A DNA stretch of 64,000 bases, taken from positions 152,360-216,359 of the forward strand of contig JAKAVV010000001.1 of NCBI GenBank assembly GCA_021817145.1, read 5' to 3'. Each line of letters starts with the position of its first letter. Positions within the stretch are counted from its first letter, which is position 1. A model generated the notes under the pieces. The model saw nothing but the letters and a program-made list of their open reading frames with translations. It made no database searches and was not told the origin of the DNA. Both the position numbers and the translations under genes were made by a program. The DNA comes from a bacterium (lineage in GTDB: Bacteria; Vulcanimicrobiota; JABDET01). Shown one piece after another: positions 1-64,000 of the stretch.

Positions 1-1
1 G

Positions 2-151
2 TATAAAAATCTTATTAATAAAATCACCCAAATCAATGGTAAAGGGGAAAATCTTAATTCAACATTAGATGCTCAAGAAGTCCAGGATTTTTTTCGTAGA
101 GTCGAGAATTCTATTAATGAGGGGGGTAATCCAAATGAAAACAAAGATTAA
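2..151 (+). CDS. 3' end of a CDS truncated by the window edge (…RRVENSINEGGNPNENKD*), hypothetical
   Basis: Open frame from base 2 to TAA at 149-151; its stop overlaps the start of the next gene, as in an operon. Confidence 0.5.
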   Translation, partial: YKNLINKITQINGKGENLNSTLDAQEVQDFFRRVENSINEGGNPNENKD

Positions 152-542
152 GAAAGACAATTGTGAAACCCAAACCTCTAAAAGCATTCCGACAAATACG
201 ACAAATACTAATAGGGAAGTCAATGCTCTCCTGGTTTTTAAAAGACATGAAAATGATGAGCCTATTCAAACAGATGATCTGTTTTCTTCTTCGGGGGAAA
301 TGGTGTACTGCGAAGTTTACAAAGCCGGAGGTCGTTCTTCTCAAAAAGACCCTGGTATACTTCTTAAACAACAAGAGAACAAATTGGGGAAAACATATCC
401 CTGGCCTGATTATGAAATTATCCGTGAAGGAATCAGCGTTTCAAAAGACAAAGATGCGCTTGAAAAGTTTTATTTGGAGTATCCTGAGTGTAAAAAATAC
501 CCGGTTCAAAACCTTGAAGATGGAATTCAAGTAAAAGATTAG
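135..542 (+). CDS. Hypothetical protein (start refined to MKTKIKKDN…)
   Basis: ORF 69..542; ATG at 135 is preceded by a GAGGGGGG RBS-like stretch; immediately followed by the HD hydrolase at 543. Confidence 0.55.
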   Translation: MKTKIKKDNCETQTSKSIPTNTTNTNREVNALLVFKRHENDEPIQTDDLFSSSGEMVYCEVYKAGGRSSQKDPGILLKQQENKLGKTYPWPDYEIIREGISVSKDKDALEKFYLEYPECKKYPVQNLEDGIQVKD

Positions 543-1157
543 ATGAATTTATTGCAAAGTGATTTTTTTACAGATCAAAGCTTTGAAAAAGAGCTGATGG
601 AAATAAAAGACCCTGAATTTCTAAAGAAAGAGCTTTTAGAAAAACTCAAAGATGGGCAGAAATATGCGGTCATGGAAGAAGCAGTAGAGTTTGCTGAAAA
701 AGCGCATAAGAACCAGAAAAGAGATGAGGGAACATCCTACATCTTACATCCACTTCGAGTTGCGATTCGACTTTATCACAGTGGGTACCGTTCCCCTGAA
801 ATTTTAGCTGTTGCTCTGCTGCACGATGTTCTCGAAGATTCTCAAACCAACCCTATGACTTTGAAGAAAAAATTTGGTTCGCGAATAGGAGATGCTGTTC
901 TTACTTTGAGCAAGCAAACCGTAAATGGTAAAATCTCCAATCCCGTTTATTTTCAGAGACTTCAGAGCGCTGGAGCTGAAATTCAAGCGATTAAGATTTT
1001 TGATCGGATAGATAATCTTTATTCTTTGCGTTTAATTGATAATCACAAAAAGAAGGAACAGTATCTGCAAGAAACTCAAAAGTATTTTCTCGATTTAGCA
1101 AAAAGTTCTTCTGTTTTAAAAAAAAATTTAGATTTAGCTATCTCGCAGATCTCTTGA
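543..1157 (+). CDS. HD-domain protein, RelA/SpoT hydrolase-like (single-domain small alarmone hydrolase type)
   Basis: ILHPLRVAIRL…ALLHDVLEDSQT…LTLSK motifs of (p)ppGpp hydrolase HD domains; no synthetase domain in 204 aa. Confidence 0.75.
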   Translation: MNLLQSDFFTDQSFEKELMEIKDPEFLKKELLEKLKDGQKYAVMEEAVEFAEKAHKNQKRDEGTSYILHPLRVAIRLYHSGYRSPEILAVALLHDVLEDSQTNPMTLKKKFGSRIGDAVLTLSKQTVNGKISNPVYFQRLQSAGAEIQAIKIFDRIDNLYSLRLIDNHKKKEQYLQETQKYFLDLAKSSSVLKKNLDLAISQIS

Positions 1158-1211
1158 TAATCGATTGAGGCATCTTTTAATTTCTTTTGGTTTGGATTGG
1201 TAGGCAGGACG

Positions 1212-2204
1212 TCAGATATTTAAGTTTTTAAAGGCTGCCTTAAACTGTTGGCTGGCTTTCTCGGCAGCATCCTGAATAGGTCCCTCCAGTTCAGGGTTAA
1301 ACGAGTTGGGGACAAGGGTGCTTAACAAGCCGGGTGAAGCTCCAACAGGAGTATCGGAATTTGAAGCTAATTCTTTTTTCTTTTCCAGCAGGAACTGCTG
1401 CATTTTACCTTGATACTCCTGGAGTTCTTGCCCTTCAGGAGATTGACTTAATTGAGAAGTAAAGCTATTTTCATCATCTTTGAATCGTTTGAATAGTTCA
1501 TCCGCTTTTTCTTTCAGTTCTGAGGTGGGAAGTCCAACTTTTAAGATGTTCATTTGCAAGTTTTCTTCAAATTCATTCAGACCAGTTTCAGCTCTGGCTA
1601 CTGAAGCCTGGAGCTGGGCTTGAACCTGTGGTTCTGTTAACTGCCCTATATTATTTTGGATCTCTTGTTGATACGATTCTGCGAAACTTTTAACGTAAGC
1701 TTGTTTTTGTTCAGCTGTATTTTGTTGAAAAAGGGAGGTTTGTTTAGATTCCCAATTTTGTCTGGCAGCAGCCTGTGTCTGTGTTTCCCCACCATTAAAC
1801 AGCTTTGGATTTCCTTGTGAATCCAGGAGAGGGTTTCCGTTTTTGTCAAATTCATAGTGTTGGGAAGAAAAGAGCTCACCTTTTTCTTGCATCAAATTTC
1901 CAAATTCATTTGACCAGATCGTACTGTGAACATTGTAAAAAGTGTTTGCTTTTTGGGCTGCTGTGTCTGCCGCTTCTTTTGGGAAAGTGGGGAGCCCTGA
2001 TGTATTCATCAGCTGCTGTTCTTCTTCCATCTGCCTCTGCATTTGCTGCTGCATGAGAAGCATTTCTTGATGAATTCTGTTAAATACTAACTCCTGAGTC
2101 TGGTTATTAGACGCTAATCCTTGATAAGCTTTTTGAAAAACGCCTGACTGATTTTGAGAACCGGCAGATCGAATTATTCCTAAAGCTAACCCTGCTAACT
2201 GCAT
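1212..2204 (-). CDS. Hypothetical Gln-rich, coiled-coil-like protein
   Basis: Long ORF, Q/E-rich composition (MLLMQQQMQRQMEEEQQ); no recognised domain. Confidence 0.5.
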   Translation of the reverse strand: MQLAGLALGIIRSAGSQNQSGVFQKAYQGLASNNQTQELVFNRIHQEMLLMQQQMQRQMEEEQQLMNTSGLPTFPKEAADTAAQKANTFYNVHSTIWSNEFGNLMQEKGELFSSQHYEFDKNGNPLLDSQGNPKLFNGGETQTQAAARQNWESKQTSLFQQNTAEQKQAYVKSFAESYQQEIQNNIGQLTEPQVQAQLQASVARAETGLNEFEENLQMNILKVGLPTSELKEKADELFKRFKDDENSFTSQLSQSPEGQELQEYQGKMQQFLLEKKKELASNSDTPVGASPGLLSTLVPNSFNPELEGPIQDAAEKASQQFKAAFKNLNI

Positions 2205-2296
2205 ACTTTTATTTTATCACAAATTTGTTAAATTTTTGTTACCTTTTTGTAAATATTTTCTTAACAATTTTATCTTTTTAAATAGAAGACCTGGGT

Positions 2297-3571
2297 TTAT
2301 AGTTTTAATCTTCCGCCCATGTATGGTCTCAGTATTTCAGGGACAACCACTGACCCGTCTTCTTCTTGATAGTTTTCAAGAATCGCTATCATGACTCTTG
2401 GGAGGGCAAGCCCAGAACCATTTAAAGTATGCACAAATTCTGGCTTTTCTTGAGGGGCTCTGCGAAATCGGATATTTGCCCTTCTTGCCTGGAAAGCTTC
2501 AAAATTAGAAACAGAGGAGACTTCAAGCCACTTCTCTTCAGCAGGAGACCAGGCTTCTATATCATAGCATTTTGCAGCAGAGAACCCCATGTCACCCGCG
2601 CAGAGCAAGAGGACTCGATAAGGGATATTAAGCACTTGGAGAATCTCTTCAGCATCATTCAGCAGTTTTTCATGTTCCTGGTAAGAATCTTCTGGATTGG
2701 TTAATTTGACAAGTTCTACTTTGTCAAATTGATGAAGTCTTTTCAATCCTCTGGTTTCAGATCCTGCTGCTCCAGCTTCTCTTCTGAAACAGGCTGTATA
2801 GGAAACATAATATTTAGGCAGCTCCTCAAAATTTAAAATCTCGTCTCGATGGAGATTAGTTACAGGAACTTCTGCTGTTGGGATTAAAAAAAGATCATCT
2901 TTTTCACAGGAATACATGTCCTCTTCAAATTTTGGCAGCTGCCCTGTTCCAACCATAATTTCTCGTTTTACAAGATAAGGGGGATAGATTTCTTTATATC
3001 CATGTTTTGCCACGTGAAAATCCAGCATGAATTGAATTAAAGCTCTTTGAAGTTTCGCTCCTGTTCCTGTATAAAGAGAGAAGAGGGGTCCAGATAGTTT
3101 AGAAGCCCGTTTTTGGTCTAAAATTTCAAGTGATTCTCCGATTTCCCAGTGAGGTTTTATTGGAAAATTGAATTTCCTTTTTTCCCCCCAGGTTCTGATG
3201 ATTTGATTTTCTGAAGCGTCTTTTCCACTGGGAACAGTTTCATGAGGGATGTTTGGAAAAAATAATAGGCGCTGGTTTAAAGTGTTTTCTAAATTGGTTA
3301 ATTCAGTTTCTATCTCTTTAATTTTAAGATTGATTTTTCTCACTTCTTCCTGTTTTTCTTCCGTGTTTTCCCCTGCCTTTTTTAATTTTCCGATCTGTTC
3401 AGATGTTTGATTTCTTTCTTTTTTTAATCCATCGGATTGGATGAGCAGCTGCCTCCACTTCTCATCTAATGACAGAAACTCATTTAGAACAGAGATAGAT
3501 GTCCCCCCTCTTTTCATTAAACCTTCTCGTATTTTTTCGGGCTGCTGTCGGATAAATTTTTGTTCCAGCAT
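2297..3571 (-). CDS. serS: Seryl-tRNA synthetase
   Basis: N-terminal coiled coil plus class II core: [57 protein letters not shown]. Confidence 0.96.
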
Positions 3572-4635
3572 TAGATTGCCAGAGCAGACATTCGCTTTAA
3601 TTCTTCAGGTCTAGCTGCTTTTGCCTGCGCCTCCTCCATGTCAATTAAATTTTTCTTTGAGAGATTGCGAAGAAATAGCTCTTGTGAAATCATTCCTTGA
3701 TCCCTGTTGTTATTCATTAAGGAAACCAGCTGCTGCAGTTTTCCTTCCCTTATGATGTTTTTTACATTGGCTGTTCCTGTTAAGATTTCCAGTCCCAAAA
3801 CAGTTCCTCCCCCTTTTTTGTTGAGTAAAAGCTGGCTGACTGCGAGTTCAAGTCCAGCAGAGATCTGGCTTTTTATGATTTGTTGATAATGGGGGGGCGC
3901 CATCTCAATGATTTGTTCTAATGCCATAATAACTCCATTGGCTTTTATAGTGGCAATGACCAGGATTCCAGAGGATGCCGCTGCCAGGACTTCTGTGGTT
4001 GTTTCAAAATCTGGAAATTCTGTTACAGCCATGATATCTGGATTTTGTCGTAAAGCCGTTTGAATCGCTTGTTTGTAAGTTGGGGCATCTGTTCCGATTT
4101 CTCTTTGATAGATAACCCCTTTTTTATTTCGAAGCAAGAATTCAATTGGGTTTTCTAGACTGACAATCTGAATCGACCGATTTTCCAGGAGAAAATCCAG
4201 GAGAGCTGCTAAAGTTTGAGATTTTCCACTTGCTTTTGGTCCTGCAATCAAGATCAAGCCTTGAGGTTTTACGACTGTTTCTTTTAAAATAGGGGGAAGT
4301 CCAAGTGTTTCAAGTGACTGCGGGGTAGGGGGTGTTAAACGAAAAACAGCTGCTAATGAGCCTCTTTGATAAAAGATATTAGCCCTGAACCGGCTTACTC
4401 CTTCGACACTGTACCCTGTATTGAGTTCTTTCTGCTTCTCAAGCGTTTCTTTTTGGGATGGAGTCAGCGCATTGTCTAAAATAGTTTTAACTTCAGTTAC
4501 GGATAAAATGTCATTGGTCAAAGGAAGAAGGAGATTTTCTTGAGTTTTGCAGAGAGGAGGACTTCCGCCTACAAGATGCAGAATTAAGCCTTTTCTTTCA
4601 ATCATGAGAATGAGGAGTTGATTTAAATCCATCAT
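3571..4635 (-). CDS. PilT/PilU-like secretion ATPase paralog with degenerate motifs
   Basis: Walker [28 protein letters not shown] and NIIREGK match PilT; His box and part of Walker B degenerate. Confidence 0.82.
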
Positions 4636-4638
4636 GGC

Positions 4639-5016
4639 TTAAATGCTAAGAATCTCCTTTATTCGATTGACTAAATGAGTTGGACGAAAAGGTTTTGTTA
4701 TATGTTCGTTAATTCCGATCTGCGCGGATTTTAATTTGTCTTTTTCCTGCCCTCTTGCTGTTAATGCAATGATATAGATATTTTCATATTCAGGGTTCTC
4801 TTTTATTTTTTTAGCAAATTCATATCCATCCATATAGGGCATCATAATATCCAGAAGAATTAAATCGGGAAGGGTTTGAGACAGCACTTGTATGGCTTCA
4901 AGAGGATCAGAAGCGGTTAAAACATTAAATCCTTCCATTTCCAGGATTAAGCGAAGAGATCTCTGAATGTACGGTTCATCATCCACTACAAGGATCTTTT
5001 GGCTTTTTTTTTCCAT
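4639..5016 (-). CDS. Response regulator, receiver domain only (CheY-like)
   Basis: ILVVDDEPYIQRSLRLILE…DLILLDIMMPYMDGYEF…ALTARGQ…ITKPFRP. Confidence 0.92.
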   Translation of the reverse strand: MEKKSQKILVVDDEPYIQRSLRLILEMEGFNVLTASDPLEAIQVLSQTLPDLILLDIMMPYMDGYEFAKKIKENPEYENIYIIALTARGQEKDKLKSAQIGINEHITKPFRPTHLVNRIKEILSI

Positions 5017-5021
5017 AAAAA

Positions 5022-6308
5022 TTAAGAGGCTTTAACCTGATGGGCAATCACGCAATTTCCGTCGGGATAATTTAAATTTTTATCCATAAACAGGGCTCTT
5101 GCCCTGCATCCCCCTCTGCAGCTGGAAAAATAGCTGCAGGCTGAACAGGTTTGATTTCCTTCAAATTCCCTGAACTGCGCCAGTACTGCTGCATTGTCCC
5201 AGATTTGTTTCAAAGTTTTCTCTCTGATTGTTCCCGCAGAAAATAGATCTTTCAGGAATCCTGTTGGGGAGACGTTTCCTCTAGGGTCAATATGACAGAT
5301 TAATGTGCCGCACTTGCATCCGAATCCATCAAACATTAAATTTTGTCCTGCCCGAAAAGGGACGTAATGAGGAATTTCAATCTTAATATGAGTATTTTTT
5401 TGAATTTTTAGAGCGGCTTCCCATAATTTATTAGACTCTTCAAGGGTTAACAGCAGTTGAGGATTTTGGGCCGCTCTCCCAACAGGCATGATGGTTTCTA
5501 AAAGTATTTTTTCTACTTTTAACTTTTCCGCAATTCGAATTAAAGAGGGGAGTTCGGAAATATTGGGTTTCATAAAAACCATTTGAAGAGAGATGGGGAT
5601 GCTTAATTCTTTTAAATTTTTAATTCCTCGCAAGGTTTTTCGGAACGATCCGGATTTCCCGCGGATATAATCATAAACTTTTTCACTTCCCCCTTCCATG
5701 CTGATTTTTAAGGATTTAATTTTCAAACCTTTTAATCTTCTCGCTGCCTCTTTTGTGGCTGCAGCAGCATTGGTTGAAAGACGCACAGAAACACCGCGTA
5801 GATTGGCATGAGCGATAATTTCGGGAAGGTCTTCCCTAAGGAGAGGTTCTCCGCCACCAAGGGATAGTTCGAAACATCCAATGGAAGCCATTTCATCAAT
5901 TAATTTCTTGATTTCCGGAGTTTTTAATTCGTCGGGGTATGAACTGCCGGAAGAAGAGAAACAGTGGCGGCAGGAAAAATTGCAGGACTTTGTGATTGAG
6001 AAATAGACTTTTAAAGGAGCTGAAAGGTGGTCTTCTTTAGATAAGTCTCTTCCAATAAAAGTTCCCGTGAACTTTCCTTTAGAATCTAAAATTTCAATGC
6101 TCTGGCACAATTGAACAAAAGTTTCAAAATTTCTCTGCTGGATTCTGTCTTCCAGCGCTTTATAAATTTGAGGAAGAGTTTTGGTTTCAGTTAATTCGAA
6201 GATTTCTGCTGCATCGTGGTCAAAAGGAATATAATCCGCTCTTTCCCTGTCATAGATAATACATCCAAAATGCTCTTTTCTCCCAATGAACCTGGTTAAT
6301 CCTGCCAA
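5022..6308 (-). CDS. Radical SAM/SPASM protein with PqqD-like N-terminal region
   Basis: CNFSCRHCF (CX3CX2C), GGGEPLL, C-terminal Cys-rich SPASM region CSACSYFSSCRGGCRA; N-terminal ~100 aa resembles a peptide-recognition element. Confidence 0.85.
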   Translation of the reverse strand: MAGLTRFIGRKEHFGCIIYDRERADYIPFDHDAAEIFELTETKTLPQIYKALEDRIQQRNFETFVQLCQSIEILDSKGKFTGTFIGRDLSKEDHLSAPLKVYFSITKSCNFSCRHCFSSSGSSYPDELKTPEIKKLIDEMASIGCFELSLGGGEPLLREDLPEIIAHANLRGVSVRLSTNAAAATKEAARRLKGLKIKSLKISMEGGSEKVYDYIRGKSGSFRKTLRGIKNLKELSIPISLQMVFMKPNISELPSLIRIAEKLKVEKILLETIMPVGRAAQNPQLLLTLEESNKLWEAALKIQKNTHIKIEIPHYVPFRAGQNLMFDGFGCKCGTLICHIDPRGNVSPTGFLKDLFSAGTIREKTLKQIWDNAAVLAQFREFEGNQTCSACSYFSSCRGGCRARALFMDKNLNYPDGNCVIAHQVKAS

Positions 6309-6431
6309 TCTCTCTCCCCCTTTCCTGTTTTTCTTTATGGTATAATGTTAACCTTTTTTCTCTTCCTTGAAAAGGACTCCTTCAAAAAATGGTGTATTCA
6401 TGTATCAAAACTTATTGATAAGGGGGACAAT

Positions 6432-7397
6432 ATGAATTTATCAGGCAGAAGTTTTATCGTTATGAATGATTTTTCCGAGAATGAACTGCGTGAGGTTCTT
6501 AAGCTTTCACAAGAGCTTAAAAATGAGTTAAAGAATAATAAATCTCGCAAGTATCTTGAAGGTAGAACTTTGGCTATGATTTTTGAAAAGCCTTCCACCC
6601 GAACAAGGGTCAGTTTTGAAACAGGAATGTTTCAATTAGGCGGACATGCTCTTTATCTTTCTGCTTCTGATCTCCAATTGGGCAGGGGAGAAACGATTGA
6701 AGACACAGCAAAAGTTTTATCAGGGTATGTGGACTGCATTATGGCAAGGACTTTTAAACATGATACTGCTGCTAAACTTGCAGAATTTGCGACAGTTCCC
6801 GTGATCAATGGATTAAGCGATTTAGAGCATCCTTGTCAAATCCTGGCTGATTTGTTAACCATTTATGAAGAAAAAAGAGATTTTAAAGGGTTAAAAATTG
6901 CCTATATTGGGGACGGAAACAATGTGGCTCATTCTTTAATGATAGGCTGCGCAAAACTGGGAATGAATGTTTCAGTGGCTTCCCCCAAAGGGTATGCTCC
7001 AGATCAGAAGATTACAGCAGTAGCCCATCAGGAAGCAGAAAATCATGGAGGGATTCTTGAAATCACGACAGACCCAGAAAAAGCCGCTCATCAGGCTGAT
7101 ATTCTTTATACAGATGTCTGGGTCAGTATGGGACAGGATAAAGAACAAGAAGAGAGATTGAAAGTGTTTAAACCTTATCAGATTAATAAAGCACTGCTCT
7201 CAAAAGCCAAGAATGACTCTATTGTTCTTCACTGTCTGCCTGCACATAGAGGACTTGAAATTACAGGAGAGGTTATGGATGGAGAGCGCTCCCGAATCTT
7301 TCAGCAGGCTGAAAACCGCCTTCATACCCAAAAAGCGCTGCTCTGTTCACTGATTAAAAACGTAAGCATGCTGTGGGAGCCTTCTCTAAAAAGCTGA
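6432..7397 (+). CDS. argF: Ornithine carbamoyltransferase (ORF 6345..7397; likely start MNLSGRSF at 6432)
   Basis: STRTRVSFETGMFQLGG, HPCQILADL, HCLPAHRG. Confidence 0.93.
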   Translation: MNLSGRSFIVMNDFSENELREVLKLSQELKNELKNNKSRKYLEGRTLAMIFEKPSTRTRVSFETGMFQLGGHALYLSASDLQLGRGETIEDTAKVLSGYVDCIMARTFKHDTAAKLAEFATVPVINGLSDLEHPCQILADLLTIYEEKRDFKGLKIAYIGDGNNVAHSLMIGCAKLGMNVSVASPKGYAPDQKITAVAHQEAENHGGILEITTDPEKAAHQADILYTDVWVSMGQDKEQEERLKVFKPYQINKALLSKAKNDSIVLHCLPAHRGLEITGEVMDGERSRIFQQAENRLHTQKALLCSLIKNVSMLWEPSLKS

Positions 7398-7425
7398 ATC
7401 AGAAGCTTATTTTCGGGTATAAGGA

Positions 7426-7656
7426 TTAAAATTGCCCTGACTGCCTGAATTTCACTCCCAGCATAATGCCTTTCATAAAATCATCGGCTTCTCCTGGGCT
7501 GAAAACAGAACTGCTTGGAGTAAACTGATCCTGACCATAAGAAGAAGGAGAGCTGGTTCCTGCCTGGATATTGGGTTGAGGTTGAGATTGAAATCCCCCT
7601 GTCCTTTCCCTAAGGGCTTGCATTGATCTGACTGAGGAGTTTGTCTGTATATTCAT
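7426..7656 (-). CDS. Small Ser/Gln-rich hypothetical protein (76 aa)
   Basis: Intact ORF between argF and the response regulator; no recognised domain. Confidence 0.4.
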   Translation of the reverse strand: MNIQTNSSVRSMQALRERTGGFQSQPQPNIQAGTSSPSSYGQDQFTPSSSVFSPGEADDFMKGIMLGVKFRQSGQF

Positions 7657-7708
7657 GGCTCTAGATTTATTCTAGCATACCCTGGGGAAAAGAACAATAA
7701 ACAATAAG

Positions 7709-8428
7709 TTAAGATTGTAAACTTTTTGTTACCATTTCTTTTCCTTTTTTGATTCCGATTAATTTCTGCTGCATGGCGACAACAACAGCATGGGTTCTAT
7801 CGTTGACATGGAGTTTCTGGAAGATATTGCTGATGTGGTTTTTTATCGTCCTTTCTGTAATGGAGAGTTTTTGGGCAATCTCTTTATTGGATAATCCGTC
7901 AGCAACCCAGTTTAAAACTTCAATTTCCCGAGGAGTTAAGTGATCATAAACTTTTTCTTCAAGTCCTTGAGGAGTTTCATCTTTTTCATAAAATTCTCTA
8001 AATTCTTTCAGCAAAATGCTGGCAATTCGACTGGAAAGCAGAGCCTCCCCTTGAGAAATGGATCGAATGGCTCGCAGCAGCTGCTGAGGGGACTCATCTT
8101 TCAATAAATATCCCATAGCCCCTGCCTTTATGGCGGGAATTACAGCATTTGGATCATCGGCAATGGTCAGCATAATGACTTGAACCCCAGGATTCTGTTT
8201 ACGAATCAGTCGAGTGGCTTTGATTCCATCCAAGGCAGGCAGGGTAATGTCCATAAGCACCACATCAGGAAGGGTCTCTCCTATTTTTCGGATGGCATCA
8301 TTTCCATTTAATGCGTATCCTATGACCTCTATGTCTGGTTCTTTTTCCAGGACTCTTTTTAATCCCTCAATAAAGAAAAGCTGATCGTCAACAATAAAAA
8401 TTCGGGTCGAATTTTTCATGATTTGCAA
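7709..8428 (-). CDS. NarL/FixJ-family response regulator (receiver + LuxR HTH)
   Basis: IFIVDDQ…DVVLMDITLPALDG…LTPREIEVLNWVADGLSNKEIAQKLSITERTIKNHISNIFQKL. Confidence 0.95.
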   Translation of the reverse strand: MQIMKNSTRIFIVDDQLFFIEGLKRVLEKEPDIEVIGYALNGNDAIRKIGETLPDVVLMDITLPALDGIKATRLIRKQNPGVQVIMLTIADDPNAVIPAIKAGAMGYLLKDESPQQLLRAIRSISQGEALLSSRIASILLKEFREFYEKDETPQGLEEKVYDHLTPREIEVLNWVADGLSNKEIAQKLSITERTIKNHISNIFQKLHVNDRTHAVVVAMQQKLIGIKKGKEMVTKSLQS

Positions 8429-9063
8429 GGAACCATGACTTTAAGCATAGTTCCTCTTCCGTTTTCAGATTCAATGATCAGTTCTCCCCCCATTTGTTCG
8501 GCTCGTTCTTTTATAAATTTTAAACCAAAATGGGGAGAGTTATTGGTTTTTTCCGTGAGGATCATTCCTGTTCCATTATCTTTTATAGAAGCAGAAAGAG
8601 CGTATTTTTGAATTTTCAGCGAAACTTCGCAAAATGTGGCTTGAGCGTGTTTTAAAATATTGTGCAGTCCTTCCTGGATAAACAATTGAACAAAATTTCT
8701 GACTTCGCGCGGCACTTCTGAATCTTCTCCTTCAGTTAGAAATCTGACTGGAATTTGAGCTCGTTCTTTGAAATCGTTGATAGAATCTCGGATCACTGGG
8801 ATCAAGGGCCACGGCTCTTCATTTCTAAGTTCATGGATCGCGTGCCTGATTTCAGTAACCGCAATTTTAATTGCCTGGCGAGCTCCTTCTAGATCTTCAG
8901 ACTTTCCTTCTTGTTCATATAAGTTTAAAAGGAATAGAGCATGGGAAAGAGTTTGAGCTGCTCGTGAATGAAGCTCTTCGCCAATTCTTCTTCTTTCTTC
9001 TTGAAGAAGTTCTTCCGGGCTTAAATTCGAATGGTCCTTTGCAGTGGAGCTGGAATTTCTCAT
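8416..9063 (-). CDS. Cytoplasmic HisKA_3-type sensor histidine kinase (ORF 8416..9153; likely start at 9063, downstream of the upp stop)
   Basis: ERRRIGEELHSRAAQTLSH dimerisation/phosphoacceptor motif; HATPase motifs QEGLHNILKHAQAT, DNGTGM, FGLKFIKERAEQMGG; no TM segment. Confidence 0.87.
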   Translation of the reverse strand: MRNSSSTAKDHSNLSPEELLQEERRRIGEELHSRAAQTLSHALFLLNLYEQEGKSEDLEGARQAIKIAVTEIRHAIHELRNEEPWPLIPVIRDSINDFKERAQIPVRFLTEGEDSEVPREVRNFVQLFIQEGLHNILKHAQATFCEVSLKIQKYALSASIKDNGTGMILTEKTNNSPHFGLKFIKERAEQMGGELIIESENGRGTMLKVMVPCKS

Positions 9064-9103
9064 TGATAACTGTATTCTTACCAGGGGTTCATCATCCCTG
9101 CCA

Positions 9104-9730
9104 TTACTGAGTTCCAAAAAGTCTGTCCCCAGCATCCCCAAGTCCTGGCACAATATACCCTTTTTTGTTTAAAACTTCATCGACTGCTGCTGTGAAGATT
9201 GGAATATTTGGGTGTATTTTGGTGATTTCTTCAATTCCTTTTCTGGAAGCAATCAAACAGATCAGAGAAATTTCTTTTCCTCCTATTTTTTTAATATAGT
9301 CAATGGCAGCGATAGAAGATCCTCCTGTTGCCAACATGGGATCTAAAATAAAAAGATGACGTTCTGATAAATCTTCTGGAAGTTTTGCGTAATATTCAAC
9401 TGGCTTTAAGGTGTCGTGTTCTCGATAAATGCCCAGATGTCCGACTTTTGCCGCCGGGATCAGTTTTAAGATCCCATTCACCATTCCTAATCCTGCGCGT
9501 AAAATAGGGACAAGACCCAGTTTTTTTCCAGAGATGACCTTTGCGCTGCATTCTCCTAATGGGGTTTCAACTCGAATTTTTTCAAGAGGAAGATTTCGAG
9601 TGGCTTCATAAGCCATCAGGGTTGAGATTTCTTCAACCAGATCTCTAAAATCTTTTGGACCAGTGTTTTTGTCTCTAAGAATACTGATTTTATGCTGCAC
9701 CAGAGGATGGGTGATAAGTTCAACAGACAT
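9104..9730 (-). CDS. upp: Uracil phosphoribosyltransferase
   Basis: [46 protein letters not shown]. Confidence 0.95.
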
Positions 9731-10172
9731 TTCTCAGTTCCTGATTTTGAATTTTTTCGATTCTTCGTTTATGATGGCCGCCTTGAAAATCAGTTTCCAG
9801 CCAGGCTTTCACAATGGCTTTTGCGACTTCTCCGCCAATAATTCTTCCTCCCATTGTCAGGATATTCGCATTATTATGGGCGCTGCTGAAATACGCGCTG
9901 ACAGGTTCATGGCATAAAGCAGCTCGTATTCCTGGAAATTTATTGGCTGATATGCTCATTCCTATCCCTGTGCCGCAGATGAGAATACCTTTTTGAGCTG
10001 TTTTTCTTAAAATTGAGGAGGCGACTTTTTCAGCAATATCGGGATAATCCACAGGATCCATTGAAAAGCATCCACAGTCCTCCAGCTCTATTTTTAGAGA
10101 CTGGATCAAGTATTCTTTAATGGTCTCTTTTAGAAGATACCCTGCATGGTCACTTCCGATCGCTATTTTCAC
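9720..10172 (-). CDS. rpiB: Ribose 5-phosphate isomerase B
   Basis: [33 protein letters not shown]. Confidence 0.95.
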
Positions 10173-10623
10173 TGTTTTTAATCCTTTCGAACGCTATTTC
10201 TACCGCTTTTTTTATTTCACGGTAGGTTTTTTCATAAACTTCTAAAGAGGTTCCAATTGGATCTTCAATATCCCCCTTTTCATGCACAAATTCCTTGAGG
10301 GTAAAGAGTTTTCCTTGCATTTGCTGAAATTGTTTTAGAATTTCTTGTTTCTGCTTTTCAGTCATAGTTAAAATGAGGTAGCTCTCTGCCGCCAATTCTG
10401 GGGTTAAAGGTTGGCTGACATGGGAGGAAATGTTAATTCCATCTTTTTGACACAATTCAATCGCGATTTCCGATGCTTTCATTCCATAAGCAGCATTTGT
10501 CCCAGCGGAAAACCCTTTTAAATGATCCCCTAAATTCCTATTGTCTGCCAGAGAGTTGAAATACCCCTCTGCCATCGGGCTTCTACAGGTATTACCAGCG
10601 CAAACAAAAACGATTTTTTTCAT
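10150..10623 (-). CDS. Low-molecular-weight protein tyrosine phosphatase family
   Basis: KIVFVCAGNTCRSPMAEG (CX5RS P-loop), DIEDPIG. Confidence 0.9.
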   Translation of the reverse strand: MKKIVFVCAGNTCRSPMAEGYFNSLADNRNLGDHLKGFSAGTNAAYGMKASEIAIELCQKDGINISSHVSQPLTPELAAESYLILTMTEKQKQEILKQFQQMQGKLFTLKEFVHEKGDIEDPIGTSLEVYEKTYREIKKAVEIAFERIKNSENSDRK

Positions 10624-11255
10624 GATAACGCTTTTTGGATATCTTTTTCAGAGACAGCTCCAATTCTTAAAATTTTAATCTCCTTTTTTTCACAAGACAC
10701 AATAGTGGATTCCAGTCCAATGTTCGATCTACCTCCATCCAGGATCAAGGGGATTTTTCCTTTTAACTGTTCCAAAGCATCTTCCGCTGTTTTAGGAGAT
10801 GGTTTCCCTGAAAGATTGGCTGAAGTGACAGCCAGAGGTTCATGGATGGCATCAATGACTGCCAATGGAATTGAATGGGAGGGAAGTCTGATTCCAATGG
10901 TTTGGGTTTCTGAAGTAATCCATTGGGAGAGTCCAGGTTTTGCCTGAAAGATAATTGTCAAAGGACCTGGCCAGAATTTGTCTATTAATTTTTGAGCGCT
11001 GTCTGAAATATTCTGAACGATTTTTGAAAGCATTTTGGTCCTCGAGATCATGACAGGAAGAGTTTTGTTAAAATCTCTCCCTTTAATTTTATAAATTTTC
11101 TCTAGAGCGTTTTCAGATGAATAAAGAGCTGCCAGCCCATAAACAGTTTCAGTTGGAAAGATAATCGGTTCTCCCTTTTTTAATCTTTCCGCAGCTTCTT
11201 CAATGATCTCTAAATTTTCAGTTTCTGGGTCAAGAGCTTTGATTTTTGTTTTCAT
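10620..11255 (-). CDS. Sua5/YciO/YrdC family threonylcarbamoyl-AMP synthase
   Basis: GEPIIFPTETVYGLAA, KGRDFNKTLPVMI, FWPGPLTII, VTSANLSGKPSP. Confidence 0.93.
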   Translation of the reverse strand: MKTKIKALDPETENLEIIEEAAERLKKGEPIIFPTETVYGLAALYSSENALEKIYKIKGRDFNKTLPVMISRTKMLSKIVQNISDSAQKLIDKFWPGPLTIIFQAKPGLSQWITSETQTIGIRLPSHSIPLAVIDAIHEPLAVTSANLSGKPSPKTAEDALEQLKGKIPLILDGGRSNIGLESTIVSCEKKEIKILRIGAVSEKDIQKALS

Positions 11256-12127
11256 GGCATTTCATCCCCTTTACTGATGAGAATAACACGATCCTGTCCC
11301 GAAATATCCTTTTTAATAGAATAAGCGCGATAAAGGTTTTTATAATGTTTCAGCAGGGTTTCAATTGGCTCTCGTTTTTTGGGATCGATTTCTAGAATGC
11401 AGTATCCTGGCGATTTCAGAAAAGACCAGAGATTGGGGATAATTTTTCGATAGGATTCAAGTCCATCTTCTCCCCCATAAAAAGCGCCATAAGGCTCAAA
11501 TTTCAAATCAGTCGTGATTTCTCCTGATGCAAGATAAGGGGGATTAGAGATAATCAGATCAAATTTTTCTTTCTGCTTAAGAGCGGAGAAGAAATCCCCT
11601 TTCAGAAATCGCGCTCTTTCATCCACTTTATGGGCGCGGGAATTCTCTTTCGCGTAATTTAAAGCGGTTTCTGAGATATCGATCCCTACTCCATATCCAT
11701 AAGGGTATTCTCTTAAAAGAGTGATTAAAATAGCTCCGCTTCCTGTTCCTAAATCTAAAATTGAAATTGGCTGATGAGAAGGGAAGAGTCTGCAGCTTTC
11801 TTCAATCAGAACTTCTGTGTCAGCCCTTGGGATGAGAACCCCTGGTCCCACTTTAAACGTTAACGAAAAAAACTCTTTTTTCTTCCTTAAATAAGCTGTA
11901 GGCGCGCCATCAGCTCGCTGTTTTATTAAGGTTTCAAAAAGGGACATAATTTCCATGGGGATCTTTTTTTCGGGAAAGCGATACAGGTCTATTCTTTCCA
12001 CGTTCAGTGTGTATGCAAGAAGGATTTCAGCTTCTAATCTTGGAGATGAAATATGCGACTGTTCAAAAAATAGAACCTCTTTTTTTAATGCCTCATCAAT
12101 ACTGACTGACTCTTGCATGATCCACAT
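11252..12127 (-). CDS. prmC: Peptide chain release factor N(5)-glutamine methyltransferase
   Basis: PTAYLRKKKEFFSLTFKV, VLIPRADTEVLIE, ILDLGTGSGAI, ISNPPYL. Confidence 0.93.
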   Translation of the reverse strand: MWIMQESVSIDEALKKEVLFFEQSHISSPRLEAEILLAYTLNVERIDLYRFPEKKIPMEIMSLFETLIKQRADGAPTAYLRKKKEFFSLTFKVGPGVLIPRADTEVLIEESCRLFPSHQPISILDLGTGSGAILITLLREYPYGYGVGIDISETALNYAKENSRAHKVDERARFLKGDFFSALKQKEKFDLIISNPPYLASGEITTDLKFEPYGAFYGGEDGLESYRKIIPNLWSFLKSPGYCILEIDPKKREPIETLLKHYKNLYRAYSIKKDISGQDRVILISKGDEMP

Positions 12128-12186
12128 TTCTTTTTTTTCTCCTATAAAAAGGAGAAACCTCCAATTTTTTCTAATGTTTAACCAAA

Positions 12187-13440
12187 ATGCCGAAATCGAA
12201 ATTTAGAAAATTTTTAAGTTTTATGAGGGTTTTCGGCCCCGGTTTTATTGTTATGATCGCTGATATGGATGCCGGTTCTATTGTTACGGCAGGAGTCTCT
12301 GGAGCTAACTGGGGATATAAACTCATTTTATGGCAGATTCTTTTAATTTATCCTCTTTATCTTGTTCAATCCATTACAGCCCGACTTGGATGTGTTTCAA
12401 ATAAGGGACATGGTGAATTGATTCGTGAATATTATGGAGATTTCTGGGGGGTTTTTGCGACAGCTACTCTTTCTGTTGTTGTTTTCGCTTCTCTTTTAAC
12501 TGAATTTTTAGGAATTGCAGCTGCTGGGGAAATTTTTGATATTCCCAAGTACTTGTCTGTTGGGATCAGTCTGGTGATCTTGATTCTTGTCGCTTTATCC
12601 GGATCTTACAAAAAAGCTGAAAATATAGCTTTGGTTTTTGCCTTGTCAAGTTTTGTTTTTGTTCCTGCTGCAGCTGCTGCCAAACCCGATCTTCATGCTC
12701 TAGTTTTTTCGGGTATTTTCGGGAGTCAGCCGATTTTGAATCAAAATTATTTGTGGTTAATTGCAGCCAATGCTGGAGCAGTGATTATGCCATGGATGAT
12801 TTATTATCAGCAGAGCGCTACTGTTGATAAGGGATTATGTCCTAAAGATATCAAGGAAACAAAAATTGATACTTTAATTGGATCGATTGCGACCCAGATT
12901 TTAATGATTGCTGTGATTGCTTTGACTGCAGCCACTCTTTTCCCTCATCACGTTATTCCTTCAACCGCGAAAGCTCTTGCTTTGTCTCTGATTCCATTGG
13001 CAGGAAAATATGCAGGGTATTTTTTTTGCGCAGGGCTTTATACCTCCTCTTTTCTAGCGGCTTTTGTGGTTTCCATGGCTTTTTCGTGGGCTGCATCTGA
13101 AACCTGGGGAGGGAGCCACAGTTTGAATGATAAGTTTCAAGATGCGAAAAGTTTTTATATCATTTATATGCTTTTTTTGATTGTATCGGCCGCGATCGTT
13201 TTAATTCCAGAAATTCCACTGGTAAGAATCATGGTAGATGTGGAAGCCTTTAATGGTTTTGTTCTACCTATTGTTTTAGGATTTTTAATTGCGCTGGCGG
13301 GAAATAAAAAAATTCTTGGAGAGCACGTCTATTCTAAAAAGACTTTAATTTTTATCGCTTTCTTGGGTATGATTATCGTTGTCTTAGGAGTTTTAACCTC
13401 TCTTCCGCCAACCTGGTTGAAACTTGTTGGGTTTGGATAA
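12187..13440 (+). CDS. Nramp-family (MntH-related) metal transporter with atypical site motifs
   Basis: Multi-TM; GPGFIVMIADMDAGSIVTAGVSGANWGY aligns with Nramp TM1; AGAVIMPWMIYYQQSA aligns with TM6. Confidence 0.83.
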   Translation: MPKSKFRKFLSFMRVFGPGFIVMIADMDAGSIVTAGVSGANWGYKLILWQILLIYPLYLVQSITARLGCVSNKGHGELIREYYGDFWGVFATATLSVVVFASLLTEFLGIAAAGEIFDIPKYLSVGISLVILILVALSGSYKKAENIALVFALSSFVFVPAAAAAKPDLHALVFSGIFGSQPILNQNYLWLIAANAGAVIMPWMIYYQQSATVDKGLCPKDIKETKIDTLIGSIATQILMIAVIALTAATLFPHHVIPSTAKALALSLIPLAGKYAGYFFCAGLYTSSFLAAFVVSMAFSWAASETWGGSHSLNDKFQDAKSFYIIYMLFLIVSAAIVLIPEIPLVRIMVDVEAFNGFVLPIVLGFLIALAGNKKILGEHVYSKKTLIFIAFLGMIIVVLGVLTSLPPTWLKLVGFG

Positions 13441-13446
13441 GGACAC

Positions 13447-13465
13447 AGGGGACGATCCCCTTTTT
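13447..13465 (+). terminator. Intrinsic terminator downstream of the Nramp gene
   Basis: AGGGGA-CGA-TCCCCT hairpin followed by TTTT. Confidence 0.55.
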
Positions 13466-14156
13466 ACCACAACTCTTTTCCTAAAATTTCTTTTAACTTT
13501 TCCAGTCCTTTTTGTATGACTCTAGAAACTTTTCTTTGACTGAGTCCGAGTTTTTTTCCGATCTCCATTTGGGTCAGATCATAATAGAAAAACAGATAAA
13601 TCGTTTTTTTTTCTACAGAAAGGAGCTTTTCAATTGCTTGATACAGAGTGATTTTATCTTCTACAGGAAGCTGAAAACTGATTAATTTTTGCGATTTCAG
13701 CTTCTGTCGAAGCGATTCGAATTCTTCTTCTGCAGCAGGCATCAGGGGATTAGAAACAAATTCTTGGAGTTTCAGAGCTTCAGTAATCCCTTCTTCAGCA
13801 ATATTTAATGATTCTGCGACTTCTTTAGAGGTTGGATGTCTGCCTAACTGCTGGGCTAGTTTTTCTGATTCCTGACCAATTTTGTAGAGTAAGAAGCGCA
13901 GCCAGCGAGGAGGTTTGACCAAATTTCCTTTATCTCGCAAGTAGTGACGAATTTCACCTGCAATTTGAGAGAGGGCATAGTGGTTGAATTCTGACTCTCG
14001 GGTAGAGTCAAAGTGGTCCACGGCTTTAATTAAGCCTATGGCTCCTACCTGAATTAAGTCCTCTAAAAATTCACCATGGCTTCTGCGGAAAAACTTTTTC
14101 GCCGTTGTTTCAACCAAGGGCATATGTTGGAGAATGACTGCAGTTCGATCTTCCAT
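13464..14156 (-). CDS. RNA polymerase sigma factor, sigma-70 family (SigB/F/FliA-like)
   Basis: Region 2 EDLIQVGAIGLIKAVDHFDSTRESEFNHYALSQIAGEIRHYLRD; region 4 LTQMEIGKKLGLSQRKVSRVIQKGLEKL. Confidence 0.9.
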   Translation of the reverse strand: MEDRTAVILQHMPLVETTAKKFFRRSHGEFLEDLIQVGAIGLIKAVDHFDSTRESEFNHYALSQIAGEIRHYLRDKGNLVKPPRWLRFLLYKIGQESEKLAQQLGRHPTSKEVAESLNIAEEGITEALKLQEFVSNPLMPAAEEEFESLRQKLKSQKLISFQLPVEDKITLYQAIEKLLSVEKKTIYLFFYYDLTQMEIGKKLGLSQRKVSRVIQKGLEKLKEILGKELW

Positions 14157-14213
14157 GAAAAGTAATCACCTCTCATACATGCCTCACAATGCTGAAAACG
14201 GCAGCTTTCTGTT

Positions 14214-15464
14214 TTAATGCCCCCCCTGGTTTCCTAACTGTCCAATCAGAGAGTAAAGCGGTAAGAAAACCGAAATGACAATAAATCCTACAATTCCACC
14301 CATTCCTAAAATCAAAAGAGGCTCCAGCATAGAAGTTAAGGATGCCAGCATGTATTCAACTTCAGTATCATAAAAATCAGCGATTTTAGACAGCATGGCA
14401 TCTAGATTTCCGGTTTCTTCTCCAACAGAGACCATCTGTGTTACCATGGGAGGGAATAGTCCTGAATCTTGTAATGGGCCCGCAATGCTCTCTCCTTCTC
14501 TAATGCTTTCTCGTACTTTTATAATCGTTTCAGCAACTACTTCGTTCCCTGATACTTTTCCTACAATCTCAAGAGCCTGCATGATCGGAACCCCTGAACT
14601 TAAAAGGGTTCCAAGTGTGCGGCAGAAACGAGAGATAGAGACTTTTTTGTTTAACATGCCAAAAACAGGGAGCTGCAATTTAAACTGGTCAAACTGCCGT
14701 TTTCCTGTTTGTGTTTGAACCCATTTAGCAAAAATAATGAGTAAGAAAATTATCACGCTAACAACAGCTAAATCAATATACCAGACTCTGACCCCTTCTG
14801 TGATTCCAATTAAAATTTTTGTTGGAAGTGGGAGAGCGACATCCATCCCTTTAAACAGGTTGACAAAAGTGGGAAGGATCCATCCAACCAGAAAAGTCAC
14901 AATCAGCATAGCCATGACTAAAATGACAACAGGGTATGTCATGGCTGCTTTGACTTTTTTCTTTAAGTTGAAATCTCTTTCCATAAAACCTGCCAGACGA
15001 TCCAGCACTTCATCCAAAACACCTCCCAATTCCCCTGCTCGCACCATGCTTACATAAAGATTAGAGAAAACAGAAGGATATTTCGACATAGAATTGGAGA
15101 GAGACTGTCCACCTTCCACATCTCTCCGAACAGAAAGGAGGGTTTCCTGCAGTTTTCTATCTTCTGTCTGTTCAGAAAGGATGTCAAGACACCGCACCAT
15201 TGCAAGTCCTGCATTAATCATTGTAGAGAATTGGCGGCTGAAAACTGTTAAAGCTTGATCGTTAACTTTTTGGTACTTGCGAAGAGGGGCAAGTATGTCG
15301 TTTTTCCAGTCCGCCTGTCCGCCGCCTTTTCTTTCTTGTATTTCAATGATGGTCAGCTTCTGTTCTCTAAGCTTATTTTGTACTAACCGTTGACTTTCCG
15401 CTTCAATGGTCTCTTGAATGACCCGCCCATCCGCGGTTTTAGCTTTATATGTATATTGAGGCAT
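14214..15464 (-). CDS. pilC: Type IV pilus inner-membrane platform protein PilC
   Basis: MPQYTYKAKTADGRV, FSRQFSTMINAGLAMVRCLDIL, SRFCRTLGTLLSSGVPIMQALEIV, VSVGEETGNLDAMLSKIADFYDTEV. Confidence 0.95.
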   Translation of the reverse strand: MPQYTYKAKTADGRVIQETIEAESQRLVQNKLREQKLTIIEIQERKGGGQADWKNDILAPLRKYQKVNDQALTVFSRQFSTMINAGLAMVRCLDILSEQTEDRKLQETLLSVRRDVEGGQSLSNSMSKYPSVFSNLYVSMVRAGELGGVLDEVLDRLAGFMERDFNLKKKVKAAMTYPVVILVMAMLIVTFLVGWILPTFVNLFKGMDVALPLPTKILIGITEGVRVWYIDLAVVSVIIFLLIIFAKWVQTQTGKRQFDQFKLQLPVFGMLNKKVSISRFCRTLGTLLSSGVPIMQALEIVGKVSGNEVVAETIIKVRESIREGESIAGPLQDSGLFPPMVTQMVSVGEETGNLDAMLSKIADFYDTEVEYMLASLTSMLEPLLILGMGGIVGFIVISVFLPLYSLIGQLGNQGGH

Positions 15465-15527
15465 ACAAGCTTAACCCCCTGTAAAATTTTTAATTTTTCT
15501 CTTAGACACTAAAATAAAATGCAAAAT

Positions 15528-15599
15528 TCAAACCCGATAAGCTAATCCTACCAATGTCATTGCTAAAAATAAAAGCCACCACCATCCTGAAGGCAACAT
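15528..15599 (-). CDS. Predicted 23-aa single-span membrane peptide MLPSGWWWLLFLAMTLVGLAYRV (absent from the supplied ORF track)
   Basis: ATG at 15599 (minus) to TGA at 15528; minus-strand AGGGAGGTG ends 5 nt before ATG; hydrophobic WWWLLFLAMTLVGLA core. Confidence 0.7.
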   Translation of the reverse strand: MLPSGWWWLLFLAMTLVGLAYRV

Positions 15600-15668
15600 T
15601 TTTTCACCTCCCTTTCTTAAATCTGCGTTATCTGACAAACCTTCTAGGAAGGATAAAAAACTCCTTTT

Positions 15669-16892
15669 TCATCCGCCCCCATTCATGCTAAAATGCCCAA
15701 TCAGAGAATAAATAGGCAGAAATATTGAAATGACCACAAATCCTACAATCAACCCCATGGCTGCAATTAAAATTGGTTCAAGAAGTTTTGTAAATCGAAT
15801 GAGAGTTAATTCAATTTCTGCGTCATAGAAATCAGCTACTTTTTTCAGCATTTTAGGGAGTTCTCCTGTTTGTTCTCCTACTTGGAGCATACTGACAGCA
15901 AGAGAAGGAAAGATTTTTGATTCTTCCAGGGGAGCTGAAATCGTGCTGCCGTATTTGACTGCTTGTCTAGCCTGGTCAACCGCTTCGTTTAATACTTCAT
16001 TTCCTGTCACACGGCCTACAATATCAAGGGACTGCATGAGAGGGACACCTGCTGCTATAAGAGTGGAAAGAGTTCTGCAGAAACGGGAGGCTGCCACTTT
16101 TTTGTTTAGATCTCCAAAAATAGGCATGAATAAAAGCCATTGATGATAATGCCTTCTTCCAACAGCAGTCCTCAAATACTGTGAAAGAAGAAAAGCCAGC
16201 ACACCTAAAATTCCTATTATTATAAGAATGAAAAAAGGATTTTTTGCGAGATTAACCGTGAACATTAAGATTTGGGTTGGAAGAGGGGTTGGCACATGGA
16301 ATCCGCGAAATAAGCTGATGAATTTAGGAAAAATGTAAATCACCAAAAGGAAAGCGATAAGAACGCAGAAGCTGAAAACAACGATCGGATAAGTAAGGGC
16401 TGATCTCAGCCGTTTTCGAATAAAAGCGTCTTTCTCGAGATAATTTGCCATCCGTTCCAAAATATCCCCCATATCACCTGATAGTTCTCCCGCTTTTATA
16501 AGCTCCAGGTAAACAGGGTTAAAAACGTCAGGGTAACGGGCTAAAGCTTGAGAAAGAGAATTTCCTGCTTTGACATGTTCTCTTACAAGGAGAATAACAT
16601 CTTCAAGTCTTAGATTATCCCCTTTTCTGCTGAGCAGATCCAGACACCGCATAATGGGAAGTCCGGCTTTTATCATTGCTGCGAATTGTCTTGTAAAAAT
16701 AGCAATGCTGTCCTGATTCACTTTTTGAAGTTTATGAAGAAAAAGCAGGAGTTTGGTTTGTTCCTGAATTTTTTTAATTTGATAGCGGTACTGTTTTAAA
16801 GCCTCAAGCGCCTGAATTCGAGTTTTTGCTTCAAGAATCCCTCTAACAGTTCTTCCTTCGTCATTGACTGCTTCATAAACGTATGTGGGCAT
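15669..16892 (-). CDS. pilC: Second PilC paralog
   Basis: FTRQFAAMIKAGLPIMRCLDLL, SRFCRTLSTLIAAGVPLMQSLDIVG; same length and C-terminus (IFLPIYSLIGHF) as the downstream pilC. Confidence 0.95.
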   Translation of the reverse strand: MPTYVYEAVNDEGRTVRGILEAKTRIQALEALKQYRYQIKKIQEQTKLLLFLHKLQKVNQDSIAIFTRQFAAMIKAGLPIMRCLDLLSRKGDNLRLEDVILLVREHVKAGNSLSQALARYPDVFNPVYLELIKAGELSGDMGDILERMANYLEKDAFIRKRLRSALTYPIVVFSFCVLIAFLLVIYIFPKFISLFRGFHVPTPLPTQILMFTVNLAKNPFFILIIIGILGVLAFLLSQYLRTAVGRRHYHQWLLFMPIFGDLNKKVAASRFCRTLSTLIAAGVPLMQSLDIVGRVTGNEVLNEAVDQARQAVKYGSTISAPLEESKIFPSLAVSMLQVGEQTGELPKMLKKVADFYDAEIELTLIRFTKLLEPILIAAMGLIVGFVVISIFLPIYSLIGHFSMNGGG

Positions 16893-16922
16893 TTTGATTG
16901 TACAGCCCCTTGTTAAAAAAGG

Positions 16923-18008
16923 TTATCTGGTCCCTTCAATCAGGCGGCGCAGTTCATCCGGGTGAGCAGTTCTTGCCATTGCTTCTTCTGCTGAAATTTG
17001 TTTATTATGATAAAGATCCAGGAGGCTTTGATCCATGGTTTGCATTCCAAATTTAGAGCCTGTCTGCAAATGAGAGTAGATTTGATGAGTTTTGCCATCT
17101 CGGATCAAGCTCCTGAGCGCAGGAGTGGCTAATAAGACTTCGACAGCCGGAATTCTCCCAATTCCACTGACATGAGGGATCAGCTGCATAGAGAAAATAG
17201 CTTCTAAAACACTTGCTAACTGAATTCTGACCTGCTGCTGCTGATGGGGGGGAAACACATCAATAATTCGATCAATGGTTTGAGCTGCATCAACAGTATG
17301 CAGGGTTGATAAGACTAAATGCCCTGTTTCTGCTGCTGTTAAAGTGGCAGCAATGGTCTCGGGATCCCGCATTTCTCCTACCATAATGACATTGGGGTCT
17401 TCACGCAGAACAGAGCGAAGAGCAATTCCCCATGACTGCGCATCCTGTCCTATTTCTCTCTGGTTAATCATTGATTTTTTATGTCCATGAATATATTCAA
17501 TTGGGTCTTCAACAGTAATAATATGGCACTGGCGCTCAGCATTGATGGAATCAATCATGCATGCAAGGGTTGTAGATTTTCCAACTCCGGTAGCGCCTGT
17601 TACAAGAATCAATCCATAAGGGCGTTTAATAATTTCATCCAGAATCGGAGGAAGATTTAATTCTTCGCGAGATTGAATGGTATGGGGGATATGTCTGAAA
17701 GCAGCTCCATAAGCCCCTCTTTGTTTGAAAATGTTGACTCTAAATCTTCCGTACCCTTTGACTCCATGGGAACAGTCCAAATCCCATTGTTTTTCGAGCT
17801 TTTCTTTTTGTTTGTCATTTAAGATGCCATAGATTAATCTTTTTGTGTCTTCTGCTGTCAGTCGTGGAAATTCGGTTGGCGTTAATTTTCCATCAATTCG
17901 GAGCATGGGGGGAAGTCCCACAGCTAAGTGCAAATCAGAGGCTCCTCTTTCTACTGTCAGTTTTAAGAGTTCATCCATTCCTAATTTTAGAGGTTCAGTT
18001 GTCAGCAT
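16923..18008 (-). CDS. pilT: Type IV pilus retraction ATPase PilT
   Basis: GATGVGKSTT, VGEMRDPET, GHLVLSTLHT, LRSLIRDGK, FPPHQQQQVRIQLASVL. Confidence 0.96.
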   Translation of the reverse strand: MLTTEPLKLGMDELLKLTVERGASDLHLAVGLPPMLRIDGKLTPTEFPRLTAEDTKRLIYGILNDKQKEKLEKQWDLDCSHGVKGYGRFRVNIFKQRGAYGAAFRHIPHTIQSREELNLPPILDEIIKRPYGLILVTGATGVGKSTTLACMIDSINAERQCHIITVEDPIEYIHGHKKSMINQREIGQDAQSWGIALRSVLREDPNVIMVGEMRDPETIAATLTAAETGHLVLSTLHTVDAAQTIDRIIDVFPPHQQQQVRIQLASVLEAIFSMQLIPHVSGIGRIPAVEVLLATPALRSLIRDGKTHQIYSHLQTGSKFGMQTMDQSLLDLYHNKQISAEEAMARTAHPDELRRLIEGTR

Positions 18009-18014
18009 TCTTTA

Positions 18015-19748
18015 TTATTCTCCTTCCATGTAAACGACCCTTAGGGTCTCTTCAATACTGGTAACTCCATCCAGAACTTTGCGAATTCCATCGTCTTGAA
18101 GCGTTCTCATTCCTTCTTCTAGAGCAGCTTTTCGGATTTCTGTGGAAGAGGCTTTCTGGAGAGTTAGTCCTCGAATTCGATCCGTCATCACCATGAGCTC
18201 ATAAATTCCAGATCTTCCTTTATACCCTGTATTTTTGCAGGCATCGCATCCTCTTCCTTTGTAAAAGTTGATCTCTTCCCCTGCATACATTCCGAGTCCA
18301 AATTTGCGGACCGCTTCTTGCGGCGGAGTGTAAGGTTCTTTGCAATTGGGACAGATCAGTCGCGCTAATCTCTGCGCCTGGATTCCGATTAAAGCAGATG
18401 CGATTAAAAAGGGCTCAATTCCCATGTCAACCAGACGGTTTATGGCTGATGGGGCATCATTGGTGTGTAAAGTGGAGAGAACCAGGTGTCCTGTTAAAGC
18501 TGCTTCAATCGCTATTCTGGCGGTTTCAGTGTCTCGGATTTCTCCCACCATGATAATGTCAGGGTCCTGCCGCAGAAAAGATCTTAAGGCATTGGCAAAA
18601 GAGAGTCCTGCTTTTTCATTGACCTGGACTTGATTCACTCCAGGCAGCTGATATTCAACAGGATCTTCAATGGTGATAATATTTTGAACTCCTGTGTTGA
18701 TTTTATTTAAGCAGGAGTAAAGAGTGGTGGATTTTCCCGATCCTGTTGGTCCTGTAACTAGAATCATTCCGTAAGGTTTAAGAATCATCCCTTCCAGCTT
18801 CTCTTTTATATCGGGATAAAACCCCAGTTTATCTAATCCCAGCATAACAGAACTTTTGTCTAAAATACGGAGAACCGCTTTTTCCCCATGAACTGTTGGG
18901 ATGGTGGAAACACGGAGATCGAACTCTTTATTATTATGTTTCAAGTGGATTTTTCCGTCCTGTGGAACTCTTCTTTCCGCAATATCCATGCTGGACATGA
19001 TCTTGATGCGGGAGATCATGGGAGCTTGAATATGTTTAGGAGGGGACATCACATCATGTAAAACCCCATCAATTCGATACCGAACACGCACCTGTTTTGC
19101 TTCTGGTTCGACATGGATATCAGAAGCTTTGTCATTAATCGCTTGGGAGATGATCAAATTGACAACACGGACAATAGGGGCTTCATCAACCAGTTCTTTT
19201 AACTTATCGACCGAGATCTCTTCTTCTTCTTGGACCGCTTCAAGAGCTGAACCAGCATCTGATGCTTCAAGGGTTTTTACGGTTTCTTCGACTTCCGCCA
19301 GTTCGGTAACCCCAAAATTGCGATCAATAATTTTTGTAATGCTTGCTTCTGTTGCAATCATGGGCTGGATGTCAAACCCTGTAATCAATCGAATGTCATC
19401 AATGGCAAGCACATTTAAAGGATCAGCCATGGCAACCGAGAGTTTGCTGCCAATTTGTCCAACAGGGACTACTTTGTAACGTCGGGCAAGATGTTCAGGG
19501 ATCGTTTTGATGAGCTCGGGATCGATTTCCTGGACATCGAGATCAACAAAGGCAACCCCCATTTGTTTTCCCATGACTTCTGTAATGTCTTTTTCAGTAA
19601 CATAATTGAGCTGAACCAGAATTTTTTCGAGTTTATCCCCTGTTTTTTTCTGCTGGTCAATCGCTTTTTGGAGCTGACGTTCTGTAATTAATTTTTCTTC
19701 AATCAGAAGTTCTGACATATCTTGTTTTGAAGAAGATTTGGTTATCAT
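18015..19748 (-). CDS. pilB: Type IV pilus assembly ATPase PilB (GspE family)
   Basis: GspE N-terminal domain, GPTGSGKSTTLYS, VGEIRDTETA, tetracysteine CPNC…CDAC. Confidence 0.96.
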   Translation of the reverse strand: MITKSSSKQDMSELLIEEKLITERQLQKAIDQQKKTGDKLEKILVQLNYVTEKDITEVMGKQMGVAFVDLDVQEIDPELIKTIPEHLARRYKVVPVGQIGSKLSVAMADPLNVLAIDDIRLITGFDIQPMIATEASITKIIDRNFGVTELAEVEETVKTLEASDAGSALEAVQEEEEISVDKLKELVDEAPIVRVVNLIISQAINDKASDIHVEPEAKQVRVRYRIDGVLHDVMSPPKHIQAPMISRIKIMSSMDIAERRVPQDGKIHLKHNNKEFDLRVSTIPTVHGEKAVLRILDKSSVMLGLDKLGFYPDIKEKLEGMILKPYGMILVTGPTGSGKSTTLYSCLNKINTGVQNIITIEDPVEYQLPGVNQVQVNEKAGLSFANALRSFLRQDPDIIMVGEIRDTETARIAIEAALTGHLVLSTLHTNDAPSAINRLVDMGIEPFLIASALIGIQAQRLARLICPNCKEPYTPPQEAVRKFGLGMYAGEEINFYKGRGCDACKNTGYKGRSGIYELMVMTDRIRGLTLQKASSTEIRKAALEEGMRTLQDDGIRKVLDGVTSIEETLRVVYMEGE

Positions 19749-19806
19749 AATGGGCTTTTTTCCTCCTACCCTTTCAGCTGCCAGCAGCGATTTTTTCGCT
19801 CATTTT

Positions 19807-19834
19807 ATTATAACATACCTTGTTCTAATGTCAA
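19807..19834 (-). promoter_or_regulatory. Consensus sigma70 promoter for the pilB-pilT-pilC operon
   Basis: Minus strand TTGACA-N16-TATAAT (-35 at 19829-19834, -10 at 19807-19812); pilB ATG at 19748 preceded by AGGAGG. Confidence 0.75.
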
Positions 19835-21000
19835 GATTCTTTGTTTTGCATCATTTTCGCGCTTTGTGAATATTCTACGGCTTTTTTAGAATTCCCTGAT
19901 TTTTGATAAAATATGGAAAGGGTATTGTATAAAGCAAAAGAGTGGGGTGAGTTTCCTTCTAGTTCCAGCAGGACAGGTTTTGCTTCATCCAGATAACCAA
20001 GATCCACAGCCAAAATTCCAAATTGAAGCTTGATATCTGCGTTGTTTGGAAAAGCGGAGACCCCCTTTTTTAAAAGATTGTAAGCTATCTTTTTTTTACC
20101 GCTTATAATGAGAGCGTCTGAAAGCAGGAGGTAGCTTTCCTGATCATAAGGATCTAAATCCAGCGCCTCATAAAAATACTGAACAGCGTCATCGTACTTT
20201 GACAGGTGGAGAGCAACTTTTCCAGCCAGGCTGTAAAGAGGAGAGGAGTCAGGGAATAGATTGATGGCTCCTTGAAACATTTCGAGGGCTTCTGCTGTTT
20301 TGAGCTCATTGAGATAAAGGTATCCTGCAACAAGATAATCTCCAACTGTTCTAAGGGTTAAATTCTCTTCATTCAGGAGTTTTATTAAGTGATTCTGGGT
20401 GTTTTTTATGTGCTGCGCGTATTTTTCTCTTGATAGGGGAAATGGAGCGGCATGATGAGATGTTTCGTATTCCTCAGTATATTTTTTGTGAGCATTCCAA
20501 ACTTCTGACAATTTGCCTGGCTCCCAATGAATTTTGCTGTCCCCTGGGAAAAAATGGATGGAACTTTCTCTTTCGCCAAAAGCTGTTATGACCGCGCCTT
20601 TTTCAAAAAGAGTGAAGAAGAGAATTAAAATGTTTCTGGTTGGGAAGATGGTCAGATCAGCGAAACAGGGGGATTTTTCGTGAGTGAAATTCCAGCAGGG
20701 AGAGGGCCACAGCTTGAATTGTTCTCTGCTGAGTTTCTGTTTTAAAGAAAAACCTAACTGTTCCAGTTCCTTTGAAAAATAATTTAATTTTTCTTCAGAA
20801 ATGGTTGGAACAGGCAGCGGAAATTGAATGGTTCCAAGTTTGCTTCGTCGAGCTTTTTTTTGCAGGTAGATGACAGTAAAATAGAAAATTATCCATAAAA
20901 TAAAAAAACCTCCTGCTGCAGTGAATATTTTAAGAACCACGACAAGATTTTTGGCAGAGCTTTTCTTTAATCCTGCTCTTGGAAGTGATCCTGCCCCCAT
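19831..21000 (-). CDS. Membrane-anchored TPR protein
   Basis: N-terminal TM segment (IFTAAGGFFILWIIFYFTVIYLQKK); C-terminal TPR-like repeats (AEALEMFQGAINLFPDSSPLYSLAGKVALHLSKYDDAVQYFYEALDLDPYDQES). Confidence 0.75.
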   Translation of the reverse strand: MGAGSLPRAGLKKSSAKNLVVVLKIFTAAGGFFILWIIFYFTVIYLQKKARRSKLGTIQFPLPVPTISEEKLNYFSKELEQLGFSLKQKLSREQFKLWPSPCWNFTHEKSPCFADLTIFPTRNILILFFTLFEKGAVITAFGERESSIHFFPGDSKIHWEPGKLSEVWNAHKKYTEEYETSHHAAPFPLSREKYAQHIKNTQNHLIKLLNEENLTLRTVGDYLVAGYLYLNELKTAEALEMFQGAINLFPDSSPLYSLAGKVALHLSKYDDAVQYFYEALDLDPYDQESYLLLSDALIISGKKKIAYNLLKKGVSAFPNNADIKLQFGILAVDLGYLDEAKPVLLELEGNSPHSFALYNTLSIFYQKSGNSKKAVEYSQSAKMMQNKES

Positions 21001-21038
21001 CTCGAAAGAAAAACTGGCAGGGATGTCATGTTTTTATT
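20998..21038. repeat. 41-bp direct repeat, copy 1
   Basis: CATCTCGAAAGAAAAACTGGCAGGGATGTCATGTTTTTATT; identical copy 75 bp downstream. Confidence 0.95.
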
Positions 21039-21072
21039 TCGGTTTAAATCGGCAGACAGGGATGGCTGCCAA

Positions 21073-21113
21073 CATCTCGAAAGAAAAACTGGCAGGGATG
21101 TCATGTTTTTATT
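21073..21113. repeat. 41-bp direct repeat, copy 2
   Basis: Identical to 20998..21038; ends 15 bp before the plsX ATG. Confidence 0.95.
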
Positions 21114-21128
21114 CGAAAAAGATAACCC

Positions 21129-22124
21129 ATGGTTACGATTGCTCTCGATGCAATGGGGGGGGATTATGCCCCTTCTGAAATAGTTAGAGGCGCTTTAGAG
21201 GCATGTCATCAGGATCGATCACTTGAAGTTATTCTCGTGGGAGATGAAAAGCGAATCAAGAGAGATATAAGAAAGCCGCTCCCCAATCTTTCTATTCTTC
21301 ATACGGATGAAGTGGTTGAAATGCATGAGTCCCCTTCTCAGGCGCTAAAAAAGAAGAAAAAAGCTTCCATTATTTTAGCTGCTAATTTAGTGAAAAATGG
21401 GGAAGCCCAGGCTGTTCTATCAGCAGGAAATACAGGGGCTATTTTAGAGACTTCAGTCTTAACTCTTGGGAGATTAAAAGGAATCCGAAGACCTGCGATT
21501 GCCACTTCCTGGCCCACTCACAAAGGAGTGGCTCTTCTTTTAGATTCTGGGGCGAATGCGAACAATAAACCTGAGCATCTGGTTCAGTTTGCTTTAATGG
21601 GATCGGTTTTTGTGGAGAAGATCCGTGGAATTACTTCTCCTGCGATTGGACTGCTTAATATTGGTGAAGAACCTAATAAGGGACCCTCAGAGATTCAAGA
21701 GGCATTTCAGATGCTGCAAAAGTCTAAATTAAATTTTATCGGAAATGTGGAAACAACAGGATTTTTAGCAGGTGAAGTAGATGTGGCGGTTTGCGATGGA
21801 TTTGTTGGGAATATGGTGTTAAAAACCGCGGAAGCTGTTTCAGAGTTCCTCTTTGATGTGATTAAAAAAGAGTTAAGGAGAAGATTCCACACAAAAGTGC
21901 TGTCTGGTTTTTTAAAACCAACATTTCGTTCTATTGGAAAAAGGATTGATTATATTGAATATGGAGCAGCACCTTTTTTAGGAGTGAATGGGATCTGCTT
22001 AAAAAGTCATGGCAAATCAAAAGCAAAAGCGATCAAAAATGCGATTTTTACTGCTGATCAAATGGTCAAAATTAAAATTTTAGAAGAAATGAGCACCCTT
22101 GTTGAAGAAGTCAAGGTTGAATGA
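21129..22124 (+). CDS. plsX: Phosphate acyltransferase PlsX
   Basis: MVTIALDAMGGDYAPSEIVRGALEA, GNTGA, GFVGNMVLKTAE, YGAAPFLGVNGI. Confidence 0.96.
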   Translation: MVTIALDAMGGDYAPSEIVRGALEACHQDRSLEVILVGDEKRIKRDIRKPLPNLSILHTDEVVEMHESPSQALKKKKKASIILAANLVKNGEAQAVLSAGNTGAILETSVLTLGRLKGIRRPAIATSWPTHKGVALLLDSGANANNKPEHLVQFALMGSVFVEKIRGITSPAIGLLNIGEEPNKGPSEIQEAFQMLQKSKLNFIGNVETTGFLAGEVDVAVCDGFVGNMVLKTAEAVSEFLFDVIKKELRRRFHTKVLSGFLKPTFRSIGKRIDYIEYGAAPFLGVNGICLKSHGKSKAKAIKNAIFTADQMVKIKILEEMSTLVEEVKVE

Positions 22125-24466
22125 CTTTAGAAGATCTGCTGCCCCCTCTTGACAAAGAAATAAAAACAGGGTGTCTTAATTCAAGCGCTTTTGGTGGGTT
22201 CCACCGCTATTTTTTGACCTCTCTTGAAGAGTGTCATGCTCCATCGGATCGATCAGAACAGAATATTGAGAAAAGTTTATTGGCAGAGTTAAAAAGATTA
22301 TTCCAGGACTACGAGGATCGCCCAAGACAGGTCAGGAAAGAGCGCATTGAACAGGCTAAACAATTAATTCAAAGCGCTGGGAAAAAGGAGAACTCTTTAA
22401 AAAAGCTTGATCCTCTTGGATTTTCTGTTCAATATGTAAAAGGGGTTGGCCCTCAGTTAGCTCAGAAATTTCAGAAACTCGGAATCAGCACAGTTCGAGA
22501 TCTATTGACCCATTTTCCTAAACGGCATGAAGATCGAAGACAATTGATGACTCTTCGAGATTCTCCCTGGGGAACTATGCAGACAATTCGCGGGAAAATA
22601 GGGAAATCCAGTGAATTTAAACCGAGAAGAGGGCTTTCTATTACAAAGATTTCGATCAGTGATGGAACTGCGGTCGCTTATTTAATTTGGTACAACCAGC
22701 CTTATATGAAGATCTCTTTGAAACCTGGGTTAGAAGTGATTGCTTATGGGAAATTGGAAAGAAAATTTGGGGAACTTCAAATGACAAATCCTGAGGTTGA
22801 AGTTCTTATTCCGGATCAGGAAATAACTCTGCATACGAATCGGATTACTCCTATTTACGCTGCTGCTGAATCACTTTCTCAGGTCCTTTTAAGAAAAATT
22901 ATCTATTCTGCCCTTGAAAAACATGAAAAGGATTGGCAGGAAATCTTTTCCGAAGGCATTCGGGAGAGATATGGGTTAATGGGAATAAGGGAAAGTTTGA
23001 GGGGAATTCATTTTCCAGAAGAGTGGGGAGAGTTTAAAAAAGCTCGCAGCAGACTGGTTTTTGAGGAGTTTTTTATTTTTCAACTGTATCTTGCTTTGAA
23101 GAAAAGGGGGGATGAAGCTCAAAAAGGGATCTCTTTTCCAGTAAATGATGAGATTTTAAATGAGTTCCAGACTCAACTTCCTTTTCCTCTGACCAGCGCG
23201 CAGAAAAGAGTTGGTTTAGAGATTGTTAGAAATATGCGGGATATGAAATCTATGCATCGCTTGATTCAAGGGGATGTGGGATCAGGGAAAACGGTTCTCG
23301 CCGCTTTTGCCGCTCTGTGCGCTGTTCGTTCAGGGTACCAAGCTGCCTATATGGCGCCAACCGAGATTTTGGCTGAGCAGCATGCAAACAGTTTGAACAA
23401 GATTTTATCCCCTTTTAAGATTCCTGTTTTTAAACTGCTAGGGGACCAGACGAAATCAGAGAAAGAGTATGTTCTGCGATCCCTGCAGATTGGAACAGCT
23501 CAGTGTGTTGTAGGAACTCATGCTCTTGTTCAAGAGGACGTTTTTTTTCAAAAATTAGGGATTTGCATTATTGATGAACAGCATAAATTCGGCGTTCTGC
23601 AGAGAACAGTTTTAAAGAAAAAAGGGGATAATCCTGATATTCTGGTGATGACAGCCACTCCTATTCCAAGAACTCTTGCCATGACTTTGTATGGAGATTT
23701 GGATGTTTCTGTTCTGGATGAAATGCCTCCTGGGAGGAAACCGGTTAAAACCGCCTGGATTCCTTTGGATCAGGAGCAAAAAGTTTGGAATTTTGCTTGC
23801 AAGGAGATAGGGAAAGGGAATCAAGTGTTTATTGTTTGCCCTTTAATTGAAGAATCAGAAAAATTATCGCTGTCTTCAGCTGTAAAAGAATCAGAACGTT
23901 TAAAAAATGAAGTTTTTCGCGATATTCCAGTTGGTCTTCTGCATGGCAGACTGAATTCTGAAGAAAAAGAACAGATGATGGAAAAATTCAGAGAGAAAAA
24001 ATTAGCGGCTTTAATCGCGACAACAGTGATTGAAGTTGGGGTTGATATTCCGGATGCTACCCTTATTATTATTGAAAATGCGGAACGATTTGGGTTAAGC
24101 CAACTCCATCAGTTAAGAGGTCGAGTTGGGAGAAGCCATCATCAATCGTACTGTATCCTTCTGGCTGATGCTAAAACTGAAGATATTCGGGAGAGACTTG
24201 AAATCTTCTGCCAATCCCAGGATGGTTTTGCTATCGCGGAAGCGGATTTAAGACTTCGAGGACCAGGAGAATTTTTTGGGACAAGACAGCATGGAGTTCC
24301 TGACTTCAAAATCGCTGATTTAATTCGAGATCTTCCAATTTTAGAGGAGACGAGAAAATTGGCTTTTGAAACGGTTCAGGAAGATCCCAATTTGACTCGT
24401 CCAGAACATCGCCTTTTGCGTGAGAAGATAGAGGAGAAGTTTGGCGGAAAAATTGAACTGATATGA
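22121..24466 (+). CDS. recG: ATP-dependent DNA helicase RecG
   Basis: PLGFSVQYVKGVGPQLAQKFQKLGI wedge domain; QGDVGSGKTVLA, DEQHKFGVLQR, TATPIPRTLAMTLYGDLDVS, GRVGRSHHQSYC. Confidence 0.97.
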   Translation: MTLEDLLPPLDKEIKTGCLNSSAFGGFHRYFLTSLEECHAPSDRSEQNIEKSLLAELKRLFQDYEDRPRQVRKERIEQAKQLIQSAGKKENSLKKLDPLGFSVQYVKGVGPQLAQKFQKLGISTVRDLLTHFPKRHEDRRQLMTLRDSPWGTMQTIRGKIGKSSEFKPRRGLSITKISISDGTAVAYLIWYNQPYMKISLKPGLEVIAYGKLERKFGELQMTNPEVEVLIPDQEITLHTNRITPIYAAAESLSQVLLRKIIYSALEKHEKDWQEIFSEGIRERYGLMGIRESLRGIHFPEEWGEFKKARSRLVFEEFFIFQLYLALKKRGDEAQKGISFPVNDEILNEFQTQLPFPLTSAQKRVGLEIVRNMRDMKSMHRLIQGDVGSGKTVLAAFAALCAVRSGYQAAYMAPTEILAEQHANSLNKILSPFKIPVFKLLGDQTKSEKEYVLRSLQIGTAQCVVGTHALVQEDVFFQKLGICIIDEQHKFGVLQRTVLKKKGDNPDILVMTATPIPRTLAMTLYGDLDVSVLDEMPPGRKPVKTAWIPLDQEQKVWNFACKEIGKGNQVFIVCPLIEESEKLSLSSAVKESERLKNEVFRDIPVGLLHGRLNSEEKEQMMEKFREKKLAALIATTVIEVGVDIPDATLIIIENAERFGLSQLHQLRGRVGRSHHQSYCILLADAKTEDIRERLEIFCQSQDGFAIAEADLRLRGPGEFFGTRQHGVPDFKIADLIRDLPILEETRKLAFETVQEDPNLTRPEHRLLREKIEEKFGGKIELI

Positions 24467-25008
24467 TTCGAATTACAGGAGGGGAGTTTCGCGGCAGAAA
24501 AATTAAAAGCCCTCCTGGCAGTTTTTCTCGTCCCACCATTGATAGGGTAAGGAAAGCGCTGTTTGACATTTTGCAAGATTCTATTTTGGGGTCTGTTTTT
24601 TTAGACCTCTATTCAGGGGTTGGTCTGGTTGGCATTGAAGCTTTGAGCAGAGGAGCAGATAAAGTTATTTTTGTGGAAAAAGATCAAAACCTTGTTCGAG
24701 TTTTAAAAGAGAATCTGAGACTGCTGAATATCCATGATAAAGGGGTTGTTTTTAATGCTGATGCAGCAGCAGCCCTTCCCCAAGCGATCCGCTTCAAGCC
24801 TGATATTATTTTTTTAGACCCTCCATACTCAGAAGGGGATATTCCTAAAATTTTAGGACGATTAAGCCTTGTTGATTTAAAAGAAAACTGCCTTGCTGCA
24901 GCTCAACATTCTGTTAAAGAAAAAGTTTTAGATCATTACGGAATATTGAAATTAAAGAGACAAGAGCGGTACGGAGAAACCATGCTTTCATTTTTTAGAA
25001 TCAGGTGA
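24463..25008 (+). CDS. rsmD: 16S rRNA (guanine966-N2)-methyltransferase RsmD
   Basis: MIRITGGEFRGRKIKSPPG, RPTIDRVRKALFDIL, FLDLYSGVGLVGIEALSRGA, FLDPPY. Confidence 0.95.
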   Translation: MIRITGGEFRGRKIKSPPGSFSRPTIDRVRKALFDILQDSILGSVFLDLYSGVGLVGIEALSRGADKVIFVEKDQNLVRVLKENLRLLNIHDKGVVFNADAAAALPQAIRFKPDIIFLDPPYSEGDIPKILGRLSLVDLKENCLAAAQHSVKEKVLDHYGILKLKRQERYGETMLSFFRIR

Positions 25009-25012
25009 ATTT

Positions 25013-25123
25013 TTTATCACCAGCGATTATGTTCTTGATGAAAGTTATACGATCATACGATTTCGCGCCAGTCATTCAATAGCTGTTCAGTTCGGCGAAG
25101 ATGTGCAAATACGGAAAGTTTGA
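25013..25123 (+). pseudogene. Remnant of a PIN-domain (VapC-like) toxin gene
   Basis: Start-less frame FITSDYVLDESYTIIRFRASHSIAVQFGEDVQIRKV* resembles the TTDYVLDETxTLLR…AVRFGE core of PIN proteins; N-terminal portion absent. Confidence 0.55.
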
Positions 25124-25125
25124 AG

Positions 25126-25884
25126 TCATGCCTCAATGAGCAGTCTCAGTCCATCCAGTAAGAGATTAGGATCGACTTTTTGAATTTTATGGGTCCCGCT
25201 TGAAATTAAGTGAGATAGTCCGCCTGTTGCAATGACTTTTGTTTTTGCTCCTAATTCTTCTTTGATTAACTGGATGATTTTTTCCGCTTGTCCGATGAAA
25301 CCATAAAACAGCCCTGACTGCATGCAGTGAATCGTATTTTTTCCAATAGGTGAGGGGGGTTTTTCAATTTGAATTCGAGGGAGTCGAGCAGCTTTTGAAA
25401 AAAGAGCTTCTGCCGAAATTCCGATTCCAGGAGCGATAGAGGTTCCTAAAAATTCTCCGCTTTTTGAGACTGCGCTGAAAGTTGTGGCTGTTCCAAAATC
25501 CACAATAATCACAGGGCCTCCATATTGTTTAAAAGCGCTGTAAGCCCCTACCAGAAGATCGGCGCCGACCTCTTCAGGATGGTCAGTTGAAACTTTCAAT
25601 GGGATTTTTAAGGATTCACCGGCAAAAAGGGGAGGGGAGTGAAAGTAAGTTTTTCCCATTTCTTTAAAAGGGAAATTTAAAGGAGGAACAACACTTGAAA
25701 TGGCGAGACGATTAATTTTTTTTTCGTTAATCCCAAACTCTCGGAGGAAAAGGATGGCTTCAAGCCCCCATTCATCCCCTGTTTTATCTCGAACAGTGGC
25801 TGTTCTCCAGGAAGCTGTCAGTTTTTCTCCTTCAAACACCCCCCATCCAATATTTGTGTTCCCTATATCAATGCAGAATAACAT
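25126..25884 (-). CDS. coaX: Type III pantothenate kinase
   Basis: MLFCIDIGNTNIGWGVFEG, GADLLVGAYSAF, IVDFGTATTF, ATGGLSHLI. Confidence 0.95.
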   Translation of the reverse strand: MLFCIDIGNTNIGWGVFEGEKLTASWRTATVRDKTGDEWGLEAILFLREFGINEKKINRLAISSVVPPLNFPFKEMGKTYFHSPPLFAGESLKIPLKVSTDHPEEVGADLLVGAYSAFKQYGGPVIIVDFGTATTFSAVSKSGEFLGTSIAPGIGISAEALFSKAARLPRIQIEKPPSPIGKNTIHCMQSGLFYGFIGQAEKIIQLIKEELGAKTKVIATGGLSHLISSGTHKIQKVDPNLLLDGLRLLIEA

Positions 25885-25921
25885 AAAGTTCAGCTCTCAC
25901 TTTTTTAAACTCTTTTTCAGC

Positions 25922-26845
25922 TTAAAGTTCATATTCATAATGGAGTAAATTAGCGTTATTCTGCAGCAAACCCTGTCGAGCTTTATCTTTCTGTTTTAAG
26001 AAAGTGTCAAAGAACAAAAGAGAATAGCCTAAAATAGTTTGCGCTTTCGGATTCTTCATCTGGCATGTTGAAAGGTTCCTATAAAAAAGGCAGGTCCAGT
26101 CTGTAAAAGTAAAGTGGTTCCCATTCTTAATCATTAAAAAGAATTTCGGCGGGTTGGTTTGATCATAAGCTGTTTTTCTGGGAAGTTTTTTTTCTCTTAG
26201 AATAAATCTCAAGAATGACTTTAGGTTGTCCTGATCCATTTCCCCTACCATGTGCATTTGTGGAATATGGATTCTTTTAAAGTCATTTGGTGTATAATCT
26301 TTGATAAAAGGGGCTAAAAAAAGTCCTGCTTTGATTCGATGGTCTGAATAATTTTGGCTGCCTCCGCTTATTCCAACAGCGGTCCATCCTCCTAAAGAAT
26401 GACCTGCAGTCCCAATCGCATTTTCAGAGATTAAGCCGAACAGTTCGGAGCGTGGATTTTGATTTAGTTCCAGCAGTTCATCTAAAGCTGCTTTCATATC
26501 TTTTAATCTTTCTTCAGCAAATGCGGAGATTGGTTTTTTGACATTAAAAAATTTGATCGGTTGATAAGGGTTGTAAAATAATCCATCGGTATGTTCAGGG
26601 GCTGCCACAATGTACCCATTTTTTGTTAGAAAATGGGTTAAAAATAAAGATTGGGAAGCTGCCCCTAAATATCCATGTGAAAAAAGGATCAAAGGATAGG
26701 AGTGCAGCAGCTTAATTTGAGAGCTGACAGAGTTTTCTTTTTTTAAAGGAATCCATAGTTTAAGGGTTAAGAATTTCGCTTCATTAGGATTAAGCTGGTA
26801 TTGAAAAGTATGAGTGATTTCTTTAAGGGAATAAGGGAACTCCAT
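25922..26845 (-). CDS. Alpha/beta hydrolase (PAF-acetylhydrolase/dienelactone hydrolase-like)
   Basis: ILFSHGYLGAASQS, GTAGHSLGGWTAVGISGG nucleophile elbow. Confidence 0.8.
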   Translation of the reverse strand: MEFPYSLKEITHTFQYQLNPNEAKFLTLKLWIPLKKENSVSSQIKLLHSYPLILFSHGYLGAASQSLFLTHFLTKNGYIVAAPEHTDGLFYNPYQPIKFFNVKKPISAFAEERLKDMKAALDELLELNQNPRSELFGLISENAIGTAGHSLGGWTAVGISGGSQNYSDHRIKAGLFLAPFIKDYTPNDFKRIHIPQMHMVGEMDQDNLKSFLRFILREKKLPRKTAYDQTNPPKFFLMIKNGNHFTFTDWTCLFYRNLSTCQMKNPKAQTILGYSLLFFDTFLKQKDKARQGLLQNNANLLHYEYEL

Positions 26846-26855
26846 GGTTCAGTTT

Positions 26856-28061
26856 TTAGAAATTTGAAATGTTTTTCAAACTATTTTCCACTTCTTTTAG
26901 AATAAGGTGAGCCAGATTCAATTTGCTCGTTTTCTGAAAGGGTTTTATCTCTCCATTTTTAGAAAGAAGGGCTGCTTCATTCTCATCAGACCCCAAAGGG
27001 TTTTCCCCATTCGTATGGATTTGATTGGCTATAATGAAATCCAAGTTTTTTTCTTTTAATTTTTTTTTGGCGTTTTCTTCTAAATTTTCAGTTTCTAAAG
27101 CAAATCCTATCACGATTTGTTCTTTTTTCACTTTTGAAATAGAAGATAAAATATCAGGAGTTGGGATAAGTTCGATTATTTTGTTCTCTCCTGATTTCTT
27201 TTCTTTTGCAGGGTGATACTTTTTAGGTTTCCAGTCACTCACTGCTGCAGCGGAAATAAAGAGATCGCATTCAGGGAAATGAGTTTTGACTGCTTCCAGC
27301 ATTTCATCCGCTGTTTTGACTTTGATGAAATTTGCTCCATAAGGAGGGATCAACTCAACAGGTCCGCTGATAAGGGTGACTTCTGCTCCAAATTTGGCGG
27401 CTGCTTTTGCTAGAGCATACCCCATTTTCCCGCTGGAGGGATTGCTTAAAAACCGGACAGGATCAAAATGCTCTTGAGTCGGTCCTGCTGTGATTAAGAT
27501 TTTTTTTCCCGTATAGATCTGCTCAGTATCCATAAGGATTTGAATTTCAACTAAAATTCTTTCGGGTTCTTCCATTCTTCCTATTCCTTCATATCCACAG
27601 GCTAACCCCCCTGATGATGGTCCGATGATTTCAATTCCTCGATTTTTTAAAATTTTGATATTTTCTTGTGTGGCTTGGTTTTCCCACATAAAAAGATTCA
27701 TGGCAGGGCAAACACAAATCTGTTTTTGGGAGGCAAGAACAAGAGTGGTTAACAGATCATCTCCTATTCCATGAGCGATCTTGGCGATGATGTTAGCGGT
27801 TGCAGGGGCGATCAAGATTATATCCGCGGTTTCAGCAAGAGCAATGTGCTGGATCTCCCCTGATTCAGAACCCTCGAAGTTTCCAGTTAATACTGGATTT
27901 CCTGAAAGAGTGGCAAAAGTCAAAGGAGTTATGAATTGTTTTGCATGATCTGTTAAAACACAGTGTACTTTATACCCTGCTTTTGTTAAAAGACGAGTCA
28001 GTTCTGCGGATTTGTAAGCTGCAATCCCTCCAGTCACTCCTAAAATGATCTTTTTATTCAT
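26856..28061 (-). CDS. coaBC: Bifunctional phosphopantothenoylcysteine decarboxylase / phosphopantothenate-cysteine ligase
   Basis: GVTGGIAAYKSAELTRLL, CPAMNLFMWENQAT, ITAGPTQEHFDPVRFLSNPSSGKMGYALA. Confidence 0.97.
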   Translation of the reverse strand: MNKKIILGVTGGIAAYKSAELTRLLTKAGYKVHCVLTDHAKQFITPLTFATLSGNPVLTGNFEGSESGEIQHIALAETADIILIAPATANIIAKIAHGIGDDLLTTLVLASQKQICVCPAMNLFMWENQATQENIKILKNRGIEIIGPSSGGLACGYEGIGRMEEPERILVEIQILMDTEQIYTGKKILITAGPTQEHFDPVRFLSNPSSGKMGYALAKAAAKFGAEVTLISGPVELIPPYGANFIKVKTADEMLEAVKTHFPECDLFISAAAVSDWKPKKYHPAKEKKSGENKIIELIPTPDILSSISKVKKEQIVIGFALETENLEENAKKKLKEKNLDFIIANQIHTNGENPLGSDENEAALLSKNGEIKPFQKTSKLNLAHLILKEVENSLKNISNF

Positions 28062-28070
28062 TTATTCCCT

Positions 28071-28883
28071 CTAGGATGTAAGTTTGGTTTCAACCTCAGA
28101 TAGATTGGCTTTTTGCGTAACCATTTTTACAATGTCTGGATCCAGGAGGATTTCGAGGTCTTTATTCCAGTCAGCTCCTGGATGGAAGTACAGCTCGTAA
28201 TTTCCGTTTAAGTTCATTGCCAGCAAACTTAAAACATACTCTTTTGACATGGAAAATGTCTCCAAAATTCCAAAAACTGAGTCAAAAAGGAAAAAGTTTT
28301 CTCGTTTTAATTTTTCAGCCATTCCTCTTGTCAGCCAGTAGTAAATTTTTCCATGGAGGTTTTTTAAAAATTGTTTTTGAGCTTGAGTTTTTTCCCAGAT
28401 CCTTAAATCTTCTTTTGGGACTCTTATCCACTGCGCCCCTTGTTTTTTCCCTTCTTGAACGGCTGTATTAAAAATTTTTGGATGAATATGCAGATGATGA
28501 TGGCCATCCACGTGGGAGAGTTTTAATCCTGTTTTCTGAAAGGCTTCAAATTGAGCAGTGATTTCTCTTTTCAGCTGGCGAGCGGCTTCAGGGTTGAACA
28601 GGTACTTTATCCAGGCGCTGGCAGGGTTTTTAGGAAAATTCCTCTGCTGATCTACGAGAAGTGGAATTTCAGAAAAAGGAAGAACAGATTTTCCATCTAC
28701 TGCAGTCAGATGAAGCCCTATTTTTAAGGATGGATTTTTTCTTGCTAGGTCAACTGCTTCTTGAGTAAAATCTTCCCCCACCATTAAACTGGCTGAATGA
28801 AGAGTTCCTGCTTGATGAGCTTTAACAACTGCCTGGTTGACAGCGGATGAAGCTCCAAAATCATCGGCATTGAATATGATCAT
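28071..28883 (-). CDS. ChbG/YdjC-family deacetylase, HpnK-like
   Basis: MIIFNADDFGASSAVNQAV, KIGLHLT, SHVDGHHHLHIHPKIF. Confidence 0.88.
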   Translation of the reverse strand: MIIFNADDFGASSAVNQAVVKAHQAGTLHSASLMVGEDFTQEAVDLARKNPSLKIGLHLTAVDGKSVLPFSEIPLLVDQQRNFPKNPASAWIKYLFNPEAARQLKREITAQFEAFQKTGLKLSHVDGHHHLHIHPKIFNTAVQEGKKQGAQWIRVPKEDLRIWEKTQAQKQFLKNLHGKIYYWLTRGMAEKLKRENFFLFDSVFGILETFSMSKEYVLSLLAMNLNGNYELYFHPGADWNKDLEILLDPDIVKMVTQKANLSEVETKLTS

Positions 28884-28896
28884 GGAGAGTTCCTTT

Positions 28897-31746
28897 TCAT
28901 TCTTTTCCGCGAATCAGTTCATTATTGAGGATTGGCGCCTTTTTTATTCCTAAAAAGAAATGAATAATACAGGGTAAAACAACTAAAGCTTGAAAAGTGA
29001 CAAGGAATAATCCAACAGTCATCGTAAATCCAAGACTTCTTAAACCACTGCTGGTAAAAAGCAGAGCTGTAAACCCTGAAATACTTGTTAATGCGCTCAA
29101 TAAAACCGATTTTCCTGTGCTAGTTGAAAAAATTGAGGCTTCCCCTTTTTCTCGATAGCGGTTCACCACATATACTCCAAAAGCCACTCCAATCCCTAAA
29201 ATTACAGGGAGTGTCAGCAAATTCGCAGGGTTAAACGCTGAATGAGTTAGTACCATAATTCCAAGCAGCCATAGAAATCCAATGGCAAGAGGAGTTAAAG
29301 TTAATAATGTTAGACTGAACTGTCTGAATTGAAGGAAAGTCACAATCAGAATGACGATGAGAGCGATCCAGGCTGCATGTTGGTAACTATTAAGCATCAC
29401 CCGCAGCGTCTCATAAATGAGAATAGGGGTTCCTGTAACATGGGGGTCCACTTCTCTTAACTGCGCGACAAATCGGTCTAGATTAACCCGAACCCAGATA
29501 TTGGTTGCAGGGAAAATTTCTATGGCGATTTTCCCGCCTTTTTTGCTGATAAATTCATTTTTTACATAAGGAGGAAGATCGCTTAAAGTAATAATGCGAT
29601 TTGGAATCCCATGTTTTATTAGCAGCAGTCCTTGATTTAATTCATTAAAGAATTTCCCCTGGAAAAGAGATAAAGCTTGTCTTGTTTTTTCTGGATCTGT
29701 TTTTTTTACCGTTTCCAAAAAGTTGGAAATAGTTTGCAGAAAAGAAGTTAATCCTGAATGAATTTCAGCCAATTGAGTTTCAGTGGATGAACCAGGCAGA
29801 AGATACCTTCCAGGAAACATAAAGATTGAAAAAAAGCCGAAAGCGCTCCCTGCATTCGTGGTGATCCTAACTGCTTTATGAACAGATTTTTTCATCTTTT
29901 CAAAAGTTTGAGTTAATGCTTGCACGTTTACCTTTGAAGTGGGGGCTGGATCAGTCAGATGGACCCCTGCCATTTCTTTTTGGATCTTCAGCAAGATCGG
30001 CATTTTTTTCTTTTGCTGTTGAGGTATAAAAGGGAGAGGGCTTATAATTCTTCCCACAGTTGAAAGGGTTTCTAATTGATTGACATAAAGCTGCGCTTGT
30101 TGAGGGTTTTTTGCTACAGCAACAGCGACAAGAGAAGATTGATTGGCGATTTTTATCATTTTCAGCTCTGTTGTGACAGAGCTGACGTGGGGGAATAAAT
30201 GCAAGATGTCTCGATCAAAAGAGATGTCTTTCGCTTTTATTCCAAAAAATAAAGTGAGTAAAGCAGCTCCCATAACAATGTAAGAAGCATTTTTTAAAAA
30301 AAATCGTTCCAAAGTTTCACCAATCTGGGGAAGGCGGAGAGAAATCGCTTTTGCTTTCCCCTTTTTTTCGGAAAAGATCAAAAGCGCGGGCAGGATAGTT
30401 ATAGTTGAAAAAAAGCAGAGCAGAAGAGAGCCACCTGTCGCTGTTCCTAATTCAGCAATCCCTTTATAATCTGTTAGGGAAACAGCGAAAAAACCGAGAG
30501 CCATGGTTAATGCTGCTGTTAAAAGCCCTGCTCCTGTTGAAAGATAAGTGGCATGAATCGCTTCCTCAGGGGTTTTCAACAAGGTTCTTTCCTCATTATA
30601 TCTCCCCATAAATTGAATTGAAAAATCAATTGCCAATCCAATTAACATGGGGAAAATGCTGATTGTAAAAATATTTAAATACTTAACAGAAAAAGCGATC
30701 CATCCTAATGACCAGCCAATTCCAATAAAAAGAGAAATAATGGCTAAAAATGGCTTTCTCCATTCCATAAAACCTAAAATAAAAATAGTTGAAGATAAGA
30801 GAAGAGCAAGGATTCCAGCAAAAAGAATATCATGTTTGGAAACCTGCATTGCCTGCACTCCCATAACTGGTTCCCCTGTTAAGTGAACATGGACATCAGG
30901 GAAAAAAGGTTTCATTTCTTTTACCGCTTTTTGAACTGCTTCAACAGCTGGGATGACTTGCCCAATTCCTTGTTTATTTTTTGCTGGTGTGGCTAGAAGT
31001 ATGGCATATTTTCCATTTTTTAGAGTAAAATAAATACGCTGATTGAGAAGAGTAAAGTTTTGGCTTTTTCCAAGTTTAAAGTTTAAATTAAAAAAATGCT
31101 GCAGTGGATTGGAGTTCTGCACTCCTCCTTTTTGGATTGATTTTGTCATGGAAGTAACAAGCCCTTCCATTTCTTTAAGTCCTAAAACGTAAGATTTTAA
31201 ATTGTGAGGCAGCTGCTTTGACTGGGTTTGGGATCCTGCTTTGTTTTTACCAAATTGATAAATCGTGTTCCAGAAGTGGACTAAATCTTCTCGGTTTTGG
31301 ATGGAGAGGAGAAGGGGTTTCATAACCCTTAATAGAGAAGAGATTTTTTTAAGCTGTTTCGAAGGGAGATATTCCATTGCCCAGGATTCAAAGGGTTTAA
31401 TATTATAAGAATAGAGGACAGTCGCTAAATAAGGGTTGGGTTTTATTTTTTTGGACAGAGCTTTCAAAAACTTTAGATTCTCTTTTGGATCTTTCCCATG
31501 AGTTACAACATAAATTTGAGGTTCCTGGTCAAATTCTTTTGAAAAATGATAGTAGGTTTTACTGAAAGAAGCCCCATTGCTGTTGAGCCCCGCAAAATTA
31601 GGAAGAAAAACAATGGTCTTATAAGCATAAAAAGAGCCACAAAATGCGACTGCCAGCCCAATCAGTAAAACCCCTGAAGGATAATTTAAGATAATATGTA
31701 GAAACCTGTCTCTTAATTTCTCAACCCAGGTTTTCATCAGGTTCAT
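28897..31746 (-). CDS. RND/MMPL-superfamily lipid exporter, HpnN-like
   Basis: 949 aa, two TM bundles with large periplasmic loops; GLAIDFSIQFMGRYNEER and GIGVAFGVYVVNRYREKG motifs; adjacent to HpnK-like gene. Confidence 0.85.
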   Translation of the reverse strand: MNLMKTWVEKLRDRFLHIILNYPSGVLLIGLAVAFCGSFYAYKTIVFLPNFAGLNSNGASFSKTYYHFSKEFDQEPQIYVVTHGKDPKENLKFLKALSKKIKPNPYLATVLYSYNIKPFESWAMEYLPSKQLKKISSLLRVMKPLLLSIQNREDLVHFWNTIYQFGKNKAGSQTQSKQLPHNLKSYVLGLKEMEGLVTSMTKSIQKGGVQNSNPLQHFFNLNFKLGKSQNFTLLNQRIYFTLKNGKYAILLATPAKNKQGIGQVIPAVEAVQKAVKEMKPFFPDVHVHLTGEPVMGVQAMQVSKHDILFAGILALLLSSTIFILGFMEWRKPFLAIISLFIGIGWSLGWIAFSVKYLNIFTISIFPMLIGLAIDFSIQFMGRYNEERTLLKTPEEAIHATYLSTGAGLLTAALTMALGFFAVSLTDYKGIAELGTATGGSLLLCFFSTITILPALLIFSEKKGKAKAISLRLPQIGETLERFFLKNASYIVMGAALLTLFFGIKAKDISFDRDILHLFPHVSSVTTELKMIKIANQSSLVAVAVAKNPQQAQLYVNQLETLSTVGRIISPLPFIPQQQKKKMPILLKIQKEMAGVHLTDPAPTSKVNVQALTQTFEKMKKSVHKAVRITTNAGSAFGFFSIFMFPGRYLLPGSSTETQLAEIHSGLTSFLQTISNFLETVKKTDPEKTRQALSLFQGKFFNELNQGLLLIKHGIPNRIITLSDLPPYVKNEFISKKGGKIAIEIFPATNIWVRVNLDRFVAQLREVDPHVTGTPILIYETLRVMLNSYQHAAWIALIVILIVTFLQFRQFSLTLLTLTPLAIGFLWLLGIMVLTHSAFNPANLLTLPVILGIGVAFGVYVVNRYREKGEASIFSTSTGKSVLLSALTSISGFTALLFTSSGLRSLGFTMTVGLFLVTFQALVVLPCIIHFFLGIKKAPILNNELIRGKE

Positions 31747-31781
31747 ATTTTTATCTTTATGCTTCCTTTATCTTGTTTTAT

Positions 31782-33131
31782 CTAGAAAATTTTAACCACG
31801 CTGAACTGCACTGTTAAATACTTTCTTGGATTTTTCCGAAAATCTTTCATAAATTTAGCCAGCTGTCCTGAAAGTTCTGTGATATTATTGTAAAGGGTTT
31901 TATCTTTTAATAATAATCCAAGGCTTCCCTGTCCATTTTGAAGCCTTTTTGAAACAGCGGCAAGGGATGCCATGGCTTGAGAAGCATTCTGATAAAATTG
32001 TTTATTATTGGCAAGTTGTCCAAGACTTCCTTTTCCTTCATTGATCTTTTTTAAAAGGCTGGCTGCATTGGCAAAAGTTTCGCTTGAATTATTATAGAGA
32101 GAAGGGTTTGTTAAGAGCTGATGAACTGCTCCATTTTTGGTATTGGCTGTTACTGCCAGATGGTTCATTTTGGCGATAAGACCATTCATGTTATTGTAAA
32201 GAGAAGGATCTTTGAGAAGATGCCCCATGGTTCCTTTCCCTTTTTCGATATTGACCATGACATGTGTTGCAGTATTGTAAAGAGTAGGATTCGTAAAAAA
32301 CTTTCCAAGTGTTCCTTTCCCTTCTTGAATGGAATGAAGCATTTCACCCGTATAGAGTGTCGCCTCAGCAGTCGCTTTTAAGGCTTTGTTGAAATTATCA
32401 TAAACAGACTGGCTTTTAACCAGTTTGCCAAGGGTTCCTTTCCCATGCCGGACATCACTGGCAATTTCACTGGTTACTTGCTGAAGGGAGTTTGTAATCC
32501 CAGCAGTTTGGGCAACAATTCTATTAAAACTAGGGGACTCCTGGCTTGGAATTTCAATTGCTTCCAGATGATGGGCTCCAGGGATAAAAGGAAGGGAAGG
32601 ATAATTCAATGTTCCAGGAGTAATTGCTATCACTTCCTGTCCTCCAAAAATTCCTTGAGGAAACAGCATTGCCACTGAATCTGCTCGAATAAGAGGCGCA
32701 TTATCTTTTGAAATGCTCATTAAAACAACAATGTGTTTTAGTCGGGATTGAAGATCCCGATAGCGCTGCTGCAGTTTTCTGTAGGTCTGGGATTGAGCGT
32801 GGTTCTGCAGATTTAAATGGTCCATTTGATTTTTTAAATCTTTCAGTTTCTGGACAGTAGATTTATCAATTGTAATATTTGATAATTTATTTGGGGGTAT
32901 AAAACTGATTTTAGTAACGGATCCAATTTGAACCCCGGACATCATCACTGGATCTCCAACAGCCAGCCCTCTTACAGAAGCAAATAAGGAACGGGCGTAA
33001 ACCGTTGAAGTGAATATCTTCTCGGGTTTTACGAATAAAACAAAAAAGATGATAATGGCGATTCCAGTGAGGAGAAATACCCCAACCCGAACATCGCTCC
33101 ATGTAATATTTTTTTTCCTGGATGAAAGCAT
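31782..33131 (-). CDS. MlaD/MCE-domain lipid transport protein with C-terminal degenerate repeats
   Basis: N-terminal TM, VYARSLFASVRGLAVGDPVMMSGVQIGSVTKISF MCE core; repeated GKGTLGxLLxxPSLYNN. Confidence 0.9.
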   Translation of the reverse strand: MLSSRKKNITWSDVRVGVFLLTGIAIIIFFVLFVKPEKIFTSTVYARSLFASVRGLAVGDPVMMSGVQIGSVTKISFIPPNKLSNITIDKSTVQKLKDLKNQMDHLNLQNHAQSQTYRKLQQRYRDLQSRLKHIVVLMSISKDNAPLIRADSVAMLFPQGIFGGQEVIAITPGTLNYPSLPFIPGAHHLEAIEIPSQESPSFNRIVAQTAGITNSLQQVTSEIASDVRHGKGTLGKLVKSQSVYDNFNKALKATAEATLYTGEMLHSIQEGKGTLGKFFTNPTLYNTATHVMVNIEKGKGTMGHLLKDPSLYNNMNGLIAKMNHLAVTANTKNGAVHQLLTNPSLYNNSSETFANAASLLKKINEGKGSLGQLANNKQFYQNASQAMASLAAVSKRLQNGQGSLGLLLKDKTLYNNITELSGQLAKFMKDFRKNPRKYLTVQFSVVKIF

Positions 33132-33219
33132 CTAAAAATCCTCCTTATTATAAATGAATTGTTGTTTTATTACTCTATTGGCAGCGGATGAATCTTTTCC
33201 GTTTCAGCGCGATTATCCT

Positions 33220-34041
33220 TTAGTGAGACGCTAGAATTTTTAAACTGGAAAGGAATTCTTGGACGTAAGGATCGGTTGAATTTAAAAGTTTCTGCCAATC
33301 CCCTTCTGCCAGAATTTGTCCGTCTTTTAAAATAACCAGCCGTGTTTTTTTTGTGCAAGTATGATCGGAACTGGGTTTTACCTGAATCCCTGTGGAAGTT
33401 TTATGGGCGCAGTGGGTTACCATTTGAAAACTGCTGATGAGATCCTGGGTTACAATGATAGAAGTTACTTCTTCCATGTCTCTGAGTCTGATGATAAACT
33501 CAGTAATATGACTGGCAGTTATGGGATCCAGTCCTGCTGTTGGCTCATCATAAAGCATGATACGATGATCTCCCGCCATCCCGCGGGCAATGGCAACTCT
33601 TCGTTTCATTCCTCCCGATAATTCTGAAGGAACTTTAAAAGCGTCCTCTTCTTTAAGATCTACCATTTGTAAGAGATGTTTTGTTTTTTCAAAAATCTCT
33701 TCTTCTGAGAGCTTCCCTTCTTCCCTCATGCGATAGGCAATGTTGTCATAAACAGTTAAAGAATCAAAAAGGGATGATTCTTGAAAAACCATTCCCATCC
33801 ATTTTCTAACAGGAACAAGCTCTTCTTCTTTTAAAGAAGTAATATTGAGATTATTGACAAGAATCTCTCCTTCATCCGGTTCGTCCAGTCTGAGAATCAA
33901 ACGGAGAATTGTGGATTTTCCCTGTCCGCTTCCCCCCAGAATAATAACTGTTTCTTCTTCTTGAATTGTTAAATTAATGCCGCGGAGAACCTCTTGATTT
34001 CCAAATCCTTTCCAAACGTTTTTTAATTCAATAAGAGCCAT
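33220..34041 (-). CDS. mlaF: MlaF-like ABC transporter ATPase
   Basis: LGGSGQGKSTILRLI, SELSGGMKRRVAIARGMA, LYDEPTAGLDP. Confidence 0.93.
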   Translation of the reverse strand: MALIELKNVWKGFGNQEVLRGINLTIQEEETVIILGGSGQGKSTILRLILRLDEPDEGEILVNNLNITSLKEEELVPVRKWMGMVFQESSLFDSLTVYDNIAYRMREEGKLSEEEIFEKTKHLLQMVDLKEEDAFKVPSELSGGMKRRVAIARGMAGDHRIMLYDEPTAGLDPITASHITEFIIRLRDMEEVTSIIVTQDLISSFQMVTHCAHKTSTGIQVKPSSDHTCTKKTRLVILKDGQILAEGDWQKLLNSTDPYVQEFLSSLKILASH

Positions 34042-34042
34042 A

Positions 34043-34828
34043 TTAAAAAGTTAAATGGGTGAAAAAACTGATCCCTTTGGTCAAGAAAAAATCACTGGCA
34101 ATAATTAAAACTGAAGAAATAACAACAGCATGAGTGGTGCTTTTTCCAATTCCTCTTGTACCTCCTGTTGTTTTTAATCCTTGATAACAGGCAGTTACAG
34201 AGATTAAAATGGCAAAGGTAATCGCCTTGAAAAAACTATAGTATAAATCATGCAGAACAATGTGATCTTTAACAGACATCCAGTAGATATGGTAACTTTG
34301 ATGCACGGTCAGCCAGGTCATCACCCACCCGCTCCAAATAGAGACCAGGTCTGTTATTCCTGTTAATAGAGGAAGAGCGATTAAACAGGCTAAAACTCTT
34401 GGAGTAATCAGTTTTTTAATATAATCGGTTCCAAGGGATCTCAAAGCATCTACTTGTTGAGAAATGACCATTCCCCCTAATTCAGAAGCGATTCCAGACC
34501 CAACTCTCCCTGAAAACATTAAAGCAGCCAGCACAGGACCCAATTCTCGAATCATGGTAAAAGACACAACCTGTCCCATTGTGTTCGTTGTGCCGTACTG
34601 CTTTGAAACACTGAGGATCTGGAATGCAAAAACAGCTCCTGTAAATAGACTGGTAAGGAGAATTACAATCAGAGAACCAAGCCCTATGGATTCCAACTGT
34701 TCGACGAGATCATCAAAATAAAACGGTTTTGACAATACATTTCGGACAGCTTTCCAGAACAAGAAGAAAGCCTCTTGAATTTCAAGCAGAATAATTTTAA
34801 AATTTTCAAGAAAATCTAAATTTTCCAT
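34043..34828 (-). CDS. mlaE: MlaE-like permease (ORF extends to 35209; likely start MENLDFLENF at 34828 or MKRKIAEAAL at 34936)
   Basis: QFxLxRELGPVLAALMFSGRVGSGIASELGGMVISQQVDALRSLG family core; longer ORF overlaps the decaheme gene antisense. Confidence 0.9.
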   Translation of the reverse strand: MENLDFLENFKIILLEIQEAFFLFWKAVRNVLSKPFYFDDLVEQLESIGLGSLIVILLTSLFTGAVFAFQILSVSKQYGTTNTMGQVVSFTMIRELGPVLAALMFSGRVGSGIASELGGMVISQQVDALRSLGTDYIKKLITPRVLACLIALPLLTGITDLVSIWSGWVMTWLTVHQSYHIYWMSVKDHIVLHDLYYSFFKAITFAILISVTACYQGLKTTGGTRGIGKSTTHAVVISSVLIIASDFFLTKGISFFTHLTF

Positions 34829-34996
34829 ACTGTTAAAATCGCTATTTTCGAAATTACCACTTATGCTGTTAAATCCCTTTTTTAAGAAGAGCAGCCAGAG
34901 ATGATAAAGGGCTGCTTCAGCTATTTTTCTTTTCATAAAGGTTATTTTTACCCATAAAGAAGGATTTTTTTTTAAAGGATTGAATGGGGTAGAAAA

Positions 34997-35012
34997 TGTG
35001 ATCTTTATCACA
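34997..35012. promoter_or_regulatory. CRP/FNR-family-like palindrome 1
   Basis: TGTGATCTTTATCACA (TGTGAT-N4-ATCACA), matching TGTGA-N6-TCACA architecture. Confidence 0.65.
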
Positions 35013-35025
35013 TGATTTAAATCAT
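35012..35025. promoter_or_regulatory. CRP/FNR-family-like palindrome 2
   Basis: ATGATTTAAATCAT, perfect 14-bp palindrome with TGAT-N4-ATCA core. Confidence 0.55.
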
Positions 35026-35093
35026 ACCTTAAAGTCGTAGAATTAAGCTGCAGCAGCCACGAAAAAGTAGAAGAATCCTGCTGGAGGTGGGAA

Positions 35094-36083
35094 ATGAAAG
35101 GAAAAAGGAATAATGAAAGCAGAAAGAGATTTCTGTTTCCAATTCTCCTGTTTTTAGTTTTTTCAATCTGTTTTATTTTCTTGAGGAATGCCCAAGCAGC
35201 CGGCAACATTACTCCAAGGAGACCCCATTTTACATCGAATCGAAATGGGAAAGTTCCAAAGTATTGGCTTAAATTGGAAAATCAAAAAAAATATGCTTGG
35301 TTAAAAAAAGCGAAATTTGTAGGGAAAGCAGTTTGTTTTGACTGTCATCCCCAGCCAGGAGATGAACCCGGTCTGTCACGACCAGAGTGGGACATGGATG
35401 TTCATGAAAAAATAGCTGGGACTTTCCAATGTGAAGCCTGCCATGGTCCGGCTTCTCTTCATGTCAAAGCTAATGCCGCTAAATTTATTCTTGATCCGAC
35501 TTATCTCTCTAAACCGATCCAAAATGAAATGTGTCAGTCCTGCCATTTGCAGGGAATGGTGGCTTTTCATGCAGGAGCGAATCTTTCTTGTTTAAGCTGT
35601 CATCAATTTCACACTTATGATAATCCTTACGATTTGAAAATTCGCCCTGAACGGGATTTATGCTATAAATGTCATCCTGGAGTCCGCTCACAATTTCAGA
35701 TGTACACCCATCATCCTGTGAATGAAGGGATCATGAACTGCACAGACTGCCATGCAGCCCATTTTACTTCTATGTTCAATGAAATTGCGGGGCAATCCGC
35801 TGTCATGGGCACCAGAGCTTCCATTGAATCCTGCGGGAAATGCCATCCTGCTGAAGCAGGTCCTTATGTGGCTTCTCCAACAGCTTTAGAAGGATGTATT
35901 GGGTGCCACATGCCCCATGGTTCTCCTTTCTCTAATTTAGAGAGAATGCCACAGCCTGCTCTCTGCATTAAATGCCATGAACCAAGCTCTTTCCAGTATG
36001 GATTAGTCACAATGGGAATGAAATGCACGAACTGTCATCCTGATATTCATGGGTCTGATCACACCAGATATCTGTTTCAATAA
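35094..36083 (+). CDS. Periplasmic decaheme c-type cytochrome, MtrA/DmsE/PioA family
   Basis: Signal peptide; 10 CXXCH motifs (CFDCH, CEACH, CQSCH, CLSCH, CYKCH, CTDCH, CGKCH, CIGCH, CIKCH, CTNCH); RBS GGAGGTG. Confidence 0.95.
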   Translation: MKGKRNNESRKRFLFPILLFLVFSICFIFLRNAQAAGNITPRRPHFTSNRNGKVPKYWLKLENQKKYAWLKKAKFVGKAVCFDCHPQPGDEPGLSRPEWDMDVHEKIAGTFQCEACHGPASLHVKANAAKFILDPTYLSKPIQNEMCQSCHLQGMVAFHAGANLSCLSCHQFHTYDNPYDLKIRPERDLCYKCHPGVRSQFQMYTHHPVNEGIMNCTDCHAAHFTSMFNEIAGQSAVMGTRASIESCGKCHPAEAGPYVASPTALEGCIGCHMPHGSPFSNLERMPQPALCIKCHEPSSFQYGLVTMGMKCTNCHPDIHGSDHTRYLFQ

Positions 36084-36095
36084 AGGAGGGATATA

Positions 36096-38783
36096 ATGAA
36101 AAAGGGATATATAAAAAAAATATTGATGGCGCTTGTTTTAGGAATCTTTTTGATTCAGCCGATCTTTGCCCAGGTTTTTCTTCCTGCTCCACCTGCTACT
36201 TTTGGGCTTCCAATCCCGAATTATGGAGTTCCTTCCAATCAGGCGATTCATGGACAGTGGAATGAAACCTCTATTATTAATGGAATTATTGCAGCCATTC
36301 TTGCCAATAACCCCAATGTTTCGATGAATGCTTCTTTTAATGTGAATACCATTACTGGAAATTCAGGGATTCTGGATCCTTATGGACCTCTGCAGAATGG
36401 TTTTTATCTTAACTCTCTGGATTTTGAGTCTCTTTTAGGAGCAAAAACAACCCTTTTTGCTCATTTGAGAAATCAGGATGATTTTAACAGGGCAGCGTAC
36501 CTTAATATTCAGGATGGGCATTTAAAAGAAGGGTTCAGATATACTGAGCTCATTGATAGAAAAGTTCCTGAAGACATCATTCCAAATACTAGCGGTATTG
36601 ATGTTACGCCCTGGTTTGGGTTCCCTGATGCAGCAAAAGCTCCTCAGTTAGCCAGTGTGACCACCTTAAATTATGGCGCTGGGTTTAATCCGAATCAGTA
36701 TTTTTATCCGATCATTGATAATTTCTTTGTGAATGATCTGCAGTACACCTATAATAATGGATTGAGTTTTTTTGCCACAGATTGGTTGAGAAGCCAGACA
36801 GGTCAGCAGTTCCTCAGCATTTCTACAACAAACAATTTGAATGAGTTTAATAATGGAAGAGATAACAATCTTTCTGTGATTACAGAAGGTGCTGCTTATA
36901 CCAGTGCAGGAAACGACCAGTTTTATGCTGCGACAACTGCTCGGAGCTGGAATAATCAAGATCAGCTCAATAAGCAGGTTGTTAGTTTGGCTGCTGAAGG
37001 GGGAAACCCAGATCCAACCGGAAATCTCATTTATACTGATACCCGCTGGTCTATCAATCAAGCAGGTCTCCATATTCCTCTCAATCGTTCTATTTCTTTC
37101 CATGGAACCTGGAAAAGATGGGATAAAATCTCAGATGGAGTTTTTGGAACTGGGTTTAATTCTATCCTAGGTCCAACCATCGCAGGGTTTACCAATGCGA
37201 CTAATACTCCTACGAATTTACAGCCTGGAATGGATGTGAATCAATATCGGGCAGGATTTACTTTTGCTCTTGACCCTAATGATGCCCTCTTTTTTGATGT
37301 CGGTCATTGGGAAGAGATTCCAAATCAAGGGGTAGAAGCTCAAACTCTGCAGAACAGGAATAATGCGGATTTATTTTTCCGCCACACTTTTGGCAATCAA
37401 TCTTTAAGTCTTTATGGAGCATGGGAACAGGATCATTATGACAGAACTGTGGATTATCGAGATATTCGTTACTGGACCGCTTTTAACCCATTAGTCAATA
37501 CCACTTTTGGAATGGGAACTGATGGCAGCGCCACATTTTATGAAAATAGCACAGGTGGGCTCCCTTATATTGTGTTTACCCCTGCCCCTGGGAGCGGGCT
37601 TTCCCCTTTTACACAGCCTGTTGCTAATATTCCATGCGTTCCAGGGGTTATTGCGGATCAGTGTGGAACCAACAGCATTACTTATCCTGTTGATGGGTTT
37701 GTGAACATTACTCCTGCTGAAGGGAAACTATATGGCCTTATTCCTGGAACTTATCCTGTGGCAGGTCTTGTTGGAAGGGAATCGGTTGCCTTTGATACTT
37801 ATGTTGGGCAGCTTCTGTTAAATGGACCCATTGTTCGACATCTGAACTACAGCTTTAAACTTGCAAAAACCATGGCAAATGGATCTCTTTTTAGAACAGA
37901 TCCACAGGATCAGTGGAATGGAAATCTCCATTTAGATTGGACCCCTACGAATAATCTGACTTTAGGGGCGGGATATCGCTTAGTGGATAATAAAAGCAAT
38001 AATTCAGTCTGGATCTATCCTTTCCAGTACCGCTCCAATACATTAGATTTTACCGCGAATTATGCGGTTGCCAGAAAGGTTTCTTTATCTGCTTCTTACT
38101 GGAATTACATCCAGAACATTTATTTCACATCCCCTGTTTTAAACACAGGAACTCAAAACTTTATTGAACCGCCAACCTTTGGGGCGACAGGTCCTGTTCC
38201 AGGGTTTGGGAATCTTCTGGATACATTCCTTTTCACCCCATTTTATCAGTATTATGCTTCCCCACTCAATACTGTGAATGATTCATTAAGCAATTCAGAT
38301 CAAGAGATCATGTTTGGGATTAATTTTGATTTAAATAAAAATTGGCATGTCAGCGCTAATTACGATCATTCAGAACCCAGATCGTTCCAGAATGTTTATA
38401 TGGCAAATCCGGTTTTTTATGATTTAGGTCCTTTTACTGCTCCAACAGGACCCAATGTTCCTGATGGGTTTGTTTCTTCAGAACCTGTGCTGGACAATAT
38501 GCAGGCAGTGAATGGAAGAGAAAATATCTGGTCCTTGAATTTTTCCAGAGAACTTCCAGGTCATGCCAGTCTTGGAATCAGCGGAGCCTACATGGTCTTT
38601 AGAAACCTGGCTCCAAGAATTACGGGGGTCAGTCTGCCTTTAGGCTGCACTTCAACTGTCCCTCCAGGATATGGATGCGGAGCCCCTGTTCCAGGGTATG
38701 GAACCAATGTTTTTGAATATGGTCAAAGTTTGGATGATGGATCTATCTTTTCCACTGCCATTACTTACAGTAAGAGTTTTTAA
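36096..38783 (+). CDS. MtrB/PioB-family outer-membrane beta-barrel
   Basis: Signal peptide; 895 aa aromatic/Asn-rich alternating beta pattern ending SKSF; 12 bp downstream of the decaheme gene. Confidence 0.88.
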   Translation: MKKGYIKKILMALVLGIFLIQPIFAQVFLPAPPATFGLPIPNYGVPSNQAIHGQWNETSIINGIIAAILANNPNVSMNASFNVNTITGNSGILDPYGPLQNGFYLNSLDFESLLGAKTTLFAHLRNQDDFNRAAYLNIQDGHLKEGFRYTELIDRKVPEDIIPNTSGIDVTPWFGFPDAAKAPQLASVTTLNYGAGFNPNQYFYPIIDNFFVNDLQYTYNNGLSFFATDWLRSQTGQQFLSISTTNNLNEFNNGRDNNLSVITEGAAYTSAGNDQFYAATTARSWNNQDQLNKQVVSLAAEGGNPDPTGNLIYTDTRWSINQAGLHIPLNRSISFHGTWKRWDKISDGVFGTGFNSILGPTIAGFTNATNTPTNLQPGMDVNQYRAGFTFALDPNDALFFDVGHWEEIPNQGVEAQTLQNRNNADLFFRHTFGNQSLSLYGAWEQDHYDRTVDYRDIRYWTAFNPLVNTTFGMGTDGSATFYENSTGGLPYIVFTPAPGSGLSPFTQPVANIPCVPGVIADQCGTNSITYPVDGFVNITPAEGKLYGLIPGTYPVAGLVGRESVAFDTYVGQLLLNGPIVRHLNYSFKLAKTMANGSLFRTDPQDQWNGNLHLDWTPTNNLTLGAGYRLVDNKSNNSVWIYPFQYRSNTLDFTANYAVARKVSLSASYWNYIQNIYFTSPVLNTGTQNFIEPPTFGATGPVPGFGNLLDTFLFTPFYQYYASPLNTVNDSLSNSDQEIMFGINFDLNKNWHVSANYDHSEPRSFQNVYMANPVFYDLGPFTAPTGPNVPDGFVSSEPVLDNMQAVNGRENIWSLNFSRELPGHASLGISGAYMVFRNLAPRITGVSLPLGCTSTVPPGYGCGAPVPGYGTNVFEYGQSLDDGSIFSTAITYSKSF

Positions 38784-38808
38784 TTCAGAAATCTGTCTCG
38801 ATTGATAA

Positions 38809-38846
38809 AAGAGGCTGAAAGGGGAACAAACTCCTTTCAGCCTCTT
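38809..38846. terminator. Bidirectional intrinsic terminator between convergent genes
   Basis: Perfect 14-bp stem AAGAGGCTGAAAGG…CCTTTCAGCCTCTT with 10-nt loop; T-rich flank on the minus side. Confidence 0.75.
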
Positions 38847-38890
38847 CCTTTGATACCTCTGAAAAATCATTTTAAAAGGATAGAGATCTT

Positions 38891-40078
38891 TTAAGTTGTT
38901 TCAGTTAAATGAATTCCTCTTTTAGAAAGTTCTTTTACAAACAAACCCCCAGGGACCCCTTTTTCTAGCGAAATGACCCCTTTTTCGATTCCCCCTTTTG
39001 CCAGCATAATTGCCACAATAGAAGCGGGAAATCCTGTGGTTCTTTCCATTGCCGAAAAACCTGTTTTTGGATCCTGAAAATCGAGGATGTCAAGTTGAAT
39101 TTCAGCGGGTCTTCGGTTTTTTTCCCCTTTTGCAGTGACTCTGAGAACAACCAGATCCGGATCTTCAGGAAAGCTCATGGCAGGGGCTGCCATACGGCAG
39201 AAAAAATCTCTCGGAGATACCTTTACGGTTTCTATTTTTCTTTCGTGAAGAGCGGCTTTTATTTCGATCGGTTCTGGATCAAAGAACCCGAGGTCAAAAA
39301 AGAGTTTCATTTTTTCATAATGTCCTGGATATCGAACTGTTTTATAATCATAAGACTGGAGTTTCCCTTCGAAACTCCAGGGGCAGGTAGAGGTTCCTCC
39401 TGTTGTGACAAAAGCTTCGCAGTTTCCAACTGGAGTAGGGAATTCAAGAGTTTCTACTTCTGAGAAAGCGGGGATTTCCATGATTTTTTCATTTCTTAGA
39501 ATAGTGGCTTTCCCAGAATACTCATTGATCAGCCCTTCCATACTGAAAACGAGTTTATAGTAAAAAGGAGGTTTTGGATTTTGGGGAAGCCCGCCGCAGC
39601 GGATCTTGATTTCGCTGCAGAGGTCCAGTTTTTCCATGGCATAAACTGCCAGGGTATTCCCCATTCCAGGGGCTAATCCGCAGTCAGGAACAATGCTGAC
39701 TCCTGCTTTTTGAGCTTGATCATGAAGTTCATGCTGCTTAAACACAATCTGAGTATTTCCCCCTAGATCACAGAGATTGGCTTTTACCTGGATCGCGGCT
39801 TTTGTAACCGTGGGATTAAAATAGTATGGGACTGCGCTTAAAACCGCATCACAGCCTGATAATGCACGAGTCAGCTCTTCGAAGCTAGTGACATCTACCT
39901 GCAGCGGATGAACTAAATCTTTTCCTGTCAGATGATTGACTTTTTGCGCGGATTTTTCAGCTTGAGACAAATTGATGTCTAAAAGCAGTATTTGTGAGGC
40001 TTCTCCAAATAAAGCCATATCGTACGCAGCAGCTGTTCCCTGCTGCCCCGCTCCTAAAATTGCGTAGTTGTACTTCAT
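38891..40078 (-). CDS. Saccharopine dehydrogenase-like (Lys9-type) oxidoreductase
   Basis: YAILGAGQQGTAAAYDMA Rossmann fold, CDAVLSAVPYYFN, VPDCGLAPGMGN. Confidence 0.87.
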   Translation of the reverse strand: MKYNYAILGAGQQGTAAAYDMALFGEASQILLLDINLSQAEKSAQKVNHLTGKDLVHPLQVDVTSFEELTRALSGCDAVLSAVPYYFNPTVTKAAIQVKANLCDLGGNTQIVFKQHELHDQAQKAGVSIVPDCGLAPGMGNTLAVYAMEKLDLCSEIKIRCGGLPQNPKPPFYYKLVFSMEGLINEYSGKATILRNEKIMEIPAFSEVETLEFPTPVGNCEAFVTTGGTSTCPWSFEGKLQSYDYKTVRYPGHYEKMKLFFDLGFFDPEPIEIKAALHERKIETVKVSPRDFFCRMAAPAMSFPEDPDLVVLRVTAKGEKNRRPAEIQLDILDFQDPKTGFSAMERTTGFPASIVAIMLAKGGIEKGVISLEKGVPGGLFVKELSKRGIHLTETT

Positions 40079-40130
40079 TTTTTCCTCCTTGTACAGGGGA
40101 TTGGATTAGTAAATTAAGACCCTGCTGTTT

Positions 40131-41060
40131 TCATGGTATTCTCCTGAACACTGTAAAATCCAATAAAAATTTTATCCCTAGAATCAGCAGGCCAATTGCT
40201 GCAAAGTACCAGGTTATATCTTGATATTTTTTTATGATCTTTATTTTTCTGCTCAATTCTGAAAGAGCTTTTTTAAGGGAGACAACACTGCTGACTTTAT
40301 AATATTTTCCACCTGAGAGTTCAGCAATGGCTTTCAGTGTTTTTTGTTCAAGATAAACTTTGATCGGAAATCCGGGCAGATAAGCTCCGCTTTTTGTTCC
40401 AACTCCAATCGTATAAATTCTGATCCCTTGGGCTTTTGCCGCTTTTGCCGCAAGAATTGGACTGCTTCCCGAATTGTTCCCTCCATCGCTGAAAAGAAGG
40501 ATCACTTTATGGGCGCTCGGATATCCATCCAAAAGGCTCATGGCTCCGAAAATAGCGTCTCCGATCGCTGTTCCCCCTAAATGAGCATGGACATGTGAAA
40601 TAGCTGAAAAAATCTTTTTCTTGTTGGTGGTTGGATTCAGCCGAACCAGCGGGAAAGTAGAGAAAGTGATAATTCCAATAGGATAGGATCCTTTTTCATG
40701 TTTAACAAACTCTTTTGCCGCTTGTTTTGCTGCTCCAATTCGGGAAGGAAAAAGATCCGCTGCCATCATGGAACCAGAAGTGTCAAAAAGAATGGCAATC
40801 GCGATTTGATTCGTAGGGAGAGGAAGAACAGCTTCTGGTCGGGCAAGAGCTAAAATGAGAATAAAAAGCAGGAGAAGTTCCAGAATAAAAGATCCATGTC
40901 TTCTCCAGGACTTTACCTCTGCTCCAATCTGTTTTAACGTTTCAATACTGGAAAAGTTTAATGTTTCCTGATTCTGTTTTTTTCTGTAATACCAATATAA
41001 AAGAAGCGCAGAAGGAAGAAGGAGGAGCAGAAAAAGAAATCCAGGGGCTTTGAAGTTCAT
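40131..41060 (-). CDS. VWA-domain membrane protein (BatA-like)
   Basis: Terminal TM segments; FDTSGSMMAADLFPSRI MIDAS; LLFSDGGNNSG. Confidence 0.9.
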   Translation of the reverse strand: MNFKAPGFLFLLLLLPSALLLYWYYRKKQNQETLNFSSIETLKQIGAEVKSWRRHGSFILELLLLFILILALARPEAVLPLPTNQIAIAILFDTSGSMMAADLFPSRIGAAKQAAKEFVKHEKGSYPIGIITFSTFPLVRLNPTTNKKKIFSAISHVHAHLGGTAIGDAIFGAMSLLDGYPSAHKVILLFSDGGNNSGSSPILAAKAAKAQGIRIYTIGVGTKSGAYLPGFPIKVYLEQKTLKAIAELSGGKYYKVSSVVSLKKALSELSRKIKIIKKYQDITWYFAAIGLLILGIKFLLDFTVFRRIP

Positions 41061-41926
41061 CTGGTTTTAGAAAGTTGGTTGAGAAAATGAAGGAAGGAGT
41101 CTAGAGGAGGGATATTCGTTGAGAAAAAAGCCGGATGGATCCCTAGACGCAGAAAGTTCAATTCTAAATTTTGATAGAAACTGACTCTTTTTTTTTGGTA
41201 CTCTTCTCTAATTTTCTGCGAGCTGGTCTCTAAAAAAAAGGGCTCGCCTGTTTCCAAATCTCGTATCAGAACTCTTCCTGAATGAGGAAGTTCCCATTCC
41301 ACTGGGTCTGTGAGAATGAGCGGGAAAATTTCATGTTTTTTTGATAAAATCTTTAACTGCCCTTGTGGAAGAGGATCCTGGAAATCAGAAAGAAGAAAAA
41401 GGTACCCTTTTCTTTTTAGAAGATGCTGAAGAAAAGTAAGAGCTTGTTCCAAACTGCTTAAACCGGGTTTTGGGCGCTCTAGAATCTTTAAATTTCTTTG
41501 AATGTGATCTCCTCCTTTTGCTGGCGGGGAAAAAAGCAGCCCTGTTTTTCCATAAGCCATTACACCAAATTGATCCTGATGACTGGAAGCTAAAAGGGCT
41601 AAAAGAGAAGCGGTTTCAAGCCCTAAAACCTCTTTTGTTTTTCCTTTTGTTCCAAAATTCATGGAAGGGGATTTGTCCAGGACAGCCATATAAGTCAGTT
41701 CCCGTTCTTCTATTAGTTCTTTTACATAAGCGGTTCCCATTCGGGCTGTTACGTTCCAATCAATCTGGCGGATATCATCCCCCCATTGATAGGGGCGAAC
41801 CTCTTTTAATTCCACCCCCTGCCCTTGAAAAAGGCTTTTGTACTCCCCTGTCAAGAGTCCTTCTGTCAGTTTCGAGCTTTTTATTTTTAATCGTTTGAGA
41901 AGAGGTAAAGAGGAAGAAGGGTTCAT
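41057..41926 (-). CDS. DUF58 domain protein
   Basis: GEYKSLFQGQGVELKEVRPYQWGDDIRQIDWNVTARMG signature. Confidence 0.93.
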   Translation of the reverse strand: MNPSSSLPLLKRLKIKSSKLTEGLLTGEYKSLFQGQGVELKEVRPYQWGDDIRQIDWNVTARMGTAYVKELIEERELTYMAVLDKSPSMNFGTKGKTKEVLGLETASLLALLASSHQDQFGVMAYGKTGLLFSPPAKGGDHIQRNLKILERPKPGLSSLEQALTFLQHLLKRKGYLFLLSDFQDPLPQGQLKILSKKHEIFPLILTDPVEWELPHSGRVLIRDLETGEPFFLETSSQKIREEYQKKRVSFYQNLELNFLRLGIHPAFFSTNIPPLDSFLHFLNQLSKTR

Positions 41927-42891
41927 GGGACAGGGACGCTCTGCAGAATACTGGAAATTAAAGTGTCTGTTCTGACCTCTTCTGCAAGGGCTTCGTACGA
42001 TAAAAGGATCCGATGGCGAAGCACATCAGGAGCAATCTCTTTAATATCTTCAGGGAGAACGTAATCTCTTTTTTTTAAGTAGGCTTCTGCTTTTGAGGCA
42101 AGTGCTAAATACAAGGTTCCTCTTGGACTGGCTCCATAGTGGATCCAGTTCTTAAAATTTAAACCGAATAAAGAGGGGTTTCTTGTGGCTTGAACCAGAT
42201 CCGCAATATACCCTTTTAATTTGGGTTCAAGGTGAATGTTTCTGACTTTTTTCTGGGCTTCCAAGATCAGCTCAGAATTAGATACTGCTGAAACAGAAGG
42301 GGTTTCTAAAGATGCCATTCGATCCAGAATGATCATCTCTTCTTCTTTAGAAGGATAAGTGATCACAAGTTTCAGCATGAATCGGTCCACTTGAGCTTCT
42401 GGAAGTGGATAAGTTCCTTCTGTTTCAATGGGGTTCTGGGTTGCCATCACAAAAAAAGGGGAGGGGAGAGGATGAGTTTCTCCTCCAATGGTTACCTGTT
42501 TTTCCTGCATTGCTTCTAAAAGAGCGCTTTGGACTTTTGCAGGGGCTCTATTGATTTCATCAGCTAGGACTAGATTGGCGAAAACAGGTCCTTGAACAGT
42601 TTCGAATGTTCCATTTCGATTATTGTAAATTTTTGTTCCAATTAAATCCGCGGGAAGGAGGTCAGGGGTAAATTGAATTCTTTTAAAGGAGGTTCCTAAG
42701 ACTTCTGTTAAAGTGCGGAGAGTTAACGTTTTAGCAAGACCTGGGACCCCTTCTAATAAAACATGTCCATCAGCCAAGAGAGCAGTCAAGAGCCTTTTCA
42801 ACAAGAGTTCCTGCCCAACAATGACTTTTCGCAGTTGAACTAAGATTTCATCAAGGAAAGCAGAGCTTTTTTCTAATTGTTCATTTGGCAT
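41923..42891 (-). CDS. MoxR-family AAA+ ATPase
   Basis: LLEGVPGLAKTLTLRTL, LADEINRAPAKVQSALLEAMQE, FVMATQNPIETEGTYPLPEAQVDRF. Confidence 0.96.
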   Translation of the reverse strand: MPNEQLEKSSAFLDEILVQLRKVIVGQELLLKRLLTALLADGHVLLEGVPGLAKTLTLRTLTEVLGTSFKRIQFTPDLLPADLIGTKIYNNRNGTFETVQGPVFANLVLADEINRAPAKVQSALLEAMQEKQVTIGGETHPLPSPFFVMATQNPIETEGTYPLPEAQVDRFMLKLVITYPSKEEEMIILDRMASLETPSVSAVSNSELILEAQKKVRNIHLEPKLKGYIADLVQATRNPSLFGLNFKNWIHYGASPRGTLYLALASKAEAYLKKRDYVLPEDIKEIAPDVLRHRILLSYEALAEEVRTDTLISSILQSVPVP

Positions 42892-43366
42892 TGGTTTTCC
42901 TTACTGCTTCAACAGGGTTTTCTAAAATCTTTTGGAAAGTCGCAAAAAGGAGCTGCCATGCTTCTTCCGCTTTTTCTTGTTTAGCGAATTTAACCTGATC
43001 CGCTTCCTGCAGCAGGAGAGCGATCTCCTGGATCTCTTCTTGTGAAGCAGCGAGGTTTAATTTTTGAAGTGTTTCTGTTGTTGTTAGAAAAGAAGCTTCT
43101 AAATGGTATCGTTTTTGGACATAACTATCCACCAAATTCGAGAAGCGAGCCATGGCTTCTTTCGGCTGTTCAATATGAAAAGGACCTTCTAAAAAACTCA
43201 GCTCTTTCAAGACCTCTTCTTTCCAGGGAAGAGAAGGCTGGGATAGGACAGAGTTAATCACCCGGTTTTCCTTTTTTGCGCTGCTCCAAAAAAGAACCGC
43301 ATAGACGAGTGTTGTTAAAGTGATGCAAAACCATAATACCTCCTCTGCTGGATAAAAGTTTACCAT
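42881..43366 (-). CDS. Hypothetical membrane protein in MoxR operon (DUF4381-like position)
   Basis: N-terminal TM; start-stop overlap with moxR gene. Confidence 0.55.
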   Translation of the reverse strand: MVNFYPAEEVLWFCITLTTLVYAVLFWSSAKKENRVINSVLSQPSLPWKEEVLKELSFLEGPFHIEQPKEAMARFSNLVDSYVQKRYHLEASFLTTTETLQKLNLAASQEEIQEIALLLQEADQVKFAKQEKAEEAWQLLFATFQKILENPVEAVRKTNAK

Positions 43367-43439
43367 TTTATCTCAAGATACACAGATATCCCTTCTCATT
43401 GGAAGCCAACAATATAAGGATTGACATGGAAGCCAGTCC

Positions 43440-44855
43440 TTATTTGGTGTGTGTATAGAAAACCACAAATCGATCAAATCCCTGATGATCCACAAGAAGA
43501 AGGGTTGGACCAGAGTGAGTTTTCAAGAGGCGTTTAAATTCTTCAACCGATTTAATGGGGATTCGATCTACTTGTTGAATAATATCCCCTGGAGTAATCC
43601 CTGCTTGCAGAGCTAAAGAATTTGGATCCACTGCGACAACAAGCAGCCCTGAGCTGACCTGAAGGTTATCTTCCTGTTTTACAATAGGAGTAATGGTTTT
43701 CAAATGCATCCCCCAAAAAGAAGGAGTTTTAGTGGTTGAGGCAAGTACTTTTCCAGTAGGTCTTGCTCCAACAATCACAGGCAGATACAAGCTCTGTTTC
43801 CCTCGTAAAACTTCAACCATAACTTTTGTTCCTGCTGGAGTATCCAGAGTTAAATCCAGAAGGGACTGTGGGGATGAAACTTTGTGCCCATTAAATTTTA
43901 CAATTACATCCCCTTGTTTGATCCCTGCTTTTGCTGCAGGTCCATTAGGGGAAACCTGGGCAACAAGAACCCCTTTTTTAATCCCGAAATATTTTGCAAG
44001 AGAAGAGGTTAATGGTTCCATATAAATTCCTAAGAAGCCATGTTCAACTTTCCCTTTTGTGATTAATTGATACAATTCATTTTTTGCGATATTGATTGGG
44101 ATGGCAAATCCGATTCCAACATCCCCTCCTGATGGGGTGGCAATTGCTGTATTCATCCCTATAATTTGTCCATTTATATTAACAAGGGCTCCTCCTGAAT
44201 TTCCTGGATTAATCGGAGCATCGGTTTGAATTAAATCATGATAAATGGCTTCCCCCTGTCCTTGAACAGAAATATTTCGATTGAGAGCTGAGATGACGCC
44301 AACTGTTACAGTGGAGTGAAATCCATAAGGATTTCCAATAGCAATTGCCCACTGTCCAACCTGGATATGATCTGAATTTCCTAATCTCCCTGATGGAAGA
44401 GGGTGATGGGGATTGATTTTGAGAATGGCTAAATCAGAGATGGGATCAACCCCTACCAGTTTTGCGTTTTTATAGGTTTTTCCACTGCTTAAGATAACCG
44501 AAATTTTGCTGGCATTCCGAATAACATGATCATTGGTTAAAATATACCCATCGCTTTTGATGATCATCCCGGAGCCAAGGCTGGTAAAATGTTCTCTGTA
44601 TTGAGGGGTAAAGAATTGTTTAAAGAACTGCTGGAAAGGGGTCCCCTGGAACTGGTTTTGAAAAGGGGATGCCGCTGTATTGACTGTTCCCTGGGCGCTG
44701 ATGTTGACTACAAGTGGGGTTACTTTTTTTACAACGTTTACAAATCCATCCTGGAATCGTTCCAGAAGAGATGCGCTGGATGGGCTTGTTCTAAAAGCCG
44801 CAAATAAAAGAGTCAGAACAACAATGATATAAATAAATCGCTCATAACGAGCCAT
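43440..44855 (-). CDS. Do/DegP-like periplasmic serine protease with two PDZ domains
   Basis: TNDHVI, DLAILKI, TDAPINPGNSGGALVN; PDZ GVLVAQVSPNGPAAKAGIKQGDVI and GLLVVAVDPNSLALQAGITPGDII. Confidence 0.95.
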   Translation of the reverse strand: MARYERFIYIIVVLTLLFAAFRTSPSSASLLERFQDGFVNVVKKVTPLVVNISAQGTVNTAASPFQNQFQGTPFQQFFKQFFTPQYREHFTSLGSGMIIKSDGYILTNDHVIRNASKISVILSSGKTYKNAKLVGVDPISDLAILKINPHHPLPSGRLGNSDHIQVGQWAIAIGNPYGFHSTVTVGVISALNRNISVQGQGEAIYHDLIQTDAPINPGNSGGALVNINGQIIGMNTAIATPSGGDVGIGFAIPINIAKNELYQLITKGKVEHGFLGIYMEPLTSSLAKYFGIKKGVLVAQVSPNGPAAKAGIKQGDVIVKFNGHKVSSPQSLLDLTLDTPAGTKVMVEVLRGKQSLYLPVIVGARPTGKVLASTTKTPSFWGMHLKTITPIVKQEDNLQVSSGLLVVAVDPNSLALQAGITPGDIIQQVDRIPIKSVEEFKRLLKTHSGPTLLLVDHQGFDRFVVFYTHTK

Positions 44856-44903
44856 TTTAATTCACCTCCATCATTTGTGATAAATCATCATTTCCATTTT
44901 ATT

Positions 44904-45416
44904 TCAACTATGAACTTGAATTTCATTAACCACCTTTTTAACTCCTGCCACTTCTCTTGCCAGATGAGTGGCAAGAAGAGATTGTTCTTTATGAGATACC
45001 TTCCCTTTTAAAAGGACAGTTCCATTGTAGGTTTGAACATGCAGTTTCAATCCCGCAATTCCTTCTTCAGTCACAAGCCTTTCAAAAACAAGGGTTGTTA
45101 TTTTTAGATCGCGAAACAACTGAGTCGGGGTTCTGATGGTATGGGCTAAATGAATTTCATTTTTTACACTTTTCACTCCTCTCGCGCTTTTTGCGATTGA
45201 AACGATCCTTTTTTCTTCCTGATGATTAGCGCTGCCTGTCAGCCATACGATTCCATGTCTTGCTTTTACTTTTACGCTGAACAAAGCCAAAGGGTATGTT
45301 TTAGCCGTTCTACCCAGGATTTCCGCTGTCACAGCAGCGTTTTTTACCCCTTTCCAATGGCTCCAAACCCAGTATCCAGCAGCAGCTAAAATTAAAAGTA
45401 AAATAATCTTTTTCAT
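44904..45416 (-). CDS. BON-domain lipid-binding/periplasmic protein
   Basis: Two BON-like repeats (VKARHGIVWLTGSANHQEEKRIVSIAKSARGVKSVKNEI; VQTYNGTVLLKGKVSHKEQSLLATHLAREVAGVKKVVNEI). Confidence 0.88.
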   Translation of the reverse strand: MKKIILLLILAAAGYWVWSHWKGVKNAAVTAEILGRTAKTYPLALFSVKVKARHGIVWLTGSANHQEEKRIVSIAKSARGVKSVKNEIHLAHTIRTPTQLFRDLKITTLVFERLVTEEGIAGLKLHVQTYNGTVLLKGKVSHKEQSLLATHLAREVAGVKKVVNEIQVHS

Positions 45417-45640
45417 CGTATAGAAAGAAAAGCGCTTTGAATAAAGAGATTCTCCACAATCGAGTTGTTTCCATTTTTTTAAGGATTCTTTTTAAGGATT
45501 TCGAATTGTCGAATTCGAATTGTCGAAGAGGAAACAATTTGTTCATGATTTTCCCCTTGTTCCTTCCTTTTTTTAGAGGTATATTAAAGTTAAGATCCCA
45601 TAAACAAAAATGTGGGGAAAAAGATTAAGGAGGAACGGTT

Positions 45641-47077
45641 ATGGAAATTCGAGTAAGTTCAGGTTCAGGATTAAAAGGGACAGCAGCGGCCCAAACTTCA
45701 ACCATTGATCCAACTCAAATTCAAGGTTCATCAGGAATTCCGCCAGCAGGGGCTGTTTATGTCGGACTTTCTCCCCAGGATCAAGTTTCAATTTATCATG
45801 GAACAGTTGCTGGAGATACAGATGCAGCCCCTTCAGCTCAAGAGCTTTTGAAAGCTGCTCCTGACACAGGAGGGTTATCCAATGCTGACTATATTTATAA
45901 TCAGATTTCAAAATTAAATGGAGGAGCCCAGCTCCCTGTTTTTACGGATCCGAATGGAAATCAGGTTAAATCTTTAATTTATGTTTCAGGCAGCAGTCAG
46001 GGACCTTATGGAGCTTTTCATATTGATGATGCTGGGCAGGTTGGTTTTGATAAAATCGTGGTGGACAGTTTAGATGCAGCAGGAAATTATTCTACGGGAT
46101 CAGGGCTTTCCAGCGCAATTAAACCGATCTCAAACAATTCTGGAATGGTGTATGATGGACCAAATGGGCTATTTAAAGCAACCATGGCAAAAGATCCCAG
46201 TATTCAATCTGCCACAACAGCCCAACTGCTTCAAGCGATTGCTTCCCAGGAACAGTCAGGGAGAGCTTTAATGAGTTATTTGACAACAGGAAATCCTTCT
46301 GCTCCTCCGACCAGGTTGACAGGTGTTGTGAATGATTCTGCTTTGACAAAAACCCAGCTTGCTCAAAAATTAACTGGACTGAATAAAAGCGTTCAAGCTC
46401 TGATGCAAACAGTTGCAGCATCAACTCCTGGAAGACAGTACCTTTCAACTGCTCTGTTTGCCGCTGAACTAACAGAAAGTTTCGAACAGCTTGGCAGCTA
46501 TGCCAATGCTGGTCAAACCGATGGTGAAGCATTAAGCCGCTGGACTGCTTTCAGCCTTGCTCCTGAAATTGCTCTTGTCCCTGGATTTAACAGCGCTGTA
46601 ACTCAGCAGTGGTGGCAGGATGGGCATCCAGATTGGGTGAATAACAATTCTCAGAGCGATCAATCAACAGATGGAAATGCCGCAGGAGTAATGTTCCTCG
46701 GGTTTTTAAATCATTATCTTGGAATTCCTCTGGATCAGATCATTAAAAATATGCCGGTAACCCAGGGGGATAATGGGTCTCCTCTTGGACAAACCTACGT
46801 GAATTTGACGAAGCAGTATCCTAAATTGGCTCAAGAAGTGGCTCAACTAGCAGGGAATAAAGCTGCTGGAACAACTGGTCAGGATGCTTTTAATGCCATG
46901 ATCAATCTTTTAACGAAAAATGCGCAGAACTCAAATGGGACTTTGAATCTTCCTGCTGATGGGGATCCCTATTTAAGCATGGCGGGAGCAGTGAATGGAG
47001 GGCTTTATGCAAGCGGTTCTAGTTCAGCCGGGGCGGGAGGCGCCTCTGCGAAAAGCCTAGTTTCTGTCATGGCATAA
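45641..47077 (+). CDS. Hypothetical protein, Ser/Gly/Gln-rich, no recognised domain
   Basis: Intact 478-aa ORF with AGGAGG RBS and a downstream terminator. Confidence 0.7.
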   Translation: MEIRVSSGSGLKGTAAAQTSTIDPTQIQGSSGIPPAGAVYVGLSPQDQVSIYHGTVAGDTDAAPSAQELLKAAPDTGGLSNADYIYNQISKLNGGAQLPVFTDPNGNQVKSLIYVSGSSQGPYGAFHIDDAGQVGFDKIVVDSLDAAGNYSTGSGLSSAIKPISNNSGMVYDGPNGLFKATMAKDPSIQSATTAQLLQAIASQEQSGRALMSYLTTGNPSAPPTRLTGVVNDSALTKTQLAQKLTGLNKSVQALMQTVAASTPGRQYLSTALFAAELTESFEQLGSYANAGQTDGEALSRWTAFSLAPEIALVPGFNSAVTQQWWQDGHPDWVNNNSQSDQSTDGNAAGVMFLGFLNHYLGIPLDQIIKNMPVTQGDNGSPLGQTYVNLTKQYPKLAQEVAQLAGNKAAGTTGQDAFNAMINLLTKNAQNSNGTLNLPADGDPYLSMAGAVNGGLYASGSSSAGAGGASAKSLVSVMA

Positions 47078-47097
47078 CTTTAAGTAAAATACGAGTT

Positions 47098-47146
47098 AGG
47101 TGCTCTAGCGAGTGTGTAAAAGCTTGCTAGAGCGCCTGAGGTTTTT
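47098..47146 (+). terminator. Rho-independent terminator
   Basis: AGGTGCTCTAGCGAG…CTTGCTAGAGCGCCT near-perfect stem followed by GAGGTTTTTT. Confidence 0.8.
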
Positions 47147-47177
47147 TCATTTTTTTTCATCTTTTTTACTGGAATGG

Positions 47178-49409
47178 TTAAAAAAATGCGTAAGTGTACT
47201 TCAGTTCGAATTTCTGATTTTCCTGGAGAGGGCTGGCGCCAGTTATTGATGAGACAAATTGAGGACCAAGGATATAAATAGCATAAAGGTGACTTTCTGT
47301 CCGAAATCTCCAGTCTAGAATCGCGTCTTCGGATCCTGGATGAGGGGCTGTTGAATCGTTTTGATATTGAATTTGTAGATTTAAATAGCGTGAAAAGGCA
47401 TAAGTTAAACTGTCTGTGTCTAAAATCAAGTGAATCTTTCCTACTCCCAATTGAAGGGCTTGATCACTGTGAGAGTAGTTGGCTGAAAGATGGATCCCAG
47501 GGTTTAGACTTATGGTGTAATTGATCCCATGCTCTTTTCCTGTAAAGGTTCTTCCCCAATAATAACTTAAAAAATATGAAAAAAGAGAGGTTGGATTAGA
47601 ACTGTAAGAAACAACATGTTCCTGAGTCGTATATCCCCCTGCTGGAACTGTAAGATTTGGGATCGGCTGGAAAGAGGAGAAAAGGTTCCAGTTTGTTTTA
47701 TCATAAGGCTGGATATAAAGAAAAGAGCCATTATTAAAAAGAATGGTCATCTGATAATGAAATTCAGACAAAAAAGGTTCCCCTTGAATCAGATTGACTC
47801 GTAAAAGTTCATCAAAAAAATTGATATGTCGAATATCAAAAATTCGAGGCCTAAGAGTAAAACTTTCATTGAGATCCGTGGTATTGTCATCCGAAAATTT
47901 CCGAAATCCCAGTTCAGGATTAAAATTTGGTTCTTGATCTTCTTGAAGAAAAGAGGCATTAACCCAATTGTTTTGATAACTTGCTCCAAATAACCCTCCC
48001 CAATTGTTTCCTTTTAACCCTGGAGTATTTGTTTCAGCAAAAAAACCTCCAATCCCAAAATGGGAATTCAAAAAATTTAGATTGTAGTCAGTTCCATAAG
48101 TGTCATTATTTAATAAAGAGTCCCCTGGAACATCTTTTTGTATTCCGATAAATCCAATGTAGGATCCGGATGAAAACCTTTGTTTCAGTCGTTCCACACC
48201 ATAATTGATCGGGGGTGTTAGAGGAGTGGCATCCTGCCTAACCGCTAACATTCCAATATCTTCATTCCCAATTGAACCATCTACTTTTAATCCCCCTTCA
48301 AGAGGAACAACAGCCCCTGTGGCTGGATCAATTCCAATATTTCTGCTGAAAAATAACTGATTCAACCCTGAAAATCCAGCATTAAAGATATCTTCTCTTT
48401 CCAGAAAAAAAGAGCGGTCTTCTGGCAGATAAAGAGGGATTGGAGAGAAATTAATCTGCTCTAAATCAGCGGGAGTTTGCGAAAAATCAGGGTTGACTGC
48501 CGCTCTTCCCATGATTCCACTGGTAATCCCAAATTTATAATCAAATCCAGAGGTTCCATACAGTCCATAAGGCTCAGGAAGGTTCTTCTGATACGCGCCT
48601 GAAACGTACGGTTCAAATAACTGAAGTTTTGTGGATTTGATCCCGTGAAAAGGACCGATTGTTCCTGCTTTTGAAAGAGTATAAATCCCGTAAATCCTCT
48701 GCCAGGCTGTCCATACATCCACTTCTTGTTTTCTGCGGATATCTCTTTGAAAATTGATCCTCCAGATGGCATGTTTGCTGCTGAAGTTTAGAGTTGAAAA
48801 AGGGATCGCGATTTCAGCAGTCCAACCTGTTTTAACGATTTTTGCTCTGGAATGCCAGATCCCATTCCAGGCAGTATCTACCAGTCCCCCTTCTTCTCCA
48901 ACAAGGGCATCCAGTTTTGTTCCTAATGGATTGACCGCGAAAAAATATCCGTTCTGACCGCTGTCCGTTGGATCAATGATAACAAGAAACTGATCATCAG
49001 TTCCTTGATTTCCATCTCTGACCAACTGTTTCGCCAAAATTTTAGAGGGATGGGGATCATAGCAGTAGATCCCAAAATAAATCGCTTTTTTTGTATAAAG
49101 AATTCGAACTGTTGTTTTAAAAGTGGCAGGTTCCCCATTATCTGGGGAATATTGAATAAAATGAGTTACTAAAGCCCCTTTTTCCCATTCGGGATCAGTG
49201 AGAGTTCCTGTTAATCGAGGGGGGCGCTTTACATAAACAGGAATAATTCCATGAGCAGGGATGACTGTTTGAGCAGGGATGAGGGATCTTGGGGCTGCAT
49301 AAGATTTTACAGGCATGAATCCAAGTAAAAAAAAGATAAGAATCCAAGCAGCTCTGTATTGAAAACCACTCCAAGCGCGCTGTTTCGGTGTTGTGAAGGA
49401 GTCAAACAT
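47178..49409 (-). CDS. CBM9-like/DUF5916-type outer-membrane protein
   Basis: Signal sequence; PRLTGTLTDPEWEKGALVTHFIQYSPDNGEPATFKTTVRILYTKKAIYFGIYCYDPHP; C-terminal beta barrel ending YTYAFF. Confidence 0.82.
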   Translation of the reverse strand: MFDSFTTPKQRAWSGFQYRAAWILIFFLLGFMPVKSYAAPRSLIPAQTVIPAHGIIPVYVKRPPRLTGTLTDPEWEKGALVTHFIQYSPDNGEPATFKTTVRILYTKKAIYFGIYCYDPHPSKILAKQLVRDGNQGTDDQFLVIIDPTDSGQNGYFFAVNPLGTKLDALVGEEGGLVDTAWNGIWHSRAKIVKTGWTAEIAIPFSTLNFSSKHAIWRINFQRDIRRKQEVDVWTAWQRIYGIYTLSKAGTIGPFHGIKSTKLQLFEPYVSGAYQKNLPEPYGLYGTSGFDYKFGITSGIMGRAAVNPDFSQTPADLEQINFSPIPLYLPEDRSFFLEREDIFNAGFSGLNQLFFSRNIGIDPATGAVVPLEGGLKVDGSIGNEDIGMLAVRQDATPLTPPINYGVERLKQRFSSGSYIGFIGIQKDVPGDSLLNNDTYGTDYNLNFLNSHFGIGGFFAETNTPGLKGNNWGGLFGASYQNNWVNASFLQEDQEPNFNPELGFRKFSDDNTTDLNESFTLRPRIFDIRHINFFDELLRVNLIQGEPFLSEFHYQMTILFNNGSFLYIQPYDKTNWNLFSSFQPIPNLTVPAGGYTTQEHVVSYSSNPTSLFSYFLSYYWGRTFTGKEHGINYTISLNPGIHLSANYSHSDQALQLGVGKIHLILDTDSLTYAFSRYLNLQIQYQNDSTAPHPGSEDAILDWRFRTESHLYAIYILGPQFVSSITGASPLQENQKFELKYTYAFF

Positions 49410-49914
49410 AAGGTTCTTTTTTCAGTTTTGCCTGTCCTGATTCGATTAAATTAGAAAGGACATCTACCAGAACATCCCGATCTCTGTCATGTTCCTCTAA
49501 AATACCATCGAACTGTTTTTCCGAGATGAGGAAAAAAGCTCCATATAAATATTGATCTCCTTGAACCTGACTTTTCCATATAATGTGTCCTGTAATAAGG
49601 GGGGATTCAATGGCATGAGAAACAAAAGGAGTAAAATCGAACAAAATGGTTGAGTCAGGCATAAGATCTATAGAGGTTTCCATTTGAAGACCTTCAAGAC
49701 TGAAGTCGCTGATAACGCATTCCTGCCATTTATCGCTTTCTTCAGAGTACCAAAAATTTAAAGGAATCTTTACAGAATAGCGGCGAAAACGCCTTTTCTC
49801 TCTGTCAGACCGTTCAGGAGTTTTCCTTGGAACTGAGTCCACTCTTCTTATTTTACCACGAATTTCATTCCCATTCAATGGTTCCAGGGGGTTTTGGGGT
49901 AATATCATAAACAA
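49402..49914 (-). CDS. PilZ-domain protein (start probably downstream of the guaA stop)
   Basis: RRFRRYSV…VISDFSLEGLQM matches RxxxR…DxSxxG. Confidence 0.8.
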   Translation of the reverse strand: MFMILPQNPLEPLNGNEIRGKIRRVDSVPRKTPERSDREKRRFRRYSVKIPLNFWYSEESDKWQECVISDFSLEGLQMETSIDLMPDSTILFDFTPFVSHAIESPLITGHIIWKSQVQGDQYLYGAFFLISEKQFDGILEEHDRDRDVLVDVLSNLIESGQAKLKKEPYV

Positions 49915-51400
49915 CCCGATTAATTCCTTTTACTTCACTAATGATTCTGCTTGAAATTTGATTTAACACTTTCCAGGGCAGAGGAGCAGAAGAAGCAGTC
50001 ATTCCATCTTGAGAGTGAACCGCTCGAATGGCTGCCACTTGTTCATAAGTCCTCTTATCTCCCATCACACCAACTGTTTTTAAAGGGAGGAGAACAGCAA
50101 AATACTGCCAAAGCTTCCCTGCTTCTTTCGTTTTTTCTATCTCTTCCTGCACAATTAAATCCGCTTTTCGTAAAAGGGAGAGCCGTTTTTCATCAACTGC
50201 GCCTAAAATACGGACAGCCAGCCCAGGTCCAGGGAAAGGCTGCCTTTTTAAAATTTTGTCTGGCAGCCCTAATGTTTTTCCGATTTCTCTGACTTCATCT
50301 TTAAAAAGATACCGCAGAGGTTCAATGAGTTCTAGTTTCATATTTTTAGGGAGCCCTCCAACATTATGGTGGGTTTTAATTTTAGCGGAAAGCTTGTTCT
50401 TGCCAACAGAGCTTTCAATAACATCAGGGTAAAGCGTCCCCTGCGCCAAAAATTTCACGTTTAAGGATTTTGCTTTTTTTTCAAAAAGTTGAATAAAAGT
50501 TCTGCCGATGATTTTTCTTTTTTTTTCAGGATCTTCCACATTTTTGAGCTCTTTTAAAAAAAATTCAGCTGAATTTGAGACGTGAAAACTCATCGGGAAA
50601 TGAGAAAGAATCTCTATTACATCCTGTTTTTCATTTTCTCTTAAAAGCCCTGTGTCCACAAAAACAGAGTGAAGGTTTTTCCCAACCGCTTTTGCGGTTA
50701 AAAGAGCGGCAACTGTTGAATCAATTCCTCCTGAAACTCCGCAGATTACTTTCTCTTCTTTGACTTGTTCTTGGATCTGCTGAATTGAATCTTGTATAAA
50801 GGAGTTTAAATTCCATGAAAATTGGCAATTGCAGATCTTTAAAAAGTTTTTTAAAAGAGTTTTCCCAAAAAGGGTATGGGTTACTTCAGGATGGAACTGC
50901 ACCCCATAAATTTTTTTCTCGTCATTTCCTACAGCAGAAATCAATCCTGATAAACTTCGAGCAAGGACATGAAATGGAGAAGGGATTTTTGACACTTCGT
51001 CCCCATGACTCATCCAGCAGGAAGATCCAGTTTTTATATTTTGAAACAAAGGGGAAGAATTTAGAATTTCAATTTGCGCTGGACCGTACTCTCTTTTGAG
51101 TGATGAGCGGACCTCTCCATTAAACTCTTTTGCCAAGAGCTGCATCCCATAACAGATTCCAAGAACAGGGAGGTTTTGTTTTAAAATCCAATCAGGAAGT
51201 TGGGGCGCATCTTTGTCATAGACACTGGCAGGACCCCCGCTTAAAACGATCCCTTTGGGTTTAAGAGATAAAACTTTTGTTAATGCTGTGTCAGGAGGGA
51301 GAAGTTCTGTATAAACTCCGAGTTCTCGAATTCTTCTGCAAATCAATTGGTTGTACTGCGACCCGTAATCCAGGACTAGAATGGTTTCCCTGCTGTTCAT
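49865..51400 (-). CDS. guaA: GMP synthase, glutamine-hydrolysing (likely start MNSRETILVLDYGSQYN at 51400)
   Basis: LDYGSQYNQLICRRIRE, GICYGMQLLA, SGGIDSTVAA, C-terminal RVVYDITPKPPGTIEWE. Confidence 0.97.
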   Translation of the reverse strand: MNSRETILVLDYGSQYNQLICRRIRELGVYTELLPPDTALTKVLSLKPKGIVLSGGPASVYDKDAPQLPDWILKQNLPVLGICYGMQLLAKEFNGEVRSSLKREYGPAQIEILNSSPLFQNIKTGSSCWMSHGDEVSKIPSPFHVLARSLSGLISAVGNDEKKIYGVQFHPEVTHTLFGKTLLKNFLKICNCQFSWNLNSFIQDSIQQIQEQVKEEKVICGVSGGIDSTVAALLTAKAVGKNLHSVFVDTGLLRENEKQDVIEILSHFPMSFHVSNSAEFFLKELKNVEDPEKKRKIIGRTFIQLFEKKAKSLNVKFLAQGTLYPDVIESSVGKNKLSAKIKTHHNVGGLPKNMKLELIEPLRYLFKDEVREIGKTLGLPDKILKRQPFPGPGLAVRILGAVDEKRLSLLRKADLIVQEEIEKTKEAGKLWQYFAVLLPLKTVGVMGDKRTYEQVAAIRAVHSQDGMTASSAPLPWKVLNQISSRIISEVKGINRVVYDITPKPPGTIEWE

Positions 51401-52647
51401 TGGTTCAATTTTAAAAATTGCAGAACGCTTTCCCAAACATCATGAGCATGGGAGCCTAGATGAGGGGTGTGGTCAGTTTTGCTGTATAAAGTCAGTTTAT
51501 AAGGAGTTTGGAAGCTTTTCAATTCTCGTATTAAATCTTGGATTTTTGAGACAGGAATCAGGGAATCAGAATCTCCCAGAAATAGGGATAAGGGGGAGTG
51601 AAATCGATCCAGATATTGTAATGGGGAGCGTTTCCGATAAGGGTCAGGAGTTTGATCCGCTAAGGCTCCAATGAAAAGAATAAGGCTGACCATTTGCCAG
51701 GTCTGCGCTCTGTCTTTTGATTTTTGCAGGAAGTTCCAGTAAGCCATGAAATCCAGAATGCAGGGGAGAAGAATAAGCCCTTTTGTTTTTATCTGGGCTG
51801 CAGCAATAAAATTCGCAGTCCCTCCTTCCCCTTCTCCAAGAAGAAAGAGAGCTTCTGGATCACTGTGCCCTTGGCCTGTCAGATATTGAACTGCAGATAA
51901 AATATCTTTTACTTCTCCTAAAGAAAACTCAGGAACCCCATCTGATAATCCCTGCCCCCGAAATTCTGGCGCAAATGCAGTGAATCCGTTTTGCGCCAGT
52001 GAAATACAAGAAGCCAGGCTGAAAGGGGTAAATCCCCAAAACCCGCTGTGCCCAATGATAACAGTGGAAAGATGAGTTTTGTTTAAGGGCACAGCTAAAA
52101 AACCTCGAATATTAAATCCGTCAGATTGATATTGAACCATTTCGATTTTAATTTCATTTTCCTCTTTAGCAGTTAAAACAGGGCAGGGGATTGGACCAAT
52201 TGGGGAGAGCGCTTCACTTAAGACCTCTAAAATAAGTTTTGCTGTTTCTGGAGAGGTTTGTTTTAAAGAAACAGCTTGATTGAGGAGAAGTGTTTCACCT
52301 TCAACAGGCTGGTTTTTATTTTGTTTTATTTTCATCCCTTTTTGACACGATTCTTCTAGTTCTTCAATCGTTTTACTTTTTTCAGGGAGAGGGGGGGAGC
52401 TCTTCCACTGTGTGAGTGTTTCTTCCAGTTCATCAAATCGGATCCCAAACCCTGGAGGTTTGAGCAGTTTTAAGATTTTATGGCGTACTGAAAAAAGATC
52501 TTTTTTATTCTCTGCGGATAAGTTGGGTGTCCAGGATCTGCTGTATTCCTGCCACAGCGGAATAAAACTCAAGAGCAGTTTTCGTTCTTGTTCTGTTAAA
52601 AGTGCAGATGTAAAAGTAAGAGTGGGCTCGGCAGACAGTCGAATCAT
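51397..52647 (-). CDS. Alpha/beta hydrolase family protein
   Basis: STVIIGHSGFWGF, FAPEFRGQGLSDG, LFLLGEGEGGTANFIAA. Confidence 0.75.
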   Translation of the reverse strand: MIRLSAEPTLTFTSALLTEQERKLLLSFIPLWQEYSRSWTPNLSAENKKDLFSVRHKILKLLKPPGFGIRFDELEETLTQWKSSPPLPEKSKTIEELEESCQKGMKIKQNKNQPVEGETLLLNQAVSLKQTSPETAKLILEVLSEALSPIGPIPCPVLTAKEENEIKIEMVQYQSDGFNIRGFLAVPLNKTHLSTVIIGHSGFWGFTPFSLASCISLAQNGFTAFAPEFRGQGLSDGVPEFSLGEVKDILSAVQYLTGQGHSDPEALFLLGEGEGGTANFIAAAQIKTKGLILLPCILDFMAYWNFLQKSKDRAQTWQMVSLILFIGALADQTPDPYRKRSPLQYLDRFHSPLSLFLGDSDSLIPVSKIQDLIRELKSFQTPYKLTLYSKTDHTPHLGSHAHDVWESVLQFLKLNQ

Positions 52648-53354
52648 AATTTATTTTTCTTGCAGGCATCAGTAAACCCTTTAAAAAGAAGGAGAAAATT
52701 TGATAAAATCTCCCGGGCTTCAGGATGCCACTGAACGCCTACGATCCACTGAGATTTTTGATATTCGACCCCTTCTATAATTCCATCTTCTGAGAGCGCT
52801 GTGACAATTAAATTTGGAGCCAATTCTTTCACTGCCTGGTGGTGTCTTGAATTAACTTCTATTTCTTCGCCGCAGCAGCGGCTTAAAAGAGAATCGGGTC
52901 TAATTTTTACTTGATGGCGAACCCTTCTTTTCTCTTCTCGAGTTAAGTGGTTTTGATTTTTATGGGAGAGATGGAGCCCCTCTTTTATTTGGGTTTCTAA
53001 ATCCTGATACAGGGTTCCTTTTAAAGCCACATTTAATATTTGAATTCCTCTGCAAATAGCGAGGATAGGTTTTTTTGAAGATAAAAAATCCTGGATGGTT
53101 TGAAATTCAAAGTGATCCCTTTGTTCATCCGGTTCATCGCAGAAATCCTCTTTTTTCTCCCCATAAAATTTTGGGTGAACGTCCCCTCCTCCTGTTAGAA
53201 GCAGTCCATCTGTTTCAATTAAATGGTCGGAAGTGAAATTGTCTCCAGGGCGAAAGACAATCGGGTTTCCACCTGCTTTTGAAATCGCTTCAATATACTC
53301 TTCATCAGAAGGTTTTTTCAATTGGCCTAAAAGGACTGCGATGTTTGGATTCAT
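52644..53354 (-). CDS. Gamma-glutamyl-gamma-aminobutyrate hydrolase-like peptidase C26
   Basis: GLLLTGGGDVHPKFYGE, KPILAICRGIQILNVALKGTLYQDL, IVGVQWHPE. Confidence 0.93.
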   Translation of the reverse strand: MNPNIAVLLGQLKKPSDEEYIEAISKAGGNPIVFRPGDNFTSDHLIETDGLLLTGGGDVHPKFYGEKKEDFCDEPDEQRDHFEFQTIQDFLSSKKPILAICRGIQILNVALKGTLYQDLETQIKEGLHLSHKNQNHLTREEKRRVRHQVKIRPDSLLSRCCGEEIEVNSRHHQAVKELAPNLIVTALSEDGIIEGVEYQKSQWIVGVQWHPEAREILSNFLLLFKGFTDACKKNKL

Positions 53355-53368
53355 GGTATGCCCTCTTA

Positions 53369-54337
53369 TTAGACTCGGATACAGGCGACTTTATGTCCTG
53401 GTTCAATGGTTCTAAGTTCTGGAACCGCTTCTCTGCATTTTTCAATGGCAAGTGGGCAGCGAGTGTTAAAAGGGCAGCCAGGGGGTGGATGAATAGGGGA
53501 GGGAATATCCCCCTGCAGAATGATTCTCTGTCTCTGCTTTTGAATTTCCGGATCTGGAATCGGAATAGCGCTCATTAAAGCTTTTGTGTAAGGGTGAAGA
53601 GGATTGTTATAGAGCTGATTTTTTTCAGCGAATTCCATGAATCTTCCAAGATACATGACAGCCACATGATTAGAGATATGTTTGACAACAGAAAGGTCGT
53701 GCGAAATAAAGAGATAGGTTAGTCTAAATTTTTCTTGAAGCTCCTGCATCAGATTGATGACCTGAGCTTGAATCGAAACATCCAGCGCGCTGACCGGTTC
53801 ATCTGCTACAATAAGTTTGGGTTGAACAGCTAAAGCTCTTGCAATTCCGATTCTCTGCCTCTGCCCTCCGCTGAATTCATGAGGATAACGGTTTGCCTGG
53901 TTGGCATTTAATCCTACCACCTTTAGGAGCTCTTTAACTCTCTCCTGGCTCCCTTTCCCATTGGTTAAATGATGGAGTTTTAAGGGTTCTGCGATAATTC
54001 TCCCTATGGTCATTCTAGGATTCAAAGAAGCATAAGGATCTTGAAAAATGATCTGCATCTTTTTTCTGAGGGAGCGAAGAACTTTGTGGCTGGCTTTAAA
54101 AACATCAACTCCATCAAAAATGACTTCTCCATCTGTCGGTTCATTTAATCTTAAAATAACTCTTCCAAGGGTTGATTTACCAGAGCCGGATTCCCCTACA
54201 ATTCCCAGGGTTTCCCCTTCCTGAACTTCAAAACTGACGTCATCCACTGCCCGCACATTTCCTGTGACTTTTGAAAAGATAAGCCCAGAAGTGATGGGAA
54301 AATACTTTTTTAAATGATTGACAACCAATAGACTCAT
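53369..54337 (-). CDS. Peptide ABC transporter ATPase (OppF/DppF type)
   Basis: GESGSGKSTLGRVILRL, FSGGQRQRIGIARALA, C-terminal oligo_HPY GCPFNTRCPLA. Confidence 0.95.
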   Translation of the reverse strand: MSLLVVNHLKKYFPITSGLIFSKVTGNVRAVDDVSFEVQEGETLGIVGESGSGKSTLGRVILRLNEPTDGEVIFDGVDVFKASHKVLRSLRKKMQIIFQDPYASLNPRMTIGRIIAEPLKLHHLTNGKGSQERVKELLKVVGLNANQANRYPHEFSGGQRQRIGIARALAVQPKLIVADEPVSALDVSIQAQVINLMQELQEKFRLTYLFISHDLSVVKHISNHVAVMYLGRFMEFAEKNQLYNNPLHPYTKALMSAIPIPDPEIQKQRQRIILQGDIPSPIHPPPGCPFNTRCPLAIEKCREAVPELRTIEPGHKVACIRV

Positions 54338-55326
54338 CTTTTTACCTGTGATTGAACCTCAACTTTTTCGGAAAGGATGCATCTTGCTTCATGGTTGGGT
54401 TCTACCATTTTCAGATCGGGTTCTGACTGCAGGCACTGCGGTATAACCAGTTTGCAGCGGGGGGCAAAAGTGCAGGAATTTGCTTTCTCTCGTAAAGTAG
54501 GTGGCTGTCCATCAATCGGGATTAATCGTCTGTCTTGGGTTTCATCCAGTCGTGGAAGAGAGGTTAAAAGTCCTGCTGTGTAAGGATGTTTTGGGCTTTT
54601 AAACAGAAGCCGAGATGGCGCTTTTTCAACCGCTCTTCCCGCATACATCACCATCACATCCTCACAAATATCAGCGACAATTCCTAAGTTGTGAGTAATC
54701 AGAATAATGCTGGTTTGAAACTCTTTTTGGAGTTCTTTCATAAGATCTAAAATCTGGGCTTGAACTGTCACGTCCAGGGCGGTTGTAGGTTCATCCGCAA
54801 TCAGCAGAGAAGGGCTGCAGGATAAAGCCATGGCAATCATAGCCCTTTGTCTCATTCCCCCGCTTAATTGATGCGGATAAGCTTGATACCGTTCAACAGG
54901 ATTTGGAATTTTAACTTTTTCAAGCATTTGAATCGCTTCTATTTTTGCCATCTGTTTTCCTATCCTTTTGTGGATTTGAATCGCTTCAGAGATTTGGTCT
55001 CCAATGGTAAAAACAGGGTTTAAAGAAGTCATGGGATCCTGAAAAATAACAGAAATTTTTTTTCCTCGAATTTTGTGCATATCAGATTCTGAGAGGTCCA
55101 GAAGATTTTGATTTTCAAAAAGAATTTTTCCTGAAGCAACCTTTCCTGGGGGGGGGATCAATCTCATGGTGGCTAAAGCAGTCATTGATTTTCCGCACCC
55201 TGATTCCCCTACAATTCCAAGAGTCTTCCCTTTTTCAACTGAAAAGCTCAATCCATCCACTGCTCTGACAATCCCTTCATCTGTAAAAAACTGCACCTGT
55301 AAATCTTGAATCTCAAGAAGAGGCAT
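54334..55326 (-). CDS. Peptide ABC transporter ATPase (OppD/DppD type)
   Basis: GESGCGKSMTALATMRL, LSGGMRQRAMIAMALSCSP, CTFAPRCKLVIPQC. Confidence 0.95.
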   Translation of the reverse strand: MPLLEIQDLQVQFFTDEGIVRAVDGLSFSVEKGKTLGIVGESGCGKSMTALATMRLIPPPGKVASGKILFENQNLLDLSESDMHKIRGKKISVIFQDPMTSLNPVFTIGDQISEAIQIHKRIGKQMAKIEAIQMLEKVKIPNPVERYQAYPHQLSGGMRQRAMIAMALSCSPSLLIADEPTTALDVTVQAQILDLMKELQKEFQTSIILITHNLGIVADICEDVMVMYAGRAVEKAPSRLLFKSPKHPYTAGLLTSLPRLDETQDRRLIPIDGQPPTLREKANSCTFAPRCKLVIPQCLQSEPDLKMVEPNHEARCILSEKVEVQSQVKR

Positions 55327-55332
55327 CTTTTT

Positions 55333-56679
55333 TCATCTCCTCATTTTTGGATCAAAAGCGTCTCTGAGTCCATCACCTAAAAGATTAAAGGCTAAAACTG
55401 TAAGAATAATAAAGAATCCTGGCAGCAGAATCCATGGATAATGGATCAAAGCAATGACATTTTGCGCTTCTGTCAGCATATTTCCCCAACTGGCTTTAGG
55501 CTGCTGAATTCCCAGATCCAGAAAACTTAAAAAAGCTTCCAGCAAAATATAATTTGGGATGCTGAGTGTCATTAAAACGATAATTTGGGAAAAAGTGTTT
55601 GGAATAATATGGCGGATAATTGTTCTAAGATTGCTGCAGCCAATCCCTTCTGCTGCCATGACATATTCTCTTTCCCGCAGTGAAAGCACCATCCCTCGAA
55701 CAATTCGGGCAATAAAGGGCCAGCTGATAAAAGAAATGATAAAAATAATCATAAAATAGACATCTACAGAGGAGATATTCTCAGGAATCACAGCCCGTAA
55801 AGCTAAAAGCAGATACAAAGAGGGGATTGTCATCAGCATTTCTCCGAATCTCTGGATCCAGTTGTCAATATCTATCGCTGGTTTTAACCAGCTTTTATTT
55901 CCTGACAAAAACCCTCCAATGGTTAGCAGAATCCTTGCGGCTAAAGCGATCGCAGCACCTGTTAATGCGCCATTTCGCAAGTACAGCATGGATTCATGAT
56001 GTTTGATACCTGTATAAAGCCCGATTCCTGATCCCAATAAAAGAAGAGAAATCTCCCACCAGATCCCCAGTTTAATTGGTTTCCCAGCATAAAATCCCGA
56101 TATTCCTCCGATTAACATTCCAAAACTGTAGCTGATTAAGACCCCGAATAGTCCTATTGTTAATGAGATTCGAGATCCATATAAAATTCGCGAAAAAATA
56201 TCTCTCCCTAGTCTGCCGCTGCCTAAAAGGTAAATTCGAGCTGGTGGGCTGACCCCAAAAAGCCTCATTTTCATAGGAATAAATCCAAGAAGATAATGTG
56301 TTTTTGCTTGAGGCATCGTATAAAAGAAATGAATGGGATACCGTTTTGATGTGATGGCCACGTATTTGTTAGAAAAAGGGGGAGTTTCGATATAATTATA
56401 AATAAAAGGATCAAGATGAAATTTCCCCTGTTGATCAAAGAAGTGTATCGCGACAGGAGGCATATAAGGTTTGCGGTGATCCGCAAAAGTCTGAGGATAA
56501 GGAGCAATAAAATCTGCAAAAATCATTAGAAAATAAAGAACGACTAAAATCCAGAAACCCGCTAACGCCAATTTATTTTTTTTCAACTGACGAAACGCGA
56601 TCTGCCATTCAGATTTAGGTTTAGTTTCTTTAATAACCTCGATCTTTAATTTCTGATTTTCTATGGGTTGAACCGCCAT
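55333..56679 (-). CDS. Peptide ABC transporter permease (OppC/DppC type) with internal insertion
   Basis: GRDIFSRILYGSRISLTIGLFGVLI; EYVMAAEGIGCSNLRTIIRHIIPNTFSQIIV; LGDGLRDAFDPKMR. Confidence 0.93.
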   Translation of the reverse strand: MAVQPIENQKLKIEVIKETKPKSEWQIAFRQLKKNKLALAGFWILVVLYFLMIFADFIAPYPQTFADHRKPYMPPVAIHFFDQQGKFHLDPFIYNYIETPPFSNKYVAITSKRYPIHFFYTMPQAKTHYLLGFIPMKMRLFGVSPPARIYLLGSGRLGRDIFSRILYGSRISLTIGLFGVLISYSFGMLIGGISGFYAGKPIKLGIWWEISLLLLGSGIGLYTGIKHHESMLYLRNGALTGAAIALAARILLTIGGFLSGNKSWLKPAIDIDNWIQRFGEMLMTIPSLYLLLALRAVIPENISSVDVYFMIIFIISFISWPFIARIVRGMVLSLREREYVMAAEGIGCSNLRTIIRHIIPNTFSQIIVLMTLSIPNYILLEAFLSFLDLGIQQPKASWGNMLTEAQNVIALIHYPWILLPGFFIILTVLAFNLLGDGLRDAFDPKMRR

Positions 56680-56686
56680 TTACATT

Positions 56687-57949
56687 TTAACTCCCGTATC
56701 GAATTCTTGGGTCTGACCAGGCAAGCAGAATATCTCCAATAAGATTTCCGATAATGAGAAAAAGCCCTGAAATCATGACATCCCCCATGACCAGGTATAA
56801 ATCTTTTTCCAGGATTGCTCTATAAATTAAATATCCGAGGCCAGGCCAATTCATTACAATTTCAATGGTTAAGATTCCAGAGATTAAACTTCCTAACTGA
56901 AACCCAAAAAGAGTGATGATCGGGTTTAAGGCATTTCTAAAAACATGTTTGAAAATGACATTTTTTTCGGTGACCCCTTTTGCTCGGGCTGTTGTCACAT
57001 ATTCGGCTCTAAGAACTTCAAGGGTGCTTGCTCTCATTTGCCTTAACATATAGGCAACACTGACAACAGATTCTACAAGAGTTGGAAGAGCTAAATGGCG
57101 GAGCAGATCTAAGAATTTACCCCAGGGGGAAAGAAAATAATAATCAGGGGAGGTGGCTCCTCCAATTGGAAAGTTCGCTTTTTGAAAGAGATAATAAACT
57201 CCTAAAAGGATGGAAAAAGAGAGGATCCCTGTTAAAATGCTTCCACCCAGGAATCTGAATATGTTTTCTGTCCACTGCCTCCATTTTTCTTTTTTGCCAG
57301 GTTGATGCTGGAGTGAAAAAAATCCTCCTAAAACCGCGATGACGAGGGAGATAATTTCAAGGATAGGGATCGCGTCATGAAAAGGGAAAAGTTTGGCTCG
57401 AGCCGCTAAAAAAAGAACGAGAAGAGCAAGAAAAAAATCAGGGATTGCATACCCTATATAGGAATAAAAAATGGTTGCTTGATCAAAATATTTTCCCTGC
57501 TTAACAGCGGAAAGGGTGCCTAAGGGGAGAGCAATAGCCCAACTGACAATGGTGATCGCTATGGCTAAAACTAAAGTATTAATCATGGGATGCCATAAAA
57601 CTTTTGCGATAGGTTCTCTATAAGCGAAAGAGATTCCAAAATTAAAAGCTCTCCAGGAGTGGATATTCCATGTCCACCAGTAATGCAAATTCCACCAGTT
57701 GTATTTTTTCCAATGCTGAGGATGAGGCAGAATCCCTCTAATCCAGCGGTAATACTGCACATACCAGGGTTTGTTCAATCCGAATTGGCGTTCCATTTCA
57801 TGCAGCACGCGCTTTGTAATATGAGGGTTTAATTTAAGAATATCCAGATAATTTCCAGGGGCTAACTGCATAATTAAAAAAGAGATAAAAGAAATACCGA
57901 ACAGTAATATGACCATACTGATCATTCTTTTTACAATGTATCGTATCAT
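56687..57949 (-). CDS. Peptide ABC transporter permease (OppB/DppB type) with internal insertion
   Basis: MIRYIVKRMISMVILLFGISFISFLIMQLAPG; RAEYVTTARAKGVTEKNVIFKHVFRNALNPIIT. Confidence 0.93.
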   Translation of the reverse strand: MIRYIVKRMISMVILLFGISFISFLIMQLAPGNYLDILKLNPHITKRVLHEMERQFGLNKPWYVQYYRWIRGILPHPQHWKKYNWWNLHYWWTWNIHSWRAFNFGISFAYREPIAKVLWHPMINTLVLAIAITIVSWAIALPLGTLSAVKQGKYFDQATIFYSYIGYAIPDFFLALLVLFLAARAKLFPFHDAIPILEIISLVIAVLGGFFSLQHQPGKKEKWRQWTENIFRFLGGSILTGILSFSILLGVYYLFQKANFPIGGATSPDYYFLSPWGKFLDLLRHLALPTLVESVVSVAYMLRQMRASTLEVLRAEYVTTARAKGVTEKNVIFKHVFRNALNPIITLFGFQLGSLISGILTIEIVMNWPGLGYLIYRAILEKDLYLVMGDVMISGLFLIIGNLIGDILLAWSDPRIRYGS

Positions 57950-59781
57950 CTGCCGCGCTTTATATAGGCTTGAGCCATGAGCATATCATCTGTCGAATTA
58001 TAAGTTAAATACTCTCCAATAACCGTTGGATCCGCGTTCCCAACGTTGTTTTTAAATGCAAAGAGTTGATCTCTTACCGGTAAAAGAATTTGGGGAACCT
58101 CAGTATATAAGATTTGTTCCAGTTTGTCATAGATTTTCTTTCTCTTTTTTATGTTATAAGTGCCGATTCCTTCATTTGCCAGTTTGTCAATTTCAGCTTC
58201 CCAGCGGGTTGCTGGTTTTTTCTGCATAGGATACCACTGGTGGTCTTCAGCATTGGAAAGCCAAAAATCATCGTTTTCAGATGGTTCAATATCCCCTGAT
58301 CCGATCCAGCCGAGCAGAATGGCTTCATAATCAAAATTACTGTCGAGTTTTGTGATTAAGGTGTTGAAATCAATGGAATGGAAATGGACTTTGATCCCCA
58401 TTTTTGCCAATTCACTTTGGAAAAGTTCCCCTTTTAGAAGCCGGATCGTATTCCCTGAGTTTGTTAAAAGGGTAAATTCAACCCGATTCCCATACTGGTC
58501 ATACATTTTTCCGTTCTTCCAGTGAAATCCGGCTTCTTTAAAAAGTTCTCTAGCTTTTTTCGGATCGTAATGATAAACAGGAACATTGGGATCGTACCAG
58601 GGGGATCCTGGAGAAAAATCTTCAATATCATTATATCCCAATCCATTATAAACCAGTTTGATCATGGTTTTGCGATCAATGGAATAAGCGATCCCTTGTC
58701 TGAAAAGTTCATTGGTGAACCAGCGGTACTTCACTTTGCTTAAAAATTTAGAATGAGGATTTTCATTGAATATGACGATGGATTGTTCATCCCCTGGTCC
58801 CATGTTTAGAATATGATAATCCCCCCTTTTTTCTCCTGCTTTTAAATCATTGTAAAACTTAGGAGGAAATACAGGGAAAGCATCAATATCCCCTGAAATG
58901 AATTTTAAAAACCAGGTATTGTAATCCCGAACATAAGTAATCACAATGTGATTTAGATAAGGAAGCCTCTGCCCTTTTATATCTTTAGCGTAAAAATAAG
59001 GGTTTCGGGTTAAAATCAATCTTTCTTGGGGGTCGTACTCTTGAATTTCATAAGCTCCTGAAACAATGATTTTGTCAGGGGGGGTGCTTACTCCATAAAC
59101 CGATTCAAACTCGTGATCTCGATACGCTTTTTCAAGAGACTTTTTTGAAACAATAGGCATGGACCCATCAGCAAAAAGAAAAGCGCTGTCAGGACCGGGG
59201 AGAATAAAACGGACAGTGGTTGGATTCACTTCTTCAACTTGAATGGGTTTTCCATTAACGAATAAATAAGAGGAGGAGAGATTAGGAACATTGGGATCCT
59301 CCATGACTTTATAAGAAAAAACCACATCTGCTGCTGTTAGTGGTTTCCCATTAGACCATTTCAGCCCTTTTCTTAAATAAAAAGTCCAGATGAGTTTATT
59401 TTTAGAATGAGTCCATTTGTAAGCCAGCCCTGAGACGATTTTATTGGTTTTGTAATTGTAGTCAATCAAACCTGAAAAAAGCTGGCTTGCCAGTTCAGCG
59501 CTTGTGGCATCATCAGCTGTAATTGGATTAAACGTTTGGGGTCCTGTGCCAAAATCGGCAAGGCTTAAAGTTCCGCCGTAATATCCTGGTTTGCAGCGGG
59601 TGATAATTCTCCAGGGTTTGACATGAATATTGGCAAAGGGTGGAGGAGCGTAAGATTTAGCTGCTGATAAAGCAGAACACCCTGAGAGAGAAAAAAGAGG
59701 AAAAAGGATGAGTAAAATTCCACAGATAATCGTTCGGACAGACAGAAAGAGTTTTCGTAAGCGCTTGGGGATTATATTCAT
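57946..59781 (-). CDS. Peptide ABC transporter substrate-binding lipoprotein (SBP_bac_5)
   Basis: Lipobox LSGC; LSYKWTHSKNKLIWTFYLRKGLKWSNGKPLTAADVVFSY-like family motif. Confidence 0.94.
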   Translation of the reverse strand: MNIIPKRLRKLFLSVRTIICGILLILFPLFSLSGCSALSAAKSYAPPPFANIHVKPWRIITRCKPGYYGGTLSLADFGTGPQTFNPITADDATSAELASQLFSGLIDYNYKTNKIVSGLAYKWTHSKNKLIWTFYLRKGLKWSNGKPLTAADVVFSYKVMEDPNVPNLSSSYLFVNGKPIQVEEVNPTTVRFILPGPDSAFLFADGSMPIVSKKSLEKAYRDHEFESVYGVSTPPDKIIVSGAYEIQEYDPQERLILTRNPYFYAKDIKGQRLPYLNHIVITYVRDYNTWFLKFISGDIDAFPVFPPKFYNDLKAGEKRGDYHILNMGPGDEQSIVIFNENPHSKFLSKVKYRWFTNELFRQGIAYSIDRKTMIKLVYNGLGYNDIEDFSPGSPWYDPNVPVYHYDPKKARELFKEAGFHWKNGKMYDQYGNRVEFTLLTNSGNTIRLLKGELFQSELAKMGIKVHFHSIDFNTLITKLDSNFDYEAILLGWIGSGDIEPSENDDFWLSNAEDHQWYPMQKKPATRWEAEIDKLANEGIGTYNIKKRKKIYDKLEQILYTEVPQILLPVRDQLFAFKNNVGNADPTVIGEYLTYNSTDDMLMAQAYIKRGR

Positions 59782-59793
59782 AAGCTGCTGAGG

Positions 59794-60042
59794 TTAATAT
59801 TTAAGAATCACAATGATCGTAGAGAGGATTAAAAAGCTCCATGCAAGCCAAGCTGTAATCCGAGCAATTTGGTCATCCATGGTTTTTTTGCGAAGATAAG
59901 GAGCAGCTTCGATTTTACCTCCGACCAATCCAATTCCTGACATTCCTTCATTTTTGCTGGTTTGCGAAGTAACCGCGATAATCAGGGCTAAAGCAATAAT
60001 AAAGTAAACCGCTAACAAAATATCCATTAAAATTGCTGGCAT
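59794..60042 (-). CDS. secG: Preprotein translocase subunit SecG
   Basis: 82 aa, two TM segments separated by a Gly-containing loop. Confidence 0.75.
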   Translation of the reverse strand: MPAILMDILLAVYFIIALALIIAVTSQTSKNEGMSGIGLVGGKIEAAPYLRKKTMDDQIARITAWLAWSFLILSTIIVILKY

Positions 60043-60157
60043 GAATACCTCCTGTTTTTCATGAATAAATTACCTTTTGTCTTTCTCATTCAAATCTTCT
60101 TATCTCGACCAATAAATGAACTCTTTACTAGATTTCGCTTTTCAAAAGTTCTTCCCT

Positions 60158-60847
60158 TCACTGAATCAATGGATGGATATTTTTTTGAAACTTTTCTGCT
60201 GCCTCAATTCCTTTTTTTGCCTCGGACTGAGAGGGTTCACCATGTGGCAGCAGCCCTTGTTCATTAGGGTATCTCCCTCTGTAAACACTATTTAAGAAAA
60301 TGATTTCGTCCATGTCAAGGTTTATACTCCACCCCAGTTTATTTACTTTTTCTAACAGTTCAACAAGGTCATGAGTCCTCTGCGGAGCCTTTCCTTTTTC
60401 CAAAATCAATGCTTTTAAACCCTTTTCAACTGACTGCTGGGCATGATAACAGGAAGCCCGATATTTTGCATGCTCATATAAAATCGCGGCTGCTTCCAGT
60501 TCTTCCTGCGCGTCTTTTAGACAGTTCTCTGTCTCTTTGCGCATGTAAAGCACCTTGCCTTTCTCTAAAATTTCTTCTATAAATGGACTTCCCATTGAGA
60601 ATAATCTTCGAATTTCGGTGGGAGTATAAACCAGAAGGTCAAGAGGGATTGTTCGTGGAGAGAGAAGAGTCTCGACCTCTATGATGCGATCAATAAACCC
60701 TTTGGAAGTGCGCTTAATAATAAGAAGATCAATGTCTCTTCCTTTTCGAACTCCTGCTTTTGCCGTAGAGCCGTACAGGATGATTCGATCAGGTTTGTAA
60801 GAATAAGTCAGTTTTTGCACAACTTCTTTCAAGGTTGTGAATTTCAC
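60158..60847 (-). CDS. Fused nucleotidyltransferase (MNT)-HEPN protein, GTG start at 60847 (ORF track 60158..61330 is over-extended)
   Basis: GSTAKAGVRKGRDID fits GSx10DxD; C-terminal HEPN with RASCYH (Rx4H); upstream part of the ORF is antisense to hsdM. Confidence 0.8.
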   Translation of the reverse strand: MKFTTLKEVVQKLTYSYKPDRIILYGSTAKAGVRKGRDIDLLIIKRTSKGFIDRIIEVETLLSPRTIPLDLLVYTPTEIRRLFSMGSPFIEEILEKGKVLYMRKETENCLKDAQEELEAAAILYEHAKYRASCYHAQQSVEKGLKALILEKGKAPQRTHDLVELLEKVNKLGWSINLDMDEIIFLNSVYRGRYPNEQGLLPHGEPSQSEAKKGIEAAEKFQKNIHPLIQ

Positions 60848-60892
60848 CCTTAAAGCTTCTTTTTCTCCTGCGCCCTTCCTGTATAATATCCA

Positions 60893-62617
60893 TATACCAT
60901 TGCTAAACTGAATGAGGCCGGCCTCTTGTTTTTGGTGATGGAGAAATTCAAAAATATTGACCTTCACCCGGAAAAAGTGGACAATTACACGATGGGAACC
61001 ATTTTTGAGGAGCTGATTCGAAAATTTAATGAAGCCCTTGACGAGAATCCAGGTGAACATTTTACACCGCGCGATGTGGTTCACTTGATGGCTGGTCTCC
61101 TTACTGCCGGGGATGAGAAGCATCTCAGAAAAGAGGGTATTGCTCTTACGATTTGCGATCCTTGCTGTGGAACCGGTGGGATGTTGACTATCACAAAGGA
61201 GCGCATTCTTGGAGATGGCGTGCCTGGCATCAACCCGAAAGCCACGATTCATCTTTTTGGCCAGGAAGTCAACCCGGAAACTTTTGCTGTCTGCAAATCC
61301 GATTTGTTTATCAAGGATCCCACAGGTCATGACGCAGACAACATTGCTTTTGGAAGCACGCTTTCAAATGACAAGCACCGAGGCATTCGCTTTGATTACC
61401 TGATTGCCAATCCACCCTATGGGAAAGAATGGAAACGAGATGAAGAAGCGGTAAAAGCTGAGCACGAGCGGGGTTCTGCAGGGCGGTTTGGCGCCGGACT
61501 TCCTCGCATCAGCGATGGACAGCTTCTTTTTTTGCAGCACATGCTCTCCCACATGAATTCGACAGAAAAAGGTGGATCTCGGGTAGCTATTATCATGAAC
61601 GGCTCCCCGCTTTTTACAGGAGATGCAGGGAGCGGAGAAAGCGAAATTCGTCGGTGGATTTTGGAGAATGACTGGCTGGAAGCGCTTATTGCTATGCCTG
61701 AGCAGCTTTTTTACAATACCGGAATTGCAACTTACGTGTGGGTTTTGACCAACCGTAAAGCTCCGGAAAGACGCGGCAAAGTGCAGCTGATCAATGCTTT
61801 GACCTTCTGGATCCAGATGCGCAGGAGCCTTGGAGACAAAAGAAGGGAAATTCCAGAAGAGAAAAGATTGGAAATTATAAGAATCCTGAAGGAATTCCGT
61901 GAAGGGGAGTACTGCAAAATTTTCCCCACCACTTTCTTCGGCTATCGGAAAATCACGGTGGATCGCCCTCTGCGCCTTAATTTCCAAGCCTGCCCGGAGC
62001 GAATAGCCCGACTGCAAGAACAAAGCGCATTTAAAAACCTTTCAGAAAGCAAGAAGAAAAACCCGAAGGAGCGGGAAAAAGAGGTGGCTGAAGGGCGCAA
62101 ACTGCAAGAAGTTATCCGCTCCATGCTTGAGCTTATTCCGCAAACCCTCTTTAAGAGCCGCGATGAGTTTTTGGAAGCGGCTGCCAAAGCCGAAAAGCGA
62201 AGCGGGATGAAGCTGACAGCGCCTCTTCGCAAAGCTGTTGTATCCGCTCTTTCAGAAAGAGATGAAACTGCCGAGGTCTGCCGTGATGCCGATGGGAGAC
62301 CTGAACCTGACCCCGAGCTGCGCGACACCGAGAATGTCCCTTTGTCGGAAAGCATCGAAACATTTTTCGAACGTGAAGTCAAGCCCCATGTTCCTGATGC
62401 CTGGATTGACACCTCCAAACGCGATCCCAAGGATGGTCAGGTAGGAGTCGTAGGGTATGAAATCAATTTTAACCGTTATTTTTATAAGTATGTTCCTCCA
62501 CGACCGCTTGAGGAAATTGAAGCGGACCTGCGGGAAGTCGAGGGGGAAATCGCCCGGATGCTGGCAGAAGTGGCTGCTGATCGCCGGAAGCTCGCGTCTC
62601 CACAGCATGAGACTTAA
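60893..62617 (+). pseudogene. hsdM: 5'-truncated type I restriction-modification methyltransferase subunit HsdM
   Basis: Homology starts abruptly at IAKLNEAGLLFLVMEKFKNIDLHPEKVDNYTMGTIFEELIRKFNEA; N6-Mtase motifs DPCCGTGGML and IANPPYGKEW; N-terminal HsdM domain missing; C-terminus looks complete. Confidence 0.8.
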
Positions 62618-62625
62618 GATATCAA

Positions 62626-62675
62626 TTGACACAAAATGTCGGCACTTGACTATATATGCCGACATTTGATACAAT
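62626..62675 (+). promoter_or_regulatory. Promoter/operator of abiEi
   Basis: AAATGTCGGCA (62634-62644) … TGCCGACATTT (62657-62667), perfect 11-bp inverted repeat; TTGACA at 62626; TTGACT-N18-TACAAT (62646-62675). Confidence 0.65.
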
Positions 62676-62681
62676 AGAACC

Positions 62682-63290
62682 ATGGCAGAGAGAACCCTAA
62701 TCCACGAAAAGCTAAAAGAGGCTGGAGTTGGGGCATTTTTTCGACCACGAGATATCGAGACTCTTGGTTTTTCTTTCAGGGATCTTAAACGTCTTGTTGA
62801 CGCTAGAAAGGTGGAGAAAATTACAGCTGGCCTTTATCGGCTCAGATCGGTAAAACCTAATGAGTTTGAAACCCTTGCCATGACAGCAGTTATATTTCGA
62901 AATGGGATTGTTTGCCTCCTTTCGGCATTGAGCTATTATGGCATTGGGACACAAATTCCACATGAAATATGGATAGCCATTGACCGAAAGGCAAGAAAAC
63001 CCAGCCCTACCATAACCAAGGTGCGCCTCGTTCGTTTCTCAGGAGTCATGCTTTCATACGGCATTGTCACACAGGATATTCTCGGAGTGCAAGTACGCAT
63101 AACCTCACCTTCTCGAACTGTGGTGGATTGCTTCAGGTACAGAAACAAAATTGGGATTGACGTGGCTATTGAGGCGCTTCGCGATGCCATTCAATCAAGA
63201 AAGGCATCAGTGAATGAAATTATCAGGACAGCCGAAGTTTGCCGGGTGAGCACTGTGATTCGTCCTTATCTTGAGGCATTGGTCGCATGA
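62682..63290 (+). CDS. AbiEi-family type IV antitoxin / transcriptional regulator
   Basis: N-terminal wHTH GAFFRPRDIETLGFSFRDLKRLVDARKVEKITAGLYRL; ALSYYGIGTQIP; ITSPSRTVVDCFRYRNKIGIDVAIEALRDA. Confidence 0.88.
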   Translation: MAERTLIHEKLKEAGVGAFFRPRDIETLGFSFRDLKRLVDARKVEKITAGLYRLRSVKPNEFETLAMTAVIFRNGIVCLLSALSYYGIGTQIPHEIWIAIDRKARKPSPTITKVRLVRFSGVMLSYGIVTQDILGVQVRITSPSRTVVDCFRYRNKIGIDVAIEALRDAIQSRKASVNEIIRTAEVCRVSTVIRPYLEALVA

Positions 63291-63472
63291 CTAGATCTCA
63301 CCATAACATCCCTGCGTCAGTTTATAATCGTCTGCTTGACCTGTCCCGAAAGCAAGGGGAGGACTTTCAGTTCTTTCTTCAGCGGTATGCAGCAGAAAGA
63401 TTTCTTTATCGGCTTGGCAATTCACCGCATCGCAACCGCTATGTTCTTAAAGGAGCCATGCTTTTTGTGTAG
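63287..63472 (+). pseudogene. AbiEii-family toxin, truncated after ~60 aa by an IS end
   Basis: MTRSHHNIPASVYNRLLDLSRKQGEDFQFFLQRYAAERFLYRLGNSPHRNRYVLKGAMLF matches AbiEii N-termini; then VSTOP from TGTGTAG of the IS terminus; nucleotidyltransferase motif missing. Confidence 0.8.
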
Positions 63473-63870
63473 GCGATCATTTAGAATTGACCCCTAACGA
63501 TCGTTTAAATTTGACCCCCCTTTTTCTTTTTCCTTTTTTAAATTTTTAATCTTCTTTTAATTTAATTTTATAAAAAGAAAAGAGAGGGTTTTTTAATCTT
63601 CTAAAATCACCTCCTGGTTTTTTTGTTTCCTTTTTTCGGTCTCATCCTTCTTTCAGAAGTCATCCTACTCTTAAAACCTCCTTTCTCCGCTTTCCAGGAA
63701 AGTTATTGGTTTCTTCTTTCTCCTCTGCGCCCTCGCTGGCAGAACATTCACCTCCTTTCTTTAATTTGTCTTTCAGCCGATAACTGGACCCATGAATGAC
63801 AAAAAGATGGACAGGATGAACCAGTCGATCAATAAGGACGCTGGCTGCCGCTGTATTGGTTAGGTGTGGG
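63466..63870 (-). mobile_element. Remnant of the right end of an IS21-family element
   Basis: Terminal TGTGTAGGCGATCATTTAGAATTGACCCC with second copy CGATCGTTTAAATTTGACCCC 24 bp inward; minus-strand istB C-terminal fragment TNTAAASVLIDRLVHPVHLFVIHGSSYRLKDKLK. Confidence 0.65.
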
Positions 63871-63961
63871 CAGCGGGCAGATCTCCTGCGTAAGGAGAGG
63901 GGTATCAATTTCGAAAAAATGTAAAAGAAGGATAAAATGGACTGGTGAAGAATTTACTCTT

Positions 63962-64000
63962 ATGGCTAACCCAAAACCACACATTAATCTAGAACCACGA
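63962..64000 (+). CDS. Possible start of a CDS running off the window (MANPKPHINLEPR…)
   Basis: ATG and 13 open codons at the window end only. Confidence 0.25.
   Translation, partial: MANPKPHINLEPR

Follow-up and report, generated by a model that had tools for sequence, protein, structure and literature searches.

We analyzed a 64,000-nucleotide stretch of bacterial DNA (hereafter, the window) and identified a conserved two-gene unit under selection, consisting of an MtrA-related decaheme cytochrome gene followed by a gene for a barrel-like protein. With a probability of roughly two in three, the two genes encode an outer-membrane electron conduit resembling MtrAB, MtoAB or PioAB in function.

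The two-gene unit

The first gene (35094..36083, + strand) encodes a secreted protein of 329 aa, which was assigned from the ORF list, family models, a PDB match and a tree to the MtrA/DmsE/GSU2203-like decaheme c-type cytochromes. The protein starts with a hydrophobic signal sequence and contains exactly 10 CXXCH motifs (residues 81, 113, 147, 166, 190, 216, 247, 268, 291 and 311); no other ORF of more than 60 codons in the window contains any. Paired_CXXCH_1 matched the protein in five stretches, and this doubled-CXXCH arrangement in a secreted protein is that of the MtrA/DmsE/PioA family. The best PDB match was MtrA of S. baltica (6r2q_A, E 1e-24, a chain labeled 'Cystathionine beta-synthase' in the PDB list). 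The best-scoring NCBIfam model was GSU2203 (NF041028, 170.2 bits, cut-off 325), and the DmsE model (TIGR03508) gave 158.8 bits, below its cut-off of 192.2. Judged from its sequence, the protein is thus best described as a divergent MtrA/DmsE relative below the family cut-offs. The AlphaFold2 model of the cytochrome was built on an alignment of 12 rows (pLDDT 45.2), and a Foldseek search with this low-confidence model found no match. An origin from nitrite/nitrate reductases was rejected, as the NrfB and NrfH models gave only 20–24 bits.

These results bear on the initial annotation, which had proposed a two-gene porin-cytochrome pair starting at 34997 and had noted that a grouping of the cytochrome with unrelated nitrite/nitrate cytochromes would speak against it. 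The pair is well supported, with MtrA as the best PDB match and no such grouping found, and the ten CXXCH motifs, the signal peptide and the 12-bp distance to the barrel gene were all confirmed in the ORF analysis. The start had to be corrected: the frame is not open at 34997, and the ATG of the cytochrome lies downstream, at 35094. Divergent from the cytochrome gene, the window also contains genes for an HpnN-like RND protein and for MCE/Mla-type lipid transport (MlaD, MlaF and MlaE-like; 28897-35209), and their order is kept in the sister species.

The second gene (36096..38783, + strand) encodes a protein of 895 aa with a signal sequence, for which the ORF list, family models, profile search and strand alternation were considered. 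Its C-terminus, ...STAITYSKSF, combines a terminal aromatic residue with alternation, as is usual for outer-membrane barrels; the barrel of MtrB, for comparison, has 26 strands. The protein contains only four cysteines (514, 523, 851 and 861), confirming the earlier remark that an N-terminal CXXC is absent. Neither PF11854 nor TIGR03509 (MtrB/PioB) matched the window barrel or any of its three homologues (four window-type barrels in all) at E ≤ 10, whereas PF11854 detected the canonical MtrB of the same genome with 184.8 bits as a positive control. For the same four proteins, a Pfam search at E ≤ 10 returned no family, only isolated matches of single homologues with E > 0.07, and the MtrB chains of the PDB did not match the window barrel. 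The 'MtrB/PioB-like' label of the initial annotation therefore failed the HMM check: the window barrel lies outside the current MtrB/PioB models, and a canonical decaheme and MtrB pair occupies another locus (L019). A single model, GSU2204 (NF041027), gave matches to all four barrels, weak and in the same region (E 0.003 for the window protein, 6.6e-5 at best; 16.3 bits for the window barrel against a cut-off of 350). One homologue was also matched by EpsL, an outer-membrane protein.

We compared strand alternation with shuffled sequences using a home-made count, which gave z = –0.1 for the single window barrel, 2.5 for the barrel of the second related pair in the genome (module 2, described below) and 3.3–4.1 for MtrB controls; averaged over the four homologues, the profile z was 1.7–2.6. 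Because this signal is absent in the single sequence and modest in the profile, the barrel nature of the product is probable rather than proven, its basis being homology and context. The AlphaFold2 model of the barrel was built on an alignment of 4 rows (mean pLDDT 25.6). A profile–profile comparison of window-type with canonical barrels found no match, and because the method also missed the link between two known MtrB families, this result was not counted as evidence.

GGAGG-type ribosome-binding sites precede both genes (GGAGG at 35083..35087 for the cytochrome and AGGAGG at 36084..36089 for the barrel, both + strand), the second within the 12-nt gap between the cytochrome stop and the start of the barrel ORF. 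The barrel gene is followed by a convergent gene, and a 13-bp inverted repeat between the two, AGAGGCTGAAAGG...CCTTTCAGCCTCT (38810..38845, without strand; found by eye in the sequence, loop 10), is a probable terminator closing the unit. In the sister species, both genes occur at the same place between the same neighbors, and the dN/dS values of 0.063 and 0.125, which are rough because dS exceeds 1, indicate purifying selection. Since both genes are kept with the same neighbors and under purifying selection, a chance arrangement is excluded.

Heme ligands of the cytochrome

In the crystal structure of MtrCAB, every heme is bis-His ligated (PMC7198977). MtrA and nine other decahemes that are not of the window type contain at least one His in each of the ten segments following a CXXCH. 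In the pair of the window (module 1), inter-heme segment 7 (35847..35894, + strand; segment comparison and alignment) contains no His in either species, and segment 9 (35979..36023, + strand; segment comparison) contains none in the whole window-type clade; His is present in both segments in all others compared. Residue P262 of the window cytochrome stands where His is kept in 10 of 12 aligned sequences. M309 (in GMK) of segment 9 is shared by the module 1 cytochromes of the two species but not by module 2, and spare His residues occur elsewhere in the window cytochrome. Because segments 7 and 9 lack His, a distal His may be missing for as many as two hemes of the window cytochrome, and the ligation of these hemes is possibly altered. 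In such non-His ligation the cytochrome may resemble PioA, for which His/Met ligation has been published according to the account of Li et al. 2020 in PMC12203936; the same source gives titration up to +250 mV for PioA and from –400 to –100 mV for MtrA.

Related genes in the genome and the phylum

The genome (2.66 Mb, assembly 97% complete) contains three decaheme genes, and each is immediately followed by the gene for a large probable barrel. Module 2 (contig C37, L018) comprises a decaheme (9642-10589) and a barrel (6825-9629) that shares 39% identity with that of the window. One gene beyond it, a diheme protein of 632 aa is encoded that belongs to no known family (L018:3931-5829). A heme-bearing domain without a known family, WxNxAT...GxVKG...CxRCHxxRxG, occurs twice in this protein and once in a 535-aa protein whose gene precedes a cytochrome c biogenesis-like gene (L057:1141-2745). 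The third pair (contig C35, L019) is canonical: its decaheme reaches 254 bits against the DmsE model, which exceeds the cut-off, and its barrel 185 bits against MtrB_PioB. It adjoins a cupredoxin, a monoheme cytochrome and a QrcABCD-like complex (pentaheme, molybdopterin protein, FeS and NrfD; L019:3714-13680), and this cluster is a possible route from the outer membrane to quinone without CymA. Modules 1 and 2 also occur in the sister species, as does the canonical pair together with its Qrc-like complex; a second cluster of the Qrc-like kind there includes an MtrB-type barrel (L034, L035). Each of the four window-type barrels is accordingly paired with a window-type decaheme.

We searched the genome for the partners that the initial annotation had suggested, namely MtrC/OmcA, Cyc2, CymA and PioC, and found a Cyc2-like protein. 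No OmcA/MtrC was matched genome-wide (TIGR03507, E ≤ 0.1; assembly 97% complete), so the earlier statement that the window lacks a surface cytochrome of this type holds for the genome as well. The search for NapC/CymA, including ImoA-type NapC/NirT, yielded nothing but an overlap with a decaheme, below the cut-off, and neither HiPIP/PioC nor RuBisCO was found in the genome at the threshold used. Three heme-copper oxidases and an alternative complex III are present in this oxygen-respiring bacterium.

The Cyc2-like protein (contig C37, L053:580-1962) is a secreted monoheme protein of 461 aa containing ALPAFARQLDVNCNECHTVWPRL. The published Cyc2 signature is AXPXFAR[Q/K][T/Y] before CXXCH and PXL after it (PMC8406198), and the protein fits it except for an L at the [T/Y] position. 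As no Pfam or NCBIfam family matched it, the name rests on motif, size and layout, from which a monoheme fused porin is predicted. Its gene, ~8.5 kb from module 2 and not beside the window pair, has a cupredoxin and a cytochrome-oxidase cluster as neighbors. The protein is present in both members of the genus (92% identity with the sister species), and its N-terminal heme region is matched by proteins in many genomes of the phylum.

A profile of the window-type barrel was run against 149 genomes of the phylum and matched only two, both of this genus; within that set, the barrel family is thus found only in this genus. The profile of the window-type cytochrome matched five of the same 149 genomes. 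In the other three, which belong to three other families, each related decaheme is followed directly by a large barrel-like ORF (L084, L085, L086, L087 and L089); of these five ORFs, three gave hits to the GSU2204 model and one is recognized by PF11854. At one of these loci, an ORF of 541 aa with 22 CXXCH lies upstream of the decaheme and barrel pair (L087:2840-4462). One genome, from another family of the phylum than that of the window (G004), also has a decaheme followed by two large OmcA/MtrC-type decahemes (L088:413-7779). A search of genome contigs yielded nothing beyond the sister MAG FK4.bin95 and a remote multiheme protein from KSB1. Among viral contigs and plasmids, there was no relative of the window barrel, and the sole match of the window cytochrome was in mtrCAB of a Photobacterium megaplasmid. 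A tree of 15 decahemes placed all window-type cytochromes, four in number, in one clade (100/99) on a long branch; the MtrA-type proteins of Shewanella and Photobacterium and the DmsE-type cytochromes of this genus formed a separate group (94/98). The deeper joins are unsure because several branches are long.

Function and direction of electron flow

Like MtrAB of Shewanella (6R2Q) and DmsEF, the window pair consists of a paired-CXXCH decaheme and a large probable barrel; unlike them, it has a barrel beyond the reach of the MtrB models and PDB chains, and a cytochrome that is below the DmsE cut-off (159 versus 192 bits) and lacks His in two segments. The lack of an MtrC/OmcA decaheme in its genome further separates it from MtrCAB. 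The two-gene layout without a surface cytochrome is shared with MtoAB of Sideroxydans and PioAB of Rhodopseudomonas palustris, whereas the genome differs from those systems in having no detected HiPIP (PioC) or NapC/CymA-type protein, and the barrel in falling outside the MtrB/PioB models. GSU2203/GSU2204 of Geobacter provided the best-scoring model for the cytochrome and the one touched by all four barrels; however, both window proteins are far below the cut-offs (170 versus 325 and 16 versus 350 bits), and the window barrel contains no CXXCH.

In the proposed conduit, the large barrel would enclose the secreted decaheme cytochrome, whose heme chain would conduct across the outer membrane and link periplasm and cell surface with no additional cytochrome on the outside. 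The recurrent pairing of such decahemes with barrel genes, in this genus and in three other families, supports a conduit of the porin-cytochrome kind. Net flow would be inward, with Fe(II) as one possible electron source and periplasmic carriers and the oxidases as recipients. Given a conduit, such uptake is somewhat the likelier direction; it is favored because of the Cyc2-like protein, the three oxidases, the ligand changes and the lack of MtrC and CymA. Electrons can pass in either direction through porin-cytochrome pairs (PMC8805035, PMC10734462). The initial annotation had left the direction open, which stands, but the genome content and the missing heme-ligand His tilt it towards uptake. 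Against this reading stand the failure to find RuBisCO, which leaves lithoautotrophy conjectural, and the position of the Cyc2-like gene away from the window pair.

The same conduit could instead export electrons under low oxygen to Fe(III), Mn(IV) or other acceptors, as do MtrAB and the Geobacter porin-cytochrome pairs. Geobacter is a metal reducer, and export retains some weight because the closest NCBIfam model of the cytochrome is its GSU2203 and RuBisCO is missing. Moreover, a decaheme of another family of the same phylum does stand beside real OmcA/MtrC proteins, and an Mtr-type pair alone does not reveal direction (PMC8805035). This genome, however, has neither OmcA/MtrC nor NapC/CymA and does have aerobic oxidases and the Cyc2-like protein, and we consider export unlikely. 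Still less probable is an exchange of electrons other than with metals, through a periplasmic or surface redox partner or by direct cell-to-cell transfer. No recognizable catalytic partner adjoins the two-gene unit, and the diheme protein near module 2 belongs to no family, both of which would fit such a role; an extracellular reductase of the DmsAB kind is nevertheless lacking beside the pair.

A further alternative concerns membership rather than function: the pair may be a true MtrAB/MtoAB pair whose barrel has diverged beyond the models. The barrels paired with decahemes are very divergent, as seen in the related genomes, where so few pass PF11854 and more match GSU2204, and the profile–profile comparison was too insensitive even for known MtrBs. 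Against this, PF11854 recognizes the genome's own MtrB and none of the four window-type barrels, and the window-type cytochromes form a clade apart from both Shewanella MtrA and the genome's DmsE-type cytochrome. We regard such divergence as a doubtful but serious possibility. The most specific form of the uptake reading is a separate decaheme conduit family, here in one genus, in which two distal-His losses would yield two higher-potential hemes and Fe(II) electrons would enter without a surface cytochrome, beside the canonical MtrAB-Qrc-like route and the Cyc2-like protein; with all these parts taken together, it is rather unlikely.

Surveys of extracellular electron transfer that count MtrB/PioB matches would miss the window-type barrel, of which there are two copies per genome. 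Barrels paired with decahemes are probably under-counted as a kind, because those in three other families of the phylum mostly fail PF11854. The missing His residues link heme ligation to the direction of electron flow, a link that is directly testable.
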